A DNA stretch of 58,906 nt. Origin: an uncultured Pelagibacteraceae bacterium. GTDB lineage: Bacteria > Pseudomonadota > Alphaproteobacteria > Pelagibacterales > Pelagibacteraceae. The notes under the pieces are model-generated. The model made no database searches. It worked only from the letters and a program-made list of their open reading frames with translations, and was not told where the DNA came from. The stretch lies in the NCBI GenBank assembly GCA_902585045.1, contig CACICB010000006.1, forward strand, positions 1 to 58,906, written 5' to 3'. A program made the position numbers and the translations under genes. Positions within the stretch are counted from its first letter, which is position 1. Each line of letters opens with the position of its first letter. This document shows positions 1 through 58,906 of this stretch, piece by piece.

Positions 1-989
1 GGTTTTAGACCCATATATTCTAAAGATCTTTTAATGGCCATTTTTCGATCCTCATTTGTCTCTTTATCTGGATCTGGTACAAAGCCACTAACAGGTGAAA
101 TATCATGAGGAGAAGTTCCCCAAGTTACTAAAGGTTCTATATCTTTACCCTCAATGTTTATTTCTTTATCAAACTTACAATCTTTATCAGAGTATAAGGT
201 TTTCCAATAATCTAAAGCTTTGTTCCAGTTTTCTCCCTTAGGCGACATTTTTTTTCCTTTTAAATAATCGAATGTTTTTTGATCTGGAGCTATCAACCCA
301 GCTCTTGCGCCGGCCTCTATAGTCATATTACAGACGGTCATCCTTTCTTCCATGCTGAAATTTCTGATCACATCTCCAGCGTATTCTATTACATAACCAG
401 TTCCTCCAGCGGTGCTAATAGTGCCTATAATTTTTAAAATTACATCTTTGGCTGTGACACCTTTCGGTAAAGTGCCATTAATATTAATTCTGAAGTTTTT
501 TGATTTCTTTTGCATTAATGTTTGAGTGGCTAAAACGTGCTCAACCTCTGATGTTCCTATACCAAAAGCAAGAGCTCCAAAAGCTCCATGTGTAGCTGTA
601 TGACTATCTCCACAAACAATAACAGAGCCTGGTTGTGTAAACCCTTGTTCTGGACCTATAATATGAACTATACCTTGTCTTTTGTCATTAACGTCAAATA
701 ATTGCACGCCAAAGTCATTGCAGTTTTTTCTTAGTGTTTCTATTTGTATTTTAGCCTCATTGTCATCAATTCCTTTTGACCTATCAGTTGTAGGAATATT
801 ATGGTCTGGCACAGCTAAAGTTAAATCAGGTCTTCTAACTTTTCTATTGTTTAATCTCAATCCCTCGAAAGCTTGAGGACTTGTTACCTCATGAACCAAA
901 TGTCTATCAACATATATTAAGGATGTACCGTCTTCTTGTTCGTGTACAAGATTTTTTTTCCAAAGTTTATCGTATAAAGTCTTTGACAT
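1..989 (-). CDS. leuC: 3-isopropylmalate dehydratase large subunit, 3' end cut by window
   Basis: Isomerises 2-isopropylmalate to 3-isopropylmalate in leucine biosynthesis, as a cytosolic heterodimer with LeuD. The frame reads from ATG at 989 to the window edge and gives the first 329 residues of a protein normally about 465-470 long. Seen: N-terminal [10 protein letters not shown], the aconitase-family block [13 protein letters not shown] and the following [14 protein letters not shown]. The three cysteines that bind the 4Fe-4S cluster lie in the missing C-terminal part, so catalytic completeness cannot be judged. It starts only 6 bp after the rplS stop and probably belongs to the same minus-strand transcript. 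Confidence 0.97.
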
Positions 990-995
990 TAAATT

Positions 996-1505
996 TTATT
1001 TTTTTTCGGTAGTTGGTTTTTCAGTTTTAGTTTCGGATTTTAAAGGTATTTTTTTTTCTTCGTTAGATTTATCCTCTTTTTTTACTTCTGCAGAGGGACT
1101 CGCTTTAGGTTCGTCTAACTTCACTGAGACATCAACACCAATTTTTTTTTTAATTTTTTCAGAAATTCTTGCGGATTTTCCTTTTCTATCTCTTAGATAA
1201 TATAGTTTTGCTCTTCGAACTTTTCCAGATCGAATAACTTTTATTGAATCTACGTTTGGGCTATAAAGCGCGAAAGTTCTTTCAACTCCCTCACCAAAAG
1301 AAATCTTTCTAACAGTAAAAGAGGAGTTTATATCTCTATTTTTTTTAGCAATACAGACACCTTCAAAAAATTGAATTCTTTCCCTTTTTCCCTCTATAAT
1401 TTTAACACCAACTTTAATTGTATCGCCTGGAGAAAAGTCTGTAATTTTTTTGTCAGCGAGTATTTTTTTAATTGATGCTTTATTGATATCTTCAATGTTT
1501 TTCAT
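996..1505 (-). CDS. rplS: 50S ribosomal protein L19 with charged C-terminal tail
   Basis: L19 sits at the 30S-50S interface. The core (about residues 1-115) has family signatures such as [24 protein letters not shown] and [17 protein letters not shown]. Bacterial L19 is usually 115-130 residues; this one is 169 because of a low-complexity Lys/Glu/Ser/Pro tail from about residue 128 to the end. The ATG at 1505 lies inside the end of trmD (14 bp overlap), suggesting translational coupling. A charged tail is also present on S16 in the same operon. Confidence 0.97.
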
Positions 1506-2193
1506 TTTTTTTCTCTAAATATTTTTTCCAAAGATCAGGTCTTTGGCGACGTGTTATAGCCTCTGATTGAGACAAACGCCACCCTTTTATTTTAGCGTGA
1601 TCACCTGAAAATAAGACTTCTGGCGGGCTTTTACCCTCCCATTCCCTAGGTTTCGTATATTGAGGATATTCTAAGAGGTGATTTTCAAAACTCTCATCTT
1701 TATTAGAATCTTCATTTCCTAGCACTCCAGGTAATAATCTAATTATAGCATCTACAAAAACATAAGAAGCTGGTTCTCCACCTGAGAGAACAAAATCGCC
1801 TAAGCTATACTCTTCAATATTTCGTGTCTCTAAAAGCCTCTGATCGACACCTTCAAAATGACCACAGATAAGGTTTAAGTTTTTCTCTTTACTTAATGAT
1901 CTAGCAACTTTTTGATCAAATTTTTTTCCTCTTGGAGATAAGTAAATAATTTTTTCTCCTTTTTTTATGTTCTTATCAATAGCTGATGCTAATATATCAG
2001 GACGTAAAAGCATTCCACTTCCTCCTCCAAAAGGAGTGTCGTCTACTGTGCCGTGATTATCTTTCGAATATTCTCTAATATTTATTACTTTCAAATTCCA
2101 AATTTTGTTTTCCTTTGCCTTTTTAAATATTCCAACATCCAAAGGACCAGGAAACAAATCTGGATATAAAGTAAAAATTTTTACTTCTAACAT
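1492..2193 (-). CDS. trmD: tRNA (guanine-37-N1) methyltransferase
   Basis: SPOUT-family enzyme that methylates G37 next to the anticodon with SAM, preventing +1 frameshifts. Visible motifs: [11 protein letters not shown] near residue 60, [20 protein letters not shown], and the trefoil-knot SAM site [11 protein letters not shown]. The C-terminal part has LEYPQYTKP and [10 protein letters not shown]. Length 233 is normal. By eye, the residue before the conserved Ser-Phe, which in E. coli is the catalytic Asp169, is Glu here (KDESF). It follows rpsP by 17 bp; rimM, which usually sits between these two genes, is absent. Confidence 0.97.
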
Positions 2194-2210
2194 CTCTTAC
2201 TACCTTCTCG

Positions 2211-2720
2211 TTAAGCCTTTTTCTCTTCCTTCTTCGGCTCTTCCTTTTTAGCTTCTGCTTTAGGTTGTTCCTTCTTCGGCTCTTCCTTTTTAGCTTCTGC
2301 TTTAGGTTGTTCCTTCTTCGGCTCTTCCTTTTTAGCTTCTGCTTTTTGATCTGGCTTTTTGCCTTCAGCTGCTGGAGCATCTTTTTTAGTCTCTTCTTTT
2401 TTATCTCCTTCAGCTTTTTTTCTATCTTTTTTTGGTATTGCCTTTTGTGGATTGTTCCCAGGTTTTGGCATTGGCATTAACTGCACCTCTCCTAGTAATC
2501 TAGAGACTCTCATTGTTGGTTGAGCTCCTTTGCTCATCCAATATTTTACTCTCTCTGCTTCTACTTTTATTCTTTCCTTTTTATCTTTCGGAAGTAATGG
2601 ATTGTAAGAGCCAATTTTTTCAATAAATTTCCCGTCTCTTGGGTATCTACTGTCAGCAATTACAATTTTATAAATGGGTCTTTTTCTTACACCACCCATT
2701 GATAGTCTTATTCTTAGCAT
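2211..2720 (-). CDS. rpsP: 30S ribosomal protein S16 with repetitive charged tail
   Basis: S16 binds 16S rRNA early in 30S assembly. The core (residues 1 to about 80) begins MLRIRLSMGGVRKRPIYKIV and includes SYNPLLP and RVKYWMSKGAQPT. The family is normally 80-100 residues; this protein has 169. The extra 80 or so residues are Lys/Glu/Pro/Ala-rich and include a 14-residue unit (AEAKKEEPKKEQPK) repeated almost three times. The tail looks disordered. Its size is likely to vary between strains because the DNA repeat is nearly perfect. It lies 10 bp after ffh. Confidence 0.96.
   Translation of the reverse strand: MLRIRLSMGGVRKRPIYKIVIADSRYPRDGKFIEKIGSYNPLLPKDKKERIKVEAERVKYWMSKGAQPTMRVSRLLGEVQLMPMPKPGNNPQKAIPKKDRKKAEGDKKEETKKDAPAAEGKKPDQKAEAKKEEPKKEQPKAEAKKEEPKKEQPKAEAKKEEPKKEEKKA
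2226..2345 (-). repeat. 42-bp in-frame tandem repeat, about 2.9 copies, in the rpsP tail
   Basis: Three copies of a 42-bp unit begin at about 2226, 2268 and 2310; the last diverges after 2345. The copies look identical by eye, including at synonymous positions, which suggests recent slippage or unequal recombination. The period is a multiple of three, so changes in copy number keep the S16 frame open. Confidence 0.9.
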
Positions 2721-2730
2721 TTTATACCTT

Positions 2731-4083
2731 TCATTTTAGTTGATTAAGCATTTCATCTGGGATCATCCCGGATGGAATTTTTTTTCCTTGAGACATTTTT
2801 TTCATCATGTCTGACATCATTTTAAATTGTTTTAATAGTTTATTAATTTTCGAAACATCTACACCTGCTCCTTTAGAAATTCTTTTACGTCTTGATCCAC
2901 TAATAATTTTTGGATTTTCTCTTTCATTTTTAGTCATCGATAGAATAATTGCTTCATTCTCCACTAACATTTTTTCATCTATATTTGCTTGATCCATTTT
3001 TGCTTTCATCTTATTTACTCCTGGCAACATAGACATAACGCCTTCCATTCCACCCATTTTTTTCATTTGCCTTAACTGCGAAAGATATGACTCCATTGTA
3101 AATATCCCTTTTTTTAGTTCATCTTCTGTCTCTTTAATTTTTTCTTCGCTTAAATCTTGTTGAGCTTTTTCTACTAAGGTTACTACATCGCCCATTCCCA
3201 AAATTCTGTTAGCTAATCGGTCGGGGTGAAAGAGTTCAAGATCGGTGATTTTTTCTCCAACACCAATATACTTAATTGGTTTACCAGTCACATGTTTCAT
3301 ACTTAACGCTGCGCCACCTCGAGCATCACCATCAACTCGAGTAAGGATAATTCCAGAAAGATTTACAGCAGTATCAAATTCTTTTGCAACATTTACAGCT
3401 ATCTGTCCTGTTAATGAGTCTGCTACTAAAATTGTTTCAGCTGGTTTTGTGATATCTTTTACTTGCTTTATCTCAGACATCATTGGTAAATCTATTTGGG
3501 TTCTTCCTGCAGTGTCAAATATAATAACATCTGAGCCATTAAGATTAGCTGCATTTAATGCTCTTTTAGTAATGTCGATTGGTTGTTGCTTTTCAACAAT
3601 AGGTAAACATTTAATTCCATTTGCTTCAGCAAGTAATTTAAGTTGTTCTTGAGCAGCAGGTCTGTAAACGTCTAAACTCACTAACATTACTTTTTTTTTA
3701 TAATTTTTCTCTATATTTTTAGCTAACTTTGCTGCAGAAGTTGTTTTACCTGAACCTTGTAGTCCAACTAATAAAAGAGAAACTGGTGGAACAGCTTTGA
3801 AGTTAAGTTCTTCATTTTTGGAGCCTAAAATATTAACTAGTTCATCATAAACAATTTTAACTATCATCTGGCCGGCAGATGTTGATTTTATAATTTCTTT
3901 ACCAATAGCTTTTGGTTTTATATTGGCTATAAATTCTTTAGTGACTGGAAGAGCTACGTCAGCCTCTAATAAAGCTAATCGTATTTCTTTTAAGCCAGAG
4001 TCAACTTGTCCCTCGGTCAATGAGGGAGCACTTTTTAGCTTAGAAAAAATACTTTCTAATTTATTTGTTAAATTTTCAAACAT
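2731..4083 (-). CDS. ffh: Signal recognition particle GTPase Ffh (SRP54)
   Basis: Binds 4.5S RNA and signal sequences and targets ribosomes to the membrane through FtsY. The N domain is followed by the GTPase domain with GLQGSGKTTSAAKLA, DVYRPAAQEQL, DTAGR and TRVDGDARGG, then the M domain with RRKRISKGAG and a Met-rich segment MMSDMMKKM. I start at ATG 4083 (MFENLTNKLE), the usual Ffh N terminus; the frame is open for six more codons upstream to a GTG, but those would add residues with no family counterpart. From 4083 it is 450 aa, the usual length. The leader upstream is highly structured. Confidence 0.97.
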   Translation of the reverse strand: MFENLTNKLESIFSKLKSAPSLTEGQVDSGLKEIRLALLEADVALPVTKEFIANIKPKAIGKEIIKSTSAGQMIVKIVYDELVNILGSKNEELNFKAVPPVSLLLVGLQGSGKTTSAAKLAKNIEKNYKKKVMLVSLDVYRPAAQEQLKLLAEANGIKCLPIVEKQQPIDITKRALNAANLNGSDVIIFDTAGRTQIDLPMMSEIKQVKDITKPAETILVADSLTGQIAVNVAKEFDTAVNLSGIILTRVDGDARGGAALSMKHVTGKPIKYIGVGEKITDLELFHPDRLANRILGMGDVVTLVEKAQQDLSEEKIKETEDELKKGIFTMESYLSQLRQMKKMGGMEGVMSMLPGVNKMKAKMDQANIDEKMLVENEAIILSMTKNERENPKIISGSRRKRISKGAGVDVSKINKLLKQFKMMSDMMKKMSQGKKIPSGMIPDEMLNQLK

Positions 4084-4247
4084 TTTTATAACACCCAACA
4101 CCTATCGCACTAGTGGGCGAACCTTCGCTGACTAGTGTCGACACTCTTGTTTTCAAGAGCACCGCAAAAACATGTGTATTTGCGGAAAGTTAGCGGAAAC
4201 TACAATTTGGGGTTTTAAAAGTCAATGAATAATTATACTAATCAGTA
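4084..4247 (-). ncRNA. Structured intergenic RNA candidate in the ffh leader
   Basis: This 164-bp gap between divergent ffh and dapF holds three consecutive perfect hairpins. First, 4108-4137: 7-bp outer stem CACTAGT/ACTAGTG with inner stem GCGAA/TTCGC. Second, 4144-4159: CTCTTG/CAAGAG with a 4-nt loop. Third, 4162-4185: CCGCAAA/TTTGCGG. A 12-bp palindrome (4134-4145, AGTGTCGACACT) overlaps arms of the first two hairpins, so alternative pairing is possible. It is much more GC-rich than other gaps. The strand is assumed to be that of ffh. I recall, without being able to verify it, that a conserved RNA motif upstream of ffh was reported in a Pelagibacter screen. It lacks the T-arm consensus of tRNA and the conserved core of SRP RNA. 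Confidence 0.6.
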
Positions 4248-5066
4248 ATGGCAACGATTAACGCATATAAAATGGATGGATTGGGTAATGATTTCATTAT
4301 TATCGATAGAAGAACAAGTCCTATCAATTTGACCAAAGATAAAATTGTTGAGTTGGGAAAAAGAAGTAATATTGGTTTTGATCAAATAATTTTTATCGAA
4401 AAAGAAAAAGAGAATTCTTTTCCGATAACAATTTTTAATTCTGACGGAGGTGAAGTAAGCGCCTGTGGCAATGGTTCGAGATGTGTTGCTTATCTTTTGA
4501 GTAAAAATTTAAATGCTAACCAAATTAAATTAAAAACAAGTAATCGAGTTCTTAATGCCAAAATTGTTGGTAATTTAATGGTAGAACTTGAAATGGGAAA
4601 ACCTTTATTTAATTTTGAAGATATTCCGTTATCAAAAATAGAAAATCCTGCTGATGTCTCATTAGATATTAAAGGTGAAAAGTTTACTGGTGGATTTTGT
4701 TTAAATGTAGGAAACCCCCATATAGTTTTTTTTGTAGATGATTGTTTTGAATACGATTTGAAAGTGATAGGACCTTTGATTGAAAATCATGAATTATTTC
4801 CTGAAAAAACTAATGTAACATTTGCTCAAATTTTAGATAAAAGAAATATTTTAGTAAATGTTTGGGAAAGAGGTGCTGGGCTTACTAAAGCGTGTGGAAC
4901 AGCAGCTTGCGCGACCGCTGTTGCTGGAAACAAAAATAAATTAGTTGAAAACAAAGTTGCTATTAAATTTAAAGAGGGAGTCTTAAATATAGTTTTAGAT
5001 GAAAAAGATAATATATTTATGACTGGGCCAGTGTCAGAAATAAAAAATATAAAAGTAGAAATATAA
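4248..5066 (+). CDS. dapF: Diaminopimelate epimerase
   Basis: Converts LL- to meso-diaminopimelate for lysine and peptidoglycan synthesis, without a cofactor, using two cysteines as acid and base. Both are visible: Cys73 in ACGNGSRC and Cys216 in ACGTAACATA, the spacing seen in E. coli DapF (73/217). The N terminus KMDGLGNDFIIID is typical. Length 272 is normal. It is followed after 1 bp by ftsY, so the two are surely cotranscribed. Any dapF promoter must share the short divergent gap with the structured ffh leader. Confidence 0.97.
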   Translation: MATINAYKMDGLGNDFIIIDRRTSPINLTKDKIVELGKRSNIGFDQIIFIEKEKENSFPITIFNSDGGEVSACGNGSRCVAYLLSKNLNANQIKLKTSNRVLNAKIVGNLMVELEMGKPLFNFEDIPLSKIENPADVSLDIKGEKFTGGFCLNVGNPHIVFFVDDCFEYDLKVIGPLIENHELFPEKTNVTFAQILDKRNILVNVWERGAGLTKACGTAACATAVAGNKNKLVENKVAIKFKEGVLNIVLDEKDNIFMTGPVSEIKNIKVEI

Positions 5067-5067
5067 A

Positions 5068-5988
5068 ATGGGAATTTTTGATAAGTTTAAATCAGGACTT
5101 GGTAAAAGTTCGTCAAGTCTTACAGACGGCTTTAAAAATATTTTTTCTAAAAAAAAGATTGATTCAACTATTCTTGAAGAATTTGAAGAATTAATCATTT
5201 CATCTGATGCTGGTGTTGATGTAGCTAAAGAACTTAGGAAAGATTTTGAGAACTTAAAAGTTGATAAAAAATTAGACGATCACAGAGAAATTTTGAAACT
5301 CTTAGCTGATAAGTTAGCAATAAATCTTCAAAAGTACGAAAAAGATTTAAGCCTTATGGGAAATGCTAAATCTGCTGTAATTGTTGTTTCTGGTGTGAAC
5401 GGAGTTGGAAAAACAACTAGTATTGGAAAACTTGGAAAGTATTTTAAAGACAATAATAGATCAGTTGTATTTGGAGCTGCAGATACTTTTAGAGCAGCAG
5501 CCATAGATCAACTACAAGTTTGGGCTGCAAAAGTAAAAGTAGATATAATAAAGTCAGAAATTAATAGCGACCCAGCTTCAGTTGCTTTTAAAACTGCTGA
5601 ATTTGCAAAAAAAAATGAAATTGATGTTGCCTTGATTGATACTGCAGGAAGACTACAAAATAAAAAAAATTTAATGGAAGAATACAAAAAGATTATCAAT
5701 GTCTTAAAAAAAATTGATGACTCTTTTCCAAATGAAGTAATTCTAGTTCTTGATGCAACTACTGGCCAAAATGCATTAAATCAAGTCGAAGAGTTCAGTA
5801 AAATACATAATCTAACGGGGCTTATTATTACAAAACTTGATAGCACTGCAAAAGGCGGGGTAGTCCTTGCCATTTGTAAGAAATATAATTTACCTATTGT
5901 TGCAATCGGAATGGGAGAAAAAGAAGATGACTTACAACCCTTCAATGCTGAATATTTTTCAAAGGCTCTTTTAGGTATTGAAACCTAA
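5068..5988 (+). CDS. ftsY: Signal recognition particle receptor FtsY
   Basis: Membrane-associated SRP receptor GTPase that docks Ffh-ribosome complexes at the translocon. The N domain begins almost at once (FKSGLGKSSSSLTDGF), so the long acidic A domain of E. coli FtsY is absent, as in many alphaproteobacteria. The GTPase motifs are GVNGVGKTTSIGKLG, DTFRAAAIDQL, DTAGRLQNKKNLM and TKLDSTAKGG. Length 306 fits the short form. Its 3' end overlaps the convergent hydrolase gene by 18 bp. Its partner ffh lies divergently just upstream of dapF. Confidence 0.97.
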   Translation: MGIFDKFKSGLGKSSSSLTDGFKNIFSKKKIDSTILEEFEELIISSDAGVDVAKELRKDFENLKVDKKLDDHREILKLLADKLAINLQKYEKDLSLMGNAKSAVIVVSGVNGVGKTTSIGKLGKYFKDNNRSVVFGAADTFRAAAIDQLQVWAAKVKVDIIKSEINSDPASVAFKTAEFAKKNEIDVALIDTAGRLQNKKNLMEEYKKIINVLKKIDDSFPNEVILVLDATTGQNALNQVEEFSKIHNLTGLIITKLDSTAKGGVVLAICKKYNLPIVAIGMGEKEDDLQPFNAEYFSKALLGIET

Positions 5989-6774
5989 AAAATTTCTCAA
6001 AGCATTAATCAGCTGATCATTAAATTCCATCATATGATCGTCGTTATCAGAAAAGTAACTGAATTTTGGGTTATTCGCCTTCTCAAATAATTCTATACCC
6101 ATTTTAAAAGGAACAACATCATCTTTCTTACCGTGCATAATCAAAATAGGAATATTTATATTCTTAATCTTTTTTAAAGAATCGTATCTGTCTTTAATCA
6201 ATAAATCGATGGGTAAATAAGGATAATAAATTTTTGCTGCATCAGCGATTGAGGTAAAAGGTGACTCTAAAACAATACCAGCGAAAGAATTGTCCTGAGC
6301 CAACTCTGTAGCAACACCTGTGCCTAGTGACTCTCCATATAAAATTATATTTTTATTTTCAATTCCAGTATTATTAAGCCATTCAACAGATTTTCTAGCA
6401 TCATTGTACAAATTTTTTTCTGTAGGTTTGCCTGGATTACCGCTGAACCCTCTCCATGAAATAATAAGAATATTTACATTTAATTTATCTAATTCATTAA
6501 GCTTATGAACTCTATTTGTTAGATCGCCCGCGTTACCATGGAAATATAAAATTGTTTTATATTTTTTTAAGTCTTTTTCCAAAAACCATGATTTAAGTTT
6601 TATATCTTTATCAACCTCAATAAAAACTTCTTTATATTCAAATTGAATTTCATCTCCTGTATAATTATTTTCACTTGGGTGATAAAGTAATTTTCTTTGA
6701 TACAAATAAGTGAAAAGTGCAATTATGACGTAAGCTAAAATAATTGAAGATAATGCTATATAAAGATACTTCAT
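5971..6774 (-). CDS. Membrane-anchored alpha/beta hydrolase (Bem46/ABHD13-like)
   Basis: Serine hydrolase of unknown substrate. Residues about 4-25 form one hydrophobic N-terminal anchor, so the catalytic domain is probably tethered in the periplasm. The oxyanion motif is FHGNAGD (79-84). The nucleophile elbow is GESLGTG with Ser149. The likely acid is Asp219 in KKDDVVPF and the base is His247 in DDHMMEF. Length 267 matches the Bem46/YfhR group. The start ATG overlaps the stop of the exporter gene upstream by 4 bp. The substrate cannot be told from sequence. Confidence 0.85.
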   Translation of the reverse strand: MKYLYIALSSIILAYVIIALFTYLYQRKLLYHPSENNYTGDEIQFEYKEVFIEVDKDIKLKSWFLEKDLKKYKTILYFHGNAGDLTNRVHKLNELDKLNVNILIISWRGFSGNPGKPTEKNLYNDARKSVEWLNNTGIENKNIILYGESLGTGVATELAQDNSFAGIVLESPFTSIADAAKIYYPYLPIDLLIKDRYDSLKKIKNINIPILIMHGKKDDVVPFKMGIELFEKANNPKFSYFSDNDDHMMEFNDQLINALRNFLGFNT

Positions 6775-7673
6775 ACTTTTTTTCTAGCGAAATAGACTCC
6801 AGTAAAAACTAGTAAGCCGCCTAAATAATGAAAACTAAGAAGAGGTTCATCAAAAATTATAATTCCAAAGATAGATCCATAGACTGCGAATAAATATAAA
6901 GTAAATCCTGCAAAGGATGCGCCTACATATTTTTGTAATCGAGTATATAAAGAGAAAGCTATTATACTGGGAGAAATAGCAGCAAAAACAATCCAGAACA
7001 AAAATGTCTGATTGTAGTTTGTCTTGGCAAAGTAAATATTTTCTAAAACAAAAAATGGGAAAAGTGAAATAAATCCAAACATTGCGATTAAAGTAAATCG
7101 AGCCATTAAACTAAATTTTGATTTCCAATTTAATAAATAAATTGAGTAAAGAGCCCAACCTAAAGCTGCACCTAAAACCCATAAGTCACCTATTGTAAAA
7201 TTTAAGTTGATTAAAAAATCTAAATTACCTTTAGATATAATTGTAAAAACACCTGCGATACAAATAAATAAGCCTAATATTCTAAAAAAATTAATTTTTT
7301 CTTTAAAGAATAAAATTGATAAAAAAATTATTATTACTGGTGAAGAAGTATAGATTATTCCAATATTTGCCATTGTTGTTGTCATTCCTGCAAGATTTGG
7401 AAAAGCCCCACATATACCACAACCCATTGAGCCTAAGAAAAAAAGCTTAAAAAACTCTTTATTAAAGTCTTTCTTATTTTTTAAGATTTCGTTAAAAAAA
7501 AATGGAAACAATATAATGAATACAGTAAACCATCGCCAAAATGCTAGAGAAATAGGAGGTACTGACTCAACGCCACCTCTTGCTACAATAGTGTTTGTAG
7601 CCATAAAAATTGGCTGGATTAACAAAAGTAAATAAGGAGCGTAAGGATTATTTTTTATCAATGAAGGCTTCAT
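6771..7673 (-). CDS. DMT-superfamily transporter with two EamA domains
   Basis: About ten hydrophobic segments in 300 residues, arranged as two EamA repeats with glycine-rich faces, for example MGCGICGAFPNLAG and the LGAALGWALYSIYLLNW segment. Members export amino acids, metabolites or drugs, or take up small solutes; the substrate is not predictable here. The start overlaps the end of the small membrane protein gene upstream by 26 bp and the end overlaps the hydrolase start, so it sits inside a coupled minus-strand operon after the TRAP transporter and amidase. Confidence 0.88.
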   Translation of the reverse strand: MKPSLIKNNPYAPYLLLLIQPIFMATNTIVARGGVESVPPISLAFWRWFTVFIILFPFFFNEILKNKKDFNKEFFKLFFLGSMGCGICGAFPNLAGMTTTMANIGIIYTSSPVIIIFLSILFFKEKINFFRILGLFICIAGVFTIISKGNLDFLINLNFTIGDLWVLGAALGWALYSIYLLNWKSKFSLMARFTLIAMFGFISLFPFFVLENIYFAKTNYNQTFLFWIVFAAISPSIIAFSLYTRLQKYVGASFAGFTLYLFAVYGSIFGIIIFDEPLLSFHYLGGLLVFTGVYFARKKV

Positions 7674-7827
7674 AGAACATCATTACAATTACCATACCCA
7701 TTAAAATGTAAACAGGAAGCACATCAAAAAATCCTATCATCATTGATCTAGTTAATGTTGTAGCTAACCCAATTAAAAAAAGGGTACAGAGACCTACGCC
7801 AATTATTATTGTAATTTTATCCTTCAT
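7648..7827 (-). CDS. Small membrane protein, function unknown
   Basis: A 59-residue protein starting at ATG 7827 (MKDKITIIIG) with two hydrophobic helices and a short charged end (FYEAFIDKK). The frame is open six codons further upstream, but ATG 7827 overlaps the amidase stop in the compact way typical here. It overlaps both neighbours (11 bp with the amidase, 26 bp with the exporter), which argues that it is translated. I do not recognise a family. It may be an accessory of the exporter or simply a small inner-membrane protein. Confidence 0.6.
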   Translation of the reverse strand: MKDKITIIIGVGLCTLFLIGLATTLTRSMMIGFFDVLPVYILMGMVIVMMFYEAFIDKK

Positions 7828-9151
7828 CTCTACAATTTTTCTCAAGCCAGTTAGCTGTACCTAAAAATCTTAAATCATCAAGTTTATCACCAACCAACTG
7901 AACTCCTAATGGTAAGTCATTTTCACCTGTAAGTAAAGGTAATGAAATTGTGGGCAAACCAAGATAAGTCCAGATTTTTTGGAAGTCCGCACTTCCAGTA
8001 GATTTTAATCCTTTGTCAGCAACTCCGCTTGATGATGGAGTAATAATTCCGTGGTAATCCTCGAAAACTTCTTTATAGGACTCATAACTTTGTTTCATAA
8101 AATCTGAAGCATCGCCATATTCTTTTGCTGAATATTTTAATCCTCTAGAGATAGCTTCTCTCAATTCTTTTGAAAGTTTAGTTTTATCTTTTTTATAGTA
8201 AACTTGAAAATTATTTGCCATATCAACTTCATGAATGATTTGATGATACTTTGGTATGTCTTCAAAGTAAGATGGGGTATCAAAAACCTCTATGTTTTTT
8301 TTGAAGTTTTTAATTAGAAATTCAAAAGCTTGCTGTGATTTTTTATTTATATTTTTCCAATTTTTCGTTTTATAAAAAATAAACTTTGGATCAAAAACTG
8401 GTCCTTTCTCACATTCCTGAATCATGTTGTCAGCAGCGAAATAAATTGTTGAGGGGTCATGTAAATCTTTTCTAATTAGTGATTTAGCTAATAATGCAAC
8501 ATCTTTCACACTTTTACCAAATACGCCCATTGTATCTAGTTTATCCGAAACTTTTAAAACACCGTTTCTGGAGATTAATCCATACGAGGGTTTATATCCA
8601 ACTACACCACAATATGATGCTGGCCTGATTACTGATCCTCCAGTTTGAGAACCCACAGATAAAGGTGCCATATGAGCTGCAACTGCTGCTGCTGATCCAC
8701 TTGATGATCCCCCTGGTGTTCTTGAATAATCATGAGGATTTTTTGTTTTAGATGGATGTATATATGCAAGTTCACAAGTAACAGTTTTACCCATGATAAT
8801 TGCCCCTGAATTTTTTAATAAGTTTACAATTTCTGAGTCTTGTGAATTGGACATTTTTTTTCTAAATACTGTCCCACATTCTGTTGGCATATCATACGTA
8901 CCTATAATATCCTTAATTGCAACTGGCATTCCGTGCAATGGTCCAAGGGGTTTTCCAGATTTTCTATATGCGTCAGCTTCTTCAGCTTTTTCTAATAAAA
9001 GTTTTTTGTCTAAAAATTGCCAAGCCTGAACGTCTTTTTCAAATTTTTTAATTCTATCTAAATAAGCTTTGCAAAGATCTAAAGAAGAAATTTCACCAGA
9101 ATGAAGTTTTTGCGATAAATCGTAAGCACTTAAAGTTGTGACGTCTATCAT
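7817..9151 (-). CDS. Amidase-signature family amidase
   Basis: Hydrolyses an amide bond with a Ser-cisSer-Lys triad. Visible: Lys80 in MPVAIKDIIG, the serine run at 149-151 in GGSSSGSAAA, and the nucleophile Ser173 in GSQTGGSVIRPAS. Length 444 fits stand-alone amidases. It is not an obvious GatA: there is no gatB or gatC nearby, and it lies 8 bp after the TRAP permease gene dctM. A role in hydrolysing an imported amide is an inference from that position only. The substrate is unknown. Confidence 0.88.
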   Translation of the reverse strand: MIDVTTLSAYDLSQKLHSGEISSLDLCKAYLDRIKKFEKDVQAWQFLDKKLLLEKAEEADAYRKSGKPLGPLHGMPVAIKDIIGTYDMPTECGTVFRKKMSNSQDSEIVNLLKNSGAIIMGKTVTCELAYIHPSKTKNPHDYSRTPGGSSSGSAAAVAAHMAPLSVGSQTGGSVIRPASYCGVVGYKPSYGLISRNGVLKVSDKLDTMGVFGKSVKDVALLAKSLIRKDLHDPSTIYFAADNMIQECEKGPVFDPKFIFYKTKNWKNINKKSQQAFEFLIKNFKKNIEVFDTPSYFEDIPKYHQIIHEVDMANNFQVYYKKDKTKLSKELREAISRGLKYSAKEYGDASDFMKQSYESYKEVFEDYHGIITPSSSGVADKGLKSTGSADFQKIWTYLGLPTISLPLLTGENDLPLGVQLVGDKLDDLRFLGTANWLEKNCRDEG

Positions 9152-9159
9152 TTAAGTTG

Positions 9160-10521
9160 TTAATTAGCGAATAATGTATCTGGCAACCAAAGAGCTATTC
9201 CTGGAAATAGATACATTAAAAACATGGCAAATATAACAATACCTAGGAAGGGCATAATGCCTCTAAATATTTCCATTAACTCTACATTTTTAGATTGGAC
9301 ACCTTTTAAATAGTATGCGGACATTGCCATCGGCGGTGTTAAAAATGAAGTTTGTAAATTCAAAGCGATAAGCATTGCGAAAAAATAAGGATTTACCTCA
9401 AAGAAAGCTACTAAAGGTAAAAAAATTGGAACAAATATAATTAAAATTTCCGTCCACTCCAGTGGCCAACCTAATAAGAAAATAATTATTTGTGTGATTA
9501 CTAAGAATTGCCATGGTTGTAAATTCATTGATTTAAAGAAATGCTCAAAAACTTCATGGCCACCTAAGTAAGAAAAAACAGATGCGAAAGTCCAAGAGCC
9601 AATGAATAACCACATTATCATTGCAGTTGTCTTTGCTGTTAAAAATACAGACTCTTTAAAATTTTTCCATTTTAAAGTCTTGTAAAAATAAGAAAGCACT
9701 AGTGCACCAAAGGCTCCTACTGCTGCAGCCTCTGCAGGTGTAGCAAGTCCTCCTAAAATAGTTCCTAATACTAATATTATTAATGAGAAAAGTGGTAAGA
9801 ACGAAACCATAACCTCTTTTAAAATTTCAGATCTTGGCGGAATATCCTCTTTTGGAGGTTTAGGTGCTATTGATGGATTAAAATAAGCAAGTGTAATTGC
9901 GTACATTATATAAAGACCAGCTAATAATAATCCTGGAAAAATTGCTGCTGCAAATAGTCTTAAAGGTGATAGCTGAGCAATAACTGAATAAACAATTAAC
10001 ATGATACTTGGAGGAATCAAAATTCCTAAGCATCCACCAGAACAAATTACTCCTGAGGCAAATTTTTTATCATATCCTGCCCTTATCATTGCAGGCCATG
10101 CAAGTAGCCCCATTAGCGTAACAACAGCACCGATAATTCCTGTCGCTGTTGAAAATAAAGCGCAAGTTACAAGCGCGGCAACAGCCATAGAAGCAGGGAG
10201 TCTGTGAGAGGCTAATCTTATTGCAAAAAACAATCTAGAAACTATTCCGGCTCTCTCAACTAAGTAACCCATAAATAAAAAGAGTGGGACGGCGGTTAAA
10301 ACAGTATTATCCATCACTGTATAAGTGTTCTGAACAAATAATTGGAAAATCCTATTATCAAAAAGATGTTCCATTCTAGTTGGATCAAAATAAGCGTAGT
10401 AACCAAAACCAACGCCCATTGCCATTAATGTAAATGCTATTGGAAAACCAAGTAGAACTGCAAATAAGAATATGCTCATCATTAGAATTGCGATTTCAGG
10501 ATTGGTTAAACTAAATAACAT
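9160..10521 (-). CDS. dctM: TRAP transporter large permease
   Basis: Large membrane subunit of a tripartite ATP-independent transporter, which couples sodium entry to solute uptake. The 453-residue sequence is almost wholly hydrophobic with a dozen or so segments; family motifs include GYLVERAGI, GGCLGILIPPSIMLIVYS and PAEAAAVGAFGAL. It overlaps the small permease gene by 11 bp, so the two are translated together. With DctP of the 2-oxoacid-like type next to it, the solute is probably an organic acid. Confidence 0.93.
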   Translation of the reverse strand: MLFSLTNPEIAILMMSIFLFAVLLGFPIAFTLMAMGVGFGYYAYFDPTRMEHLFDNRIFQLFVQNTYTVMDNTVLTAVPLFLFMGYLVERAGIVSRLFFAIRLASHRLPASMAVAALVTCALFSTATGIIGAVVTLMGLLAWPAMIRAGYDKKFASGVICSGGCLGILIPPSIMLIVYSVIAQLSPLRLFAAAIFPGLLLAGLYIMYAITLAYFNPSIAPKPPKEDIPPRSEILKEVMVSFLPLFSLIILVLGTILGGLATPAEAAAVGAFGALVLSYFYKTLKWKNFKESVFLTAKTTAMIMWLFIGSWTFASVFSYLGGHEVFEHFFKSMNLQPWQFLVITQIIIFLLGWPLEWTEILIIFVPIFLPLVAFFEVNPYFFAMLIALNLQTSFLTPPMAMSAYYLKGVQSKNVELMEIFRGIMPFLGIVIFAMFLMYLFPGIALWLPDTLFAN

Positions 10522-11095
10522 CTTTTTGATCCTCGTCTTGTGAAGTTCTCATTAACATTTTTTCTGTTTCCTCTGCCACAACCATTCTTGCAGGCCAGTG
10601 ACCGGTTTGAATACAAATAATTGATCTACAAACTTCGCTAATACCTTGAATAACTAATAAAATTCCGGCAGCTGGTATCAAAGATTTAGCCATATAAATT
10701 TGGATTTGAGCTGGGCTGTTCCAACTTGTTTCTTTAATCTTCCACGCAAGCGAAGCATATTCATAACCATAAAATGCTAACGCGAGTACACCTGGGAAGA
10801 AAAAAATAAAATATAAAAATAAATCAATATAGCCTTGTGTTCTTGGTTTAAAAAGTCTGTAAATCACGTCACCTCTGACGTGAGCTTCTGTAGATAAAGT
10901 GTATGCACCCGCCATCATAAAAATTGCACCGTACATTTGTAAACTGAAATCAAAGTTCCATAATGTAGGAGCATTGAAGGCATATGCCATAACGACTTCA
11001 TAACAAGTTCCTCCCATTAAGATTACAATGCACCAAGAAAATGCCTTTCCTACGGAGGTGCTTAAAGTATCTGCAAAATGAATAAATCCCCTCAT
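10511..11095 (-). CDS. dctQ: TRAP transporter small permease
   Basis: Four-helix small membrane subunit partnering DctM. The 194-residue sequence has the family pattern of a first helix ending near NAPTLWNFDFS and the stretch AYTLSTEAHVRGDVIYR, common in DctQ of the mannitol/chloroaromatic or 2-oxoacid TRAP group. The gene follows dctP after an 84-bp gap that contains a strong hairpin, so expression is probably lower than that of the binding protein. Confidence 0.9.
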   Translation of the reverse strand: MRGFIHFADTLSTSVGKAFSWCIVILMGGTCYEVVMAYAFNAPTLWNFDFSLQMYGAIFMMAGAYTLSTEAHVRGDVIYRLFKPRTQGYIDLFLYFIFFFPGVLALAFYGYEYASLAWKIKETSWNSPAQIQIYMAKSLIPAAGILLVIQGISEVCRSIICIQTGHWPARMVVAEETEKMLMRTSQDEDQKDVI

Positions 11096-11133
11096 GAAAT
11101 TTTAAACTATTCTAATTTTTTTATAATTTCCAT

Positions 11134-11164
11134 AAAAAAAGGGGGCGCAAATACGCCCCCTTTT
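11134..11164 (-). terminator. Hairpin with T-tract between dctP and dctQ
   Basis: A GGGGGCG/CGCCCCC stem (11141-11147 with 11154-11160) has a 6-nt loop and flanking A/T runs, giving a T-tract on the minus strand (11134-11140). It looks like an intrinsic terminator, but dctQM follow in the same direction. It is probably a partial terminator or a 3' mRNA stabiliser that lets the binding protein be made in excess. Confidence 0.88.
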
Positions 11165-11179
11165 ATCTTTAAAATATAA

Positions 11180-12328
11180 TTAAATTTTAACTTTTGCTAT
11201 TGAACCGAATTCATTCTCGTAAGCCAACTTGTAATTAGGTTGGTTCATGAGTAAGTATTTCATAACTCTCTTCGCATAAGCTTTTTGTGAGTCTACAATC
11301 TTTTTAAAGAATGGATCTTTCTTATTGAAATCACCAATTACTTTATCCCAACCTTTTAGTTGTTGAGCTAAGATCGCATCTGACGTTTGATACACATTTA
11401 CTTTGTGCTGGTTCATCAATTTAGATAAGTCAGCTGAGTATCTTACTAATGCTTTAAAGTAATTATCACTGTTCGCAGCATAAGCAGCATTTTTTAGAAT
11501 AGCCTGATGTTTAGGCGATAATCCATTAAATGTCTTCTTATTTACTGGGATTTCAAACATCTCTTGTGATTGGTGGAAGCTTCCTAAGTGATAATGCTTA
11601 GAAACATCTTGCATACCAAATTGAGAGTCTGATGTTGGGTTGTTAAACTCAGCAGCTTCAATCAAGCCTGTCTTCATTGCAGGCTGAATTTCACCACCTG
11701 GTAATTGTCTTACAACCATTCCCATTGCTGTTAATACGTTAGTAGCTAGTCCTACTGTTCTGTACTTCATACCTTTTACATCAGATACTTTTGTTACGTT
11801 CTTTTTGAACCATCCAAAAGGCTGTGCAGGCATTGGCATATGGAAGAAACCAATATAGTCGAAACCAACTTTTGCAAGTGTTTCATCATAAAGTTTTCTA
11901 CCTCCACCATACTCTATCCATCCCATAATTTCTTGAGATGACATTCCGTATGACGGACCAGTACCGAATAGAGAAGCTGCTGGATTTTTTCCATACCAGT
12001 AAGCTGTTACCCAGTGTCCCATATCAAGCACACCTGAGCTTACCGCTTGTCCAATTTCCGATGTCTTAACTACAGCTCCAACTGGCTGAAGATCAATTTT
12101 TAATTCACCTCCAGACATGTCGCCTACCATTTTTGCGTAGTCGCCAGCCATTTCAAAGAAAATGTTAGCGCCTGACGGCCAAGCCGCTTGCATCTTTAAA
12201 GTTTGCGGAGCACCAAATGCAATGTTAGGCATTGCAACTGTTGCTGCTGCTGCAGCACCCGTAGCTGCTGCTGCTTTAAAGAACTTACGTCTTGATGGAG
12301 TTTTTACTCCTTTTTTTATTTTTGACAT
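11180..12328 (-). CDS. dctP: TRAP transporter solute-binding protein, 2-oxoacid-like type
   Basis: Periplasmic binding protein of the TRAP system. It has a twin-arginine signal (SRRKFFKAAAATGAAAAATV), with predicted cleavage near AFGA. The ligand-domain region KGMKYRTVGLATNVL, GGEIQPAMKTGLIEAAEFNN and SFHQSQEMFEIPVN resembles TakP-type proteins that bind 2-oxo acids or related carboxylates; this is an inference from pattern, not proof. Length 382 is typical. A strong ribosome site (GGAGGAC, complement of 12331-12337) precedes the ATG. Its closeness to the 2-hydroxyacid oxidation genes suggests a related substrate. Confidence 0.93.
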   Translation of the reverse strand: MSKIKKGVKTPSRRKFFKAAAATGAAAAATVAMPNIAFGAPQTLKMQAAWPSGANIFFEMAGDYAKMVGDMSGGELKIDLQPVGAVVKTSEIGQAVSSGVLDMGHWVTAYWYGKNPAASLFGTGPSYGMSSQEIMGWIEYGGGRKLYDETLAKVGFDYIGFFHMPMPAQPFGWFKKNVTKVSDVKGMKYRTVGLATNVLTAMGMVVRQLPGGEIQPAMKTGLIEAAEFNNPTSDSQFGMQDVSKHYHLGSFHQSQEMFEIPVNKKTFNGLSPKHQAILKNAAYAANSDNYFKALVRYSADLSKLMNQHKVNVYQTSDAILAQQLKGWDKVIGDFNKKDPFFKKIVDSQKAYAKRVMKYLLMNQPNYKLAYENEFGSIAKVKI

Positions 12329-12440
12329 ATGTCCTCCGTTAGTTAATTAACGTAAATATTTAAGCACAATCTCAAATCAGAGTCTCGATATATTTTAGAA
12401 TAATTTTAAAGTAAAATAATAGATTCAATCTATAGGTGTA
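12329..12440 (-). promoter_or_regulatory. dctP leader with 15-bp palindrome and strong ribosome binding site
   Basis: This 112-bp gap separates the hydroxyacid dehydrogenase from dctP and most likely holds the promoter for the transporter. It contains a perfect interrupted palindrome, ATAGATT-C-AATCTAT (12419-12433), a plausible operator, and the ribosome site GGAGGAC. AT-rich hexamers make the -35/-10 assignment ambiguous, so I give none. Confidence 0.45.
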
Positions 12441-13397
12441 CTAATTAACTTTATCTTGTGGTTTCTTTCCAGAGAAGAAGTCTTCTAAGTTTTTCGTAGC
12501 TCTAAACGCCATGTCCCACCTAGTCCTTTTTGTTGCGCTTCCTAAATGTGGAAGTAAGAAAATATTTTTTAATTTTAAATACTCTGGATGAATTTTAGGC
12601 TCACCATTATAAACGTCCAGACCGTAAGCAAAAACTTTTCCACTTTTCAATGCTTCGATCATAGCATCATCGTCAACTATATCTCCTCTTGCTGCGTTAC
12701 CTACCACAGTATTTTCCTCTAGATAGCTTAGGGTTTCTTTATTTACGAGTTTTGTTGTTTCAGGTGTAGCGGGACAGTTTATTGACAAAAATTCACTTTG
12801 CTTAAAAAGGCTTTCTAAATCTTTATGATAAATTGCTCCATCCTCAAGTTCTGGTGAAAGTTTAGATCTGTTATGATAATGAATTTCCATATTAAAAGCT
12901 TTAGCTCTTTTAGCAACTGCCCTACCTATTCTACCCATTCCAAGTATCCCAAGTTTTTTATTAGACATTTGTTTTCCTAACAAGAAATCCCATGACCATT
13001 TCCAATTTTGAGTTTCGGCCGCTAAACGTCCCTCATAGGCTTTTCTTGAAGCACCTAATAAAAGTAAAATCTGAATATCTGCTGTAGCATCTGTAAGAAC
13101 ATCAGGTGTATTCGTTACGGTAATTCCTTTTTCTTTCGCAGCTTTTATATCTATATTTCCAAAACCAACCGCGCCATTAGCAATAATTTTTATAGAACTC
13201 GAAAGTTTAGAGATGGTATCAGCGCTGATAGGATCAGAAACAGAACTTAATATCCCGTCAAAATTTTTGGAGCCATCTATTATTTCTTGAGGTTTATAAA
13301 TCTTATCGTCTTTATTTAAAGTAACTTCAAATAATTCTTTAAGTTTCTCCTCATTTTCTTTGAGAAGTTTTCTTGTAACAAAAATTTTTTTTTTCAT
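12441..13397 (-). CDS. D-isomer-specific 2-hydroxyacid dehydrogenase (glyoxylate/hydroxypyruvate reductase-like)
   Basis: NAD(P)-dependent interconversion of a 2-oxo acid and a D-2-hydroxy acid. The Rossmann motif is LGILGMGRIGRAVAKRA (Gly153, Gly155, Gly158). The catalytic triad is Arg237 in NAARGDIVDD, Glu266 in NGEPKIHPEY and His284 in LPHLGSAT. Length 318 is normal. It directly follows glcF (1 bp gap), so reduction of glyoxylate, hydroxypyruvate or a similar 2-oxo acid is the most natural role; the sequence alone does not fix the substrate. Confidence 0.9.
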   Translation of the reverse strand: MKKKIFVTRKLLKENEEKLKELFEVTLNKDDKIYKPQEIIDGSKNFDGILSSVSDPISADTISKLSSSIKIIANGAVGFGNIDIKAAKEKGITVTNTPDVLTDATADIQILLLLGASRKAYEGRLAAETQNWKWSWDFLLGKQMSNKKLGILGMGRIGRAVAKRAKAFNMEIHYHNRSKLSPELEDGAIYHKDLESLFKQSEFLSINCPATPETTKLVNKETLSYLEENTVVGNAARGDIVDDDAMIEALKSGKVFAYGLDVYNGEPKIHPEYLKLKNIFLLPHLGSATKRTRWDMAFRATKNLEDFFSGKKPQDKVN

Positions 13398-13398
13398 T

Positions 13399-14697
13399 TT
13401 AAAAATTATTTAGTTTATACGGCTTGGGTCCTCCGGTAAACCAATCAAGTAACTCTACGGTATGGATAATTGGTATTCGAGTACCAGCTGATATTTGTGT
13501 CATACAGCCTATATTGCCTGTTGAAATAAAATCAGGTGAAATTTTTTCTATATTATTTACTTTATTCTTTAAAAGTGATTTAGCCATCTTTTGATGTAAA
13601 ATATTGTAAGTACCCGCGGAGCCACAACACAAATGTCCCTCGGGAATATCCAATACTTCATTACCAGTTTTTGAAATTAAATCTTTTGGTTGATCATGAA
13701 CTTTCTGTCCATGTTGCATCGAACATGCTGAATGATACGCTATTCTATATTTTTTTTCTGAGTTTAAATTTATGTTTAATTTTAAATTTTCGTCGAGGTA
13801 TTCGGTAATGTCTTTAGTTAATTCTGAAATTTTTTTTGCTTTCTTTTTCAGGTCTTTATCATTTTTAAAAATATGGCCATAGTCTTTTAATGTTGTCCCG
13901 CATCCAGATGTATTACTTATTATCGCATCCAATCCATTTTTAAGATACTCTTCGTGCCAGCTCTCAATATTATTTTTAAATGACTCATGTGCTAATTTTT
14001 GTTTACCCAAATGATGGTTTAAAGATCCACAACAATTAATGTCTGGCATTACTACTACTTCAACGTTATGCCTATTTAGAAGTCTTATAGTAGCTTCGTT
14101 TATTTCAGGAGAAATAACTCTTTGAACACAACCAGTCAATAAAGCGACCCTTGAAACCTTCTTACCTTTATTAACCTCGTAAACTTTTTGATCTTTTAAT
14201 TTTTTTCCTGGGATTCTATCTGGCATTAAATTTAATGCGTTTCTAATAAATTTTGGAAATAAAAAACTAAATGGTTTAATTAGTTTAGATGATAAAGCCA
14301 TTAACAAAAACATTTTTGGTCTCGGTAGTACAAAAGAAAGTATATTTCTAAATACTCTATCTAAAAAAGGCCTTTTGTAAGTTTCTTCAACATAATTCCT
14401 ACCATGGTCAATTAAATGCATATAGTTCACTCCTGAAGGACAAGTAGTCATACATGAGTAACAAGATAAACAGCTATCAATGTGTTTTGCTATTTCTTTT
14501 GTGGCTGGTTTTTTATTCTCTAACATATCTTTGATAAGATATATTCTTCCTCTTGGTCCTTCTAACTCCTCTCCATTTACTTGATAAGTAGGGCAAGTAG
14601 CATTGCACATTCCGCAGTGAACACATTTTCTAATTATTGTTTCACTAGTTTTATTATCTTTATTTTGAAGTTGTTTATCAGTAAATGATGTCTGCAT
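13399..14697 (-). CDS. glcF: Glycolate oxidase iron-sulfur subunit
   Basis: Electron-transfer subunit of membrane-associated glycolate oxidase GlcDEF. Two ferredoxin-type motifs are intact: Cys25-28-31-35 (CVHCGMCNATCP) and Cys76-79-82-86 (CLSCYSCMTTCP). Two CCG domains follow (INCCGSLNHH and LCCGSAGTYN). Length 432 is slightly longer than E. coli GlcF. It abuts glcE directly. Electrons probably pass to quinone. Confidence 0.96.
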   Translation of the reverse strand: MQTSFTDKQLQNKDNKTSETIIRKCVHCGMCNATCPTYQVNGEELEGPRGRIYLIKDMLENKKPATKEIAKHIDSCLSCYSCMTTCPSGVNYMHLIDHGRNYVEETYKRPFLDRVFRNILSFVLPRPKMFLLMALSSKLIKPFSFLFPKFIRNALNLMPDRIPGKKLKDQKVYEVNKGKKVSRVALLTGCVQRVISPEINEATIRLLNRHNVEVVVMPDINCCGSLNHHLGKQKLAHESFKNNIESWHEEYLKNGLDAIISNTSGCGTTLKDYGHIFKNDKDLKKKAKKISELTKDITEYLDENLKLNINLNSEKKYRIAYHSACSMQHGQKVHDQPKDLISKTGNEVLDIPEGHLCCGSAGTYNILHQKMAKSLLKNKVNNIEKISPDFISTGNIGCMTQISAGTRIPIIHTVELLDWFTGGPKPYKLNNF

Positions 14698-15957
14698 TTA
14701 AATTCCTGTATACATTTTTCCCGGATTAAAAATTCTTTTAGGGTCAAAACTCCTTTTAATTTTTTCACTTATTTTATACTTTATTGGATCTATTGTAAAA
14801 ATATCTGCAGAGGCCTTTAGATCCTCTTCGACTTTAATCAACGTAATATAACCTTGATGTTTTTTTACTATATCTTTAATTTCACTAAGAATTTTTATAC
14901 TTAATTGATCAAATGAGGCCCAGATTAGACTTCCTCCCCAATCAATAAAGTATTTAATCTCAAAACTTTTAAGTTTTTGGATGACCTGTAAGGTTTCGCT
15001 ATTTGGTAGAACTATTCTTAATAAATTACTTTTTAGACTTTTAAAAACCTCTAAATTTTTTGTCCTACTCCAAAAAATATTGCTTTGCTCACTGTCTAAA
15101 ATAGAAAGTTCTTGATCTAAAAGACTTAATTCTTTCGATAACCTATTCAACCTCTGATCTACAGAATTAATTGGGCCCTCAATCCTTATAGCTGTTAAGC
15201 CTCCGTCATGAGTTAGATCATTTAAAACAAAATTTTTTCCGAAATAGTCTGGATAAAATACGCCCCCTGATGGATCAGTAGAAGATGACAATGCTTTTTC
15301 AAGAAAGTCCAATGCTTTTTTAAGATGAGGATTCTTTATCACTAAAGTTTTGCTTGTTTCTGGTTTAGGTAATACTTTTATTGAGAGCTCTGTTAATACT
15401 GTGAGCGTGCCAAAAGATCCTGATATTAATTTGCTTAGATCATAACCAGTAACATTTTTAACTACTGTTCCTCCTGATTTAATGGTTTCGCCTTTTCCAT
15501 TAATCCCTTGAAAGCCAAGTATGTGATCTCGAACACTGCCAACTTTAAATCTTCGTGAGCCAGCAAAATTACATGAAACCACTCCACCAATAGAACCGCT
15601 ATTGCTTTCACCAGAAAATAAGTAACCAAAATCATTTGGTTCAAAAGCTAATTGCTGATTATTTTTATCTAGCTCTTCTATAATTTCTTTTAAAGGTGTA
15701 CCAGCTTTTACTTTGATGTAAAGTTCTTCAGGTTTGTAATCAATTATGCCTTTATAATCTGATAGATCTAAAGTTTTTTCAGATTGAAAATTTCTTCCGA
15801 TTTTATTTTTTGATTTTAATCCATTAATTTCAAGAGGTATATTTTTTCTATAACAATTTTTGACTATCTCGATTATTTCTTCTCTTGAAGATGGTTTAAA
15901 AATATTTTGATTAAAATCTAGGGATGTCTGGGAATTTTGTTTTTCCTCCATGAACAT
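14698..15957 (-). CDS. glcE: Glycolate oxidase FAD-binding subunit
   Basis: FAD-linked subunit of glycolate oxidase, related to GlcD but divergent. The PCMH-type FAD region includes SGSIGGVVSCNFAGSRRFK, and the C terminus has FDPKRIFNPGKMY. I start at ATG 15957 (MFMEEKQNS) because the purine-rich GGAAGGAAGAG lies just upstream; the frame stays open to 15978, and another ATG is at 15951. From 15957 it is 419 aa. The start overlaps glcD by 47 bp, consistent with translational coupling. Confidence 0.94.
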   Translation of the reverse strand: MFMEEKQNSQTSLDFNQNIFKPSSREEIIEIVKNCYRKNIPLEINGLKSKNKIGRNFQSEKTLDLSDYKGIIDYKPEELYIKVKAGTPLKEIIEELDKNNQQLAFEPNDFGYLFSGESNSGSIGGVVSCNFAGSRRFKVGSVRDHILGFQGINGKGETIKSGGTVVKNVTGYDLSKLISGSFGTLTVLTELSIKVLPKPETSKTLVIKNPHLKKALDFLEKALSSSTDPSGGVFYPDYFGKNFVLNDLTHDGGLTAIRIEGPINSVDQRLNRLSKELSLLDQELSILDSEQSNIFWSRTKNLEVFKSLKSNLLRIVLPNSETLQVIQKLKSFEIKYFIDWGGSLIWASFDQLSIKILSEIKDIVKKHQGYITLIKVEEDLKASADIFTIDPIKYKISEKIKRSFDPKRIFNPGKMYTGI

Positions 15958-17407
15958 GAACTCTTCCTTCCTCAGCACATTTTCTAAGTATTGGATAAAC
16001 CTTACCTGGATTTAATAATGAATTTGGATCTAAAGCAACTTTAATTGTTAATTGTTGTTGTATATCTTTATCGTTGAATGCTTCGCACATTAACTCTCTT
16101 TTCTCTATACCAACTCCGTGTTCACCCGTTAGAGCTCCACCAACTTTAACACAATATTTTAATATATCGGCTCCAAACTCCTCACATTTTCTCAAAGACT
16201 CCTTATCATTTGCATCAAACATAATTAGAGGATGAAGGTTTCCATCTCCCGCATGGAATGCATTAGCTACTGCCAAATTATATTTTTTAGATAATCTTGA
16301 GATTTCATTTAAAACTTCAGAAAGTTTTCCTCTTGGAATTGAACCATCCATACACATGTAATCAGGTGCTAAAACTCCACAAGCTGGAAAGGCTGCTTTT
16401 CTACCAGCCCAAAACTTCAATCTCTCTTCATTTGATTTACTAATTTTTAAACTTGTTGAATTATTTTTTTCAGCAATTTGTTTTGCCTTATTAATATATG
16501 CTTCAACTTCGTGTTCTGTTCCGTCAAATTCTACAATCATCATTGCTTCTGCATCAGTTGGGTAACCTGCTTTTGAGTAATCATTGGTTGCTTTTGTCAA
16601 AGCTTTATCCATTATTTCCATTCCGGCTGGTATACATCCCTCTGCAATTATTTCAGCAACACAGTTTCCTGCATCTTCAATTGATGGAAAACCCACTAAA
16701 GCTGCTTTAACTACTTCAGGTGACTTTAAAATTTTTACAGTAACCTCTGTAATAACCCCAAGCAAACCCTCTGAGCCAGTCATCAAACCTAAGAAATCAT
16801 AACCTTCCGCATCCATGGCTTTACCACCGAATTTAGTTATAGTTCCGTCCATTAAAACCACTTCAATACCCAAAAGGTTATTTGTAGTAGCTCCGTATTT
16901 AAGAGAATGAACTCCACCAGAATTTTCAGCTACGTTGCCACCTATAGAACATGCAATTTGACTTGATGGGTCTGGAGCATAATAAAAACCTTTATCTTGA
17001 ACAGCATGGGTAATTGCCAAGTTTGTTACGCAAGGTTGTGTAACTACACATCTGTTTTTATAATCAATTTCAATTATCTTGTTAAATTTTCCCATTGCCA
17101 TTAAAACACAATCCTCTAAAGGCATCGAACCACCAGATAAACCTGTTCCAGCTCCTCTTGGAACTACTTTAACTTTATTCTCATTACAATATTTTAAAAT
17201 TTGACTTACTTCCTCAACAGTCTCAGGCATAACTACTAGAAGAGGCATTTGTCTGTAAGCCGTTAAACCGTCAGTTTCAAAAGGTCTTAATTCATCTGGA
17301 TTTGAAAGAACATTTTTAGAATTTATAATTCCACACAGATCCGAAGCAATTTTGTCCTTTTTAGACATAACTACATCATCAACTTTTGGCATTTGTAAAC
17401 TACTCAT
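15911..17407 (-). CDS. glcD: Glycolate oxidase catalytic subunit
   Basis: Flavin dehydrogenase oxidising glycolate (or D-lactate) to the 2-oxo acid. Motifs: VPRGAGTGLSGGSMPLE and IGGNVAENSGGVHSLKYG for FAD, HAGDGNLHPLI and ALTGEHGVGIEKREL for the catalytic cap, ending NPGKVYP. I choose ATG 17407 (MSSLQMPK), preceded by AGGA, over an upstream start two codons earlier; this gives 498 aa, against 499 in E. coli. It starts 8 bp after the aminotransferase stop. Confidence 0.96.
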   Translation of the reverse strand: MSSLQMPKVDDVVMSKKDKIASDLCGIINSKNVLSNPDELRPFETDGLTAYRQMPLLVVMPETVEEVSQILKYCNENKVKVVPRGAGTGLSGGSMPLEDCVLMAMGKFNKIIEIDYKNRCVVTQPCVTNLAITHAVQDKGFYYAPDPSSQIACSIGGNVAENSGGVHSLKYGATTNNLLGIEVVLMDGTITKFGGKAMDAEGYDFLGLMTGSEGLLGVITEVTVKILKSPEVVKAALVGFPSIEDAGNCVAEIIAEGCIPAGMEIMDKALTKATNDYSKAGYPTDAEAMMIVEFDGTEHEVEAYINKAKQIAEKNNSTSLKISKSNEERLKFWAGRKAAFPACGVLAPDYMCMDGSIPRGKLSEVLNEISRLSKKYNLAVANAFHAGDGNLHPLIMFDANDKESLRKCEEFGADILKYCVKVGGALTGEHGVGIEKRELMCEAFNDKDIQQQLTIKVALDPNSLLNPGKVYPILRKCAEEGRVHVHGGKTKFPDIPRF

Positions 17408-17415
17408 AATCAATC

Positions 17416-18579
17416 CTACTTAAGCATTTTTGAGATTTTTTCTAGTGCTTTTTGAATGTTATCCCTCGATGCAGCAAAGCTAAAACGAACATAATCTGTT
17501 GATGTTTTGCCAAATGCCGTTCCAGGTACTATTGCCACACCAGCTTCATGCATACATTTTTTTGAAAATTCGCTTCCACTCATTCCTGTTCCTTTTACAT
17601 TTGGAAAAGCATAAAATGCTCCACCAGGCATACTGCATTCCACACCAGGTAAATCATTTAAACCTTTGTGAATCAATTTCCTTCTTTGGTCAAATTTTTC
17701 CATCATATGGTGAATGGAATCGTCAGGTCCATCAAGAGCTGCTACTCCGGCAAACTGTGACGGTGCGTTCACGCATGAAAAACTATTAATTGCTAATTTA
17801 GTTACATGAGGAATTAAATTTTCTGGCCACACGCTCCATCCCATTCTCCAACCAGTCATAGAGTAAGCCTTACTCCATCCATCTAATACTATTAACCTGT
17901 CTTGTAAGTCAGGATAATTAAAAAAAGTTGGCATTTCTTTTCCATCAAAAATTTGCCTACTATAAATTTCGTCACTAAGTATTGTGACATGTGGATGTTT
18001 CTTTAAACCTTCTGCAAGAAAATCAATTGCTGGTTTTTCTACAAAACTTCCCGTAGGATTATTTGGATTTATTAGGATCACAAGTCGAGTTTTGTCTGTT
18101 ATCAAAGATAAAATTTTTTCAGGGTCAAACTTTAAATCTTTCTCTTTTGTTAAATCATAAGGCACTGCTTTAGCACCTGTGTAATTAATCATAGACTCAT
18201 AAATTGGAAAACCAGGTGTCGGATGAACTATTTCAGCACCAGGCTCACCGATCATTTGAATTGCAAAGTACATTGTAGGTTTCCCACCAGGCATAATCAT
18301 AATCCGATCAGGACTTACTTCTTTTTTATATAAACTTTTAATTTTTCTTGAGACAGCTTGCCTGCATTCAACAATTCCATTCGCTAATACGTATCCATGA
18401 TGTCCGTCATCTATGGCTTTTTTTGCTGCGTCCATAATATGTTTGGGTGTCATAAAGTCTGGCTGACCTAAACCTAAATGGATCATCTCTTTTCCTTGGG
18501 CTTCAAGTTTTTTAGCTTCAGCTAATACGCTAAACGCTGTTTCTGTTCCGAGCCTGTCTAAATTCTTTGCTAATTTCAT
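17416..18579 (-). CDS. PLP-dependent class I/II aminotransferase
   Basis: Fold-type I aminotransferase. The PLP lysine is Lys237 in DGWSKAYSMTGWRMGW. Other landmarks are NPNNPTGSF (Asn174), LSDEIYS (Asp203, Tyr206), Arg245 and a C-terminal carboxylate Arg in DYVRFSFA. Length 387 fits the AspC/alanine aminotransferase-like group. Immediately upstream of glcD in the same operon, it could turn glyoxylate into glycine or use another 2-oxo acid produced by the cluster. That role is inferred from context; aspartate or aromatic amino acid specificity is also possible. Confidence 0.9.
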   Translation of the reverse strand: MKLAKNLDRLGTETAFSVLAEAKKLEAQGKEMIHLGLGQPDFMTPKHIMDAAKKAIDDGHHGYVLANGIVECRQAVSRKIKSLYKKEVSPDRIMIMPGGKPTMYFAIQMIGEPGAEIVHPTPGFPIYESMINYTGAKAVPYDLTKEKDLKFDPEKILSLITDKTRLVILINPNNPTGSFVEKPAIDFLAEGLKKHPHVTILSDEIYSRQIFDGKEMPTFFNYPDLQDRLIVLDGWSKAYSMTGWRMGWSVWPENLIPHVTKLAINSFSCVNAPSQFAGVAALDGPDDSIHHMMEKFDQRRKLIHKGLNDLPGVECSMPGGAFYAFPNVKGTGMSGSEFSKKCMHEAGVAIVPGTAFGKTSTDYVRFSFAASRDNIQKALEKISKMLK

Positions 18580-18628
18580 AATTTAAACCTAGTATTTATT
18601 GACACTTTTGAAAACTAGTTTTTTTGCA

Positions 18629-19777
18629 TCACCTATAAGCAATTTTTGTTTTATTTAGCTCTTTTATGCTTTTACAGCCTAATAAAATCATGTCTCTTCT
18701 TATTTCATCTCTCATTCTAGTCAGCATCTGCTCTACTCCTTTCTGACCGCCTGCACCTAATGCAAATAAAAAACCTTTTCCAAAACTACATGCCGTTGCT
18801 CCTAAAGAAAGCGCTTTAAGAACATGTGTCCCCCTTCGAATTCCACCATCTAAAATAATTTCTATTTTTCCTCCAACTGCATCTGCTATTGCAGGTAATT
18901 GATCAAATGGAGATCTTGATCCATCGAGTTGTCTTCCCCCATGATTTGAAAGCATTATTGCAGATGCTCCAATATCAACAGCTCTTTTTGCATCTTCAAC
19001 AGACATAACTCCTTTTAAAGCAAACGGTCCACCCCATTTCTTTACAACATACTCAGCATCTTTCCAACTCATCGCGGGATCATATTGTTCATTAATATAT
19101 TCCATTACTCCTTTAGCAATACTAGATCCTTTTTTTGTCCAATGAGATACGTTTGATAATTGGAATTTTTCATGTGTTAAATAATTAATCGACCACTTAG
19201 GATGCATTGCAAAACTCATCAGACTTTTTAAAGTAAGTTTTGGAGGAGTAGTAAAACCCCATCGGTGATCTCTTTCACGATTTCCTGCAACGACAGTATC
19301 AACAGTCAAACACATTGCTTTAAAGCCAGAACTTTTACATCTTTCAATCAAATTATCTGTCAAACCTTGATCCTTATGAATATAAAGTTGAAAAAGTTTT
19401 GGGCCTCCAGAAATATTTGCTATTTCTTCAATTGAGGAAGTTGCCATTGTTGACATGCTATAAAAAGTTCCAAATTTTTCTGCTGCTCTTGCCGAGGCCT
19501 TATCTCCGTCATGATGGTAAAGTCTTTGCATTGCTGTGGGTGATAAGAAAATTGGTAAATCAATTTTCTGCCCGAATACAGTCGTTGATAAATCAGGTTC
19601 CCCAACACTTGCTAGGATATTTGGTACAAGGTCACATTTCAAGAAAGACTCTGTATTTCTTCTCAAAGTAGTTTCATCGTCTGCGCCACCATCAATATAA
19701 TGAAATATTGGAGCTGGAAGATTCTTTTTTGCTAATTTTCTAAAGTCATCAAAGTTATAACAATCATTTAAATTCAT
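18629..19777 (-). CDS. FMN-dependent L-2-hydroxyacid dehydrogenase (LldD/glycolate oxidase family)
   Basis: Oxidises an L-2-hydroxy acid (lactate, glycolate or mandelate type). Landmarks: LPIFLSPTAMQRLYHHDGD, LTVDTVVAGNRERDHRWGF, Lys255 in FALKGVMS, catalytic His279 and Arg282 in SNHGGRQLDGS, and the FMN phosphate site DGGIRRGTHVLKALSLGA. Length 382 matches LldD. Some members use quinone and others oxygen; the sequence does not decide. It lies between a PagL-like gene (2 bp upstream) and the aminotransferase, so the cluster holds both a GlcDEF and an FMN enzyme for 2-hydroxy acids. Confidence 0.92.
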   Translation of the reverse strand: MNLNDCYNFDDFRKLAKKNLPAPIFHYIDGGADDETTLRRNTESFLKCDLVPNILASVGEPDLSTTVFGQKIDLPIFLSPTAMQRLYHHDGDKASARAAEKFGTFYSMSTMATSSIEEIANISGGPKLFQLYIHKDQGLTDNLIERCKSSGFKAMCLTVDTVVAGNRERDHRWGFTTPPKLTLKSLMSFAMHPKWSINYLTHEKFQLSNVSHWTKKGSSIAKGVMEYINEQYDPAMSWKDAEYVVKKWGGPFALKGVMSVEDAKRAVDIGASAIMLSNHGGRQLDGSRSPFDQLPAIADAVGGKIEIILDGGIRRGTHVLKALSLGATACSFGKGFLFALGAGGQKGVEQMLTRMRDEIRRDMILLGCKSIKELNKTKIAYR

Positions 19778-19779
19778 TG

Positions 19780-20283
19780 TTAAAAGTTTTTAGAAAATGT
19801 AATTTGTTGGTTATCTGTACCTGGATTTGTATCTCCCCAGTCATTATTAGAAATATGACTATAACTATAACTTAGTTTTGAGTTTTCAAATATATCTAAA
19901 CCAAACTTAATTTCACTTTTAAATTCTAAGATGCTTCCTAAATCTTTACCATCTCCTTTTTCATAATATCCTGGAGTAAAACTTGGTAATATTTTTAATG
20001 GACCTATACCGTATTGTCCTTCTATTCCTGTATACAAGTAAACTGAACTATTACCTGTTATAAATGCGCCGCTTACAGGTTTAAATTTTCCTAAAAAAGT
20101 GTCTCTGAATAAATCGGGGTTTTTATGCTCAACTCCAAATAAAGTTGTTTGATCGTCGCCCTCTTTATCAATTACGTCAAAAGTTCCTGTATAAAAAGAA
20201 AGTTCTTTATTGTTATCATCAGCTAAAACTTGTGACGAAAAAATTATTAATATGATCAATACTTTAAAAATTTGTAAATTCAT
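19780..20283 (-). CDS. PagL-like lipid A 3-O-deacylase family outer-membrane protein
   Basis: A 167-residue exported protein with signal peptide (residues 1-21, ending SQVLA) and alternating beta-barrel-like sequence ending in aromatic Phe. Near the C terminus, YSYSHISNNDWGDTNPGTD matches the PagL catalytic region: His143 and Ser145 in H-x-S-N, then an acid 14 residues after the His, where PagL has Glu and this protein has Asp157. I start at ATG 20283; a TTG at 20298 is also open. Lipid A deacylation is possible but the Glu-to-Asp change leaves it uncertain. Confidence 0.7.
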   Translation of the reverse strand: MNLQIFKVLIILIIFSSQVLADDNNKELSFYTGTFDVIDKEGDDQTTLFGVEHKNPDLFRDTFLGKFKPVSGAFITGNSSVYLYTGIEGQYGIGPLKILPSFTPGYYEKGDGKDLGSILEFKSEIKFGLDIFENSKLSYSYSHISNNDWGDTNPGTDNQQITFSKNF

Positions 20284-20327
20284 TTTAAAAAAATACAACT
20301 AATTAGTTAATAAGTACAGTTAGCAAA

Positions 20328-20696
20328 TTATGTTTTTTTTTGGCGTCTTTTTATTAAAAAAACGATAATAAAACCTCCAAAAACTAATACTAAGTAAGGA
20401 AATGACCAAAGCAAAAAATTTTCATAATTGAACTTAGGTTTATATAAGATCCAATCTCCGTATTTTTCTGAAAGAAAATTGTAAATCTCATCCTCAGTTT
20501 TTCCTTGCTTAATTAAATCTTTAACTACCATTTTTAAAGTTTGAGCAAAGTCAGAATTTGAATCAGCAATTGATTGACCTTGACAGACTAAGCAACGGAG
20601 ATTTTTGTGAATTTGACTCTCATTTAAAATTTCATTTGAGGTAGCGTAAACTGAAAAGTTAAAAAAAATGACTAAGCAAAGTAATTTTATTTTCAT
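20328..20696 (-). CDS. ccmH: Cytochrome c maturation protein CcmH
   Basis: Membrane-anchored thiol protein that keeps apocytochrome c cysteines reduced before haem attachment. A signal sequence (about 1-18) precedes the LRCLVCQ motif (Cys35, Cys38); the helical domain YGDWILYKPKF and one C-terminal membrane segment with a basic tail (KRRQKK) follow. Length 122 fits the short CcmH/CcmL type without the TPR domain (CcmI). Its ATG touches the stop of ccmG. Confidence 0.95.
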   Translation of the reverse strand: MKIKLLCLVIFFNFSVYATSNEILNESQIHKNLRCLVCQGQSIADSNSDFAQTLKMVVKDLIKQGKTEDEIYNFLSEKYGDWILYKPKFNYENFLLWSFPYLVLVFGGFIIVFLIKRRQKKT

Positions 20697-21214
20697 TAGG
20701 ATTTTATAATTTCTTTAATTTCTTTTACATCTTTTTCATTTAGCGGACCAATAATCTTTTTTATAATATTTAATTTACTATCAATCAATATGCTCTCAGG
20801 TATACCATAAATTCCAAAATTAACTGATTGTTTTCCATTGTTATCTTTTGCAAGATAATCGTATGGATTGCCGAGTTCCTCTAAAAATTTTAAAGCATTA
20901 ATTTTTTTATCTTTAAAATTTATACCTAATATTTTTATATCTTTATTCTTAGATAACATCATTAAATATGGATGTTCAACTCTACAAGGTGCACACCACG
21001 ATGCCCAAAAATTTAATAAAGTATATTTATTGTTTTTAAAATCATCGTTAGTAAAAAATTCTTTACTTTGTAGACTTTTTAATTCGATATCAGCTAATTT
21101 ATTGCCGACAAGAAATTTAGTATCATAATTAGAACTTCTATTTAAAGATAGGTAAAATATTCCAAGAATGAATACTAATAAAGATACTGTGATTAATTTA
21201 ATTATTCTTTGCAT
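20696..21214 (-). CDS. ccmG: Thiol:disulfide interchange protein CcmG/DsbE
   Basis: Periplasmic membrane-anchored thioredoxin-like protein that supplies reductant to CcmH and apocytochrome c. One N-terminal anchor (about 5-23) is followed by a thioredoxin fold with active site WASWCAPCRVEHP (Cys74, Cys77) and the cis-Pro region YGIPESILID. Length 172 is usual. It overlaps the ccmF 3' end by 17 bp. Confidence 0.95.
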   Translation of the reverse strand: MQRIIKLITVSLLVFILGIFYLSLNRSSNYDTKFLVGNKLADIELKSLQSKEFFTNDDFKNNKYTLLNFWASWCAPCRVEHPYLMMLSKNKDIKILGINFKDKKINALKFLEELGNPYDYLAKDNNGKQSVNFGIYGIPESILIDSKLNIIKKIIGPLNEKDVKEIKEIIKS

Positions 21215-23072
21215 GTCTAAATAAACTTAGAAATCCTCCCAAAGAAAGCATCGCAACTGATATCCAAATCCAAATCATAAGTGGTTTTTTTTGAAATTTA
21301 ATATTGTAATAGTCGGACCGATCAATATTGCTCATGGTTAAGTAATAATCTCTTATAAAATTAGTTTGAATTGAAGCTTCGTAGGTTAAAGTTTGAGGAT
21401 TATCGTAAATTCTTATTTCAGGTTTCAAAACTCTCTCTTCTTTAGTTAATAAATCATTAACTTTTAATGAGCCAACTACAGCTTTATAGTTTGTATCTTG
21501 AATTAACTTTAAGTCTTTAAGATGAAATTTAAAATTATCTATTTGTTTGGTTTCTCCTATTTTTAAATTAAAATCTTTTTCAATCGAAAAATTATGATTT
21601 AATCCGATAAATAAGATCAGAAATCCAAAGGACAAATGCGATATCACTCTTGGAAAATTAAAATTTATTTTTTTAAAAAGATCCATAATAGATGATAAAA
21701 TCAGGAATAATGAAGAGATAACTATTAAATTAGATATGATACTGTAACTTTTAAAAAAGAAAAAAATAATAAAATTAAAGAATATTGCAGCTAATATTAT
21801 AAATGAATAAATTTTAAGATCGATAAATTTATTTTTTATCCATTTCGCATTAGGTCCTATTGCCATAAAAAATAAAAATATAACAACAACTGGTATAATT
21901 ACAGAATTGTAAAAAGGAGGACCAACTGAAATTTTGTTATTTGAAATTGCATCTGTAAATATTGGGTATAAGGTTCCAAGCAATACTGTAATAAGATAAA
22001 ACAGCATAAACCAATTATTTACTAAAACAAAAGTTTCTTTACTATTTGAATTTATTTCAATACTCGCTGGTTTATATTTTGAAAATAAAATGTAAACAGA
22101 TACTAAAATCATTAGGCTTAAGAAAACTAAGATATAAATACCTCTTGTTGGATCATTAGCAAAAGTATGAACTGAATTAAGTATTCCAGATCTCACTAAA
22201 AAGGTTCCCATAACACTTAAAACAAAAGTTAATAAACAAAGTATGATAGACCAAAAATATAATACATTTCTTCTCTCTAAAACTAATAAAGAATGTAAAA
22301 GAGCTGTCATTGCGAACCACGGTAAAAGTGAAGCATTTTCAACTGGATCCCAAAACCAAAAGCCGCCCCAACCTAATTCATAATAAGCCCAAATAGACCC
22401 GACTAAAATTCCAAGAGTTTGAAAAGACCATGAAATTAAAACCCAGCTCTTAATAGACTTTGCAAATGATTTATCAGAGTAATTTGTGATCATTGATGCT
22501 ATGGCTGCTGAAAAATAAATTGAAGATCCTACAAAGCCAACATAAAGCAAAGGTGGATGTATTGCTAAAGCAGGATCCTGTAAAATTGGATTTAATCCTA
22601 ATCCTTCACTTGGTGGAGGACTAATAAAACTAAACGGATTTGAATTTAATAATATAAAAAATAAAAAACCTAATATGAGAAAATTTTGTATTATTAAAGT
22701 GTAAAGTCTATAATTTTTTGGGTGCTTTCTGTTATAAATTAAAAATAAAAAAGAGAATAATGTTAAAATTATTACCCATAACAACAAACTTCCTTCATGA
22801 TTTCCCCAAGTTCCTGAAATTTTATAAAAAATCGGCTTAAGCGAGTGAGAATTTTGGTAAACAGTAATCAATGAAAAATCAGAGACCAAAAAGGCAGATA
22901 CAAGAGTAAAGAAGCATATTAAAATCGAAGTACTCTGCAGTATACTAATTTTAAATACTTTTTTAGAAATTAAATTATCTGATGTTTTAAGATTGTTATA
23001 AGAGTAATAAATAATCAAAGCACTTAAAAAAATATTTAGAGATAGTAAAAAATTTCCAGTATTACTTAGCAT
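21198..23072 (-). CDS. ccmF: Haem lyase subunit CcmF
   Basis: Large inner-membrane protein that attaches haem to apocytochrome c. The tryptophan-rich WWD domain is clear (WGGFWFWDPVENASLLPW). It has about fourteen hydrophobic segments and one large periplasmic loop near the C terminus. Length is about 624, close to E. coli CcmF. The frame opens with GTG at 23078 and ATG at 23072; I take the ATG. Both overlap the end of ccmE. Confidence 0.96.
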   Translation of the reverse strand: MLSNTGNFLLSLNIFLSALIIYYSYNNLKTSDNLISKKVFKISILQSTSILICFFTLVSAFLVSDFSLITVYQNSHSLKPIFYKISGTWGNHEGSLLLWVIILTLFSFLFLIYNRKHPKNYRLYTLIIQNFLILGFLFFILLNSNPFSFISPPPSEGLGLNPILQDPALAIHPPLLYVGFVGSSIYFSAAIASMITNYSDKSFAKSIKSWVLISWSFQTLGILVGSIWAYYELGWGGFWFWDPVENASLLPWFAMTALLHSLLVLERRNVLYFWSIILCLLTFVLSVMGTFLVRSGILNSVHTFANDPTRGIYILVFLSLMILVSVYILFSKYKPASIEINSNSKETFVLVNNWFMLFYLITVLLGTLYPIFTDAISNNKISVGPPFYNSVIIPVVVIFLFFMAIGPNAKWIKNKFIDLKIYSFIILAAIFFNFIIFFFFKSYSIISNLIVISSLFLILSSIMDLFKKINFNFPRVISHLSFGFLILFIGLNHNFSIEKDFNLKIGETKQIDNFKFHLKDLKLIQDTNYKAVVGSLKVNDLLTKEERVLKPEIRIYDNPQTLTYEASIQTNFIRDYYLTMSNIDRSDYYNIKFQKKPLMIWIWISVAMLSLGGFLSLFRHAKNN

Positions 23073-23490
23073 TGTCACTTAAAATGTTCTTTAATTCTGG
23101 AGGCATATAATTTTCATCATGTTTTGCTAGAATTCTATCTGCTTCGAAAAATCTTTTATCTTTTAGCATTCCCTCAGCCACTACACCTTTACCTTCGGCG
23201 AATAAATTTGGAATTGTTCCTTTGAAGCTTACGCTAATCTCATTTTTGAAATCCGTAATAATAAACTTTATTTCTTCATTATTAATTTCTAAAGTATTTT
23301 TTTTGACCATGCCTCCTATTCTTATCTTTTTATTATAGTTTATGTCCTGACTTATTTTGATATCTGTAGGTGAGTTAAAATATAGAATATTTTTATTTAA
23401 GGTATTTAAAATCAAAAAAACACCTAGCACAGAAGCTAAAAGAAAGATTGCTAAAAGAGAGGCCCTTTTTTTTACTTTTTTTGGAAGCAT
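23062..23490 (-). CDS. ccmE: Haem chaperone CcmE
   Basis: Periplasmic haem chaperone anchored by one N-terminal helix (about 11-28). The haem-binding His124 and the nearby Tyr128 lie in ILAKHDENYMPPEL, the family HxxxY motif. The OB-fold region includes IRIGGMVKK and AEGKGVVAEGML. Length 142 is normal. The gene starts 8 bp after ccmD and overlaps ccmF. Confidence 0.96.
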   Translation of the reverse strand: MLPKKVKKRASLLAIFLLASVLGVFLILNTLNKNILYFNSPTDIKISQDINYNKKIRIGGMVKKNTLEINNEEIKFIITDFKNEISVSFKGTIPNLFAEGKGVVAEGMLKDKRFFEADRILAKHDENYMPPELKNILSDNAK

Positions 23491-23498
23491 TAAATGCT

Positions 23499-23732
23499 TT
23501 AGATTGTTTTATTATAAGCTGATAAAATTTTTGAAGCAATTTTAGAATTTTCTAAGACAATTTTTTTCTGTTCAGCAGATAAATTTTCAATCTCTTTTGC
23601 AAATTCTTTTTCATACTTTTTCAAAGTTTTGCGAGTTTTGTAGTAAAAAATTCCACAAACTAAGAAAGTAATTACAAATGACGACCAAACGAAAACTCCG
23701 TAACCGTCCATTAATATTAAATTATTTATCAT
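23499..23732 (-). CDS. ccmD: Haem exporter protein CcmD
   Basis: Small single-pass protein that helps release holo-CcmE from the CcmABC complex. The first 30 residues hold the GYGVFVWSSF motif and one membrane helix, followed by a basic coiled cytoplasmic tail. At 77 residues it is a little long for CcmD. Its ATG overlaps the ccmC stop. The gene order C-D-E confirms the assignment of this weakly conserved family. Confidence 0.88.
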   Translation of the reverse strand: MINNLILMDGYGVFVWSSFVITFLVCGIFYYKTRKTLKKYEKEFAKEIENLSAEQKKIVLENSKIASKILSAYNKTI

Positions 23733-24436
23733 ATTCTTTTTAAATTTTTTTTCTTAATTCTAATGATTTCTGTCTTATATTTCATTAGAAAAATTAACGC
23801 ACAATACAAAATCAATACAAAAAACATTAGTAATAGAGGCATTAACATTGATGAGTGTATTGAACTTGTGCCACTAATTTTAATACTAGCTGGTTGGTGA
23901 AGAGTTGCCCACCATTCTACCGAGTATTTGACTATTGGTATATTAATTAAACCTACAATAGCTATTAAACTTGAAACATTATTAGCTTTGCTTTCTTCCA
24001 ACAAATATTTATGTGTAAGAATAAAAAATAAATAGAAAATAGCTAGAATAACCATTGAGGTTATTCTTGCATCCCAAGCCCAGAAAGTTCCCCATGTAGG
24101 TTGGCCCCAAATAGATCCTGTAACAATTGCAACACAAGTGAACAATAATCCTATCGGAGCTATACTTTTTGCTATTAATGTTAAATTTTTAATTTTGAAA
24201 ATAAAATTTATTATCGATAGAAAAGCAATGACTGTAAAAGAAGCGAGACCTATCCAGGCAGCAGGAACATGCACATACATTATTCTTACACTATCTCCTT
24301 GTAAATAATCTGGAGGAGAAAATATTAAAGCAAACGAAAGAGCAACCAAAAGCAAAACAAAGAAGATAGAATTTATAAAATTTATTAATTTTTCTATCCA
24401 AATAAAGATATTACTATTATGAAAAAAATTAAACAT
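23729..24436 (-). CDS. ccmC: Haem transport/handling protein CcmC
   Basis: Inner-membrane protein of the haem-handling family that loads haem onto CcmE. It contains the tryptophan-rich motif WGQPTWGTFWAWDARIT flanked by histidines (MYVHVPAAWIG and TLHQPAS) and six or so hydrophobic segments. Length 235 is typical. It is the first gene of this ccm cluster; ccmA and ccmB, which normally precede it, are absent and must lie elsewhere. A 174-bp leader with an 11-bp inverted repeat precedes it. Confidence 0.95.
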   Translation of the reverse strand: MFNFFHNSNIFIWIEKLINFINSIFFVLLLVALSFALIFSPPDYLQGDSVRIMYVHVPAAWIGLASFTVIAFLSIINFIFKIKNLTLIAKSIAPIGLLFTCVAIVTGSIWGQPTWGTFWAWDARITSMVILAIFYLFFILTHKYLLEESKANNVSSLIAIVGLINIPIVKYSVEWWATLHQPASIKISGTSSIHSSMLMPLLLMFFVLILYCALIFLMKYKTEIIRIKKKNLKRI

Positions 24437-24610
24437 TTGCTTTAACTACTATAATAATTTTTTTTTGTGAAGGTCTATTATAAGCCCAATTGAGAATTGG
24501 AGGGAGTAATATAAGAAGTTTATTCTCAATTGAGCTAAAACACGAAAAATATACATAATCTCTGTGTTCCAGATTTGAGTAAATGGTGTTTTATTTAAGG
24601 CGGGTAATTA
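24437..24610 (-). promoter_or_regulatory. ccmC leader with 11-bp inverted repeat
   Basis: Between ccmC and hspQ, both on the minus strand, this gap has a perfect inverted repeat, CAATTGAGAAT (24487-24497) and ATTCTCAATTG (24522-24532), separated by 24 nt. It can form a long-loop hairpin or bind a dimeric regulator. It has no T-run at the right place for a terminator. I see no clear RNA family. The ccm promoter must lie here. Confidence 0.45.
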
Positions 24611-24934
24611 TTAATTAGATATTTTAAAGTAACTTGAGCCTTTTTTACCCGAAAAAATTTCCTCTATAAGCGGATGCTTTACGGGCTCTTTTGAATTATC
24701 GATTAGTAAATTCTGCTCTGAAACATAAGCTTCGTAAGTGACGTCATTGCTCTCAGCTAATAAATGATAAAATGGCTGATCTTTTCTTGGGCGAACTTCT
24801 TTAGGTATCGATTGATACCATTCCTCGGAGTTATTAAATTCAAAATCCACGTCGTAAATTACTCCTCTAAAATCAAAATGACGATGTTTGACTATTTCTC
24901 CTATAGAAAACTTTGCATTGTTACTTATTGTCAT
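24611..24934 (-). CDS. hspQ: HspQ/YccV family heat-shock, hemimethylated-DNA-binding-like protein
   Basis: The 107-residue sequence has the YccV-like core: FSIGEIVKHRHFDFRGVIYD, then PFYHLLAESNDVTYEAYVSEQNL. E. coli HspQ is a heat-inducible protein that binds hemimethylated DNA and enhances Lon degradation of some substrates. Its presence fits general protein quality control. It is divergent from yciB, with only about 80 bp between the chosen starts. Confidence 0.88.
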   Translation of the reverse strand: MTISNNAKFSIGEIVKHRHFDFRGVIYDVDFEFNNSEEWYQSIPKEVRPRKDQPFYHLLAESNDVTYEAYVSEQNLLIDNSKEPVKHPLIEEIFSGKKGSSYFKISN

Positions 24935-25012
24935 ACCTAATAGTTAGTAATTTTTTTGTTAAAATCAATATCTAATTTGTTTAAAATTTATAATGTGTTA
25001 ATCTCTTATATT

Positions 25013-25558
25013 GTGAATAAGTCATTCTTAAAATTTATCTGTGACTTTGGTCCTTTATTAATTTTTTTTACAATTTATTACAAAAGTGGGAATAATCTCA
25101 CTACTGCTATTCCACCGCTTATAATCGCAACAGTTATAGCTGTAGCGGTAATTTACTTTGTGGAAAAGCAGATTCCTTATGTGCCGTTAATTGGTGGTGT
25201 TATTATAACCCTTTTCGGAGGCCTAACTTTATATTTTAATAATCCAGTATTTATTTATATGAAGCCTACAATTGTGAATGTAATTTTTGCAGGAACCTTG
25301 ATAATCAGTAAAATTTTTTTCAACAAAAATTTTCTTAAATTTTTCTTACAAACTGCCTTTCAATTAAATGAAATTGGCTGGGATAAATTAAATTTCAGAT
25401 GGGCTTATTTTTTTATTTTTTTAGGCCTAATTAATGAGATTGTATGGAGAACCCAGCCTGAAACTACTTGGGTAAACTTTAAAGTTTGGGGAATTTTACC
25501 GATTACATTCATCTTTACAGTTTTTCAATTACCATTGATAAGAAGGTATAAAATATGA
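25013..25558 (+). CDS. yciB: Inner-membrane septation protein A (YciB/IspZ family)
   Basis: Polytopic inner-membrane protein linked to cell envelope and septation. Family features are the N-terminal FICDFGPLLIFFTIY, the loop KQIPYVPLIGGVIITLFGGLTLYF-like region, and the C-terminal LINEIVWR and WVNFKVWG. The frame is open from a TTG at 24956. I choose GTG 25013 (MNKSFLKF) because the family starts close to the first helix, but no good ribosome site decides this. It overlaps the next gene by 4 bp. Confidence 0.88.
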   Translation: MNKSFLKFICDFGPLLIFFTIYYKSGNNLTTAIPPLIIATVIAVAVIYFVEKQIPYVPLIGGVIITLFGGLTLYFNNPVFIYMKPTIVNVIFAGTLIISKIFFNKNFLKFFLQTAFQLNEIGWDKLNFRWAYFFIFLGLINEIVWRTQPETTWVNFKVWGILPITFIFTVFQLPLIRRYKI

Positions 25559-25899
25559 AACGTATTCAATTAGTTATAAATAATGATGTAAAAAAATATA
25601 GAGAAGAATTTTTCATCAAAGGAGAGCTTAAATGTATATTAAATCTTTACGCAAAAATGGTTTCGAATGGTTCTTGGAAAGATTATTCCTTTTCGTCTGG
25701 ATCTAAAGAAGTTTCATTCGATGTTTATCAAAGAGCGTCTGAAAAACCATTTTTGAGAATTACGAAAAATTTTAGACCTAAATATTTTAATGAAAAGTTT
25801 TTTATAAAGGATAGAAATGGTAATATTTTAAGAAAATCGGAAAACCTGGATAATTTAATTAGCAAAACAAGTTGGAATAAACTTAGATTAATTAAATAA
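25555..25899 (+). CDS. DUF2794 family protein
   Basis: A 114-residue cytosolic protein with the alphaproteobacterial DUF2794 pattern: LKCILNLYAKMVSNGSWKDY, VSFDVYQRASEKPFLRI and a short C-terminal helix. The function of the family is not known to me. It is coupled to yciB (ATG overlaps the stop) and converges on the Bax-inhibitor gene with no gap. Confidence 0.8.
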   Translation: MKRIQLVINNDVKKYREEFFIKGELKCILNLYAKMVSNGSWKDYSFSSGSKEVSFDVYQRASEKPFLRITKNFRPKYFNEKFFIKDRNGNILRKSENLDNLISKTSWNKLRLIK

Positions 25900-26652
25900 T
25901 TATCTTCTTTGACCAAAAAGTCTTAGAAGCATTATGAAAAGATTTATGAAATCAAGGTAAAGCGTTAAAGCTCCCATTACGGCTTTCTTGCCGATTAACT
26001 CACCACTATCACTTACCATATACATGTTTTTGATTTTTTGAGTGTCATAAGCTGTTAAACCCACGAATACTAAAACACCGATAATTGAGATAACAAAATA
26101 CATCATTGAAGATTTCATAAAAATATTTACCAAGGATGCGATTATTATTCCGAATAGACCCATCATTAAAAAAGAGCCAAGTTTTGTAAGATCTCGTTTA
26201 GTTGTATAGCCATAAATACTCATAGCTCCAAAAGTACCGGCTGTAATAAAAAAGACTCTTGTTATGCTAGCACCTGTATATATTAAAAATATTGATGATA
26301 GTGATGCTCCCATTAATGCTGCGAACACCCAGAAAGTAGTTTGTGCTTTGGCTGCGGACATTTTTGCTATTCCGAAACTCATGTAAAAAACAACAGCTAA
26401 TGGAGCTAACATTATTACCCACTTTAAACCAGAGGCATATATTGTATTGCCAAAATTAGTTAGTCCTAATATTTGACCTTCAGCAGAAGTGACAACTGCC
26501 ATTTTGAAAAAAAACAAAGCAACAAACCCTGTTAACAGCACTCCAGAAGCCATATAGTTGTAAACTTTAAGCATGTAAGATCTTAAGCCTTGATCTATAA
26601 TTGCCTCAGAAGCCGATGAACGTATTGTTGATTTTTGTTTATTAATTTCCAT
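25900..26652 (-). CDS. Bax inhibitor-1 (YbhL/YccA-like) membrane protein
   Basis: Seven-helix UPF0005/BI-1 family membrane protein. Seen: the N-terminal RSYMLKVYNYMASGVLLTG, the conserved LTAYDTQKIKNMY near the end and a final amphipathic LYLDFINLFIMLLRLFG. Bacterial members include modulators of FtsH and pH-sensitive calcium leak channels. I start at ATG 26652 (MEINKQKST, 250 aa) because the further 14 upstream residues have no family counterpart. The exact role is unknown. Confidence 0.87.
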   Translation of the reverse strand: MEINKQKSTIRSSASEAIIDQGLRSYMLKVYNYMASGVLLTGFVALFFFKMAVVTSAEGQILGLTNFGNTIYASGLKWVIMLAPLAVVFYMSFGIAKMSAAKAQTTFWVFAALMGASLSSIFLIYTGASITRVFFITAGTFGAMSIYGYTTKRDLTKLGSFLMMGLFGIIIASLVNIFMKSSMMYFVISIIGVLVFVGLTAYDTQKIKNMYMVSDSGELIGKKAVMGALTLYLDFINLFIMLLRLFGQRR

Positions 26653-26732
26653 AGCATCATATATATGTTTTTTTAAATACTTTTCAATAGGCAAAAATTG
26701 ACCTAAAAAACTGATATAAATATTACAATTTT

Positions 26733-27770
26733 ATGAAATTTAAAAAACTAGGTACCACAGACTTAGACGTGAGTTTGATATGTTTAGGGACAATGACATG
26801 GGGTACACAAAACACTGAAAAGGATGCCTTTGAACAAATGGATTATTCCATAGAAAACGGAATAAATTTTTTTGATACGGCAGAACTTTATTCTGTACCA
26901 CCCAATTCAGATTCTTATGGCAAAACTGAGACTATGATTGGAAACTGGTTTGAGAAAAGAAAAAATAGAGAAAAAATAATTTTAGCTACAAAAGTAGCGG
27001 GCCCAGGATGCAACTGGATAAGAGGTGGAGGAAACAATTTTAATGAAAAAAAAATAGGTGAAGCCATCGATGGGAGTTTAAAAAGACTTAAAACAGATTA
27101 TATTGATTTGTATCAATTACATTGGCCTGAAAGATCTACAAATTATTTTGGTAGAAGAGATTACACTTTAGACAGCCAAGAAGGTGATTGGAATAGTTTT
27201 GAAAGTGTTCTAAAGGCTTTAGAAAAATTTATTAAAAGTGGAAAAATTAGATACGTTGGCATGTCAAATGAAACACCTTATGGTTTATCAAAATATATCG
27301 AACTATCAAAAAATAAAAATTTACCTAGGATGATGTCAGTTCAAAACCCTTACAATTTAGTAAACAGGACGTACGAAATTGGTATGTCTGAAATTTCAAT
27401 AAGGGAAAAATGTGGTCTTCTAGTTTATTACCCTCTTGCCACTGGAGCACTCTCTGGAAAATATAGAAACGGTCAGATGCCAAAAAATTCTAGGCAGGCT
27501 TTATTTAAAGGGTGGGAAAGACATCTAAATCCCTTAGCTATGAGTGCTTATGAAGAGTACTATAAACTTGCTAAAGAATACGAAATGACAATGGCACAAT
27601 TAGCTCAGGCATTCGTTAACTCCAGACCTTTTGTTACTAGTAATATAATAGGCGCAACAACTATGGACCAATTAAAAGAAAATATAGGTAGTGTTAATAT
27701 TGAGCTGTCTGACGAAATTATGGAAAAGATTAATGTAATTCATAACAATAATCCAAACCCATCTCCTTAA
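26733..27770 (+). CDS. Aldo/keto reductase, Tas-like
   Basis: NADP-dependent oxidoreductase of the (beta/alpha)8 aldo/keto reductase family. The tetrad is visible: Asp48 and Tyr53 in FDTAELYSVPP, Lys87 in ATKVAGP and His130 in QLHWPERS. The protein closely tracks E. coli Tas along its length, including LGTMTWGTQN, GKTETMIGNW, MSNETPYG, SVQNPYNLVNR and GATTMDQLKENI. Length 345 equals the Tas size. The natural substrate is unknown. Its promoter lies in the 80-bp divergent gap with the Bax-inhibitor gene. Confidence 0.92.
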   Translation: MKFKKLGTTDLDVSLICLGTMTWGTQNTEKDAFEQMDYSIENGINFFDTAELYSVPPNSDSYGKTETMIGNWFEKRKNREKIILATKVAGPGCNWIRGGGNNFNEKKIGEAIDGSLKRLKTDYIDLYQLHWPERSTNYFGRRDYTLDSQEGDWNSFESVLKALEKFIKSGKIRYVGMSNETPYGLSKYIELSKNKNLPRMMSVQNPYNLVNRTYEIGMSEISIREKCGLLVYYPLATGALSGKYRNGQMPKNSRQALFKGWERHLNPLAMSAYEEYYKLAKEYEMTMAQLAQAFVNSRPFVTSNIIGATTMDQLKENIGSVNIELSDEIMEKINVIHNNNPNPSP

Positions 27771-27813
27771 TTCAAAGCATTGAAATAGATAATTTTTAGT
27801 ATAAAAATAAAAC

Positions 27814-28314
27814 ATGTTATTAAAAAAAATTTTTATACTACTGATTTTATTAGTTTTTTCTTCTAATTCCCTAGCCGTTACGCCTAGATCAACTGGAAAA
27901 TATAAAAACTGGGAAAGTTTTGTAGCTGAGACTGATAAAGGAAAAATTTGTTTCGCCCAAACAGTCCCTACAAAAAGGGCACCTGCAGCAGTTAAAAGAG
28001 ATAAGTCTAAATTATTTGTAACTTTTAGACCATCAGAAGAAATCAAAGATGAAGTAAGTTTAACTAGTGGTCATGATTACAAGACATCAAGTGTAACTGC
28101 AAGCTCTGGGAAAAGAAAGTACTCATTTTTTTCTCAAAAAGAATTTGCTTGGCTATTGGATGATCAAGAAGAAAAAAAATTTATTCAACTTATGAAAAAA
28201 GCAACAGATATAATTGTTAAAGCAAGAACTACAAAAGGGGCTGAAACTACAGATCACTATTCAATGATGGGTTTCACAAAAGCATACAACACAGCAAAAA
28301 AGACTTGCAGTTAA
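27814..28314 (+). CDS. Exported IalB-family protein
   Basis: A 166-residue protein with signal peptide (about 1-21, ending SNSLA) and an invasion-associated-locus-B type domain: YKNWESFVAETDKGKICFAQT, VTFRPSEEIKDEVSLTSGH and the C-terminal TDHYSMMGFTKAYNTAKKTC. Two Cys near the ends may form a disulfide. In non-pathogens this family is common and its job is not known. The stop is directly followed by the argG start with no gap, so they are cotranscribed. Confidence 0.82.
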   Translation: MLLKKIFILLILLVFSSNSLAVTPRSTGKYKNWESFVAETDKGKICFAQTVPTKRAPAAVKRDKSKLFVTFRPSEEIKDEVSLTSGHDYKTSSVTASSGKRKYSFFSQKEFAWLLDDQEEKKFIQLMKKATDIIVKARTTKGAETTDHYSMMGFTKAYNTAKKTCS

Positions 28315-29499
28315 ATGAAAAAAATTGTTTTAGCCTATTCGGGCGGTTTAGATACATCTATAATTTTAAGATGGTTACAAGAAAATTATAATGCTGAGAT
28401 AATAGCTTACACTTCTGATATTGGACAAGTTTTAGATAAAAAAAAGATTGTTAAAAATGCTAAAAGGTTGGGTGTTAAAAAAATAATTATTGAAAATCTA
28501 AAAAATATCTTTGTTAAAGATTATGTTTTTCCCATGATAAGAGCTCATGCAGTATATGAGGGGGTATATTTATTGGGTACATCTATAGCCAGACCGTTGA
28601 TTGCAAAAAGACAAGTTGAAATCGCAAAAAAATTTAAGGCTTTTGCAGTTTCGCATGGCGCGACTGGAAAAGGCAATGATCAAGTAAGATTCGAGCTTGG
28701 TTACTCATATTTTGGTAAAAATAAGATTAAAACAATAGCGCCGTGGAGAGAATGGAAATTACAATCAAGAGCGGATTTAATTAGATATGCAAAAAAAAAC
28801 AATATACCAATTCCTAAAGATAAAAAAGGTGCTCCACCATTTTCTGTGGATGACAATATTTTTCATACCTCAACAGAGGGAAAAGTTTTAGAGGACCCAA
28901 AAAACTCAGCTCCAGAATTTATTTATCAAAGAACAGTTTCACCACAAAAAGCTCCTAACAGACCTACAAAAGTAAAAATTACTTTTAAAAACAGTGACCC
29001 AATTGCAGTAAATGGAAAAAAATTAAGTCCTGAAAAGCTTTTAAGTAAATTGAATATTCTGGCTGGGAAAAATGGAATTGGAAGAGTTGATCTAGTTGAA
29101 AATAGGTTTATTGGAATTAAATCTAGAGGTGTTTACGAAACTCCAGGTGGAACTTTGTTGTATACTGCACATAGAGCTATAGAGTCTGTAACCCTTGATA
29201 AAGAAACCGCTCATAAAAAAGAGAGAATAATGCCAGAGTATGCTGAGCTGGTATATAACGGTTACTGGTTTTCAAAAAAAAGATTAAAATTACAAAAACT
29301 AATTGATAAAAAAAGAAACAAAGTATCTGGTGATATTGTTTTAAGCTTATGCAAGGGGAACGTAACTATTTTATCTAGAAGGACGAAAAATAAAGCTTAT
29401 TCAATGAAAAAAGTTTCTTTTGAGGAGAATAAAACCTTTAATAAAAGAAAAGTTGAAAATTTCATAAAATTTCACTCTAAACAGTTAAATAAAGCCTAA
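28315..29499 (+). CDS. argG: Argininosuccinate synthase
   Basis: Joins citrulline and aspartate with ATP in arginine synthesis. Motifs: the ATP pyrophosphatase loop AYSGGLDTSI (residues 6-15), GTSIARPLIAK, SHGATGKGNDQVRFE and the tetramerisation region GVYETPGGTLLYTAH. Length 394 is normal for the ATP-PPase type. It starts immediately after the IalB-like gene; a psiE-like gene follows after 22 bp. Confidence 0.97.
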   Translation: MKKIVLAYSGGLDTSIILRWLQENYNAEIIAYTSDIGQVLDKKKIVKNAKRLGVKKIIIENLKNIFVKDYVFPMIRAHAVYEGVYLLGTSIARPLIAKRQVEIAKKFKAFAVSHGATGKGNDQVRFELGYSYFGKNKIKTIAPWREWKLQSRADLIRYAKKNNIPIPKDKKGAPPFSVDDNIFHTSTEGKVLEDPKNSAPEFIYQRTVSPQKAPNRPTKVKITFKNSDPIAVNGKKLSPEKLLSKLNILAGKNGIGRVDLVENRFIGIKSRGVYETPGGTLLYTAHRAIESVTLDKETAHKKERIMPEYAELVYNGYWFSKKRLKLQKLIDKKRNKVSGDIVLSLCKGNVTILSRRTKNKAYSMKKVSFEENKTFNKRKVENFIKFHSKQLNKA

Positions 29500-29521
29500 A
29501 TTTTTGATAGATTAATATTAA

Positions 29522-29908
29522 ATGAACAGCTCGATTCGAAATATTCAGTTAGTTGCAGTTATAGTTGTTCTTGTATCAACTATTATTGCTTTCTTTTTAG
29601 AAATGAAAGAAATGTACGACAACAAAGACATTACATTAGCTGATTTGCTTTTAATGTTCATTTACATCGAAGTAATTGGTTTAGTGAGATCTTATTGGGA
29701 AACTCAATCCGTAAGAATAACATATCCTTTAATCATAGCTATTACAGCGCTAGCTCGATTCATAATATTACAAGATAAAGAGAGTGACCCTACAAACTTG
29801 ATTTATATTTCTTTAGCTATTTTGATAGTTGCGATTGCTACAGTTATTATAAGATTTAGAAATAGTAGGTACTTAAAAATTGAAAAGTCTAGGTCAAACG
29901 AGCTTTAA
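29522..29908 (+). CDS. PsiE-like membrane protein
   Basis: A 128-residue protein with four hydrophobic segments. The sequence DITLADLLLMFIYIEVIGLV, RITYPLIIAITALARFII and DPTNLIYISLAIL matches the phosphate-starvation-inducible E (PsiE) pattern. The role of PsiE is not established. Nothing visible upstream proves a Pho box. Its 3' end overlaps convergent folD by 20 bp. Confidence 0.75.
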   Translation: MNSSIRNIQLVAVIVVLVSTIIAFFLEMKEMYDNKDITLADLLLMFIYIEVIGLVRSYWETQSVRITYPLIIAITALARFIILQDKESDPTNLIYISLAILIVAIATVIIRFRNSRYLKIEKSRSNEL

Positions 29909-30731
29909 AACACGTTAAAGTATTTTTTAATAAACATGCAATTGTCATTGGTCCTACGCCTCCAGGAACAGGAGTTATTGCTTTAACATTATCTTTTAAT
30001 GCATCAAAATTAACATCTCCTACTATTTTTTCTCCTACTTTATTAATGCCAACATCTATAACAATTGCATTTTTTTTTACCCAATCTTTTTTGATTAAAT
30101 TTGGAACTCCCACAGCTGCAACTAAAATATCTGCTTTGAGGCACTCATTTTGTAAATCATTTGTTTTTGAGTGAACTATAGTTACGGTGCAATTTTCCTT
30201 TAATAATAATTGAGCCATTGGTTTACCATTTAAATTAGATCTTCCGATTATAACAGCATGTTTGCCTGCTAAATTTGACTCTATCTTTTTAATCAATAGA
30301 AGACATCCTAAAGGAGTGCAAGGAACGATTGAGTCATAACCTGATGAGAGATTGCCAACATTTATTGGATTAAAACCGTCCACGTCTTTGGATGGATTAA
30401 TTGCATTAATAATTTTCTCCTTACTAATCTGGTTGGGCAAAGGAAGCTGAACTAAAATACCAGAAATTTCATCGTTTTTATTTAGTTCTTCAATTTTTTC
30501 CAAAATATCTTTTTCACCTACATTTTTTGGATATCTAATTATTTCAGAGTTAATGCCAACCTCTCTAGCACTTTTTTCTTTATTCTTTACGTATATCAAA
30601 CTGGGAGCAAAATCTCCAATCAAGATAACTGTAAGACTGGGTGTTTTACCGCTCTTTTTCTTTAAATCTGAAATCTCTTTTTTAATTTCATTTCTAATAA
30701 TCTCTGCTTCTTTTTTTCCGTCAATAATCAT
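29889..30731 (-). CDS. folD: Bifunctional methylenetetrahydrofolate dehydrogenase/cyclohydrolase
   Basis: Interconverts 5,10-methylene-, methenyl- and 10-formyl-tetrahydrofolate with NADP. The catalytic Tyr47 and Lys51 lie in SLIYVKNKEKSAREVGI; others are GILVQLPLPNQ, DVDGFNP and the NADP loop VIGRSNLNGKPMA; the C-terminal TPVPGGVGPMT signature is intact. Length 280 is normal. Its ATG overlaps the yggT stop by 4 bp, and it supplies one-carbon units relevant to purH and glycine metabolism in this window. Confidence 0.97.
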   Translation of the reverse strand: MIIDGKKEAEIIRNEIKKEISDLKKKSGKTPSLTVILIGDFAPSLIYVKNKEKSAREVGINSEIIRYPKNVGEKDILEKIEELNKNDEISGILVQLPLPNQISKEKIINAINPSKDVDGFNPINVGNLSSGYDSIVPCTPLGCLLLIKKIESNLAGKHAVIIGRSNLNGKPMAQLLLKENCTVTIVHSKTNDLQNECLKADILVAAVGVPNLIKKDWVKKNAIVIDVGINKVGEKIVGDVNFDALKDNVKAITPVPGGVGPMTIACLLKNTLTCFKARLT

Positions 30732-31024
30732 CTTAAAAATAATCCTGGTGCAAACATTTCAAAAACTAAATTTCGAAAAAACATTAATCCTAAAATGAGA
30801 ATCACTGGGGAGATATCTATAGACCCTAAGTTAGGTAAAAACTTTCTAATAAAATTAAGTGGAGGTGCTGTTAATTTGTAGGAAATATCTAAAACAGAAT
30901 ATACAAAACGATTACTTGTATTTAAAACATTGAAAGCAACTAGCCAACTGAATATTACGTGGATAATTAATATCCAAATGTAAAGGCTAACTATATTGTC
31001 GAACAAAATTAATATCGATTTCAT
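30728..31024 (-). CDS. YggT family membrane protein
   Basis: A 98-residue protein with two hydrophobic regions separated by the family motif LDISYKLTAPPLNFIRKFLPNLG, then DISPVILILGLMF. YggT proteins are linked to osmotic tolerance and membrane processes, with no firm biochemical role. It is joined by 1-bp overlap to an MscS-type channel gene upstream and to folD downstream; the pairing with MscS fits an osmotic-stress theme. Confidence 0.87.
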   Translation of the reverse strand: MKSILILFDNIVSLYIWILIIHVIFSWLVAFNVLNTSNRFVYSVLDISYKLTAPPLNFIRKFLPNLGSIDISPVILILGLMFFRNLVFEMFAPGLFLR

Positions 31025-32115
31025 TAATTTTTCTCCACATAAATTGATGTACTCGGAAAGGCAAAAGAAGCTTTATGTTTTTCAACAATATTTTTTATTT
31101 CAATTGCAAGAATATCTTTTACTTTCATCCATTCTAGATAGTTTTTAGTTTTGGTAAAACATATTAATTTAATATCTATAGAGCTTGCTGCAAACTGATC
31201 AATTTTCACAGAGAGAATAGTGTTATCAGAAGTAGTGAAATGTTCACTTTTTTTAATGTATTCCTCAATTTCTTTTTTAATATCAGAAAGTTGCTTGCTC
31301 GTTGTTCTGTATTCAAGGCCTATTATCCAATTAATTCTCCTATTGGTGATTTGAGAATTATTTATTACTGCTTTCTCAGCGAATTGAAAATTTGGTATTG
31401 TGGCTAAAGATTTATCAAATCTTCTAACAACAGTAGATCTAAAGCCTATGGATTCAACTGTTCCTTCTATAACGTCCTCTACAAAAATCCAATCACCAAC
31501 TTGAAATCTCCTTTCAACTAAAACTAAAATTCCTGAAATAAGATTCTTAAATAGGTCTTGCGCTCCTAATGCAACTGCAACACCAAATAAGCCTAGACCA
31601 GCTATTATAGGGCCAATTTTTATTCCCCAAAGTTCTAATACAGCAGCTACTCCTAATATAAAAATTAAAACTTTAATTGCTTTTATAATCCAGTTCACAA
31701 GATCTCGAGAAATAAGATCTCCTATGGATTTTATGACAACTGAAAGTGGGCCAATTATTTGATGAAAAGTCCAAAAAATTAAAATTGTTATTAAAGATCG
31801 ATTGATAGTTTCAAGAAATTCTGCAGCCTGGTTTTCAATAGTTAAATAACTTGTAGATACAAAAAACCCTAAAACAATTGGAAAGAACTTTGCAGGTCCC
31901 TCCATAGAAAAAACTAATGAATTATCAAAATTATTGGTGGTTTTGGATACGTAATTTTCTAATCGCTTAATAACAAATTTTGAGAAGATTCCTCTTAAAA
32001 AAAGAAAGAAAAGGAATATTAATAAGGCTATAACAATTTCAGAAATATTTACTCCAGATACTCCCTTGTTCCAAACATCAAAAAACAAATTTTTAAAATT
32101 TTCTAATACTTCCAT
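31024..32115 (-). CDS. Small-conductance mechanosensitive channel (MscS family)
   Basis: Membrane channel that opens on membrane tension to release solutes during hypo-osmotic shock. Several N-terminal hydrophobic segments precede the pore helix GLGLFGVAVALGAQDLFKNL, followed by the beta domain LVERRFQVGDWIFVEDVIEG and TVESIGFRSTVVRRFD, where residues line the cytoplasmic vestibule. Length 363 is typical of the MscS group with extra N-terminal helices (YnaI-like). Confidence 0.92.
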   Translation of the reverse strand: MEVLENFKNLFFDVWNKGVSGVNISEIVIALLIFLFFLFLRGIFSKFVIKRLENYVSKTTNNFDNSLVFSMEGPAKFFPIVLGFFVSTSYLTIENQAAEFLETINRSLITILIFWTFHQIIGPLSVVIKSIGDLISRDLVNWIIKAIKVLIFILGVAAVLELWGIKIGPIIAGLGLFGVAVALGAQDLFKNLISGILVLVERRFQVGDWIFVEDVIEGTVESIGFRSTVVRRFDKSLATIPNFQFAEKAVINNSQITNRRINWIIGLEYRTTSKQLSDIKKEIEEYIKKSEHFTTSDNTILSVKIDQFAASSIDIKLICFTKTKNYLEWMKVKDILAIEIKNIVEKHKASFAFPSTSIYVEKN

Positions 32116-32119
32116 TCAA

Positions 32120-32818
32120 TTATTTCATTAATTTTGTTAATTCTTCTCCAGCTTCGAAAATTTCTAGCCTTTTCCAACCGTTCTGCTTAAATACATTTAA
32201 AACTTTCTCACTTATACACATAACTTTTGAGTCTGTCATCAGCCCTTTAAGTAAATATTTTTTCATAAGTTCATCAAAGCTTTCCGCGCTCCTTTTTGAA
32301 TAAACAAAAATTATGTCAGGAGGATGATTGTTGATTAAATTATTCGTATCTTCGTTTAATTCTTTAATTTTTTCTGAAGTGTAATTGATGATTTTTTCTA
32401 TTTGAAAACCCTCTTTTTGAAGCTCTAGATCTAAATCTGAGGTAATATTATCTCCGCATATATACGCTAATACTTTTTTTTTATCTATGTAACCTGAATT
32501 AACAATAATATTTTTTAAAGCATTTATCGTCCCTCCAGCTGAAATAGTATTATTATAACCTTGCTGCCTTACAATCTTTTCTGTAATTGCTCCAACGCAA
32601 AAACAAAGTTTATTTCTATCTGGTTTTAATAATTTTAGACTCCTTATTGCATTAGCACTTGTAAATATAAATGCATTATATTTTTCAGAGTCAATAGGAT
32701 CAAGTTCTGCTTTAGAGATCTTTAAAGTAGGTACATGAATAATTTTATGGCCTAAAGAAAGTAATTTGCCCATTAAATCTTCAGAGTCAATTAAGGGTCT
32801 TGTTATTATAATATTCAT
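32120..32818 (-). CDS. hemD: Uroporphyrinogen-III synthase
   Basis: Cyclises and inverts ring D of hydroxymethylbilane. HemD is poorly conserved, but this 232-residue protein shows IITRPLIDSEDL at the start, FTSANAIRSL, CVGAITEKIVRQQGY and, near the end, DIIFVYSKRSAESFDELM. It is coupled to hemC (4-bp overlap), which settles the assignment. Its place is the haem pathway branch also served by hemE, hemH and hemJ near 48-50 kb. Confidence 0.93.
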   Translation of the reverse strand: MNIIITRPLIDSEDLMGKLLSLGHKIIHVPTLKISKAELDPIDSEKYNAFIFTSANAIRSLKLLKPDRNKLCFCVGAITEKIVRQQGYNNTISAGGTINALKNIIVNSGYIDKKKVLAYICGDNITSDLDLELQKEGFQIEKIINYTSEKIKELNEDTNNLINNHPPDIIFVYSKRSAESFDELMKKYLLKGLMTDSKVMCISEKVLNVFKQNGWKRLEIFEAGEELTKLMK

Positions 32819-33732
32819 TTTTTTTTAAATTTTTCTCCAGCTAGATTTAATAATCTTTCCCCAACACTTTTTCCTATAAAAGAAGCGTCAACCTCTCTAC
32901 CTGTAAGTTCATATTCAAAACTCTCTTGACCGCTATCTGAAAAAAGCTGAGCTTTAAGTCTTAAATTATGGTTTTCAATTTCGGCTAACCCACCTATTGC
33001 AGTATCGCAATCACCTCCAATGGTTTGAAGCATTTTTCTTTCAGCGATTGCGCAAAGACTAGTTGTTTTATCATTAATTCTTTTTATTAAATTTTTAATT
33101 TTATCTTCTTTTCTACATTGTACAGCAATTATTCCTTGTCCCACTGCTGGTAAAATATGCTCACAATTAAAAGTGAAGCTAATTTTTTTATCGAGTTTAA
33201 GTGATTTAACTCCAGCAGCTGCAAGAATGACCCCATCTAATTTGTTCTCATTAATTTTATTAATTCTAGTATCAATGTTTCCCCGAATATTGATTACAGA
33301 AATATTATTATTTATTTTTTTTAATTGAAGTTCTCTTCTTTTTGAACTTGAGCCGATTTTTACGCCATTTCTTAAATCAGAAATATTTTTAATTTTTTCA
33401 CTAATTATTACATCTCGGCAATCATTTCTTTTTAAATATGCTCCTATCAATAGACTCTCGTTTTCATCAGCCTCCATATCTTTTAAAGAGTGAACAGCAA
33501 TATCTATTTCTTTCTTTAATAAACTTTCTTCAATTTCTTTACAAAATAAATTTTTTCCACCTATTTCTGAGATGTTCTCATTTAGATTTAAATCACCTGA
33601 TGTTTTTATAGCTTTAAAATTAATATTTTCCTCTTTAAGATCGTTATTGTTTTTCAGTAATAGCTCTTTAACTTTAGCTACATAGGCTAATGAAAGTTTA
33701 CTGCCTCGAGCTCCAATTGTAATTTTTGTCAT
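32815..33732 (-). CDS. hemC: Hydroxymethylbilane synthase (porphobilinogen deaminase)
   Basis: Polymerises four porphobilinogens. The dipyrromethane cofactor attaches to Cys242 in GGDCDTAIGG, the same position as in E. coli HemC. Other motifs are GARGSKLSLAYV at the N terminus, AVHSLKDME, SSSKRRELQL, NIRGNIDTR and LPAVGQGIIAVQ. Length 305 is normal. Divergent from tsaD across a 55-bp gap. Confidence 0.97.
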   Translation of the reverse strand: MTKITIGARGSKLSLAYVAKVKELLLKNNNDLKEENINFKAIKTSGDLNLNENISEIGGKNLFCKEIEESLLKKEIDIAVHSLKDMEADENESLLIGAYLKRNDCRDVIISEKIKNISDLRNGVKIGSSSKRRELQLKKINNNISVINIRGNIDTRINKINENKLDGVILAAAGVKSLKLDKKISFTFNCEHILPAVGQGIIAVQCRKEDKIKNLIKRINDKTTSLCAIAERKMLQTIGGDCDTAIGGLAEIENHNLRLKAQLFSDSGQESFEYELTGREVDASFIGKSVGERLLNLAGEKFKKK

Positions 33733-33787
33733 TAATTGATTATATATTTGATAGAAGTATTTTATACTATTTTAATTTTTTAAAGAG

Positions 33788-34864
33788 ATGACAAAAAAGA
33801 TTACATTTTTAGGAATTGAAACCAGCTGTGATGAAACTGCTGCAGCTGTAATAAAGGAAAATGACAACGGAACTGCAGACGTTTTATCAAATATCGTTTC
33901 AAGTCAGATTTCAGAGCATAAAAAATTTGGAGGAGTGGTGCCTGAATTAGCTGCTAGGGCGCATTTAGAAAATATTGAATATATAATCAAAGCTGCTTTA
34001 GAGGAGAGTAAAGTTTCTTTAAGTGAAATAGATGGTATTGCAGCTACTGCAGGTCCTGGTTTAATTGTATGTTTAGCAGTTGGGCTTAACATAGGTAAGT
34101 CAATTGCTGCATTTTCAAATAAGCCATTCGTTGCAGTTAATCATTTAGAAGGTCATGCCTTAAGTCCAGGAATAGAAAATAATATTCAATTCCCTTATTT
34201 GCTTTTATTAATTTCTGGAGGTCACTCTCAATTTTTAATTGTGAAAGATGTAAATGAATACGAACAATTAGGTACCACAATCGATGATGCTTTAGGTGAA
34301 GCTTTTGATAAAACTGCAAAAATGCTCGACCTAGGTTATCCAGGTGGGCCGAGTGTTGAAAAAGCTTCAAAACTGGGAGATAAAAATTTTTTCGCGCTTC
34401 CTGAACCAATAATAAATAAAGCAGGATGTAATTTATCATTTGCTGGACTTAAAACTGCAGTTTTAAGAGAGTCAAAAAAAATAAATGGAAATAATAAATT
34501 AAAATTTAATCTTGCAGCATCTTTTCAAAATACCATAAATAAAATTCTTTATAAAAAAACAAAGATTGCAATCGAAATGTTTAAAAAAAAAATTAATACC
34601 CCTAATATTAATTTAGTCGTAGCTGGAGGTGTGGCTGCTAATATTTCGATAAGAGAAAATCTAGAAAAACTTTCAAGAGAAATAGGATTTAAAACTGTTT
34701 ATCCTGATTTAAAATTTTGTGGTGATAATGCTGCTATGATTGCCTGGGCAGGTATAAAAAGATTTAAAAAAAATTTATTAGATAATATAGATGTACAAGC
34801 TAAATCTAGATGGCCTTTGGATAAAAATGCTCCCTACATGAAGGGGCCAGGTTTAAAGTTATAA
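33788..34864 (+). CDS. tsaD: tRNA N6-adenosine threonylcarbamoyltransferase
   Basis: Transfers the threonylcarbamoyl group to A37 of ANN-decoding tRNAs, with TsaB and TsaE. The N-terminal GIETSCDETAAAV, the metal site histidines in NHLEGHALSPG, LLLISGGHSQFL, LGEAFDKTAKML and CGDNAAMIAWAG are all present. Length 358 is usual. Starts after a purine-rich AAAGAG site and shares a 1-bp stop-start junction with the EVE gene. Confidence 0.97.
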   Translation: MTKKITFLGIETSCDETAAAVIKENDNGTADVLSNIVSSQISEHKKFGGVVPELAARAHLENIEYIIKAALEESKVSLSEIDGIAATAGPGLIVCLAVGLNIGKSIAAFSNKPFVAVNHLEGHALSPGIENNIQFPYLLLLISGGHSQFLIVKDVNEYEQLGTTIDDALGEAFDKTAKMLDLGYPGGPSVEKASKLGDKNFFALPEPIINKAGCNLSFAGLKTAVLRESKKINGNNKLKFNLAASFQNTINKILYKKTKIAIEMFKKKINTPNINLVVAGGVAANISIRENLEKLSREIGFKTVYPDLKFCGDNAAMIAWAGIKRFKKNLLDNIDVQAKSRWPLDKNAPYMKGPGLKL

Positions 34865-35277
34865 TGAAATATTGGTTACTTAAGTCTGAGCCTGATGTTT
34901 GGTCAATTGAGCAGCAAATAAAAGCTGGCATAAAAGGTGCTGCCTGGGATGGAGTTAGAAATTATCAAGCTGCAAACAATTTGAGAAAAATGAAAAATGG
35001 TGACTTATGTTTTTTTTACCATTCAAATATTGGAAAAGAAATTGTTGGTATAGTTAAAGTAATTAAATCTGCATTTATCGATAAAACTGATAAAAAAAAG
35101 AGGTTTGTAGCCGTTCAAGTTAGGTTTGTAAGTAAATTTAGAAGGGCTATTTCTTTAGAAAAAATTAAAAAAAACACGAAAATTTCTCATTTACCATTGA
35201 TAAAACAAAGCAGGTTGTCAGTAATGCCAATAGATTATAAAAGCTGGAAAATTATTTGTAAGATGGGTAAAGTATAA
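34864..35277 (+). CDS. EVE-domain protein
   Basis: A 137-residue EVE (PUA-like) protein that probably binds a modified base in DNA or RNA. Motifs: [30 protein letters not shown] and [10 protein letters not shown], with [15 protein letters not shown] at the end. It overlaps tsaD by 1 bp; adjacency to a tRNA-modifying gene suggests an RNA role but does not prove one. Followed after 16 bp by the acetyl-CoA synthetase gene. Confidence 0.9.
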
Positions 35278-35293
35278 AAAATTAGGGGTATTT

Positions 35294-37429
35294 GTGGCTA
35301 AAAAGAAAAGAAAGAAAAAATCAAAAGTAAAAAAGTCTAGGAAAAAATCTAGAAAAGTTAAAAAGTCTAGAAAAATTAGCAGGCCTAGAAAAAAAAGTAA
35401 AAAATCCAAAAAAAGAAAAAAATCAAGAACAAAAGCAAGAAAAGCAAGGCGAATTGTTTTTAAAGCTCCTACATACTCAAAAGATAGTGACGGCAATTCA
35501 GTTATAAGGGTCTCAGATAGTTGGGCAAACCATGCTTACGTGAACGAATCTAAGTATAAAAAGAAATATAAGATGTCCATTAAGGAAAATGATAAGTTTT
35601 GGGCTAAAGAGGGAAAAAGAATTACTTGGATGAAAAAGTATACCAAGATTAAAGATGTTAAGTACAGTAAAGATGAAGTTAAAATAAAGTGGTATTATGA
35701 TGGAACTTTAAATGCTTCAGCGAATTGTATAGATAGACATTTAAAGAAAAATCCAAGCAAAACAGCAATCATTTGGGTCGGTGATGATCCCGCTGACACA
35801 AAGAAAATTTCTTACAAAGAATTGCACCAAAATGTATGTAAAGCTGCTAATGGTTTAAAAAGTTTAGGTATTCAAAAAGGAGATAGAGTTACAATTTATC
35901 TGACTATGATCCCTGAATTAGCTTACATAATGTTAGCTTGTGCAAGAATTGGTGCTGTTCACTCAATTATTTTTGGTGGTTTTTCACCTGACTCAATAGC
36001 TACTAGGATTACTGATTGCGAGTCTGAATATTTAATAACTGCAGATGAAGGAGTAAGAGGTGGAAAAATTATTCCGTTAAAAAAAATTGCTGATGAGGCG
36101 TTAGATCAATGTCCCGGAGTAAAAAAATGTGTGGTTGTTGAAAGAACTGGAAATCAAGTTGATTGGAATAATGAAAGAGACGTTTCTTATAAAGAATTAA
36201 TTTCATCCGTGCCTGCTAAATGTGAGCCTGAAGAAATGAATGCAGAAGATCCACTATTTATTCTTTATACATCTGGTTCTACTGGTAAACCAAAAGGTGT
36301 TCTTCATACAACAGGTGGTTATATGGTTTATGCATCAATGACCCATCAGTATATTTTTGACTATAAGGCTAATGATATTTATTGGTGTACAGCTGATATA
36401 GGTTGGGTAACAGGTCATAGTTATATTATTTACGGACCTCTCTCTAACGGAGCAACAACTATCATGTTTGAAGGAGTTCCAAATTATCCAGATAGCTCCA
36501 GATGGTGGCAAATAGTAGATAAATATAAAGTAAACATTTTTTATACTGCCCCAACAGCAATAAGAGCTTTGATGCGAGAAGGAGATAAGCCTGTAAAAAA
36601 AACGAGTAGAAAAACGCTTAAATTATTAGGTACTGTTGGAGAACCCATAAATCCAGAGGCTTGGATGTGGTACTACAAAACAGTTGGGGACTCTAGATGT
36701 CCAATTGTTGATACTTGGTGGCAAACAGAAACCGGAGGAATTTTAATTGCACCTCAACCTGGTGCTATAGACTTAAAGCCGGGCTCAGCAACCAAACCTT
36801 TTTACGGCATCAAACCAGTTTTAGTTGATAAAGATGGTAAAACTGTAAAAGGAGAAGGCAAAGGAAGACTTTGTATGGCTGCTTCTTGGCCGGGTCAAAT
36901 GCGAACAGTTTATGGAGATCATCAAAGATTTATAGATACTTATTTTTCTCAATTTGATGGGAAGTATTTCACTGGAGACGGATGCAGAAGAGATAAAGAT
37001 GGATATTATTGGATTACAGGAAGAGTGGATGATGTAATTATTGTGTCAGGCCACAACCTTGGAACAGCTGAAATTGAAAGTGCATTTGTTGCACATCCTA
37101 AAGTAGCTGAAGCAGCTGTGGTTGGATTTCCGCATAGTATAAAAGGCAATGGCCTGTATTGCTATGTTACTTTGAATGCTGGTGAAAACCCTACTGGAGA
37201 TTTAGAAAGAGATCTTAAACTTTGGGTTAGAAAACAAATCGGTCCAATAGCTACACCTGACGTCATTCAATTTGCGCCTGGGTTACCAAAAACAAGATCT
37301 GGAAAAATTATGAGAAGAATTTTAAGAAAAATTGCTGCCAATGAGCCTGATAATTTAGGCGATACAACAACTTTGGCGGATCCTAGTGTAGTTACGTCTC
37401 TTGTAGAGAATAGACAAAATAAAGGTTAA
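35294..37429 (+). CDS. acs: Acetyl-CoA synthetase with Lys/Arg-rich N-terminal extension
   Basis: Activates acetate to acetyl-CoA through acetyl-AMP. The AMP-forming core has [44 protein letters not shown] and the conserved C-terminal lysine in [10 protein letters not shown] (Lys671; Lys609 in Salmonella Acs, whose acetylation switches activity). The 62-residue offset is due to a tail: residues 1-54 hold 25 Lys and 11 Arg by hand count, with SRK and KKS repeats. GTG 35294 has an AGGGG site at 35284-35288, and there is no ATG, GTG or TTG in frame between the tail and the core, so the tail should be translated. The tail resembles histone H1-like proteins. Confidence 0.95.
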
Positions 37430-38067
37430 TTAAATTTTAAATCTTTGGTTAATTTTTTAAACTCGTCTTTCATCAATCCCCATTTTAAATGAATAGAGTT
37501 TAAAACTATTTTTTTATCAAGTGATTTTAGTTCATCTGCAATAGGTGACCAATAATATAATGCTTGGCCACTTTCCTTAAAGGGATCATCTAAATGATAA
37601 TTTAAAAAATTTACTTTATTTATCCTCTCTAAAAAATTTTTTTTACCTCTGTCAAAAATTTCGTCATTTAAACCATTTTTTTTTTCATTTTCTAAGATAT
37701 TTAAAAAGATTTCTTTACAGTCATTCTCCTTTAAATTTTTTTCTGAAATAAGATAGGAAAAAACATAAAAAGCGCAGTCAGCTAATGCGACCACATAAAT
37801 GTTCCATTTTGCAATATTAATAGATTTTAGAAAAACGTCATCCTCCATCATCGCTATATACTTAACTCCTATTCTTGTTTTCAAGTAACCGTATAAAGTT
37901 GTTTGTGCAACATGTGCGGATCTTTCTTGAATGAAATTTTCTAAATCTTGTTTGGATTTTATTCTTTTAAAAAGACCAGATATTTTCCAAATTGGAATTA
38001 CATATTCCCAAATGTCAATTAGAGTAGTTCTAAGAGTGTTTCGCAATTTATCTAGATTCAATTTCAC
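37426..38067 (-). CDS. Conserved-looking hypothetical protein
   Basis: A 213-residue, apparently soluble helical protein. Segments such as [35 protein letters not shown] and [23 protein letters not shown] look like a conserved family and I have a vague memory of similar alphaproteobacterial proteins, but I cannot name a function. There is no signal peptide or recognisable catalytic motif. It converges on acs with a 4-bp overlap and is divergent from the symporter operon, sharing the palindrome-containing gap. Confidence 0.7.
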
Positions 38068-38222
38068 GTTGTATATAAAAAACCCTTTATTTACTTGTCT
38101 TATAGCATTTCATATTGGTTTTGGGGTCCTTTTTTCTCTTTAAATTCAACTCATAATCAGTATGCTCCCCAGCAATAAGAGTACTTTTTACGTAAAAAGT
38201 TAAAAAATAAATAGGGGGAAAT
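38068..38222 (+). promoter_or_regulatory. Divergent regulatory gap with 18-bp perfect palindrome before the symporter
   Basis: ACTTTTTACGTAAAAAGT (38183-38200) is a perfect 18-bp palindrome ending 22 bp before the symporter small-subunit ATG and 8 bp or so before its AGGGGG ribosome site (38213-38218). It may be an operator, or an mRNA hairpin controlling initiation. Upstream AT-rich hexamers could serve as promoters for either side but are not distinctive. Confidence 0.6.
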
Positions 38223-38480
38223 ATGTCAAATAAAGACGCATATTGGAATAAGACCAAAAACCATATGATCGTAACATTGGTTCTTTGGGCTTTCTTCTCA
38301 TTAGTGATCTTCATGTTTGGTTCTGAACTGAACACGATGTCTTTTCTTGGCTATCCACTAGCATATTATATGACTGCGCAAGGTTCACTTCTTGCCTTTG
38401 TAATAATTTTGTTTTGGACTGCAAATAAACAAGAAAAAATCGACGAAGAACATGGTTTCTCAGAAAGAGAGGATGACTAA
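38223..38480 (+). CDS. DUF4212 small subunit of a sodium:solute symporter
   Basis: An 85-residue protein with two helices (about 14-36 and 46-68), matching DUF4212, the small partner of the VC_2705-type symporters: AYWNKTKNHMIVTLVLWAFF and LGYPLAYYMTAQGSLLAF, and an acidic C-terminal tail. It starts after a strong AGGGGG site and ends where the large subunit begins (1-bp overlap), which fits an obligate two-subunit transporter. Confidence 0.92.
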   Translation: MSNKDAYWNKTKNHMIVTLVLWAFFSLVIFMFGSELNTMSFLGYPLAYYMTAQGSLLAFVIILFWTANKQEKIDEEHGFSEREDD

Positions 38481-40336
38481 TGTTTAAAGGAGATTTTATA
38501 CAAAACCTTCCTAAAATATATGGTACCTACACTGGTGGCTTTATAGTGTTCATCATTTTGATGGCATTAGCAGAGCAAGCAGGTGTGTCAGCTAAAAACA
38601 TCGGAGTGATGTTCGTAGCTTTCACGGTATTGATTTATGCCTTAATCGGTTATTTATCAAGAACCATACAAGTAGATGCCTACTATGTTGCAGGAAGACA
38701 AGTGCCTACCGTATTTAACGGGATGGCAACAGCAGCTGACTGGATGTCAGGTGCATCATTCGTAGCTTTAGCGGGTGGAGTTTACTTTGGTGGCTATACT
38801 TACATGGCCTTCTTAGTAGGTTGGACAGGTGGATACGTACTTGTTGCAACTCTAATGGCTCCGTACCTAAGAAAGTTTGGATGTTACACAGTTCCTGATT
38901 TTATCGGAACACGATACGGTGGTAATGCAGTAAGAGCTGCAGCTGTATTCGTGCTTTTCATAGCATCATTTACTTACGTAACAGCACAAATTAATGCTAC
39001 GGGAACAATTGCTTCTAGAGCTCTTGGAATTCCGTTCGAAGCAGGTGTATGGGTAGGATTAATAAGTATCCTTATCTGTTCAATGCTTGGTGGAATGAGA
39101 GCCGTAACTTGGACACAGGTTGCTCAGTACATTGTATTAATCATCGCATACTTAATACCAGTATTCTGGATTAGTTCTAACGTAGGTGGAGGAATTTTCC
39201 CTCACTTAATGTTAGGTGATGAAGTAGCAAGACTTGGTGAACTTGAAAAACAATTTGGACTAGTTAAAAACAGCGCCGCAGATATGAAAGCAGCTGGGGT
39301 ACCAGGAGGATTGAAATACATCTCTGGAACTCACTCTGGAGTACCTGAAGGTGGAATGGCTGTCTGGAAATACTTATCGTTAGCGATTTGTATGATGGTG
39401 GGAACTGCATCGTTACCTCATATCTTAATGAGATACTTTACAACTCCTACAGTAAGAGCAGCAAGAAAATCAGTAGCTTGGTCGCTATTCTTTATTTTCT
39501 TACTTTACTCTTCAGCGCCTATGTTAGCGACATTGTCTAAATTAGCATTGATGGATCCAAATCTACCAACTGGAATTATTGGAAAATCGATTTCTGAAGT
39601 TCAGTCGATAGAGTGGGTACAAAGATGGTCTGAAGTTAAACAAGTATTTATCGCAGACTTTAATGGTGACGGAATACTTCAGTTGAACGAATGGTTCATG
39701 AGAGGTGACGTTGTAGTATTAGCTACTCCAGAAGTAGCGGGTCTACCGTTCGTAATCTCAGGACTAGTGTTTGCTGGTGGTATGGCTGCTGCCATGTCAA
39801 CTGCCGACGGATTAGTTCTTGCGATCTCAAATGCGTTATCACACGACATTTATTACAAGATCATAAATCCAAAAGCGGAGACTGCAAAAAGACTGTTAGT
39901 TGCTCGTGTACTTCTAGTAATAATCGGAGCTGCTGGTGCTTACATAGCCTCTTTCAGGCTAACAAGTATCTTAGGTTCGGTTGCTTGGGCATTCGACTTT
40001 GCAATGTCAGGTTTATTCTTCCCACTTGTACTTGGTGTATGGTGGAAGAGAGCTACTAGAGAAGGTGCAATCGCCGGTATCGTTGCAGGAATTGTGTCAG
40101 GAACAGTTTACTTAACGTGGGTGTTCCCTAAATTCTCAGTTCCTTTATGGGGCGGTGTAAATACTCCTTTCTTAGGTATTGACCACTTAAGATTTGGTTT
40201 AATTGGAGCACCAATTTGTTTAGTTGTAATGGTAGTAGTCAGTTTAATGACTAAAGAACCAAGTCCAGCTACGCAAAAATTAGTAGACGATACGAGAATA
40301 CCAACAGGTAAGGCTATTCTTGGTAAGCAACACTAA
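38480..40336 (+). CDS. Sodium:solute symporter large subunit (VC_2705/ActP-like)
   Basis: SSS-family symporter of 618 residues with about 13 hydrophobic segments. The family motifs GRQVPTVFNGMATAADWMSG, GGMAAAMSTADGLVLAISNAL and GLFFPLVLGVWWKRAT are clear. In this subfamily acetate and other short organic acids are common substrates. Immediate closeness to acs (with one opposite gene between) suggests acetate or a related monocarboxylate. Codons are noticeably enriched in C- and G-ending forms such as TAC, ATC and GTA/GTT mixtures compared with neighbours, suggesting high expression. Confidence 0.92.
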   Translation: MFKGDFIQNLPKIYGTYTGGFIVFIILMALAEQAGVSAKNIGVMFVAFTVLIYALIGYLSRTIQVDAYYVAGRQVPTVFNGMATAADWMSGASFVALAGGVYFGGYTYMAFLVGWTGGYVLVATLMAPYLRKFGCYTVPDFIGTRYGGNAVRAAAVFVLFIASFTYVTAQINATGTIASRALGIPFEAGVWVGLISILICSMLGGMRAVTWTQVAQYIVLIIAYLIPVFWISSNVGGGIFPHLMLGDEVARLGELEKQFGLVKNSAADMKAAGVPGGLKYISGTHSGVPEGGMAVWKYLSLAICMMVGTASLPHILMRYFTTPTVRAARKSVAWSLFFIFLLYSSAPMLATLSKLALMDPNLPTGIIGKSISEVQSIEWVQRWSEVKQVFIADFNGDGILQLNEWFMRGDVVVLATPEVAGLPFVISGLVFAGGMAAAMSTADGLVLAISNALSHDIYYKIINPKAETAKRLLVARVLLVIIGAAGAYIASFRLTSILGSVAWAFDFAMSGLFFPLVLGVWWKRATREGAIAGIVAGIVSGTVYLTWVFPKFSVPLWGGVNTPFLGIDHLRFGLIGAPICLVVMVVVSLMTKEPSPATQKLVDDTRIPTGKAILGKQH

Positions 40337-40359
40337 TTAATAATTATTTAAAATTAAAA

Positions 40360-40387
40360 GGGGCGATTTATTCGCCCCTTTTTTTTT
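40360..40387 (+). terminator. Intrinsic terminator after the symporter
   Basis: GGGGCGA (40360-40366) pairs with TCGCCCC (40372-40378) around a 5-nt loop, followed by nine T residues (40379-40387). It is a textbook intrinsic terminator 23 bp after the symporter stop and isolates the operon from the following genes. Confidence 0.93.
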
Positions 40388-40412
40388 ACCTGAATCATGA
40401 TATTTTAAAAAT

Positions 40413-40748
40413 ATGATACCAACTTGGGCAATTGTTTTAGATTATATATTAGGAACTATAATGTGGACTCTAATTGGTCGAGCATTTATGAATATCTTTC
40501 AAAGAGAGGACTCCTCTTTTTTTTTCATGAGAGTTTTCGTCAAATACACTAATCCGATAATAAATTTATTTAAGTTTATAACTCCTAGTTTTTTATTTGG
40601 ACCTTTTATAGCCTTATACGTAGCATGGTTTTTCTATCTTTTTAGATTTTATGCAATGCCTTATATATTGGGCTACGATGTTTGGGGAATGCTGGCATTT
40701 CCTTTAGAAAGCGATTTTTCAAGACAATTATATCAACTGTTTAATTAA
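40413..40748 (+). CDS. Small membrane protein, YggT-like layout
   Basis: An 111-residue membrane protein with two or three hydrophobic regions. The sequence FVKYTNPIINLFKFITPSFL between helices resembles the loop of YggT proteins (N-P-I...ITP), but the match is loose and I do not claim the family. It has a separate transcript start downstream of the symporter terminator. It lies 44 bp upstream of rpe. Function unknown. Confidence 0.7.
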   Translation: MIPTWAIVLDYILGTIMWTLIGRAFMNIFQREDSSFFFMRVFVKYTNPIINLFKFITPSFLFGPFIALYVAWFFYLFRFYAMPYILGYDVWGMLAFPLESDFSRQLYQLFN

Positions 40749-40792
40749 TCTAATTTTTTTGACAAAATTTAAGATTAAAATATAAATGTAGA

Positions 40793-41455
40793 ATGAGTAA
40801 TCTAATCAAAATTTCACCGTCTATTTTATCAGCTGATTTTAGTAAATTGGGGGCAGAAGTTATTTCTTTAGAGAAGGCAGGTGCTGATTATATACATATA
40901 GATGTAATGGATGGACATTTTGTGCCAAATCTCACTATTGGCCCAGAAGTAATTAAAAAACTGAGACCTCTCACAAAAAAAGTATTCGACGTTCATTTAA
41001 TGATTTCTCCAGTAGACAATTTTATTAAAGACTACGCTAATGCAGGTGCGGATATCATTACCTTTCACCCTGAAGCTACTAGAGATACTTCTAAAACTAT
41101 AGAACTAATAAAAAAAGAAAACAAAAAAGTTGGAATTTCTCTTAAACCAAAATCAAGTATTGATTTGATAAAAGATCATTTAGCTGAAATTGATCTAGTT
41201 CTAATAATGAGTGTTGAACCGGGATTTGGAGGGCAAAAGTTTATGCCAGAAGTATTAGAAAAGACAAAAAAACTTAAAGAAATAATTAGGTCAAAAGGCT
41301 TTAATGTGGATATTGAAATAGATGGGGGTATTAATTTTGAAAATTGCTCTTTAGCAAAACAGGCTGGAGCAAATATTCTTGTATCAGGATCAACTATTTT
41401 TAAAGAGAACAAAGGCGATCTTAAAAAAAATATAGAAATTCTAAGAAAAAATTAA
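40793..41455 (+). CDS. rpe: Ribulose-phosphate 3-epimerase
   Basis: Interconverts ribulose 5-phosphate and xylulose 5-phosphate. TIM-barrel enzyme with ISPSILSADFSKLGAEV at the start, the metal-site region HIDVMDGHFVPNLTIGP, DVHLMI, MSVEPGFGGQKFMP, and DGGINFEN near the phosphate site. Length 220 is normal. The heparinase-like gene follows after 3 bp and purH after that, so it is probably the first gene of a three-gene unit. Confidence 0.97.
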   Translation: MSNLIKISPSILSADFSKLGAEVISLEKAGADYIHIDVMDGHFVPNLTIGPEVIKKLRPLTKKVFDVHLMISPVDNFIKDYANAGADIITFHPEATRDTSKTIELIKKENKKVGISLKPKSSIDLIKDHLAEIDLVLIMSVEPGFGGQKFMPEVLEKTKKLKEIIRSKGFNVDIEIDGGINFENCSLAKQAGANILVSGSTIFKENKGDLKKNIEILRKN

Positions 41456-41458
41456 TAG

Positions 41459-43102
41459 ATGTTTGGCTTAAAAGGTGCCTATTTTTATTTAGTTGCTGTT
41501 CAAATAACTTTTATTAAATTTTTTAAAAAAATTTATTTCTTATCTAATCATTATAACAACTCTTTAAAATCAAAAATACCTACTCAAGTTTATTTTAATC
41601 CAAATCCATTTTTATTATCTCTAATTTCTCCTTATAAAAAAAAATCATTTAGATTTAATGAAATAAATGTCAACGACTTTTGGGTGGAGGGTAAGAATAA
41701 AAGTATTTACGATCATCATAATTTTTTATGGTTAAGTTTAATTGATAGAAAGGTAGATGGCAAAAGTATACAAAAAATTATTTATCTATGGATGTTTAAA
41801 TATGCGAAATTCAAACGAAAAGTTTGGGAAAACTCAACTTTAAGCAATAGAATTATTAGTTGGATACTAAATATTGATATTATCATTAATAATGGAACGT
41901 TTGAATTTAAAAAAAATTTTTTTCAAATCATAATTTTACAATGTAATCATTTAAAAAAAAACATTGGATTTGAGAAAAATCCAACAAAAAAAATTGAAGC
42001 GTTGACTGCATTAATATTATCGGGAATAATTTTTAAAGAGTACGAGGAAAATTATGATATTGGTATTAAAGAGTTAGAAAAATTTGTTAATTCATATTTT
42101 GATGATGATGGTTTCCCGTTAACTAGAAGTCCTAATGATCTTATATTTTTTAATAAGTATCTTTTGTTATGTCATGAAAACATAAAAGATGCCCAACAAT
42201 ATATTCCAGAATTTCTTGATGAAATTATTCAAAAAAATTTGACATGCATTAAATTTTTTAAAGCTCCAAATAATCAGACACCGCTTTTCAATGGGGCCTC
42301 TGAAAGAATGCTTGATTATTATGAAAAATACCTTGAATATTTTAAAGTAAGTAAAAAAAATAAAAATGAAATAATCGGAGGCATATTTCATGCAAAATCT
42401 AAACAACAAGTTTTATATTTTGACACTGGTGGACCCCCTGGTAAAAATTTCTCAAAAAATTATCAATCAGGTCCTCTCTCTTTTGAGTATTTTTTAGATG
42501 GAATAAAAATAATTACCAATTGTGGATTTGGAAATAATATCTCACCCAAAGCAGAACTTATTAGTCGATTGACTGCTAGTCAGTCTACTTTGACTATTAA
42601 TGATACTAGTATAACAAAATTTGAAAGGAATAAGCTAATCAACAGAGTTTTTGGAAATTCAATAAAAAACACTTTTAAAACAAGTGATTTAAAATTCAAG
42701 GCTGAAGAAAATTTAATTGGTTGTTCAGCTTCTCACAATGGATATGAAAAAAACTTTAATTGTATTCATAAAAGAGAAGTTTATCTTGATCAAAATAACA
42801 ATAAGCTAAATGGTGTCGATCATATTCTTAAAAAGAAAGATGGAATTCCAATAAGGTATGTACTAAGATTTCATTTAAACCCTGAACTCTCTGCTGTAAA
42901 AACTATTAGTGGAAATAGCGCTTTGATACAAATATCAAAGAATAAATCACTAATTTTTACAATTCAAGATGAAAATCTTGAAATAGAAAAGAGTATTTAT
43001 TTAGGAGGAAAAAAAATATTAGATAATACTTGTATAACTATTTCTGGTAATCTAGTTAATAAAGATAAGTTTTTTAATTGGGAAATTAAGAAAAAAATTT
43101 AG
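41459..43102 (+). CDS. Heparinase II/III-like protein
   Basis: A 547-residue protein of the heparinase II/III type found between rpe and purH in alphaproteobacteria. An N-terminal helical domain includes SNRIISWILNIDIII and DDDGFPLTRSPNDLIFF; the C-terminal beta-rich domain has FDTGGPPGKNFSKNYQSG, LISRLTASQSTLTINDTS and CSASHNGYEKNF. Family members degrade acidic polysaccharides; here a cell-envelope glycan role is possible but not shown. It lacks an obvious signal peptide, though the first 30 residues include a hydrophobic stretch. The A/T-rich codon use is like its neighbours. Confidence 0.8.
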   Translation: MFGLKGAYFYLVAVQITFIKFFKKIYFLSNHYNNSLKSKIPTQVYFNPNPFLLSLISPYKKKSFRFNEINVNDFWVEGKNKSIYDHHNFLWLSLIDRKVDGKSIQKIIYLWMFKYAKFKRKVWENSTLSNRIISWILNIDIIINNGTFEFKKNFFQIIILQCNHLKKNIGFEKNPTKKIEALTALILSGIIFKEYEENYDIGIKELEKFVNSYFDDDGFPLTRSPNDLIFFNKYLLLCHENIKDAQQYIPEFLDEIIQKNLTCIKFFKAPNNQTPLFNGASERMLDYYEKYLEYFKVSKKNKNEIIGGIFHAKSKQQVLYFDTGGPPGKNFSKNYQSGPLSFEYFLDGIKIITNCGFGNNISPKAELISRLTASQSTLTINDTSITKFERNKLINRVFGNSIKNTFKTSDLKFKAEENLIGCSASHNGYEKNFNCIHKREVYLDQNNNKLNGVDHILKKKDGIPIRYVLRFHLNPELSAVKTISGNSALIQISKNKSLIFTIQDENLEIEKSIYLGGKKILDNTCITISGNLVNKDKFFNWEIKKKI

Positions 43103-43104
43103 TA

Positions 43105-44655
43105 ATGAATTTAAAAATTAAAAGTGCCTTAGTTTCTGTATTTGACAAAGAAAACATTACCCCATTATTAAAGTGTCTAAAAAAACATAAAATCAAAATT
43201 ATTAGTTCTGGAGGAACTTATAAAGCTATAAAAAAACTTGGATACGATTGTATTGAATTATCTCAATATACTGGATTTAAAGAGATGTTGGATGGAAGAG
43301 TCAAAACTCTTCATCCAAAAATTCATGCTGGAATTTTACATGACAGAAAAAATAAAGCTCACAAAAACGAAATGTCTGCGCAAAAGTTTCCTTCGATAGA
43401 TTTGATTGTAGTAAATTTTTATCCATTTCAAAAAGTAGTTACCGAAACTAAAAATCCAAATAAAATTATTGAAAATATAGATATTGGTGGGCCAACAATG
43501 GTTCGTGCTGCAGCCAAAAATTTTAGGAATGTAACAATAATTACTAATAAAAATGATTATTTCTCGCTGATAAAAGAATTAGAAAAGAAGAACGGCTCAA
43601 CTTCATTAAAATTTAGAGAGATTATGTCCTCTAAAGCATTTGGTTTAACAGCATACTATGATGCCATGATTGCTAATTGGTTTAACAATAAATTAAATAT
43701 TCGATTTCCAGAAAGAAAAACTATCTTTGGCCGAAAACTTAAAAAATTAAGATATGGTGAAAATCCACATCAAGAAAGTTCTATTTATATAAACGATTAT
43801 GAAGATAAAAAACTTGGATTCACTCAAATTCACGGCAAAGAATTGAGTTACAATAATTTTAACGATATGTTTGCATCGTTAGATATCCTTGATTCTATAA
43901 AAGGAAAAGCTGGTACGGTAATTATTAAACATGCAAATCCTTGTGGCGTTTCAGAACATAAAAATCCTATTGATTCATTTAAAAATGCGTATGCGTGTGA
44001 TCCCATTAGTGCTTTTGGCGGAGTTATTGCTTGTAATTATAAAATTAGAAAAAATATTGCTCTAGAAATAAATAAGAACTTTCTGGAAGTTATACTTGGT
44101 AGGGGTTTTGATAAAGAGTCTTTAAAAATATTAAAGAAGAAGAAAAACTTAAGAATAATTGATATATCGAAATTTAAGCCTAAAAATTTTTCATCAATTA
44201 GAATTTTTGATGGATCATTTTTAGTTCAAAATAAAAATAAAATAATCCTTGATAGAAAAAAAATTAAATGTGTTACTAAACTAAAACCAAGCAAGAAAGA
44301 AATAGCAGAAATAGAATTTGCTTTTAATGTATGTAAGTATGTTAAATCTAACGCAATTGTTTTATGTAATAATTTTTCAACTATTGGTATTGGAGCAGGT
44401 CAACCGAGTAGGCTCGATAGCTGTAAATTAGCAATACAAAAAGCAAGACAGTTTCAATTAGAAAAGATTGAAAATTCAATTGCCGCTTCAGATGCCTTTT
44501 TTCCTTTTGCAGATGGTGTGCAAGCTCTAATTAAAGCAGGTGTAAAAATAATAGTTCAACCTGGGGGATCAATAAGAGATCAAGAAGTAATAAATGCTGC
44601 TAATAAAGCAAAGGTTAAAATGCTATTTACAAGTATAAGGCATTTCAATCATTAA
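43105..44655 (+). CDS. purH: Bifunctional AICAR formyltransferase/IMP cyclohydrolase
   Basis: Carries out the last two steps of IMP synthesis. The MGS-like cyclohydrolase domain (about 1-195) has ISSGGTYKAIKKLGYD and DGRVKTLHPKIHAGIL; the transformylase domain has LRYGENPHQESSIY, IIKHANPCGVSEHK (catalytic Lys-His) and SDAFFPFADGVQ. Length 516 is usual. It consumes 10-formyl-tetrahydrofolate made by FolD. Its 3' end overlaps convergent phhB by 4 bp. Confidence 0.97.
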   Translation: MNLKIKSALVSVFDKENITPLLKCLKKHKIKIISSGGTYKAIKKLGYDCIELSQYTGFKEMLDGRVKTLHPKIHAGILHDRKNKAHKNEMSAQKFPSIDLIVVNFYPFQKVVTETKNPNKIIENIDIGGPTMVRAAAKNFRNVTIITNKNDYFSLIKELEKKNGSTSLKFREIMSSKAFGLTAYYDAMIANWFNNKLNIRFPERKTIFGRKLKKLRYGENPHQESSIYINDYEDKKLGFTQIHGKELSYNNFNDMFASLDILDSIKGKAGTVIIKHANPCGVSEHKNPIDSFKNAYACDPISAFGGVIACNYKIRKNIALEINKNFLEVILGRGFDKESLKILKKKKNLRIIDISKFKPKNFSSIRIFDGSFLVQNKNKIILDRKKIKCVTKLKPSKKEIAEIEFAFNVCKYVKSNAIVLCNNFSTIGIGAGQPSRLDSCKLAIQKARQFQLEKIENSIAASDAFFPFADGVQALIKAGVKIIVQPGGSIRDQEVINAANKAKVKMLFTSIRHFNH

Positions 44656-44990
44656 TTAATTTTATCTATTTTAGCAGCTAAGATAAAATCACTTTCGGCA
44701 AGACCTTTTATTGCATGTGTGAAGATTTTTACCTTACAATAACCCCAACCAAACTTAATGTCGGGATGATGGTTTTCTATCTCCGCAATTTCACCTACTT
44801 TGTTTACAAATTTTTGGCTCTCTACAAAATTTTTAAATTTAAATTCTTTAATTAAATAAAAGTTTTCTTCTTCACCTTTTTTTACTTCCCAATCATCTAT
44901 TTTTTTTAAATATTTATGTATCTCACTTTTGTCAAACGGGGGAATATTACCATCACATGCAATACATTTTTTTTTTGAAAGATCAGACAT
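44652..44990 (-). CDS. phhB: Pterin-4a-carbinolamine dehydratase
   Basis: Dehydrates 4a-hydroxytetrahydropterin. I start at ATG 44990 (MSDLSKKK, 112 aa); the open frame upstream belongs to the preceding gene. The catalytic histidines are His74 and His75 in ENHHPDIKFGWGYCKVKIFTH. The N terminus has CIACDGNIPPF, a Cys pair often seen in alphaproteobacterial members. It has a TAATG junction with the dehalogenase gene. No phenylalanine hydroxylase gene lies in the window, so its partner is unknown here. Confidence 0.92.
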   Translation of the reverse strand: MSDLSKKKCIACDGNIPPFDKSEIHKYLKKIDDWEVKKGEEENFYLIKEFKFKNFVESQKFVNKVGEIAEIENHHPDIKFGWGYCKVKIFTHAIKGLAESDFILAAKIDKIN

Positions 44991-45883
44991 TATAAAAAGT
45001 TTCTGAGCCAATTGATGACTTCTTTTGGTTTCTCTTCTTGCAAATAATGCCCACAATCAAGGCCTTCACCAATTGGTTTTGAATTACTATAGTCTCCCCA
45101 TACATCTAAAACATCTCCCCAAACTTTTCCAGTATCACTTTTGTTACCCCATAATACTAAAAGAGGGCAATTAATCTTATTCTTTTTTTCGTAGTCAATG
45201 TTATCCATATCTAAATCGCAAGAAGGTGATGCTCTATAATCTTCACACGACCCCCTTATAGTTTTATAATTAAAACATTTAACATATTCATCCAAAGTTT
45301 CTTTACAAAAATCTAAACTTGCTCCTCTTTTTGATAGCTTTTTTTTCATATAATAATCAGCTGGTATCGAAGATAGCATTCTTTCTGGAAGATCATAAGG
45401 TTGCATCATTAAAAGCCAATGCCATTTAGAAATTGACCACCCTTTTTTTTGAACAGTCCAAATATGTCGATTAGGCATAATATCAAATAATGCTAATTTT
45501 TTAATTTTATCAGGATTATCTAAAACCATCCTGTGAGCTGCTCTTGCCCCTCGATCATGGCCAACTACGTTAAATTTGTCATAACCTAAAATTTTCATTA
45601 AATTAATTTGATCGTTTGCCATTGCTCTGAAAGAATAATTCAAATGATTTTTGCCGCCTTCCTCTGGGCCGATACTTTCTCCGTATCCTCTAAGATCAGC
45701 AGCAACAATATAAAAGTTATTTTTTAATTCGCTGGCTATCTTATGCCATGTAACATGCGACATAGGATTTCCATGTAATAACAATAATGGCTCTCCCGAA
45801 CCACCATGTCTAAATGTGATTTCTGCTTTTCCAAAACCTTGGTTTTCAATAGTAATTTTTTCTTTTTTAAAGTCTGAAAACAT
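44990..45883 (-). CDS. Alpha/beta hydrolase, haloacetate dehalogenase type
   Basis: A 297-residue alpha/beta hydrolase closely resembling fluoroacetate/haloacetate dehalogenases. The nucleophile Asp110 sits in VGHDRGARAAHRM with Arg111 and Arg114 that bind the carboxylate; Asp134 is in LFDIMPN; the halide pocket residues His155 and Trp156 are in SKWHWLLM, and Tyr216 in EDYRASP; catalytic His279 is in CGHYLQEE. These match the positions known for the Rhodopseudomonas enzyme almost number for number. Chloro- or bromoacetate may be the natural substrate; epoxide hydrolase is less likely. It shares a TAATG junction with phhB. Confidence 0.88.
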   Translation of the reverse strand: MFSDFKKEKITIENQGFGKAEITFRHGGSGEPLLLLHGNPMSHVTWHKIASELKNNFYIVAADLRGYGESIGPEEGGKNHLNYSFRAMANDQINLMKILGYDKFNVVGHDRGARAAHRMVLDNPDKIKKLALFDIMPNRHIWTVQKKGWSISKWHWLLMMQPYDLPERMLSSIPADYYMKKKLSKRGASLDFCKETLDEYVKCFNYKTIRGSCEDYRASPSCDLDMDNIDYEKKNKINCPLLVLWGNKSDTGKVWGDVLDVWGDYSNSKPIGEGLDCGHYLQEEKPKEVINWLRNFL

Positions 45884-45887
45884 AATA

Positions 45888-45962
45888 TGGAGCGGGCAAA
45901 GGGACTTGAACCCTCGACCTTCTCGTTGGCAACGAGACGCTCTACCACTGAGCTATGCCCGC
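45888..45962 (-). tRNA. tRNA-Gly(GCC)
   Basis: Minus-strand cloverleaf with 7-bp acceptor stem (GCGGGCA), D-arm, anticodon stem CTCGT/ACGAG with loop TTGCCAA, a T-arm containing GGGTTCAAGTCCC, and an encoded 3' CCA (45888-45890). The anticodon GCC reads GGC/GGT. The 5' end lies at 45962. Confidence 0.97.
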
Positions 45963-46017
45963 TTGTAAATCATCATGGAATGTATTATTTTTTTTCTAAT
46001 TAAGCAATAAACAAAAT

Positions 46018-46045
46018 TTGTAAATAATGTCACTACCGATAATAT
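46018..46045 (+). promoter_or_regulatory. Candidate promoter for the Lon-substrate-binding-domain gene
   Basis: TTGTAA (46018-46023) and TAATAT (46040-46045) lie 16 bp apart, 24 bp upstream of the ATG at 46069. The region is AT-rich so chance matches are common; the assignment is tentative. Confidence 0.35.
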
Positions 46046-46068
46046 AAAATTTTTAATATATTAATTTA

Positions 46069-46686
46069 ATGAAATCTTTTCCTAGTGTAATTCCAGTTTT
46101 TCCTCTCAGTGGAGTGATCTATTTCCCAAAAACTAATCTACCTTTAAATATTTTTGAGCAACGTTATTTAGACCTTGTCAATGACACTTATAAAAATGAT
46201 AAGCTTATGGGAATGGTTCAATCTCAAAGAAATGGAAATCAAGTATATAAAATTGGGTGCTTAGGTAAAATTAGTGATCTTCAAAAGAGCGAAGATGGGA
46301 GAATATTAATTAATCTCACTGGAATAACTAGATTTAAGATATTAGAAGAGGTGGAAAATAAAAAATTATATAGAGAATTCAAAGTTGATTATAAAAATTT
46401 TGAAGTAGATCTTAAAGATCCGTCAGGTGATTTAGACACAAATGATCTTATGAACAAAGCTAAAATATTTTTTAAAAAGAATGGACTATTATTAAACTGG
46501 AGAGAATTTGAAAAACTAGATAAAGCTCAAAGAATAAATACTCTTTCGATGATTTCGCCAGTAACTAATGAGGAAAAACAAAAACTTTTAGAAGCTATAA
46601 CGATAAAAGATAAAGCTAATACTCTCGAGAGTATTATCAGTTTTTACTTGCACGAAGTAAATTTTAACAACCAAACTGTTCAGTAA
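46069..46686 (+). CDS. LON substrate-binding domain protein
   Basis: A 205-residue protein made only of the N-terminal domain of Lon protease: IPVFPLSGVIYFPKTNLPLN, IFEQRYLDLV, GCLGKISDLQKSEDGRILI and FYLHEV at the end. There is no AAA or peptidase domain. Such stand-alone proteins may act in protein quality control, but the role is not established. Convergent with rho; the genes are separated by 2 bp. Confidence 0.9.
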   Translation: MKSFPSVIPVFPLSGVIYFPKTNLPLNIFEQRYLDLVNDTYKNDKLMGMVQSQRNGNQVYKIGCLGKISDLQKSEDGRILINLTGITRFKILEEVENKKLYREFKVDYKNFEVDLKDPSGDLDTNDLMNKAKIFFKKNGLLLNWREFEKLDKAQRINTLSMISPVTNEEKQKLLEAITIKDKANTLESIISFYLHEVNFNNQTVQ

Positions 46687-46688
46687 AG

Positions 46689-47963
46689 TTAATTGGCAGA
46701 CTTATTCATTGAGTCGAAGAAATCGGAATTGTTTTTTGTGTTTTTTAATTTAGAAATTAAAAATTCAATCCCATCCATAGTTCCCATAGGACTAATAATT
46801 CTTCTCAGAACATTCATTTTAGAAAGTTCATCTTTAGCAAATAACAGTTCTTCTCTTCTTGTCCCTGATCTAGTGATGTCTAGGGCTGGATAAATTCTTT
46901 TATCAGCAACTTTTCTATCGAGGATCAATTCAGAATTACCTGTTCCTTTAAATTCTTCAAAGATTACTTCGTCCATTCTGCTCCCAGTATCTATCAAAGC
47001 AGTTGATATAATTGTGAGGGATCCACCTTCTTCTACATTTCTTGCTGCACCAAAGAATCTTTTGGGTCTTTGAAGAGCGTTAGCATCAACGCCTCCAGTT
47101 AAAACTTTACCTGAGCTTGGGATTACAGCATTATATGCTCTACCTAACCTTGTTATTGAGTCTAACAAAATAACTACGTCTTTCTTGTGTTCAACTAATC
47201 TTTTTGCTTTCTCAATCACCATCTCTGCGACGGCAACGTGCCTGGAGGCTGGCTCATCAAAAGTTGAAGCTACGACTTCGCCCTTAACAGATCTTTGCAT
47301 ATCAGTAACTTCTTCAGGTCTTTCATCAATCAACAAAACCATTAAGTAACACTCAGGATGATTGGCTGTAATTGACTGTGCAATATTCTGAAGAATTATT
47401 GTTTTTCCGGCTCTTGGGGGTGAAACTATTAAAGATCTTTGTCCTTTTCCTATTGGGCTCACAAGATCAATAAGTCTAGCTGTATTGTCTGGTTTTTTTT
47501 CAATTTTTGATGTTTCTACTTCTAATTTAATTCTCTCGTTTGGGTAAAGAGGAGTTAAATTATCAAAAGCAATTTTATTTTTTCCTTTATCAGTATCATC
47601 AAAATTTATTTTATTTACTTTTAAAAGGGCAAAGTATCTTTCAGCGTCCTTTGGTCCTCTAATTTCTCCCTCCACAGAATCACCAGTTCTTAAACCAAAC
47701 CTCCTAATCTGGCTTGGGCTTACGTAGATATCATCGGGTCCGGGAAGATAGTTTGACTCAATCGCTCTTAAAAAACCAAAGCCGTCTTGTAACACTTCTA
47801 AAACACCAATGGCTGTTATTTGCTCATTTTTTTCAGCCAGTTTTTTTAAAATAGCAAATAAAATCTCCTGCTTTCTTAAAGTACTTGGGTTTTCTATACC
47901 AAGTTTTTCGGCTTCATTTATAAGCTCTGCAGGATTTTTTTGCTTTAATTCTTGTAAATTCAT
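46689..47963 (-). CDS. rho: Transcription termination factor Rho
   Basis: Hexameric RNA helicase that ends transcription. The RNA-binding domain has [29 protein letters not shown]-type sequence (seen as GFGFLRAI and [12 protein letters not shown]); the ATPase has P-loop [24 protein letters not shown] and [10 protein letters not shown]; the end has GTRREELL. Length 424 is normal. It belongs to the minus-strand group left of the predicted origin, as in several alphaproteobacteria. Confidence 0.98.
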
Positions 47964-48030
47964 GTGATTATTTTTGATTTAAGAAATGTAAGAAAAATAT
48001 ATGTCTTTTTAAAAAAATTTCAACCCTTAA

Positions 48031-48462
48031 TTATAAAGGTTTAAAAATTACAACAAAAATTACTACAATTAGTATTATTGTAGGTATTTCGTTATATATC
48101 CTGAAAAATTTTGAGGTTTTCTGATTATTATCCAAAGTAAAATCATTCAAATATTTCCCTAAGCTAAAGTGATAATAAGTAAGAATTGCAACTGCAACAG
48201 TTTTTATTTGCATCCATAATTCTGAAAAAACACCAAAACCGAGACTATGGATAAGCAATAAACCGAAAAGCCATGAAAGCAGCATTGCGGGCATCATTAT
48301 ATAATTATAAAGTTTTCTTTCCATAATCTTAAAGACTTTTTTTTGAGACTCATGATCAGCTTCTGAATGATATACAAATATTCTTGGCAGATAGAGGAGT
48401 CCAGCCATCCAAGAAATTACGGCAATAAGGTGCAGTGATTTAAAAAGAAGATATAAGTTCAT
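48031..48462 (-). CDS. hemJ: Protoporphyrinogen IX oxidase HemJ
   Basis: A 143-residue, four-helix membrane protein of the HemJ family, the common alphaproteobacterial substitute for HemG/HemY. A conserved His lies in the first helix (FKSLHLIAVISWMAGLLYLPR), with Arg following; another block is KIMERKLYNYIMMPAMLL. It abuts hemH with 1 bp between, putting the last two steps of haem synthesis (HemJ and ferrochelatase) side by side. Confidence 0.92.
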   Translation of the reverse strand: MNLYLLFKSLHLIAVISWMAGLLYLPRIFVYHSEADHESQKKVFKIMERKLYNYIMMPAMLLSWLFGLLLIHSLGFGVFSELWMQIKTVAVAILTYYHFSLGKYLNDFTLDNNQKTSKFFRIYNEIPTIILIVVIFVVIFKPL

Positions 48463-48463
48463 T

Positions 48464-49459
48464 CTATAAATATTTGCTTACTAATTTCTCAAAAAGTTTA
48501 ATGTGTTCTGGGTTATCATTTAAACAAGGAATTAAATCAAAATTTTTACCTCCTTTATCAATAAAACTCTCTCTCCCTTGAATATTTATTTCTTCTAACG
48601 TCTCAACACAATCAGAGGCAAAACCAGGGCAAATCACTAATAGATTTTTTATTCCTTCTCCTGGTAATTTTTCTAATGTTTTATCAGTATAAGGTGTCAG
48701 CCATTCCTGTGGACCAAATCTTGACTGAAAGGTTGTTCGGATTTCAATTTTTTTAAACTTTTCTTTCATTAGCCTAGTCGTTTTATGGCAATAACAATGG
48801 TACGGGTCTCCTTTATCAAAATATGATTTTGGAATTCCATGATAAGAAGAAATTATCAAGTCAGGTTTCCAATCAATTTCATTAATTTTTTTTTCAATAC
48901 TATTAATTAAAGCATCAATATATAAAGTTTCACTCTCATAGTGTGGTATTATCTGTAAACTAGGCTGCCATCTCATCCTCATCAATGATCTATAAATTTC
49001 ATCACACACAGTAGCAGTTGTTGCCGCAGCATATTGAGGATAAAGAGGTAATGCTATTATATTCTCGCAGCCTTTATTTTTCATCATAGTAAGCTTAGAT
49101 TTTATACTTGGATTCCCATATCTCATTGCAAAATCTACTATTACATTTTCACCTCCTATTTTTTTATTTAGCTTCTGTGACTGTTGTTTTGTAAAATATA
49201 ATAATGGGGATTCATTGCTCTCCTTTCTCCAAATTTGCTTATACGCATGAGCGGTTTTAGAAGGTCGAAATGTAAGAATAAATAAATTTAGGATAACTTG
49301 CCAAATTATCGGATTAACTTCTATAACTCTTCTATCTGATAAAAATTCTTTTAAATATTTTCTTATGTCCCACCAACCAGTTGAGTCTGGTGTCCCAAGG
49401 TTGATTATTAAAATACCGGTTTTACCAAATTGTACATCTGGGTGATTTTTATCCATCAA
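48464..49459 (-). CDS. hemH: Ferrochelatase
   Basis: Inserts Fe2+ into protoporphyrin IX. Visible: NLGTPDSTGWWDIRKYLKEF, the active-site SSYHGIPKSYFDKGDPYH, FQSRFGPQEWLTPYTD and CPGFASDCVETLEEI. Length 331 is typical of proteobacterial HemH. It overlaps the end of hemE by 11 bp. Gene order hemE-hemH-hemJ-rho leads away from the predicted origin. Confidence 0.97.
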   Translation of the reverse strand: MMDKNHPDVQFGKTGILIINLGTPDSTGWWDIRKYLKEFLSDRRVIEVNPIIWQVILNLFILTFRPSKTAHAYKQIWRKESNESPLLYFTKQQSQKLNKKIGGENVIVDFAMRYGNPSIKSKLTMMKNKGCENIIALPLYPQYAAATTATVCDEIYRSLMRMRWQPSLQIIPHYESETLYIDALINSIEKKINEIDWKPDLIISSYHGIPKSYFDKGDPYHCYCHKTTRLMKEKFKKIEIRTTFQSRFGPQEWLTPYTDKTLEKLPGEGIKNLLVICPGFASDCVETLEEINIQGRESFIDKGGKNFDLIPCLNDNPEHIKLFEKLVSKYL

Positions 49460-50459
49460 AGTTCCTATAAAAATTAATTAGTTTACTTACCTTATCAGGA
49501 TCTGTTTCAGGAAGTAACCCGTGACCTAGATTGAAAACGTAAGGAGTCCCCTGAAAAGTTTGAATGTATTTAGTCGCTCCTTCAATAATATCTTCATCTT
49601 CTTTTAATAATATATTCGGATTTAGACCACCTTGAATCACTACATTTTTTAAATTTTTTTTCGCCCATACAGGGTCAATTTCTGAGTCTAAATTGATTCC
49701 ATCCGGTTTCACGATTTTGTTGAAATCTTCATATTTTTCTTTTATGCCCTTTGGGAAACAAATAGCAGGAATTTTTTGTTGTTTACAAAAATGTAAAATT
49801 TTTTCGTTTGGCGTAAAACAAAAATCATTTAAATTTTCATCTGGAACTAAGCCTGCCCAAGAATCAAAAATTTGTACCACATCAGCTCCTGCGTTTATTT
49901 GATTTTTTATATGAATACACAAAAAGTTAATTAGAGTTGCTATTATTTGATCTATTAACTCTTTACTATTATCAAGCTTTTGCAAATTTATTTCTTCTTT
50001 TTTCTCTTTTATATTTAACATGTAAACAATAAGAGTCCACGGCGCTCCGATAAAAGAGATTAATGACTTGTCTTTTACTAGTTTTCTTCTTGTGATATCT
50101 ATTGCTTTATAAATTGGACTAAGTTTATTTGAAAAATTATTCTCCTTATTTTTCAAAAATTCCTTTAAATTAAAATCACTTAGCTTTGGCCCCAAGCCTT
50201 TTGTAAATTTTACATTCTGTCCTAATGCATATGGTACCATTAAAATATCAGAAAAAATAATTGCGGAATCTAAATCAAACCTTTTAATTGGCTGCAGAGT
50301 AATCTCTGAGCTAAGCTCACTGTTTAAACATAGTTTAATAAAATCTTTATTTTTAGATCTAATGTTCTGGAATTCTGGAAGATACCTACCTGCTTGTCTC
50401 ATAAACCATATAGATTTACAAGGATTTTTATTTAATAAGATTTTCTTTAGATTGCTCAT
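49449..50459 (-). CDS. hemE: Uroporphyrinogen decarboxylase
   Basis: Decarboxylates four acetate side chains to give coproporphyrinogen III. Signatures are WFMRQAGRYLPEFQ near the start, FSDILMVPYALGQ, FIGAPWTLIVYML and the end block FNLGHGLLPETDPDKVSKL. Length 336 is normal. Its start faces the 271-bp AT-rich gap that I interpret as the chromosomal origin. Confidence 0.97.
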   Translation of the reverse strand: MSNLKKILLNKNPCKSIWFMRQAGRYLPEFQNIRSKNKDFIKLCLNSELSSEITLQPIKRFDLDSAIIFSDILMVPYALGQNVKFTKGLGPKLSDFNLKEFLKNKENNFSNKLSPIYKAIDITRRKLVKDKSLISFIGAPWTLIVYMLNIKEKKEEINLQKLDNSKELIDQIIATLINFLCIHIKNQINAGADVVQIFDSWAGLVPDENLNDFCFTPNEKILHFCKQQKIPAICFPKGIKEKYEDFNKIVKPDGINLDSEIDPVWAKKNLKNVVIQGGLNPNILLKEDEDIIEGATKYIQTFQGTPYVFNLGHGLLPETDPDKVSKLINFYRNFDG

Positions 50460-50730
50460 ATTATATAAGAGTTTTTTTAAACATTGTTTAGTAATAGGGC
50501 CTGTTTAATGGTCATATAACTATTTATACATTTTTTATACATATAATGATTAATAACTTTCCCCAAAAAAACGTTAATTTGAAGACTTTATTAATCTTAT
50601 AAACATTAGTAAAACATCATTATTAACATCTAACAAAATGTTTAAATATTGTTAATTAATGTTAATTTTTTCTACACTGATAAATTAAAAACTGAATAAA
50701 TTAACTTATTAATAATTTATTAACATATAT
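50460..50730. other. Predicted chromosomal replication origin (oriC)
   Basis: This is the longest gene-free stretch in the window, very AT-rich, between divergent hemE and the PPSR/RP001-type gene. In Caulobacter and Rickettsia the origin lies in the same position. It holds two TTATACAT boxes 11 bp apart (50524-50532, 50535-50543), another DnaA-like box TTATAAACA (50597-50605), several GTTAAT/ATTAAC repeats and AT-rich tracts suited to unwinding. None of the boxes is a perfect TTATNCACA. Genes on the right continue in the usual order (maf, aroE, coaE, dnaQ). Confidence 0.8.
50709..50723. promoter_or_regulatory. CtrA-like TTAA-N7-TTAA site
   Basis: TTAA and TTAA separated by exactly 7 bp (50709-50712 and 50720-50723), followed by C, matches the CtrA consensus used at the Caulobacter origin. 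In a sequence this rich in A and T it may arise by chance; I list it because of its place, 7 bp before the RP001-type gene. Confidence 0.35.
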
Positions 50731-51549
50731 ATGAACCAAAAATACAATGTATATCTTGTGTCTGATTCTACTGGTGAGACTTTAGATAGAATTTTTCTTT
50801 CATTGAAATCGCAATTTTCAAACTTTGACTATGAAAAAAAGGAATTTGCATTTGTCAGAACTGAACAGCAAATTGATAAAATCATTAAAGAATGCGTAGT
50901 CTCAAATAATTCATTAATCTTATACACAATAGTAGAAACTAAATTAGCAAAGTATATCGCAAGTCAGAGTGAAAAAGAAAGCGTTCCATGTTTTGGTGTG
51001 TTAGGCAATCTTATCCTCAGCTTTTCAAAATTATTAAATCAAAAAGCAATACACAAGCCTAGCGCCCAGCACGTTTTAGATGATGATTATTATAAGAGGA
51101 TAGAAGCTATTCAATTTACCATGTCTCATGATGATGGAAAAAAAGTCGACGATATAGATAATGCTGACGTAATTCTTTTGGGTGTAAGCAGAACGAGCAA
51201 AACACCAACTTCTATTTACTTGGCAAATAGAGGGTATAAAACTATTAATATCCCTCTAGTATTAGATCAAAAAATACCTGCTAATTTAACAGCTCAAACA
51301 AAAGCATGTGTGATCGGTTTAATAGCAGATCCCGCACGTTTAGCTGATATCAGGCGCAACAGAGTTGCAATCATGAATGAACACCAAATTAAAGATTATA
51401 CTGATTTAGACTTTATTAAAAAAGAAGTAAATGACTCAAAGAATCTTTTTAAGAAAAATAATTGGCCAATCATAGATGTCACAAGAAGATCTGTGGAAGA
51501 AACTGCTGCTTCCATCTTAAAAATAATAGAGATAAAAAAACATACATGA
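50731..51549 (+). CDS. Pyruvate, phosphate dikinase / PEP synthase regulatory protein (DUF299, RP001-type)
   Basis: Bifunctional kinase/phosphorylase of the PPSR family that switches PPDK or PEP synthase by threonine phosphorylation. The N-terminal YLVSDSTGETLDRIF, the nucleotide loop GVSRTSKTPTSIYLANRG and DVTRRSVEETAASIL are typical. Length 272 is normal. Orthologues of this gene are the right-hand neighbour of oriC in Rickettsia (RP001) and Caulobacter. Its stop TGA overlaps the maf start. Confidence 0.94.
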   Translation: MNQKYNVYLVSDSTGETLDRIFLSLKSQFSNFDYEKKEFAFVRTEQQIDKIIKECVVSNNSLILYTIVETKLAKYIASQSEKESVPCFGVLGNLILSFSKLLNQKAIHKPSAQHVLDDDYYKRIEAIQFTMSHDDGKKVDDIDNADVILLGVSRTSKTPTSIYLANRGYKTINIPLVLDQKIPANLTAQTKACVIGLIADPARLADIRRNRVAIMNEHQIKDYTDLDFIKKEVNDSKNLFKKNNWPIIDVTRRSVEETAASILKIIEIKKHT

Positions 51550-52130
51550 AAATGATTTTGGCCTCAAAAAGCGGTGTTAGAAAAAAAATATTAGATGATA
51601 ATAATATCGATTGTGAAGTAATCGTTTCTAATGTAGATGAAGATGAAGTTAAAGCTTCCTTGCTAAGTGAGGGAGCAGACCCATTGGTAATATCAAAAAA
51701 TCTGGCTGAAATAAAGTCTATAAAAGTCAGCAATAAAAACCCTGATAGAATAGTTTTGGGAGCCGATAGTGTAATCTCTTTAAATAACAAATTAATTAAT
51801 AAACCAAAAAATCGAGATGAAGCTTTAAATATTTTGAAAAAACTAAATAATTGTAAACATTATTTAATTAGTTCTGTTTGTATTTCAAGAAATGGGGCCA
51901 TGATTTGGAATTACACAGATACCTCTGAATTAAAAATGAAATATTTTACTGATGATCAACTTTTGGATTATCTAAATAAAATTAAAACTGAAACTTTGCT
52001 AGCTTATGGAGTTTATCAAGTCGAAGCCCAAGGTTTAGAATTGTTTGAGTATATAAAAGGTGATCATAACTCAATTATGGGTTTGCCTATTAAAGATATT
52101 ATCAACTATATTAGGAAATATAAAAAATGA
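51546..52130 (+). CDS. maf: Maf-like nucleotide pyrophosphatase
   Basis: House-cleaning dTTP/UTP or related nucleotide diphosphatase. I start at ATG 51546 (MKMILASKSGVRKKIL), whose codon overlaps the upstream stop; the open frame to 51462 belongs to the preceding gene. The motifs ASKSGVRKKIL, VLGADSVISLN and YQVEAQGLELFEYIKGDHNS match. Length 194 is normal. Coupled to aroE through a 4-bp overlap. Confidence 0.92.
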   Translation: MKMILASKSGVRKKILDDNNIDCEVIVSNVDEDEVKASLLSEGADPLVISKNLAEIKSIKVSNKNPDRIVLGADSVISLNNKLINKPKNRDEALNILKKLNNCKHYLISSVCISRNGAMIWNYTDTSELKMKYFTDDQLLDYLNKIKTETLLAYGVYQVEAQGLELFEYIKGDHNSIMGLPIKDIINYIRKYKK

Positions 52131-52948
52131 AAAAAAAATATGGGATTATTGGCAACCCAATTAAACATTCTTTATCACCGATCTTGCATAACTATTGGTT
52201 TAAAAAATATAAAATAGATGCAAATTACTCAATAATAGAAATTGAAAATAGTGAAGTATCTGAAATAATAAAAAGAATTAAAAACAAAGATTTGACAGGC
52301 ATTAATATTACCCTTCCATACAAACAAAAAATTGTTCCATATGTTGACATTCTTGTAAACGATGCAGAAATTACAAGGTCGGTAAATACAATTTACCTGG
52401 ACGACAAAGGAACAATTGTTGGAGAAAATACGGATGTTTTTGGTCTGCAAGCAGCTTATTTAAAAGAGGTAGATAACATTACTAAAAAAAAAGCTATAGT
52501 TATTGGATCCGGAGGAGTATCGCCTTCAGTTATATTGTCTCTTGAAAAGTCGGGAGTTAAAAATGTTTCTATAACAAACCGAACTGAAGAGAAGTGTTTT
52601 TTTTTAAAGAAAAAATTTAAGTATTTAAATATAATAAGTTGGCAGAACTTAAAAGAAGAGCTGGAAAATTTTGACATAATTATTAATGCAACAAGTTTAG
52701 GTTTAAAGAATGGGCAAGATTTCAACTTCAACTTTGATAGAGTTAAAGATGATAGTATTTACATTGATACAATTTATAATCCTTTAGAAACTAAAACTCT
52801 AAAATTTTTAAAAGAGAAAAATATTAAAGTTTTTAATGGTCTCGATATGTTTATTTATCAAGGACAGAAATCTTTTTACTTATGGAATAAAGTAAATCCA
52901 GAAATAGACCAAACACTTATTGAACTTTTGTTGTCAAAACTTAAATGA
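52127..52948 (+). CDS. aroE: Shikimate dehydrogenase
   Basis: NADPH-dependent step of the shikimate pathway to aromatic amino acids. The N-terminal GNPIKHSLSPILHNYWF binds shikimate, Lys66 in NITLPYKQKIV is catalytic, and the second catalytic region is ENTDVFG. The Rossmann loop is GSGGVSPSVILSL, and YNPLETKTLK follows. Length 273 is normal. It overlaps maf and coaE by 4 bp on each side. Confidence 0.96.
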   Translation: MKKKYGIIGNPIKHSLSPILHNYWFKKYKIDANYSIIEIENSEVSEIIKRIKNKDLTGINITLPYKQKIVPYVDILVNDAEITRSVNTIYLDDKGTIVGENTDVFGLQAAYLKEVDNITKKKAIVIGSGGVSPSVILSLEKSGVKNVSITNRTEEKCFFLKKKFKYLNIISWQNLKEELENFDIIINATSLGLKNGQDFNFNFDRVKDDSIYIDTIYNPLETKTLKFLKEKNIKVFNGLDMFIYQGQKSFYLWNKVNPEIDQTLIELLLSKLK

Positions 52949-53511
52949 TCAAAGTAGGTATCACAGGCTCTTTAGCATCAGGAAAAACAACAGCAAGCAA
53001 GCTTCTTTCTTCAGGAAGAGGGCCGCTTTTTAGCGCAGATGCTGCGGTTAAAAAGATATATAAAAATAATAATTTTAAAAAAATTATCCTTAAAAAATTC
53101 AATTTAAAAAAAACTTCAAATATCAAAAAATTACTTTTAGAAAAAATCAATAAAGACAAAGAAATCATTAAAAAACTTGAAAAGATTATCCATCCTTTAG
53201 TCAGAAAAGAGATGCGAAAATTTTTAAAAAAAAACATTAAAAAAAAATTTGTTTTCCTAGAAATTCCTTTATTAGTCGAAAGTGATCTTGTGAAAATTTT
53301 CGATATTATCTTTTATATTAAAGCTAAAAAATCAATAAGACTAAAAAGATTTATTTTAAAAGGTGGAAAAAGATCAATTTTTAATATGTTAAATCTCAAA
53401 CAACTTAGTGATGAAAAAAAAATGAAATATTGTGAACATATTATTGTTAATGAAAAGAATATTAAGATTTTAAAAAAAAAATTATTAGATATATTTAAAA
53501 AATATGAATGA
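52945..53511 (+). CDS. coaE: Dephospho-CoA kinase
   Basis: Last step of coenzyme A synthesis. The P-loop GSLASGKTTASKLL lies at residues 8-21, with SADAAVKKIY and HPLVRKEMRKF following, then FLEIPLLVESDL (lid and CoA site). Length 188 is at the short end of the range. Very Lys-rich, in line with the local AT bias. It overlaps aroE by 4 bp and dnaQ by 8 bp. Confidence 0.94.
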   Translation: MIKVGITGSLASGKTTASKLLSSGRGPLFSADAAVKKIYKNNNFKKIILKKFNLKKTSNIKKLLLEKINKDKEIIKKLEKIIHPLVRKEMRKFLKKNIKKKFVFLEIPLLVESDLVKIFDIIFYIKAKKSIRLKRFILKGGKRSIFNMLNLKQLSDEKKMKYCEHIIVNEKNIKILKKKLLDIFKKYE

Positions 53512-54163
53512 AGTATTTTTAGATACAGAAACAACAGGATTATCATTTAAAGATGGACATAAAATCGTCGAAATAGCTTGTGTTGAAACTAAAGATTTAA
53601 TTGCAACAGGAAATGTATTTCATCGATTAATTAATCCTCAAAGAAATGTTCCAGAAGACGCATTCAGAATTCATGGATTTTCAGAAAAGTTTTTAAGTAG
53701 TAAAGAAACATTTGATAAAATATCAGATGACTTCTTAAATTTTATTAATGGAAAAAGAATAATTATACATAATGCATCTTTCGATTTAAGTTTTTTAAAC
53801 GGTGAACTTCGTTCAATTAATAAAAGTTTAATAGAACCAAAGTTAGTTATCGACTCGCTTGAAATTGCGAGAAACAAATTCCCTGGATTATCTAATTCTT
53901 TAGACTCTTTGTGTAAAAGATTTAATATTGATAATTCAAAAAGGACAAAACATAACGCCTTACTAGATTGTGAACTTTTGAGAGAAGTATACATTAATCT
54001 CTTAGATGCTAAAGAACCAAAGTTTAACTTGTCAACTAAAGGTTTAGACCAAGACATTTCAATAAATAAAAATTACAACAAAAAAATACTAAAAATTTCT
54101 GATAAAGAAGTTAATATGCATAAAGAATTTTTAAAGACAGAGTTGAAAAAAAACTATTACTGA
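53504..54163 (+). CDS. dnaQ: DNA polymerase III epsilon subunit (proofreading exonuclease)
   Basis: DEDDh 3'-5' exonuclease. Exo I has the Asp and Glu in FLDTETTGLSF near residue 5, Exo II is HNASFDLSFL and Exo III is KRTKHNALLDCELL. At 219 residues it is a little shorter than the E. coli subunit (243), lacking most of the flexible C-terminal part. Neighbours place it in the origin-linked maf-aroE-coaE-dnaQ group. Convergent with secB, overlapping by 7 bp. Confidence 0.93.
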   Translation: MNEVFLDTETTGLSFKDGHKIVEIACVETKDLIATGNVFHRLINPQRNVPEDAFRIHGFSEKFLSSKETFDKISDDFLNFINGKRIIIHNASFDLSFLNGELRSINKSLIEPKLVIDSLEIARNKFPGLSNSLDSLCKRFNIDNSKRTKHNALLDCELLREVYINLLDAKEPKFNLSTKGLDQDISINKNYNKKILKISDKEVNMHKEFLKTELKKNYY

Positions 54164-54576
54164 ACTTTTCTCATATTATAAAGATTTTGAAAATCAACAT
54201 TTTTAGCAATTTTGATGTCTTTAAACCCTGAATTTTCAAATAAACTTACAAAGATTTTTCTTAACTCGCCATAAATCTTTGATGGTACCTCAACTAAAAC
54301 AATTTTTTCTATTTCATTTTTTTTTATTTTATCATTTTGTAACTCAACAATTGTAGCAAACACAATTTTAGTATTTATAACTTCAAAATCACTTTTAATA
54401 GGTGTTATGTGGAGTGATATAAAAACTTCAATAATATTTTGTTTTATTCTATCACTTTTAATATCAATATTTATCTTATAGTTTGCAATATCCTTTGAGA
54501 GTAGATAAAAAGTTTTGGTATTTGGAATGCTAAAGTTTAATTCTTTTATATATTTGCCAACAATTTTATAATTCAT
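54157..54576 (-). CDS. secB: SecB-type protein-export chaperone
   Basis: A 139-residue protein with SecB features: YIKELNFSIPN near the start and the long beta strands, and PSKIYGELRKIFVSLFENSGF near the end. It holds preproteins unfolded and hands them to SecA. The sequence is divergent from E. coli SecB, but its place next to dnaQ and opposite fxsA, as in Caulobacter, supports the call. It overlaps fxsA by 11 bp. Confidence 0.87.
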   Translation of the reverse strand: MNYKIVGKYIKELNFSIPNTKTFYLLSKDIANYKINIDIKSDRIKQNIIEVFISLHITPIKSDFEVINTKIVFATIVELQNDKIKKNEIEKIVLVEVPSKIYGELRKIFVSLFENSGFKDIKIAKNVDFQNLYNMRKVQ

Positions 54577-54988
54577 CTTTATCCTTATTAACTATTTCTC
54601 CATCAATAGTTTCATCTTTTTCTTTATTACTATGAATTTTCTTTTCTTTTTTAATCATCATTTTAAATAAAATTTTTCTTGAAAAAGGGAACAACAATAA
54701 AAATCCTATGCTATCAGTAAAAAAACCAGGTAAGATTAACAATAATGATGCAAAAGCTATAGAGGCACCAGATATAAGCTCATAAATTGGAGCTTTATTT
54801 TGGTAAATGTTCATCATACCAGATTTTAGAATTTGGATGCCTTGTAGCCTTGCATAGAATATGCCTATAACTGCCGTTAGAAATATAAGAGCAATTGTGT
54901 TAAATGCACCAATTTGTCCCCCAATTTTTATCATTATAAATATTTCTAAAGCTGGTAAACCTATAAAAATTAAGAAAAATGTGTTCAT
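54566..54988 (-). CDS. fxsA: FxsA family membrane protein
   Basis: A 140-residue cytoplasmic-membrane protein of the FxsA type: LPALEIFIMIKIGGQIGAFNT, FYARLQGIQILKSGM and the motif LLLILPGFFTDSIGFLLLFP. A charged C-terminal tail follows the last helix. E. coli FxsA affects phage exclusion, but the general role is unknown. Divergent from the Tim44-like gene. Confidence 0.9.
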   Translation of the reverse strand: MNTFFLIFIGLPALEIFIMIKIGGQIGAFNTIALIFLTAVIGIFYARLQGIQILKSGMMNIYQNKAPIYELISGASIAFASLLLILPGFFTDSIGFLLLFPFSRKILFKMMIKKEKKIHSNKEKDETIDGEIVNKDKDEL

Positions 54989-55032
54989 TTGTCTGATACA
55001 AAATTATATTATTCATGTATATTTATCAAACT

Positions 55033-55635
55033 ATGAGTAACAATTTTGGATATTTAGACATAATATTATTAGGAATGATTGCAGGCTTCATAATTTTGCG
55101 GTTAAGAAGTATATTAGGAAGAAAAACTGGGCATGAGTCCAAAGTTTATCCAAACTTTGCTGAAAAAAAATTTAGCATGCCTCAGAAAGAAATTAAACCA
55201 AAAGAAAAAAATCTAGAGATTCTCGAAGGTAAAGATAAAAAAGAGTTTTTAAGAGGTGCTGAAATAGCTTATGAGAGCATTTTAACTTCTTTCGCATCAG
55301 GTGATTTGATCAAACTAAAGGCTTTGTTATCACCGAAGATGTTTTCTAATTTTTCTGATGCAATAAAATCTAGAAACAAAGATAATATTAAATCAGAGTT
55401 TACATTCATTGGAGTAAAAGAGTCTTCTGTGGAAAAATATGAGAAAATTAAAGATAATCTGTTTGCTACAGTTAAGTTTGTTGCTGAAGTGATCTCTGTA
55501 AAAAAAGATAAAAATAATAAAATAATCGAAGGAAATCCGGACAAGATTAAATTTGTAACTGATAGTTGGAAATTTACGAAAAATATTAACAATAAAAGTC
55601 CAAACTGGTATTTATCTGAAATTATTAGTCAGTGA
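55033..55635 (+). CDS. Tim44-like domain protein (TimA type)
   Basis: A 200-residue protein with one N-terminal helix (YLDIILLGMIAGFIILRLRSILGRKTG) and a C-terminal Tim44 domain (AEIAYESILTSFASGD, DSWKFTKNINNKSPNWYLSEI). Bacterial members are linked to membrane protein assembly or to import-like processes. I start at ATG 55033 (MSNNFGYLD) because relatives begin at the helix; an ATG at 55015 is also possible. Coupled to the Smr gene by GTGA. Confidence 0.86.
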   Translation: MSNNFGYLDIILLGMIAGFIILRLRSILGRKTGHESKVYPNFAEKKFSMPQKEIKPKEKNLEILEGKDKKEFLRGAEIAYESILTSFASGDLIKLKALLSPKMFSNFSDAIKSRNKDNIKSEFTFIGVKESSVEKYEKIKDNLFATVKFVAEVISVKKDKNNKIIEGNPDKIKFVTDSWKFTKNINNKSPNWYLSEIISQ

Positions 55636-56048
55636 GTAAAAAAAAAGATCTTTCCCAAGAAGATAAACAAACTTGGGAAGATTATATTAAAGATCCGACA
55701 GATATTTACGATAAAGATAAAAATAATCAAAAGAAAGTCAGAAAAGATAGATTTAAGTTTGATCTTCATGGTTTCACCTTAGATAAAGCAAACAAGAAGG
55801 TAAAAGAAATTTTACTTTTTTGTGTCAAGAATAAATATAAAGAACTTTTATTAATTACAGGTAAAGGACTACATTCTACAAGTGATAAAGATACTTATAT
55901 TTCCAAAGACTTCGGAAAATTAAAATTTTCTGTTCCGGAATTTATTAGATCTGATCTTGAGATCAATAAACTTATAGTTTCGATTAATGAAGCCGATGTA
56001 AAAGATGGTGGAGAAGGTGCAATTTTAATAAAGTTGAAGAATTTATAA
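55632..56048 (+). CDS. Smr-domain protein
   Basis: A 138-residue protein with an Smr endonuclease-like domain: [30 protein letters not shown] and [12 protein letters not shown] near the end. The first 45 residues are charged and probably disordered. It starts with GTG overlapping the preceding TGA. Related proteins cut DNA junctions or collided-ribosome mRNA; activity here is not proven. In other alphaproteobacteria mltA often lies between Tim44 and smr genes; here it is absent. Converges on hslU with a 6-bp overlap. Confidence 0.9.
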
Positions 56049-57419
56049 TATAAACTTTGATAAGTCCGTATCCTTAATTAAATTACCTAAATTATCTTGA
56101 ACAAATTTTTTATCAACTGTGATTGTTTCTCCAGCTTTATCTGTAGCGTTGAAACTAATATCATCCAATACTTTTTCAATAATAGTATGAAGTCTTCTCG
56201 CTCCTATATTTTCAACTGAAGAATTAACTTCTGCAGATATTTTTGCAAGCATATCAATACCATCTTCTGAAAATTGAAGATTAACGTCTTCAGTTTTTAA
56301 AAGTGCTTTGTATTGTTTTATTAAACTATTATCTGGCTCTTTGAGAATTCTTTTAAAATCCTCTTCATTAAGAGCGTTTAATTCCACTCTTATTGGTAAT
56401 CTTCCTTGTAGTTCAGGCAATAAGTCAGATGGTTTGGCCAATTGGAAAGCTCCTGACGCTATAAATAAGATATGATCAGTTTTAATCGGTCCGTGTTTAG
56501 TACTCACTGTTGTTCCCTCAATTAAAGGCAACAGATCTCTTTGAACACCCTCTCTAGAAACATCTCCCCCAACCCTATCGCTTCTTGCAGAAACTTTATC
56601 GATTTCATCCAGAAACACTATTCCATTTTCTTCAGTAGCTTTTTTGGCTTCTTTAATAATTTTATCTTCCTCAATCATTTTATCCGACTCTTGAGCAACT
56701 AAAATCCCGTGAGACTCTTTAACAGTCATTTTTTTCTTTTTCCCTTTTTTGTTTCCCATTGATTTTCCAAGGATATCTCCGAGATTGACCATGCCAACGT
56801 TTCCTCCGGGCATACCGGGTATTTCAAAGCTTTGTAATCCAGAGGATGTATTCTGAACTTCTATTTCAATTTCGTTATTATCTAGATCACCGTTCCTAAG
56901 TCTTTTTCTAAAACTTTCTCTTGTAGCAACACTTGCTTTATTCCCAACCAAAGCATCTAAAACTTTTTCCTCAGCCTTTAATTCAGCTTTAGCTTTAACT
57001 TCTTTTCTTTTTCTCTCTCTTTCCATAGCTATTGCAATTTCAATTAAATCTCTGACGATTTGTTCAACATCTCTACCTACATAACCAACTTCAGTAAATC
57101 TTGTTGCTTCCACTTTTATAAAAGGTGCCTCAGCTAATCTTGAGAGTCTTCTTGATATTTCGGTTTTTCCTACTCCTGTTGGACCGATCATAAGAATATT
57201 CTTTGGTAATACTTCATCTCTCATTTCATCAGTAAGAGCCTGTCTTCTCCATCTATTTCTTAATGCAACAGCAACAGCTTTTTTTGCTTCCTTTTGACCG
57301 ATAACATATCTATCCAGCTCTGAAACTATTTCTCTTGGGGAAAGAGCGCTTACCTTTGAGCTATCAGCTTTAGATCCTTTAACTAGTTTTAAATTTGTCT
57401 CTTTTTTTGATTTAGACAT
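56043..57419 (-). CDS. hslU: HslU ATPase, unfoldase of the HslVU protease
   Basis: AAA+ hexamer that unfolds substrates for HslV. Motifs: [20 protein letters not shown], Walker [17 protein letters not shown], the pore loop [16 protein letters not shown], Walker [10 protein letters not shown] and the sensor [15 protein letters not shown]. The I-domain lies between about 130 and 240. Length 458 is normal. Starts directly after the hslV stop with no gap. Confidence 0.97.
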
Positions 57420-57959
57420 TTAAATTTTTTCCATTGTTACATTATTATTTGTAAATACGCAGATATCCGATGCTACTTTTAATGCTTTTCTCGCGATTTC
57501 TTCTGCTTTCATATCAGTCTCAATTAATACCTTTGCAGCTGCAAGAGCATAGTTTCCTCCAGATCCTATTCCAATTATTCCATCCTCTGGTTCTAAAACA
57601 TCACCAGTTCCAGAAATTATAAAGCTGTGATTTTTATCTGCAACTGCCATTAATGCTTCTAATCTTCTTAAAAATTTATCACTTCTCCAATCTTTAGCTA
57701 ATTCAACAGCTGCTCTTTGTAAGTTGCCTGCATGTTTTTCTAATTTTGCCTCAAGCCTCTCAAATAAAGTTAAAGCGTCTGCAGTTGAGCCAGCAAAGCC
57801 TGCAATTACACCTCTGCTCTCAATTTTTCTAACTTTCTTGGCCTTGCTTTTTAAAACTGTATTACCAAGACTGACTTGGCCGTCACCTGCCACAATTGTT
57901 TCACCGCCTTTTCTAAGAAGGACAATTGTAGTGCCGTGCCATTTTTCAGCTGTATTCAT
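57420..57959 (-). CDS. hslV: HslV threonine protease
   Basis: Proteasome-like peptidase of the HslVU complex. The active-site Thr is Thr10 in [13 protein letters not shown], so a 9-residue propeptide must be removed. [13 protein letters not shown] and RRLEALMAV are visible, along with the [11 protein letters not shown] loop. Length 179 is normal. Divergent from hisB across about 96 bp with no obvious special element. Confidence 0.97.
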
Positions 57960-58055
57960 GGAGTTATATGTGGAGATTAATTTGCAATCTTCAATAGTGA
58001 TTTATTGATAAAATGACCAATTAAATATATATCAAAGGTAAATCAGGCATAGTTT

Positions 58056-58646
58056 ATGAGTAGAAAAGCAAAAATAACTAGGAAAACAAAAGAGACCAGT
58101 ATTTCTGTCGCGGTTAATCTAGACGGTAAAGGAAAGTATAAAATTAAAACTGGAATAGGTTTTTTAGATCATATGTTGGAGCAATTATCAAAACACTCTT
58201 TAATAGACTTAGAAGTGAAAGCAAAAGGAGACACACATATAGATTTACACCACACTACTGAGGATACAGGTATAGCAATTGGTGAGGCTATTAAAAAAGC
58301 AGCAGGTAATAGAAGAGGAATTACAAGATACGCCTCAACAATGATTCCTATGGATGAAACTTTAAGCAGAGTTTCTATAGACGTATCAAATAGACCTTAT
58401 TTAATCTGGAAAGTTAATTTACCTGTAGAAAAATTAGGTGAGATGGATACAGAATTATTTAAAGAGTGGTTTCAGGCTTTTTCACAATCTGCTGGAGTTA
58501 CTTTACACATTGAAAATATTTACGGTGAAAATAGTCACCACAAGATTGAGTCATGTTATAAAGGTTTAGCTAGATCATTAAAAGATGCTTTAGCGATTGA
58601 TAAGAGAATTAAAAACTCAATACCTTCGACAAAAGGCTCTATTTAA
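58056..58646 (+). CDS. hisB: Imidazoleglycerol-phosphate dehydratase
   Basis: Manganese enzyme of histidine synthesis. The four metal-binding regions include [29 protein letters not shown], and the C-terminal [13 protein letters not shown]. Length 196 shows the single-function dehydratase without the phosphatase domain of E. coli HisB. Followed after 5 bp by hisH, so the histidine genes form an operon continuing off the window. Confidence 0.97.
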
Positions 58647-58651
58647 AATTG

Positions 58652-58906
58652 ATGAACGTCACTATTGTTGACTACCAATCGGGCAATATAAGCTCTGTCA
58701 TAAATTCTTTTACAGAGGTCGCTAAAGGTAAAGTTAATCTAGAGGTTACTTCAGATATTAAAAAGATTAAGTCTTGTGACAAGATTGTTTTACCTGGGCA
58801 AGGTTCCTTTAAAAGTTGCGTAGACTCTTTAAATAAAATTTCTGGATTAGTTGACACACTTAAAGACTTTGCAATTACAAATAAGAAACCTCTATTAGGA
58901 ATTTGT
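58652..58906 (+). CDS. hisH: Imidazole glycerol phosphate synthase glutaminase subunit, 3' end cut by window
   Basis: Only the first 85 residues are in the window. They begin MNVTIVDYQSGNISSVINSF, contain VLPGQGSFKSCVDSL and end LLGIC, where the last Cys is the expected glutaminase nucleophile. It supplies ammonia to HisF. The ATG at 58652 lies shortly after the hisB stop. Confidence 0.95.
   Translation, partial: MNVTIVDYQSGNISSVINSFTEVAKGKVNLEVTSDIKKIKSCDKIVLPGQGSFKSCVDSLNKISGLVDTLKDFAITNKKPLLGIC

Follow-up and report, generated by a model that had tools for sequence, protein, structure and literature searches.

A short, AT-rich gap between hemE and PPSR is very probably the chromosome origin in a Pelagibacteraceae bacterium

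The DNA analysed here (58,906 nucleotides in full, referred to as the window) makes up one entire contig of a draft genome (918,826 bp, 29 contigs, 86.5% complete) from an uncultured Pelagibacteraceae bacterium of the SAR11 group, the dnaA gene of which sits on a different contig. Within the window, hemE and a PPSR (COG1806, RP001-type) gene form a divergent pair, both pointing away from a 271-bp gap (Table 1). With a floor of 60 amino acids for open reading frames, this gap was the longest intergenic stretch of the window and the runner-up measured 185 bp; raising the floor to 80 amino acids made a stretch of 238 bp (23491-23728) the second longest. Its GC content was 17.3% (82.7% AT), placing its AT content above that of its surroundings, as GC in 2-kb bins across the window ranged from 24 to 39%. 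Naming of the neighbouring genes with NCBIfam and Pfam models gave the order rho, hemJ, hemH, hemE on one side and PPSR, maf, aroE, coaE, dnaQ, secB on the other, maf and secB being named on Pfam cut-offs since the NCBIfam models for both fell below cut-off. The initial annotation, made from the sequence alone, had described the gap as the longest in the window, extremely AT-rich and transcribed away from on both sides, and had listed this same gene order; each of these descriptions was borne out. Elsewhere in the window, an SRP RNA (ffh sRNA, Rfam RF01793) was found above gathering score at 4100-4152 on the minus strand.

Table 1. Features of the hemE/PPSR gap and its flanks (window positions; strand left empty where none applies)
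Feature	Position	Strand	Basis
hemE, uroporphyrinogen decarboxylase, left flank	49449..50459	-	TIGR01464 above cut-off
Proposed chromosome origin (oriC), whole gap	50460..50730		Size conservation; skew and inversion pivot in relatives
AT-rich stretch adjoining hemE, putative first-melting region	50460..50485		Sequence; published BUS model
DnaA-trio-like run TAG-TAA-TAG	50489..50497	+	Sequence
GGCC, GC spacer separating trios from reverse box	50498..50501		Sequence; spacers in relatives
Decayed reverse DnaA box TGTTTAATG	50502..50510	-	G50503 and T50504 identical in 46/46 aligned gaps
Weak DnaA-like box TTATACATT, first of tandem pair	50524..50532	+	Sequence
Weak DnaA-like box TTATACATA, second of tandem pair, 11 bp from the first	50535..50543	+	Columns 50536-50538 and 50541 conserved 89-96%
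Weak DnaA box TTATAAACA	50597..50605	+	Sequence
Weak DnaA box TTATTAACA	50620..50628	+	Sequence
Triple of reverse TGT half-boxes at helically phased spacings of 11 and 10 bp	50639..50662	-	Conservation
Terminal DnaA box TTATTAACA beside PPSR start	50717..50725	+	A50723 46/46, C50724 44/46, A50725 46/46
PPSR / COG1806 / RP001-type kinase-pyrophosphorylase, right flank	50731..51549	+	NF003742 and PF03618 above cut-off

The length of the gap varied little among relatives. At 43 distinct loci of the family in which hemE adjoins it, the window's included, it measured 261-294 bp, and 69 further distinct gaps, which were held out, measured 263-280 bp. The held-out gaps came from 80 named loci chosen by their PPSR protein (79 labelled Pelagibacteraceae, Pelagibacter or Pelagibacterales and one labelled 'Rickettsiales bacterium'), of which one had no usable pair and 10 repeated earlier gaps; many of the 69 belong to close relatives, and counts of an element across relatives are not independent of one another. 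Rows arising from repeat fetches (L093, L094 and L107) or from a wrong stretch (L092) were dropped, and of the three gaps bounded by rho only the last 300 bases were kept, or the last 350 for trio scoring. Ranked by length among the intergenic regions of five sampled genomes, the gap came 12th, 16th, 5th, 2nd and 4th.

As hemE and PPSR start at the edges of the gap, their promoters must be located within it or close by, and the gap could in principle be a mere divergent promoter region whose conservation reflects transcription control. Nevertheless, where either neighbour had been lost, a similarly sized gap carrying DnaA-type elements remained. In genus g9, hemE did not adjoin the gap at any of the three loci read (L101, L102 and L111), and the gap was kept; in G009 it is faced by the gene in the rho position (identified as a reciprocal best hit), the rho-bound gap being 353 bp in both G009 and G022. 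In the sister family f122, PPSR was matched in none of the 30 genomes searched and the gap was again kept: hemE was matched in nine of 10 genomes searched, maf follows the gap at 9/9 loci (e.g., L198-L206), and the next large open reading frame starts approximately 275-332 bp from the hemE match at these nine loci. Such persistence after the loss of a neighbour is not expected of a plain promoter region, the sole conserved G/C columns of the gap are DnaA-box cores, and both GC skew and the inversion pivot indicate the gap (all described below), so that a purely promoter-based explanation is regarded as extremely unlikely.

The state of hemE itself differed among these genomes. In genus g9, the best hemE match was a divergent decarboxylase (E values of 1e-50 to 1e-54) in six of eight genomes, while G066 carried a strong hemE that did not share a contig with PPSR and G047 gave no hemE match. 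Beside the gap, hemE was matched in two pieces at G040:C1:358209-359194 and at G011:C51:2904-3897, one piece carrying in-frame stops, and these two-piece matches are possibly a decaying gene.

GC skew within the window alone tracked gene strand and decided nothing on the origin. Skew was sampled in relatives, using twenty 20-kb stretches from each of five single-contig genomes and a model combining a gene-strand effect with a leading-strand effect, the terminus being assumed to lie opposite the origin. The maximum-likelihood origin was placed at 140.0 kb in G009 (gap at 141.45 kb), at 1060.0 kb in G022 (gap at 1061.8 kb) and at 1095.0 kb in G005 (gap at 1090.2 kb), the dnaA position scoring lower by 16.0, 5.7 and 11.6 scaled log units, respectively. 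The skew check called for by the initial annotation therefore came out, in three of the five relatives and two genera, with a switch no more than 5 kb from the gap and with dnaA, approximately 70 kb away, rejected, although in G005 the gap missed the 95% support set, which begins on the PPSR side, by 2.3 kb. In the other two relatives, G043 and G040, a leading-strand GC skew was undetectable, and these gave no evidence either way; they are of similar genome size to the three in which the leading-strand skew was clear. Counts of genes co-oriented with replication separated the gap from dnaA only slightly, at 253 versus 229 of 386 genes in G009, 245 versus 240 of 382 in G040 and 226 versus 220 of 357 in G043.

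The position of the origin was also approached through genome rearrangement, by comparing the side of the gap with the strand for reciprocal best hits within approximately 100 kb of it. Between genera, genes were inverted almost only on changing sides of the gap. With the gap as pivot, exceptions numbered 0/141 (G043/G040), 0/138 (G043/G009) and 4/179 (G040/G009), as against 32, 23 and 57 for the same pairs with a pivot near dnaA, the genes in this test sharing a few events. The window behaved in the same manner: against G043 it gave 16 same-side, same-strand pairs and 49 opposite-side, inverted pairs (0/65 exceptions), and against G040 none of 65 pairs was exceptional, while against G009 it was collinear across 60 pairs and thus uninformative for the pivot. 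In G043, the pivot interval extended from -3.3 to +20.2 kb with the gap inside, a resolution of approximately 24 kb. Furthermore, the side of the gap that carries dnaA and parB differs among genera, as would result from origin-centred inversions.

The usual origin landmark in bacteria is dnaA. Were the origin to adjoin dnaA, the hemE/PPSR gap would be a relic or an ordinary spacer. The dnaA-side gap is also AT-rich, at 204-291 bp in the four genomes where it was seen, and in one SAR11 paper the whole-genome alignments begin at DnaA and origin-flanking regions are mentioned (PMC12421898). However, dnaA was rejected by skew in all three informative genomes, inversions do not pivot there, the four dnaA-side gaps contain no TTATNNACA core, and dnaA lies approximately 61-85 kb from PPSR, on either side, in the 14 genomes (out of 15) where the same contig carries both. 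An origin beside dnaA is consequently considered very unlikely.

The DnaA-binding potential of the gap was assessed next to that of the remaining window. Neither an exact DnaA box (TTATNCACA) nor any of the 22 one-mismatch TTATCCACA sites of the window occurs in the gap, in agreement with the earlier suggestion that it held only degenerate boxes. By contrast with the 0.06 expected from window density, three TTATNNACA cores were present, a number that 30 of 5000 dinucleotide-shuffled versions of the gap also reached. Among intergenic regions of 100 bp or longer, of which the five sampled genomes had 44, 71, 42, 32 and 54, the gap held the most TTATNNACA cores in every genome. A looser motif, with six matches in the gap against 0/2000 shuffles, had been chosen after looking and was given no weight, the TTATNNACA test being used instead. 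Exact DnaA boxes in relatives numbered 11, in eight of the 46 first-set gaps, and two across the 69 held-out gaps. An exact TTATNCACA (TTATACACA) also lies at 50920-50928 of the window, within the PPSR coding sequence and 190 bases from the gap.

The core counts are also relevant to an origin situated within approximately 20 kb of the gap but in another gap, for which there is room in that the inversion pivot and skew resolve to kilobases only and the G005 support set lies toward PPSR. Against this, every other intergenic region sampled contains fewer TTATNNACA cores, and between hemE and COG1806 lie the origin found by experiment in Caulobacter and the one predicted in Rickettsia (PMC1914354). 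Such a displaced origin is therefore judged highly improbable.

Across the 46 aligned rows, the only G/C columns occupied in the window and at least 85% conserved were G50503 (46/46) and C50724 (44/46), which are DnaA-box core bases, the former in the reverse box near hemE and the latter in the forward box beside the PPSR start codon. At the place of the reverse hemE-side box, loci L008, L022 and L026 carry an exact TTATTCACA; at that of the terminal box, L023 and L025 carry TTATCCACA and L106 carries TTATTCACA. Among the held-out gaps, the terminal box was represented by the pattern T.AT..ACA in 55/69 (2.2% of shuffles) and by a bare ACA in 69/69 (13.4% of shuffles), and the tandem TTATACA pattern was found in 53/69 (0.1% of shuffles). 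The phased TGT triple was present in 13/13 gaps of the window's genus versus 1/33 others; it had first been spotted in that genus and counted after, and the 69 later gaps, where it occurred in 66 (0.5% of shuffles), provide the fairer count.

In relatives, TAG-type trios were found across a short GC spacer from the reverse hemE-side box, 5' of it as read on the strand of the trios, an arrangement reminiscent of the basal unwinding system (BUS) of Bacillus subtilis oriC, the box strand of which it presumably matches likewise. The likeness comprises the trios, the short spacer and the DnaA-box, with trios lying 5' of the box as in the 5'-tail scaffolds of PMC8287927, and the BUS rules applied here were taken from PMC8287927, PMC6669920 and PMC10721633. 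A trio score of at least 6 was obtained for 22/46 gaps of the family (f1) versus 0/46 when reversed (0.4% of shuffles), the other 24 scoring under 6. The same threshold was reached in f122 by 5/9 gaps versus 1/9 reversed. Class-level sampling of 20 loci, in three of which hemE was not found, left 17 other alphaproteobacterial hemE/PPSR gaps (Caulobacter's sequence not among them), of which five scored this high for hemE-side trios with a reverse box versus 0/17 reversed. In several f122 loci, clear hemE-side TAG/TTG trios were noted. Under a strict BUS score, the module was correctly oriented in 19/46 gaps, of which 16 had it at the hemE side (spacer of 4 nt in 12 and of 7 nt in four), and two carried it reversed; the window was not included among these. 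The window keeps TAG-TAA-TAG, GGCC and the TGT, the rest of its box having been lost (five mismatches), so the module is placed there by alignment. Its trios are three of TA type, and its trio score was 5 once the box limit was eased to five mismatches. In comparison with the B. subtilis BUS, the window's box and trios are much eroded. In G040 the gap was only fifth by trio score, and in G005 it was tied. The published loose rule (at least three NAN trios no more than 16 bp from a box with up to two mismatches) was satisfied once in the window gap, at 50597 and with no TAG trio; as 169 of 300 shuffles also pass, this rule cannot decide in DNA this AT-rich.

Proteins and sites of the known regulatory layers were also searched for. 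The DnaA of the window's own genome has RDHTTV in its DNA-binding domain, which we take to be the usual DnaA specificity motif. The CtrA model NF045991, a Rhodobacterales-named form that a divergent CtrA could escape, was above cut-off in 0/10 genomes and 1/14 controls. Strict CtrA sites (TTAA-N7-TTAA) numbered one in the gap, at 50709, and 11 across the window, while the looser TTWW-N7-TTWW matched 699 times across the window, 15 of them in the gap, and was uninformative. For IHF, neither the site form WATCAANNNNTTR nor the form WATCAN5WTR from PMC1914354 occurs in the gap; HU/IHF-type genes were found in all six genomes searched. GANTC is absent from the gap, and a published survey reported a CcrM homologue in SAR11 (PMC3973325). 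From 24 OmpR-type matches, 14 of them with a locus, five proteins were scanned: two were PhoB above cut-off, two fell below every cut-off shown (the nearest being a sortase-system model and an OmpR model) and one was short and matched in its DNA-binding half alone. A regulator-like protein, L183, is encoded on contig C4 of the window's own genome, with an OmpR-type DNA-binding half and no receiver matched; weak matches resembling it lie 7-9 kb from parB in G040, G026, G009 and G005.

The initial annotation had likened the flanks to those of the Caulobacter and Rickettsia origins, and for hemE and COG1806 the printed description agrees, this being the experimentally found position of Cori in Caulobacter and the predicted origin position in Rickettsia (PMC1914354). 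With Caulobacter crescentus Cori (hemE and CC0001/COG1806), the gap shares both flanking genes, AT-richness and DnaA-type boxes. It differs in length (404 bp for Cori versus 271 bp here), in having no consensus DnaA box in the window gap, and in that Cori has five CtrA sites (PMC1914354) whereas CtrA was above cut-off in none of the 10 genomes. The predicted Rickettsia origin (hemE and RP001) has the same flanks and a similar AT content (81.5-82.8% versus 82.7% here) at a length of 383-396 bp (PMC1914354). The notion that the gap would show how far an origin can shrink held in part: it is shorter than the origins given for Caulobacter and Rickettsia, but two of the 17 other alphaproteobacterial gaps measured only 274 and 288 bp. 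The position is that of the known alphaproteobacterial hemE/COG1806 origin, and the gap is very probably an origin of this kind, set apart by its shorter length, its worn boxes and a CtrA layer that was not detected. Among the papers listed in searches of an open-access library, none was found that describes a SAR11 origin sequence. The HTCC1062 oriC is said to have been 'manually identified' (PMC4033161), and that chromosome is among those discussed for uneven arms (PMC2099444); a term search of the main text of the Ori-Finder 2022 paper (PMC10225481) did not find hemE named.

As skew, inversion geometry, persistence of the gap and enrichment of DnaA cores agree, it was concluded that the gap is the chromosome origin, with ordered weak DnaA boxes and predicted melting at its hemE side (probability roughly 0.93), and the initial proposal of a very likely origin is thereby supported from relatives. 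The location is supported there by skew, the inversion pivot and persistence, and the elements are seen to be conserved and to keep their order; we infer DnaA occupancy, the direction of melting, a single origin and the same situation in the window's own organism. In the proposed mechanism, DnaA would bind the ordered weak boxes spanning the gap, namely the reverse hemE-side box, the tandem forward pair, the inner boxes with the phased reverse triple, and the forward box touching the PPSR start. A DnaA oligomer loaded from the reverse hemE-side box would then cross the short GC spacer onto the TAG-type trios and melt the AT-rich stretch adjoining hemE. A more specific hypothesis, tentative and on balance doubtful, is that the origin in this SAR11 genus operates without a high-affinity DnaA anchor or CtrA, through an ordinary-reading DnaA acting cooperatively on a low-affinity array spaced by helical turns.

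SAR11 cells rank among the most abundant in the ocean, and metagenomic estimates of growth rate rely on origin-to-terminus read depth. For some genera sampled here, skew did not reveal the origin, and dnaA lies approximately 61-85 kb away. A conserved set of elements that outlasts the loss of a neighbour offers a portable origin marker. With a usual-motif DnaA facing worn sites and no CtrA found, the timing of replication in streamlined cells becomes testable in vitro. If the anchorless array is real, initiation would be set almost wholly by the concentration and nucleotide state of DnaA, and the gap would represent the alphaproteobacterial origin in a minimal form under weak regulation.
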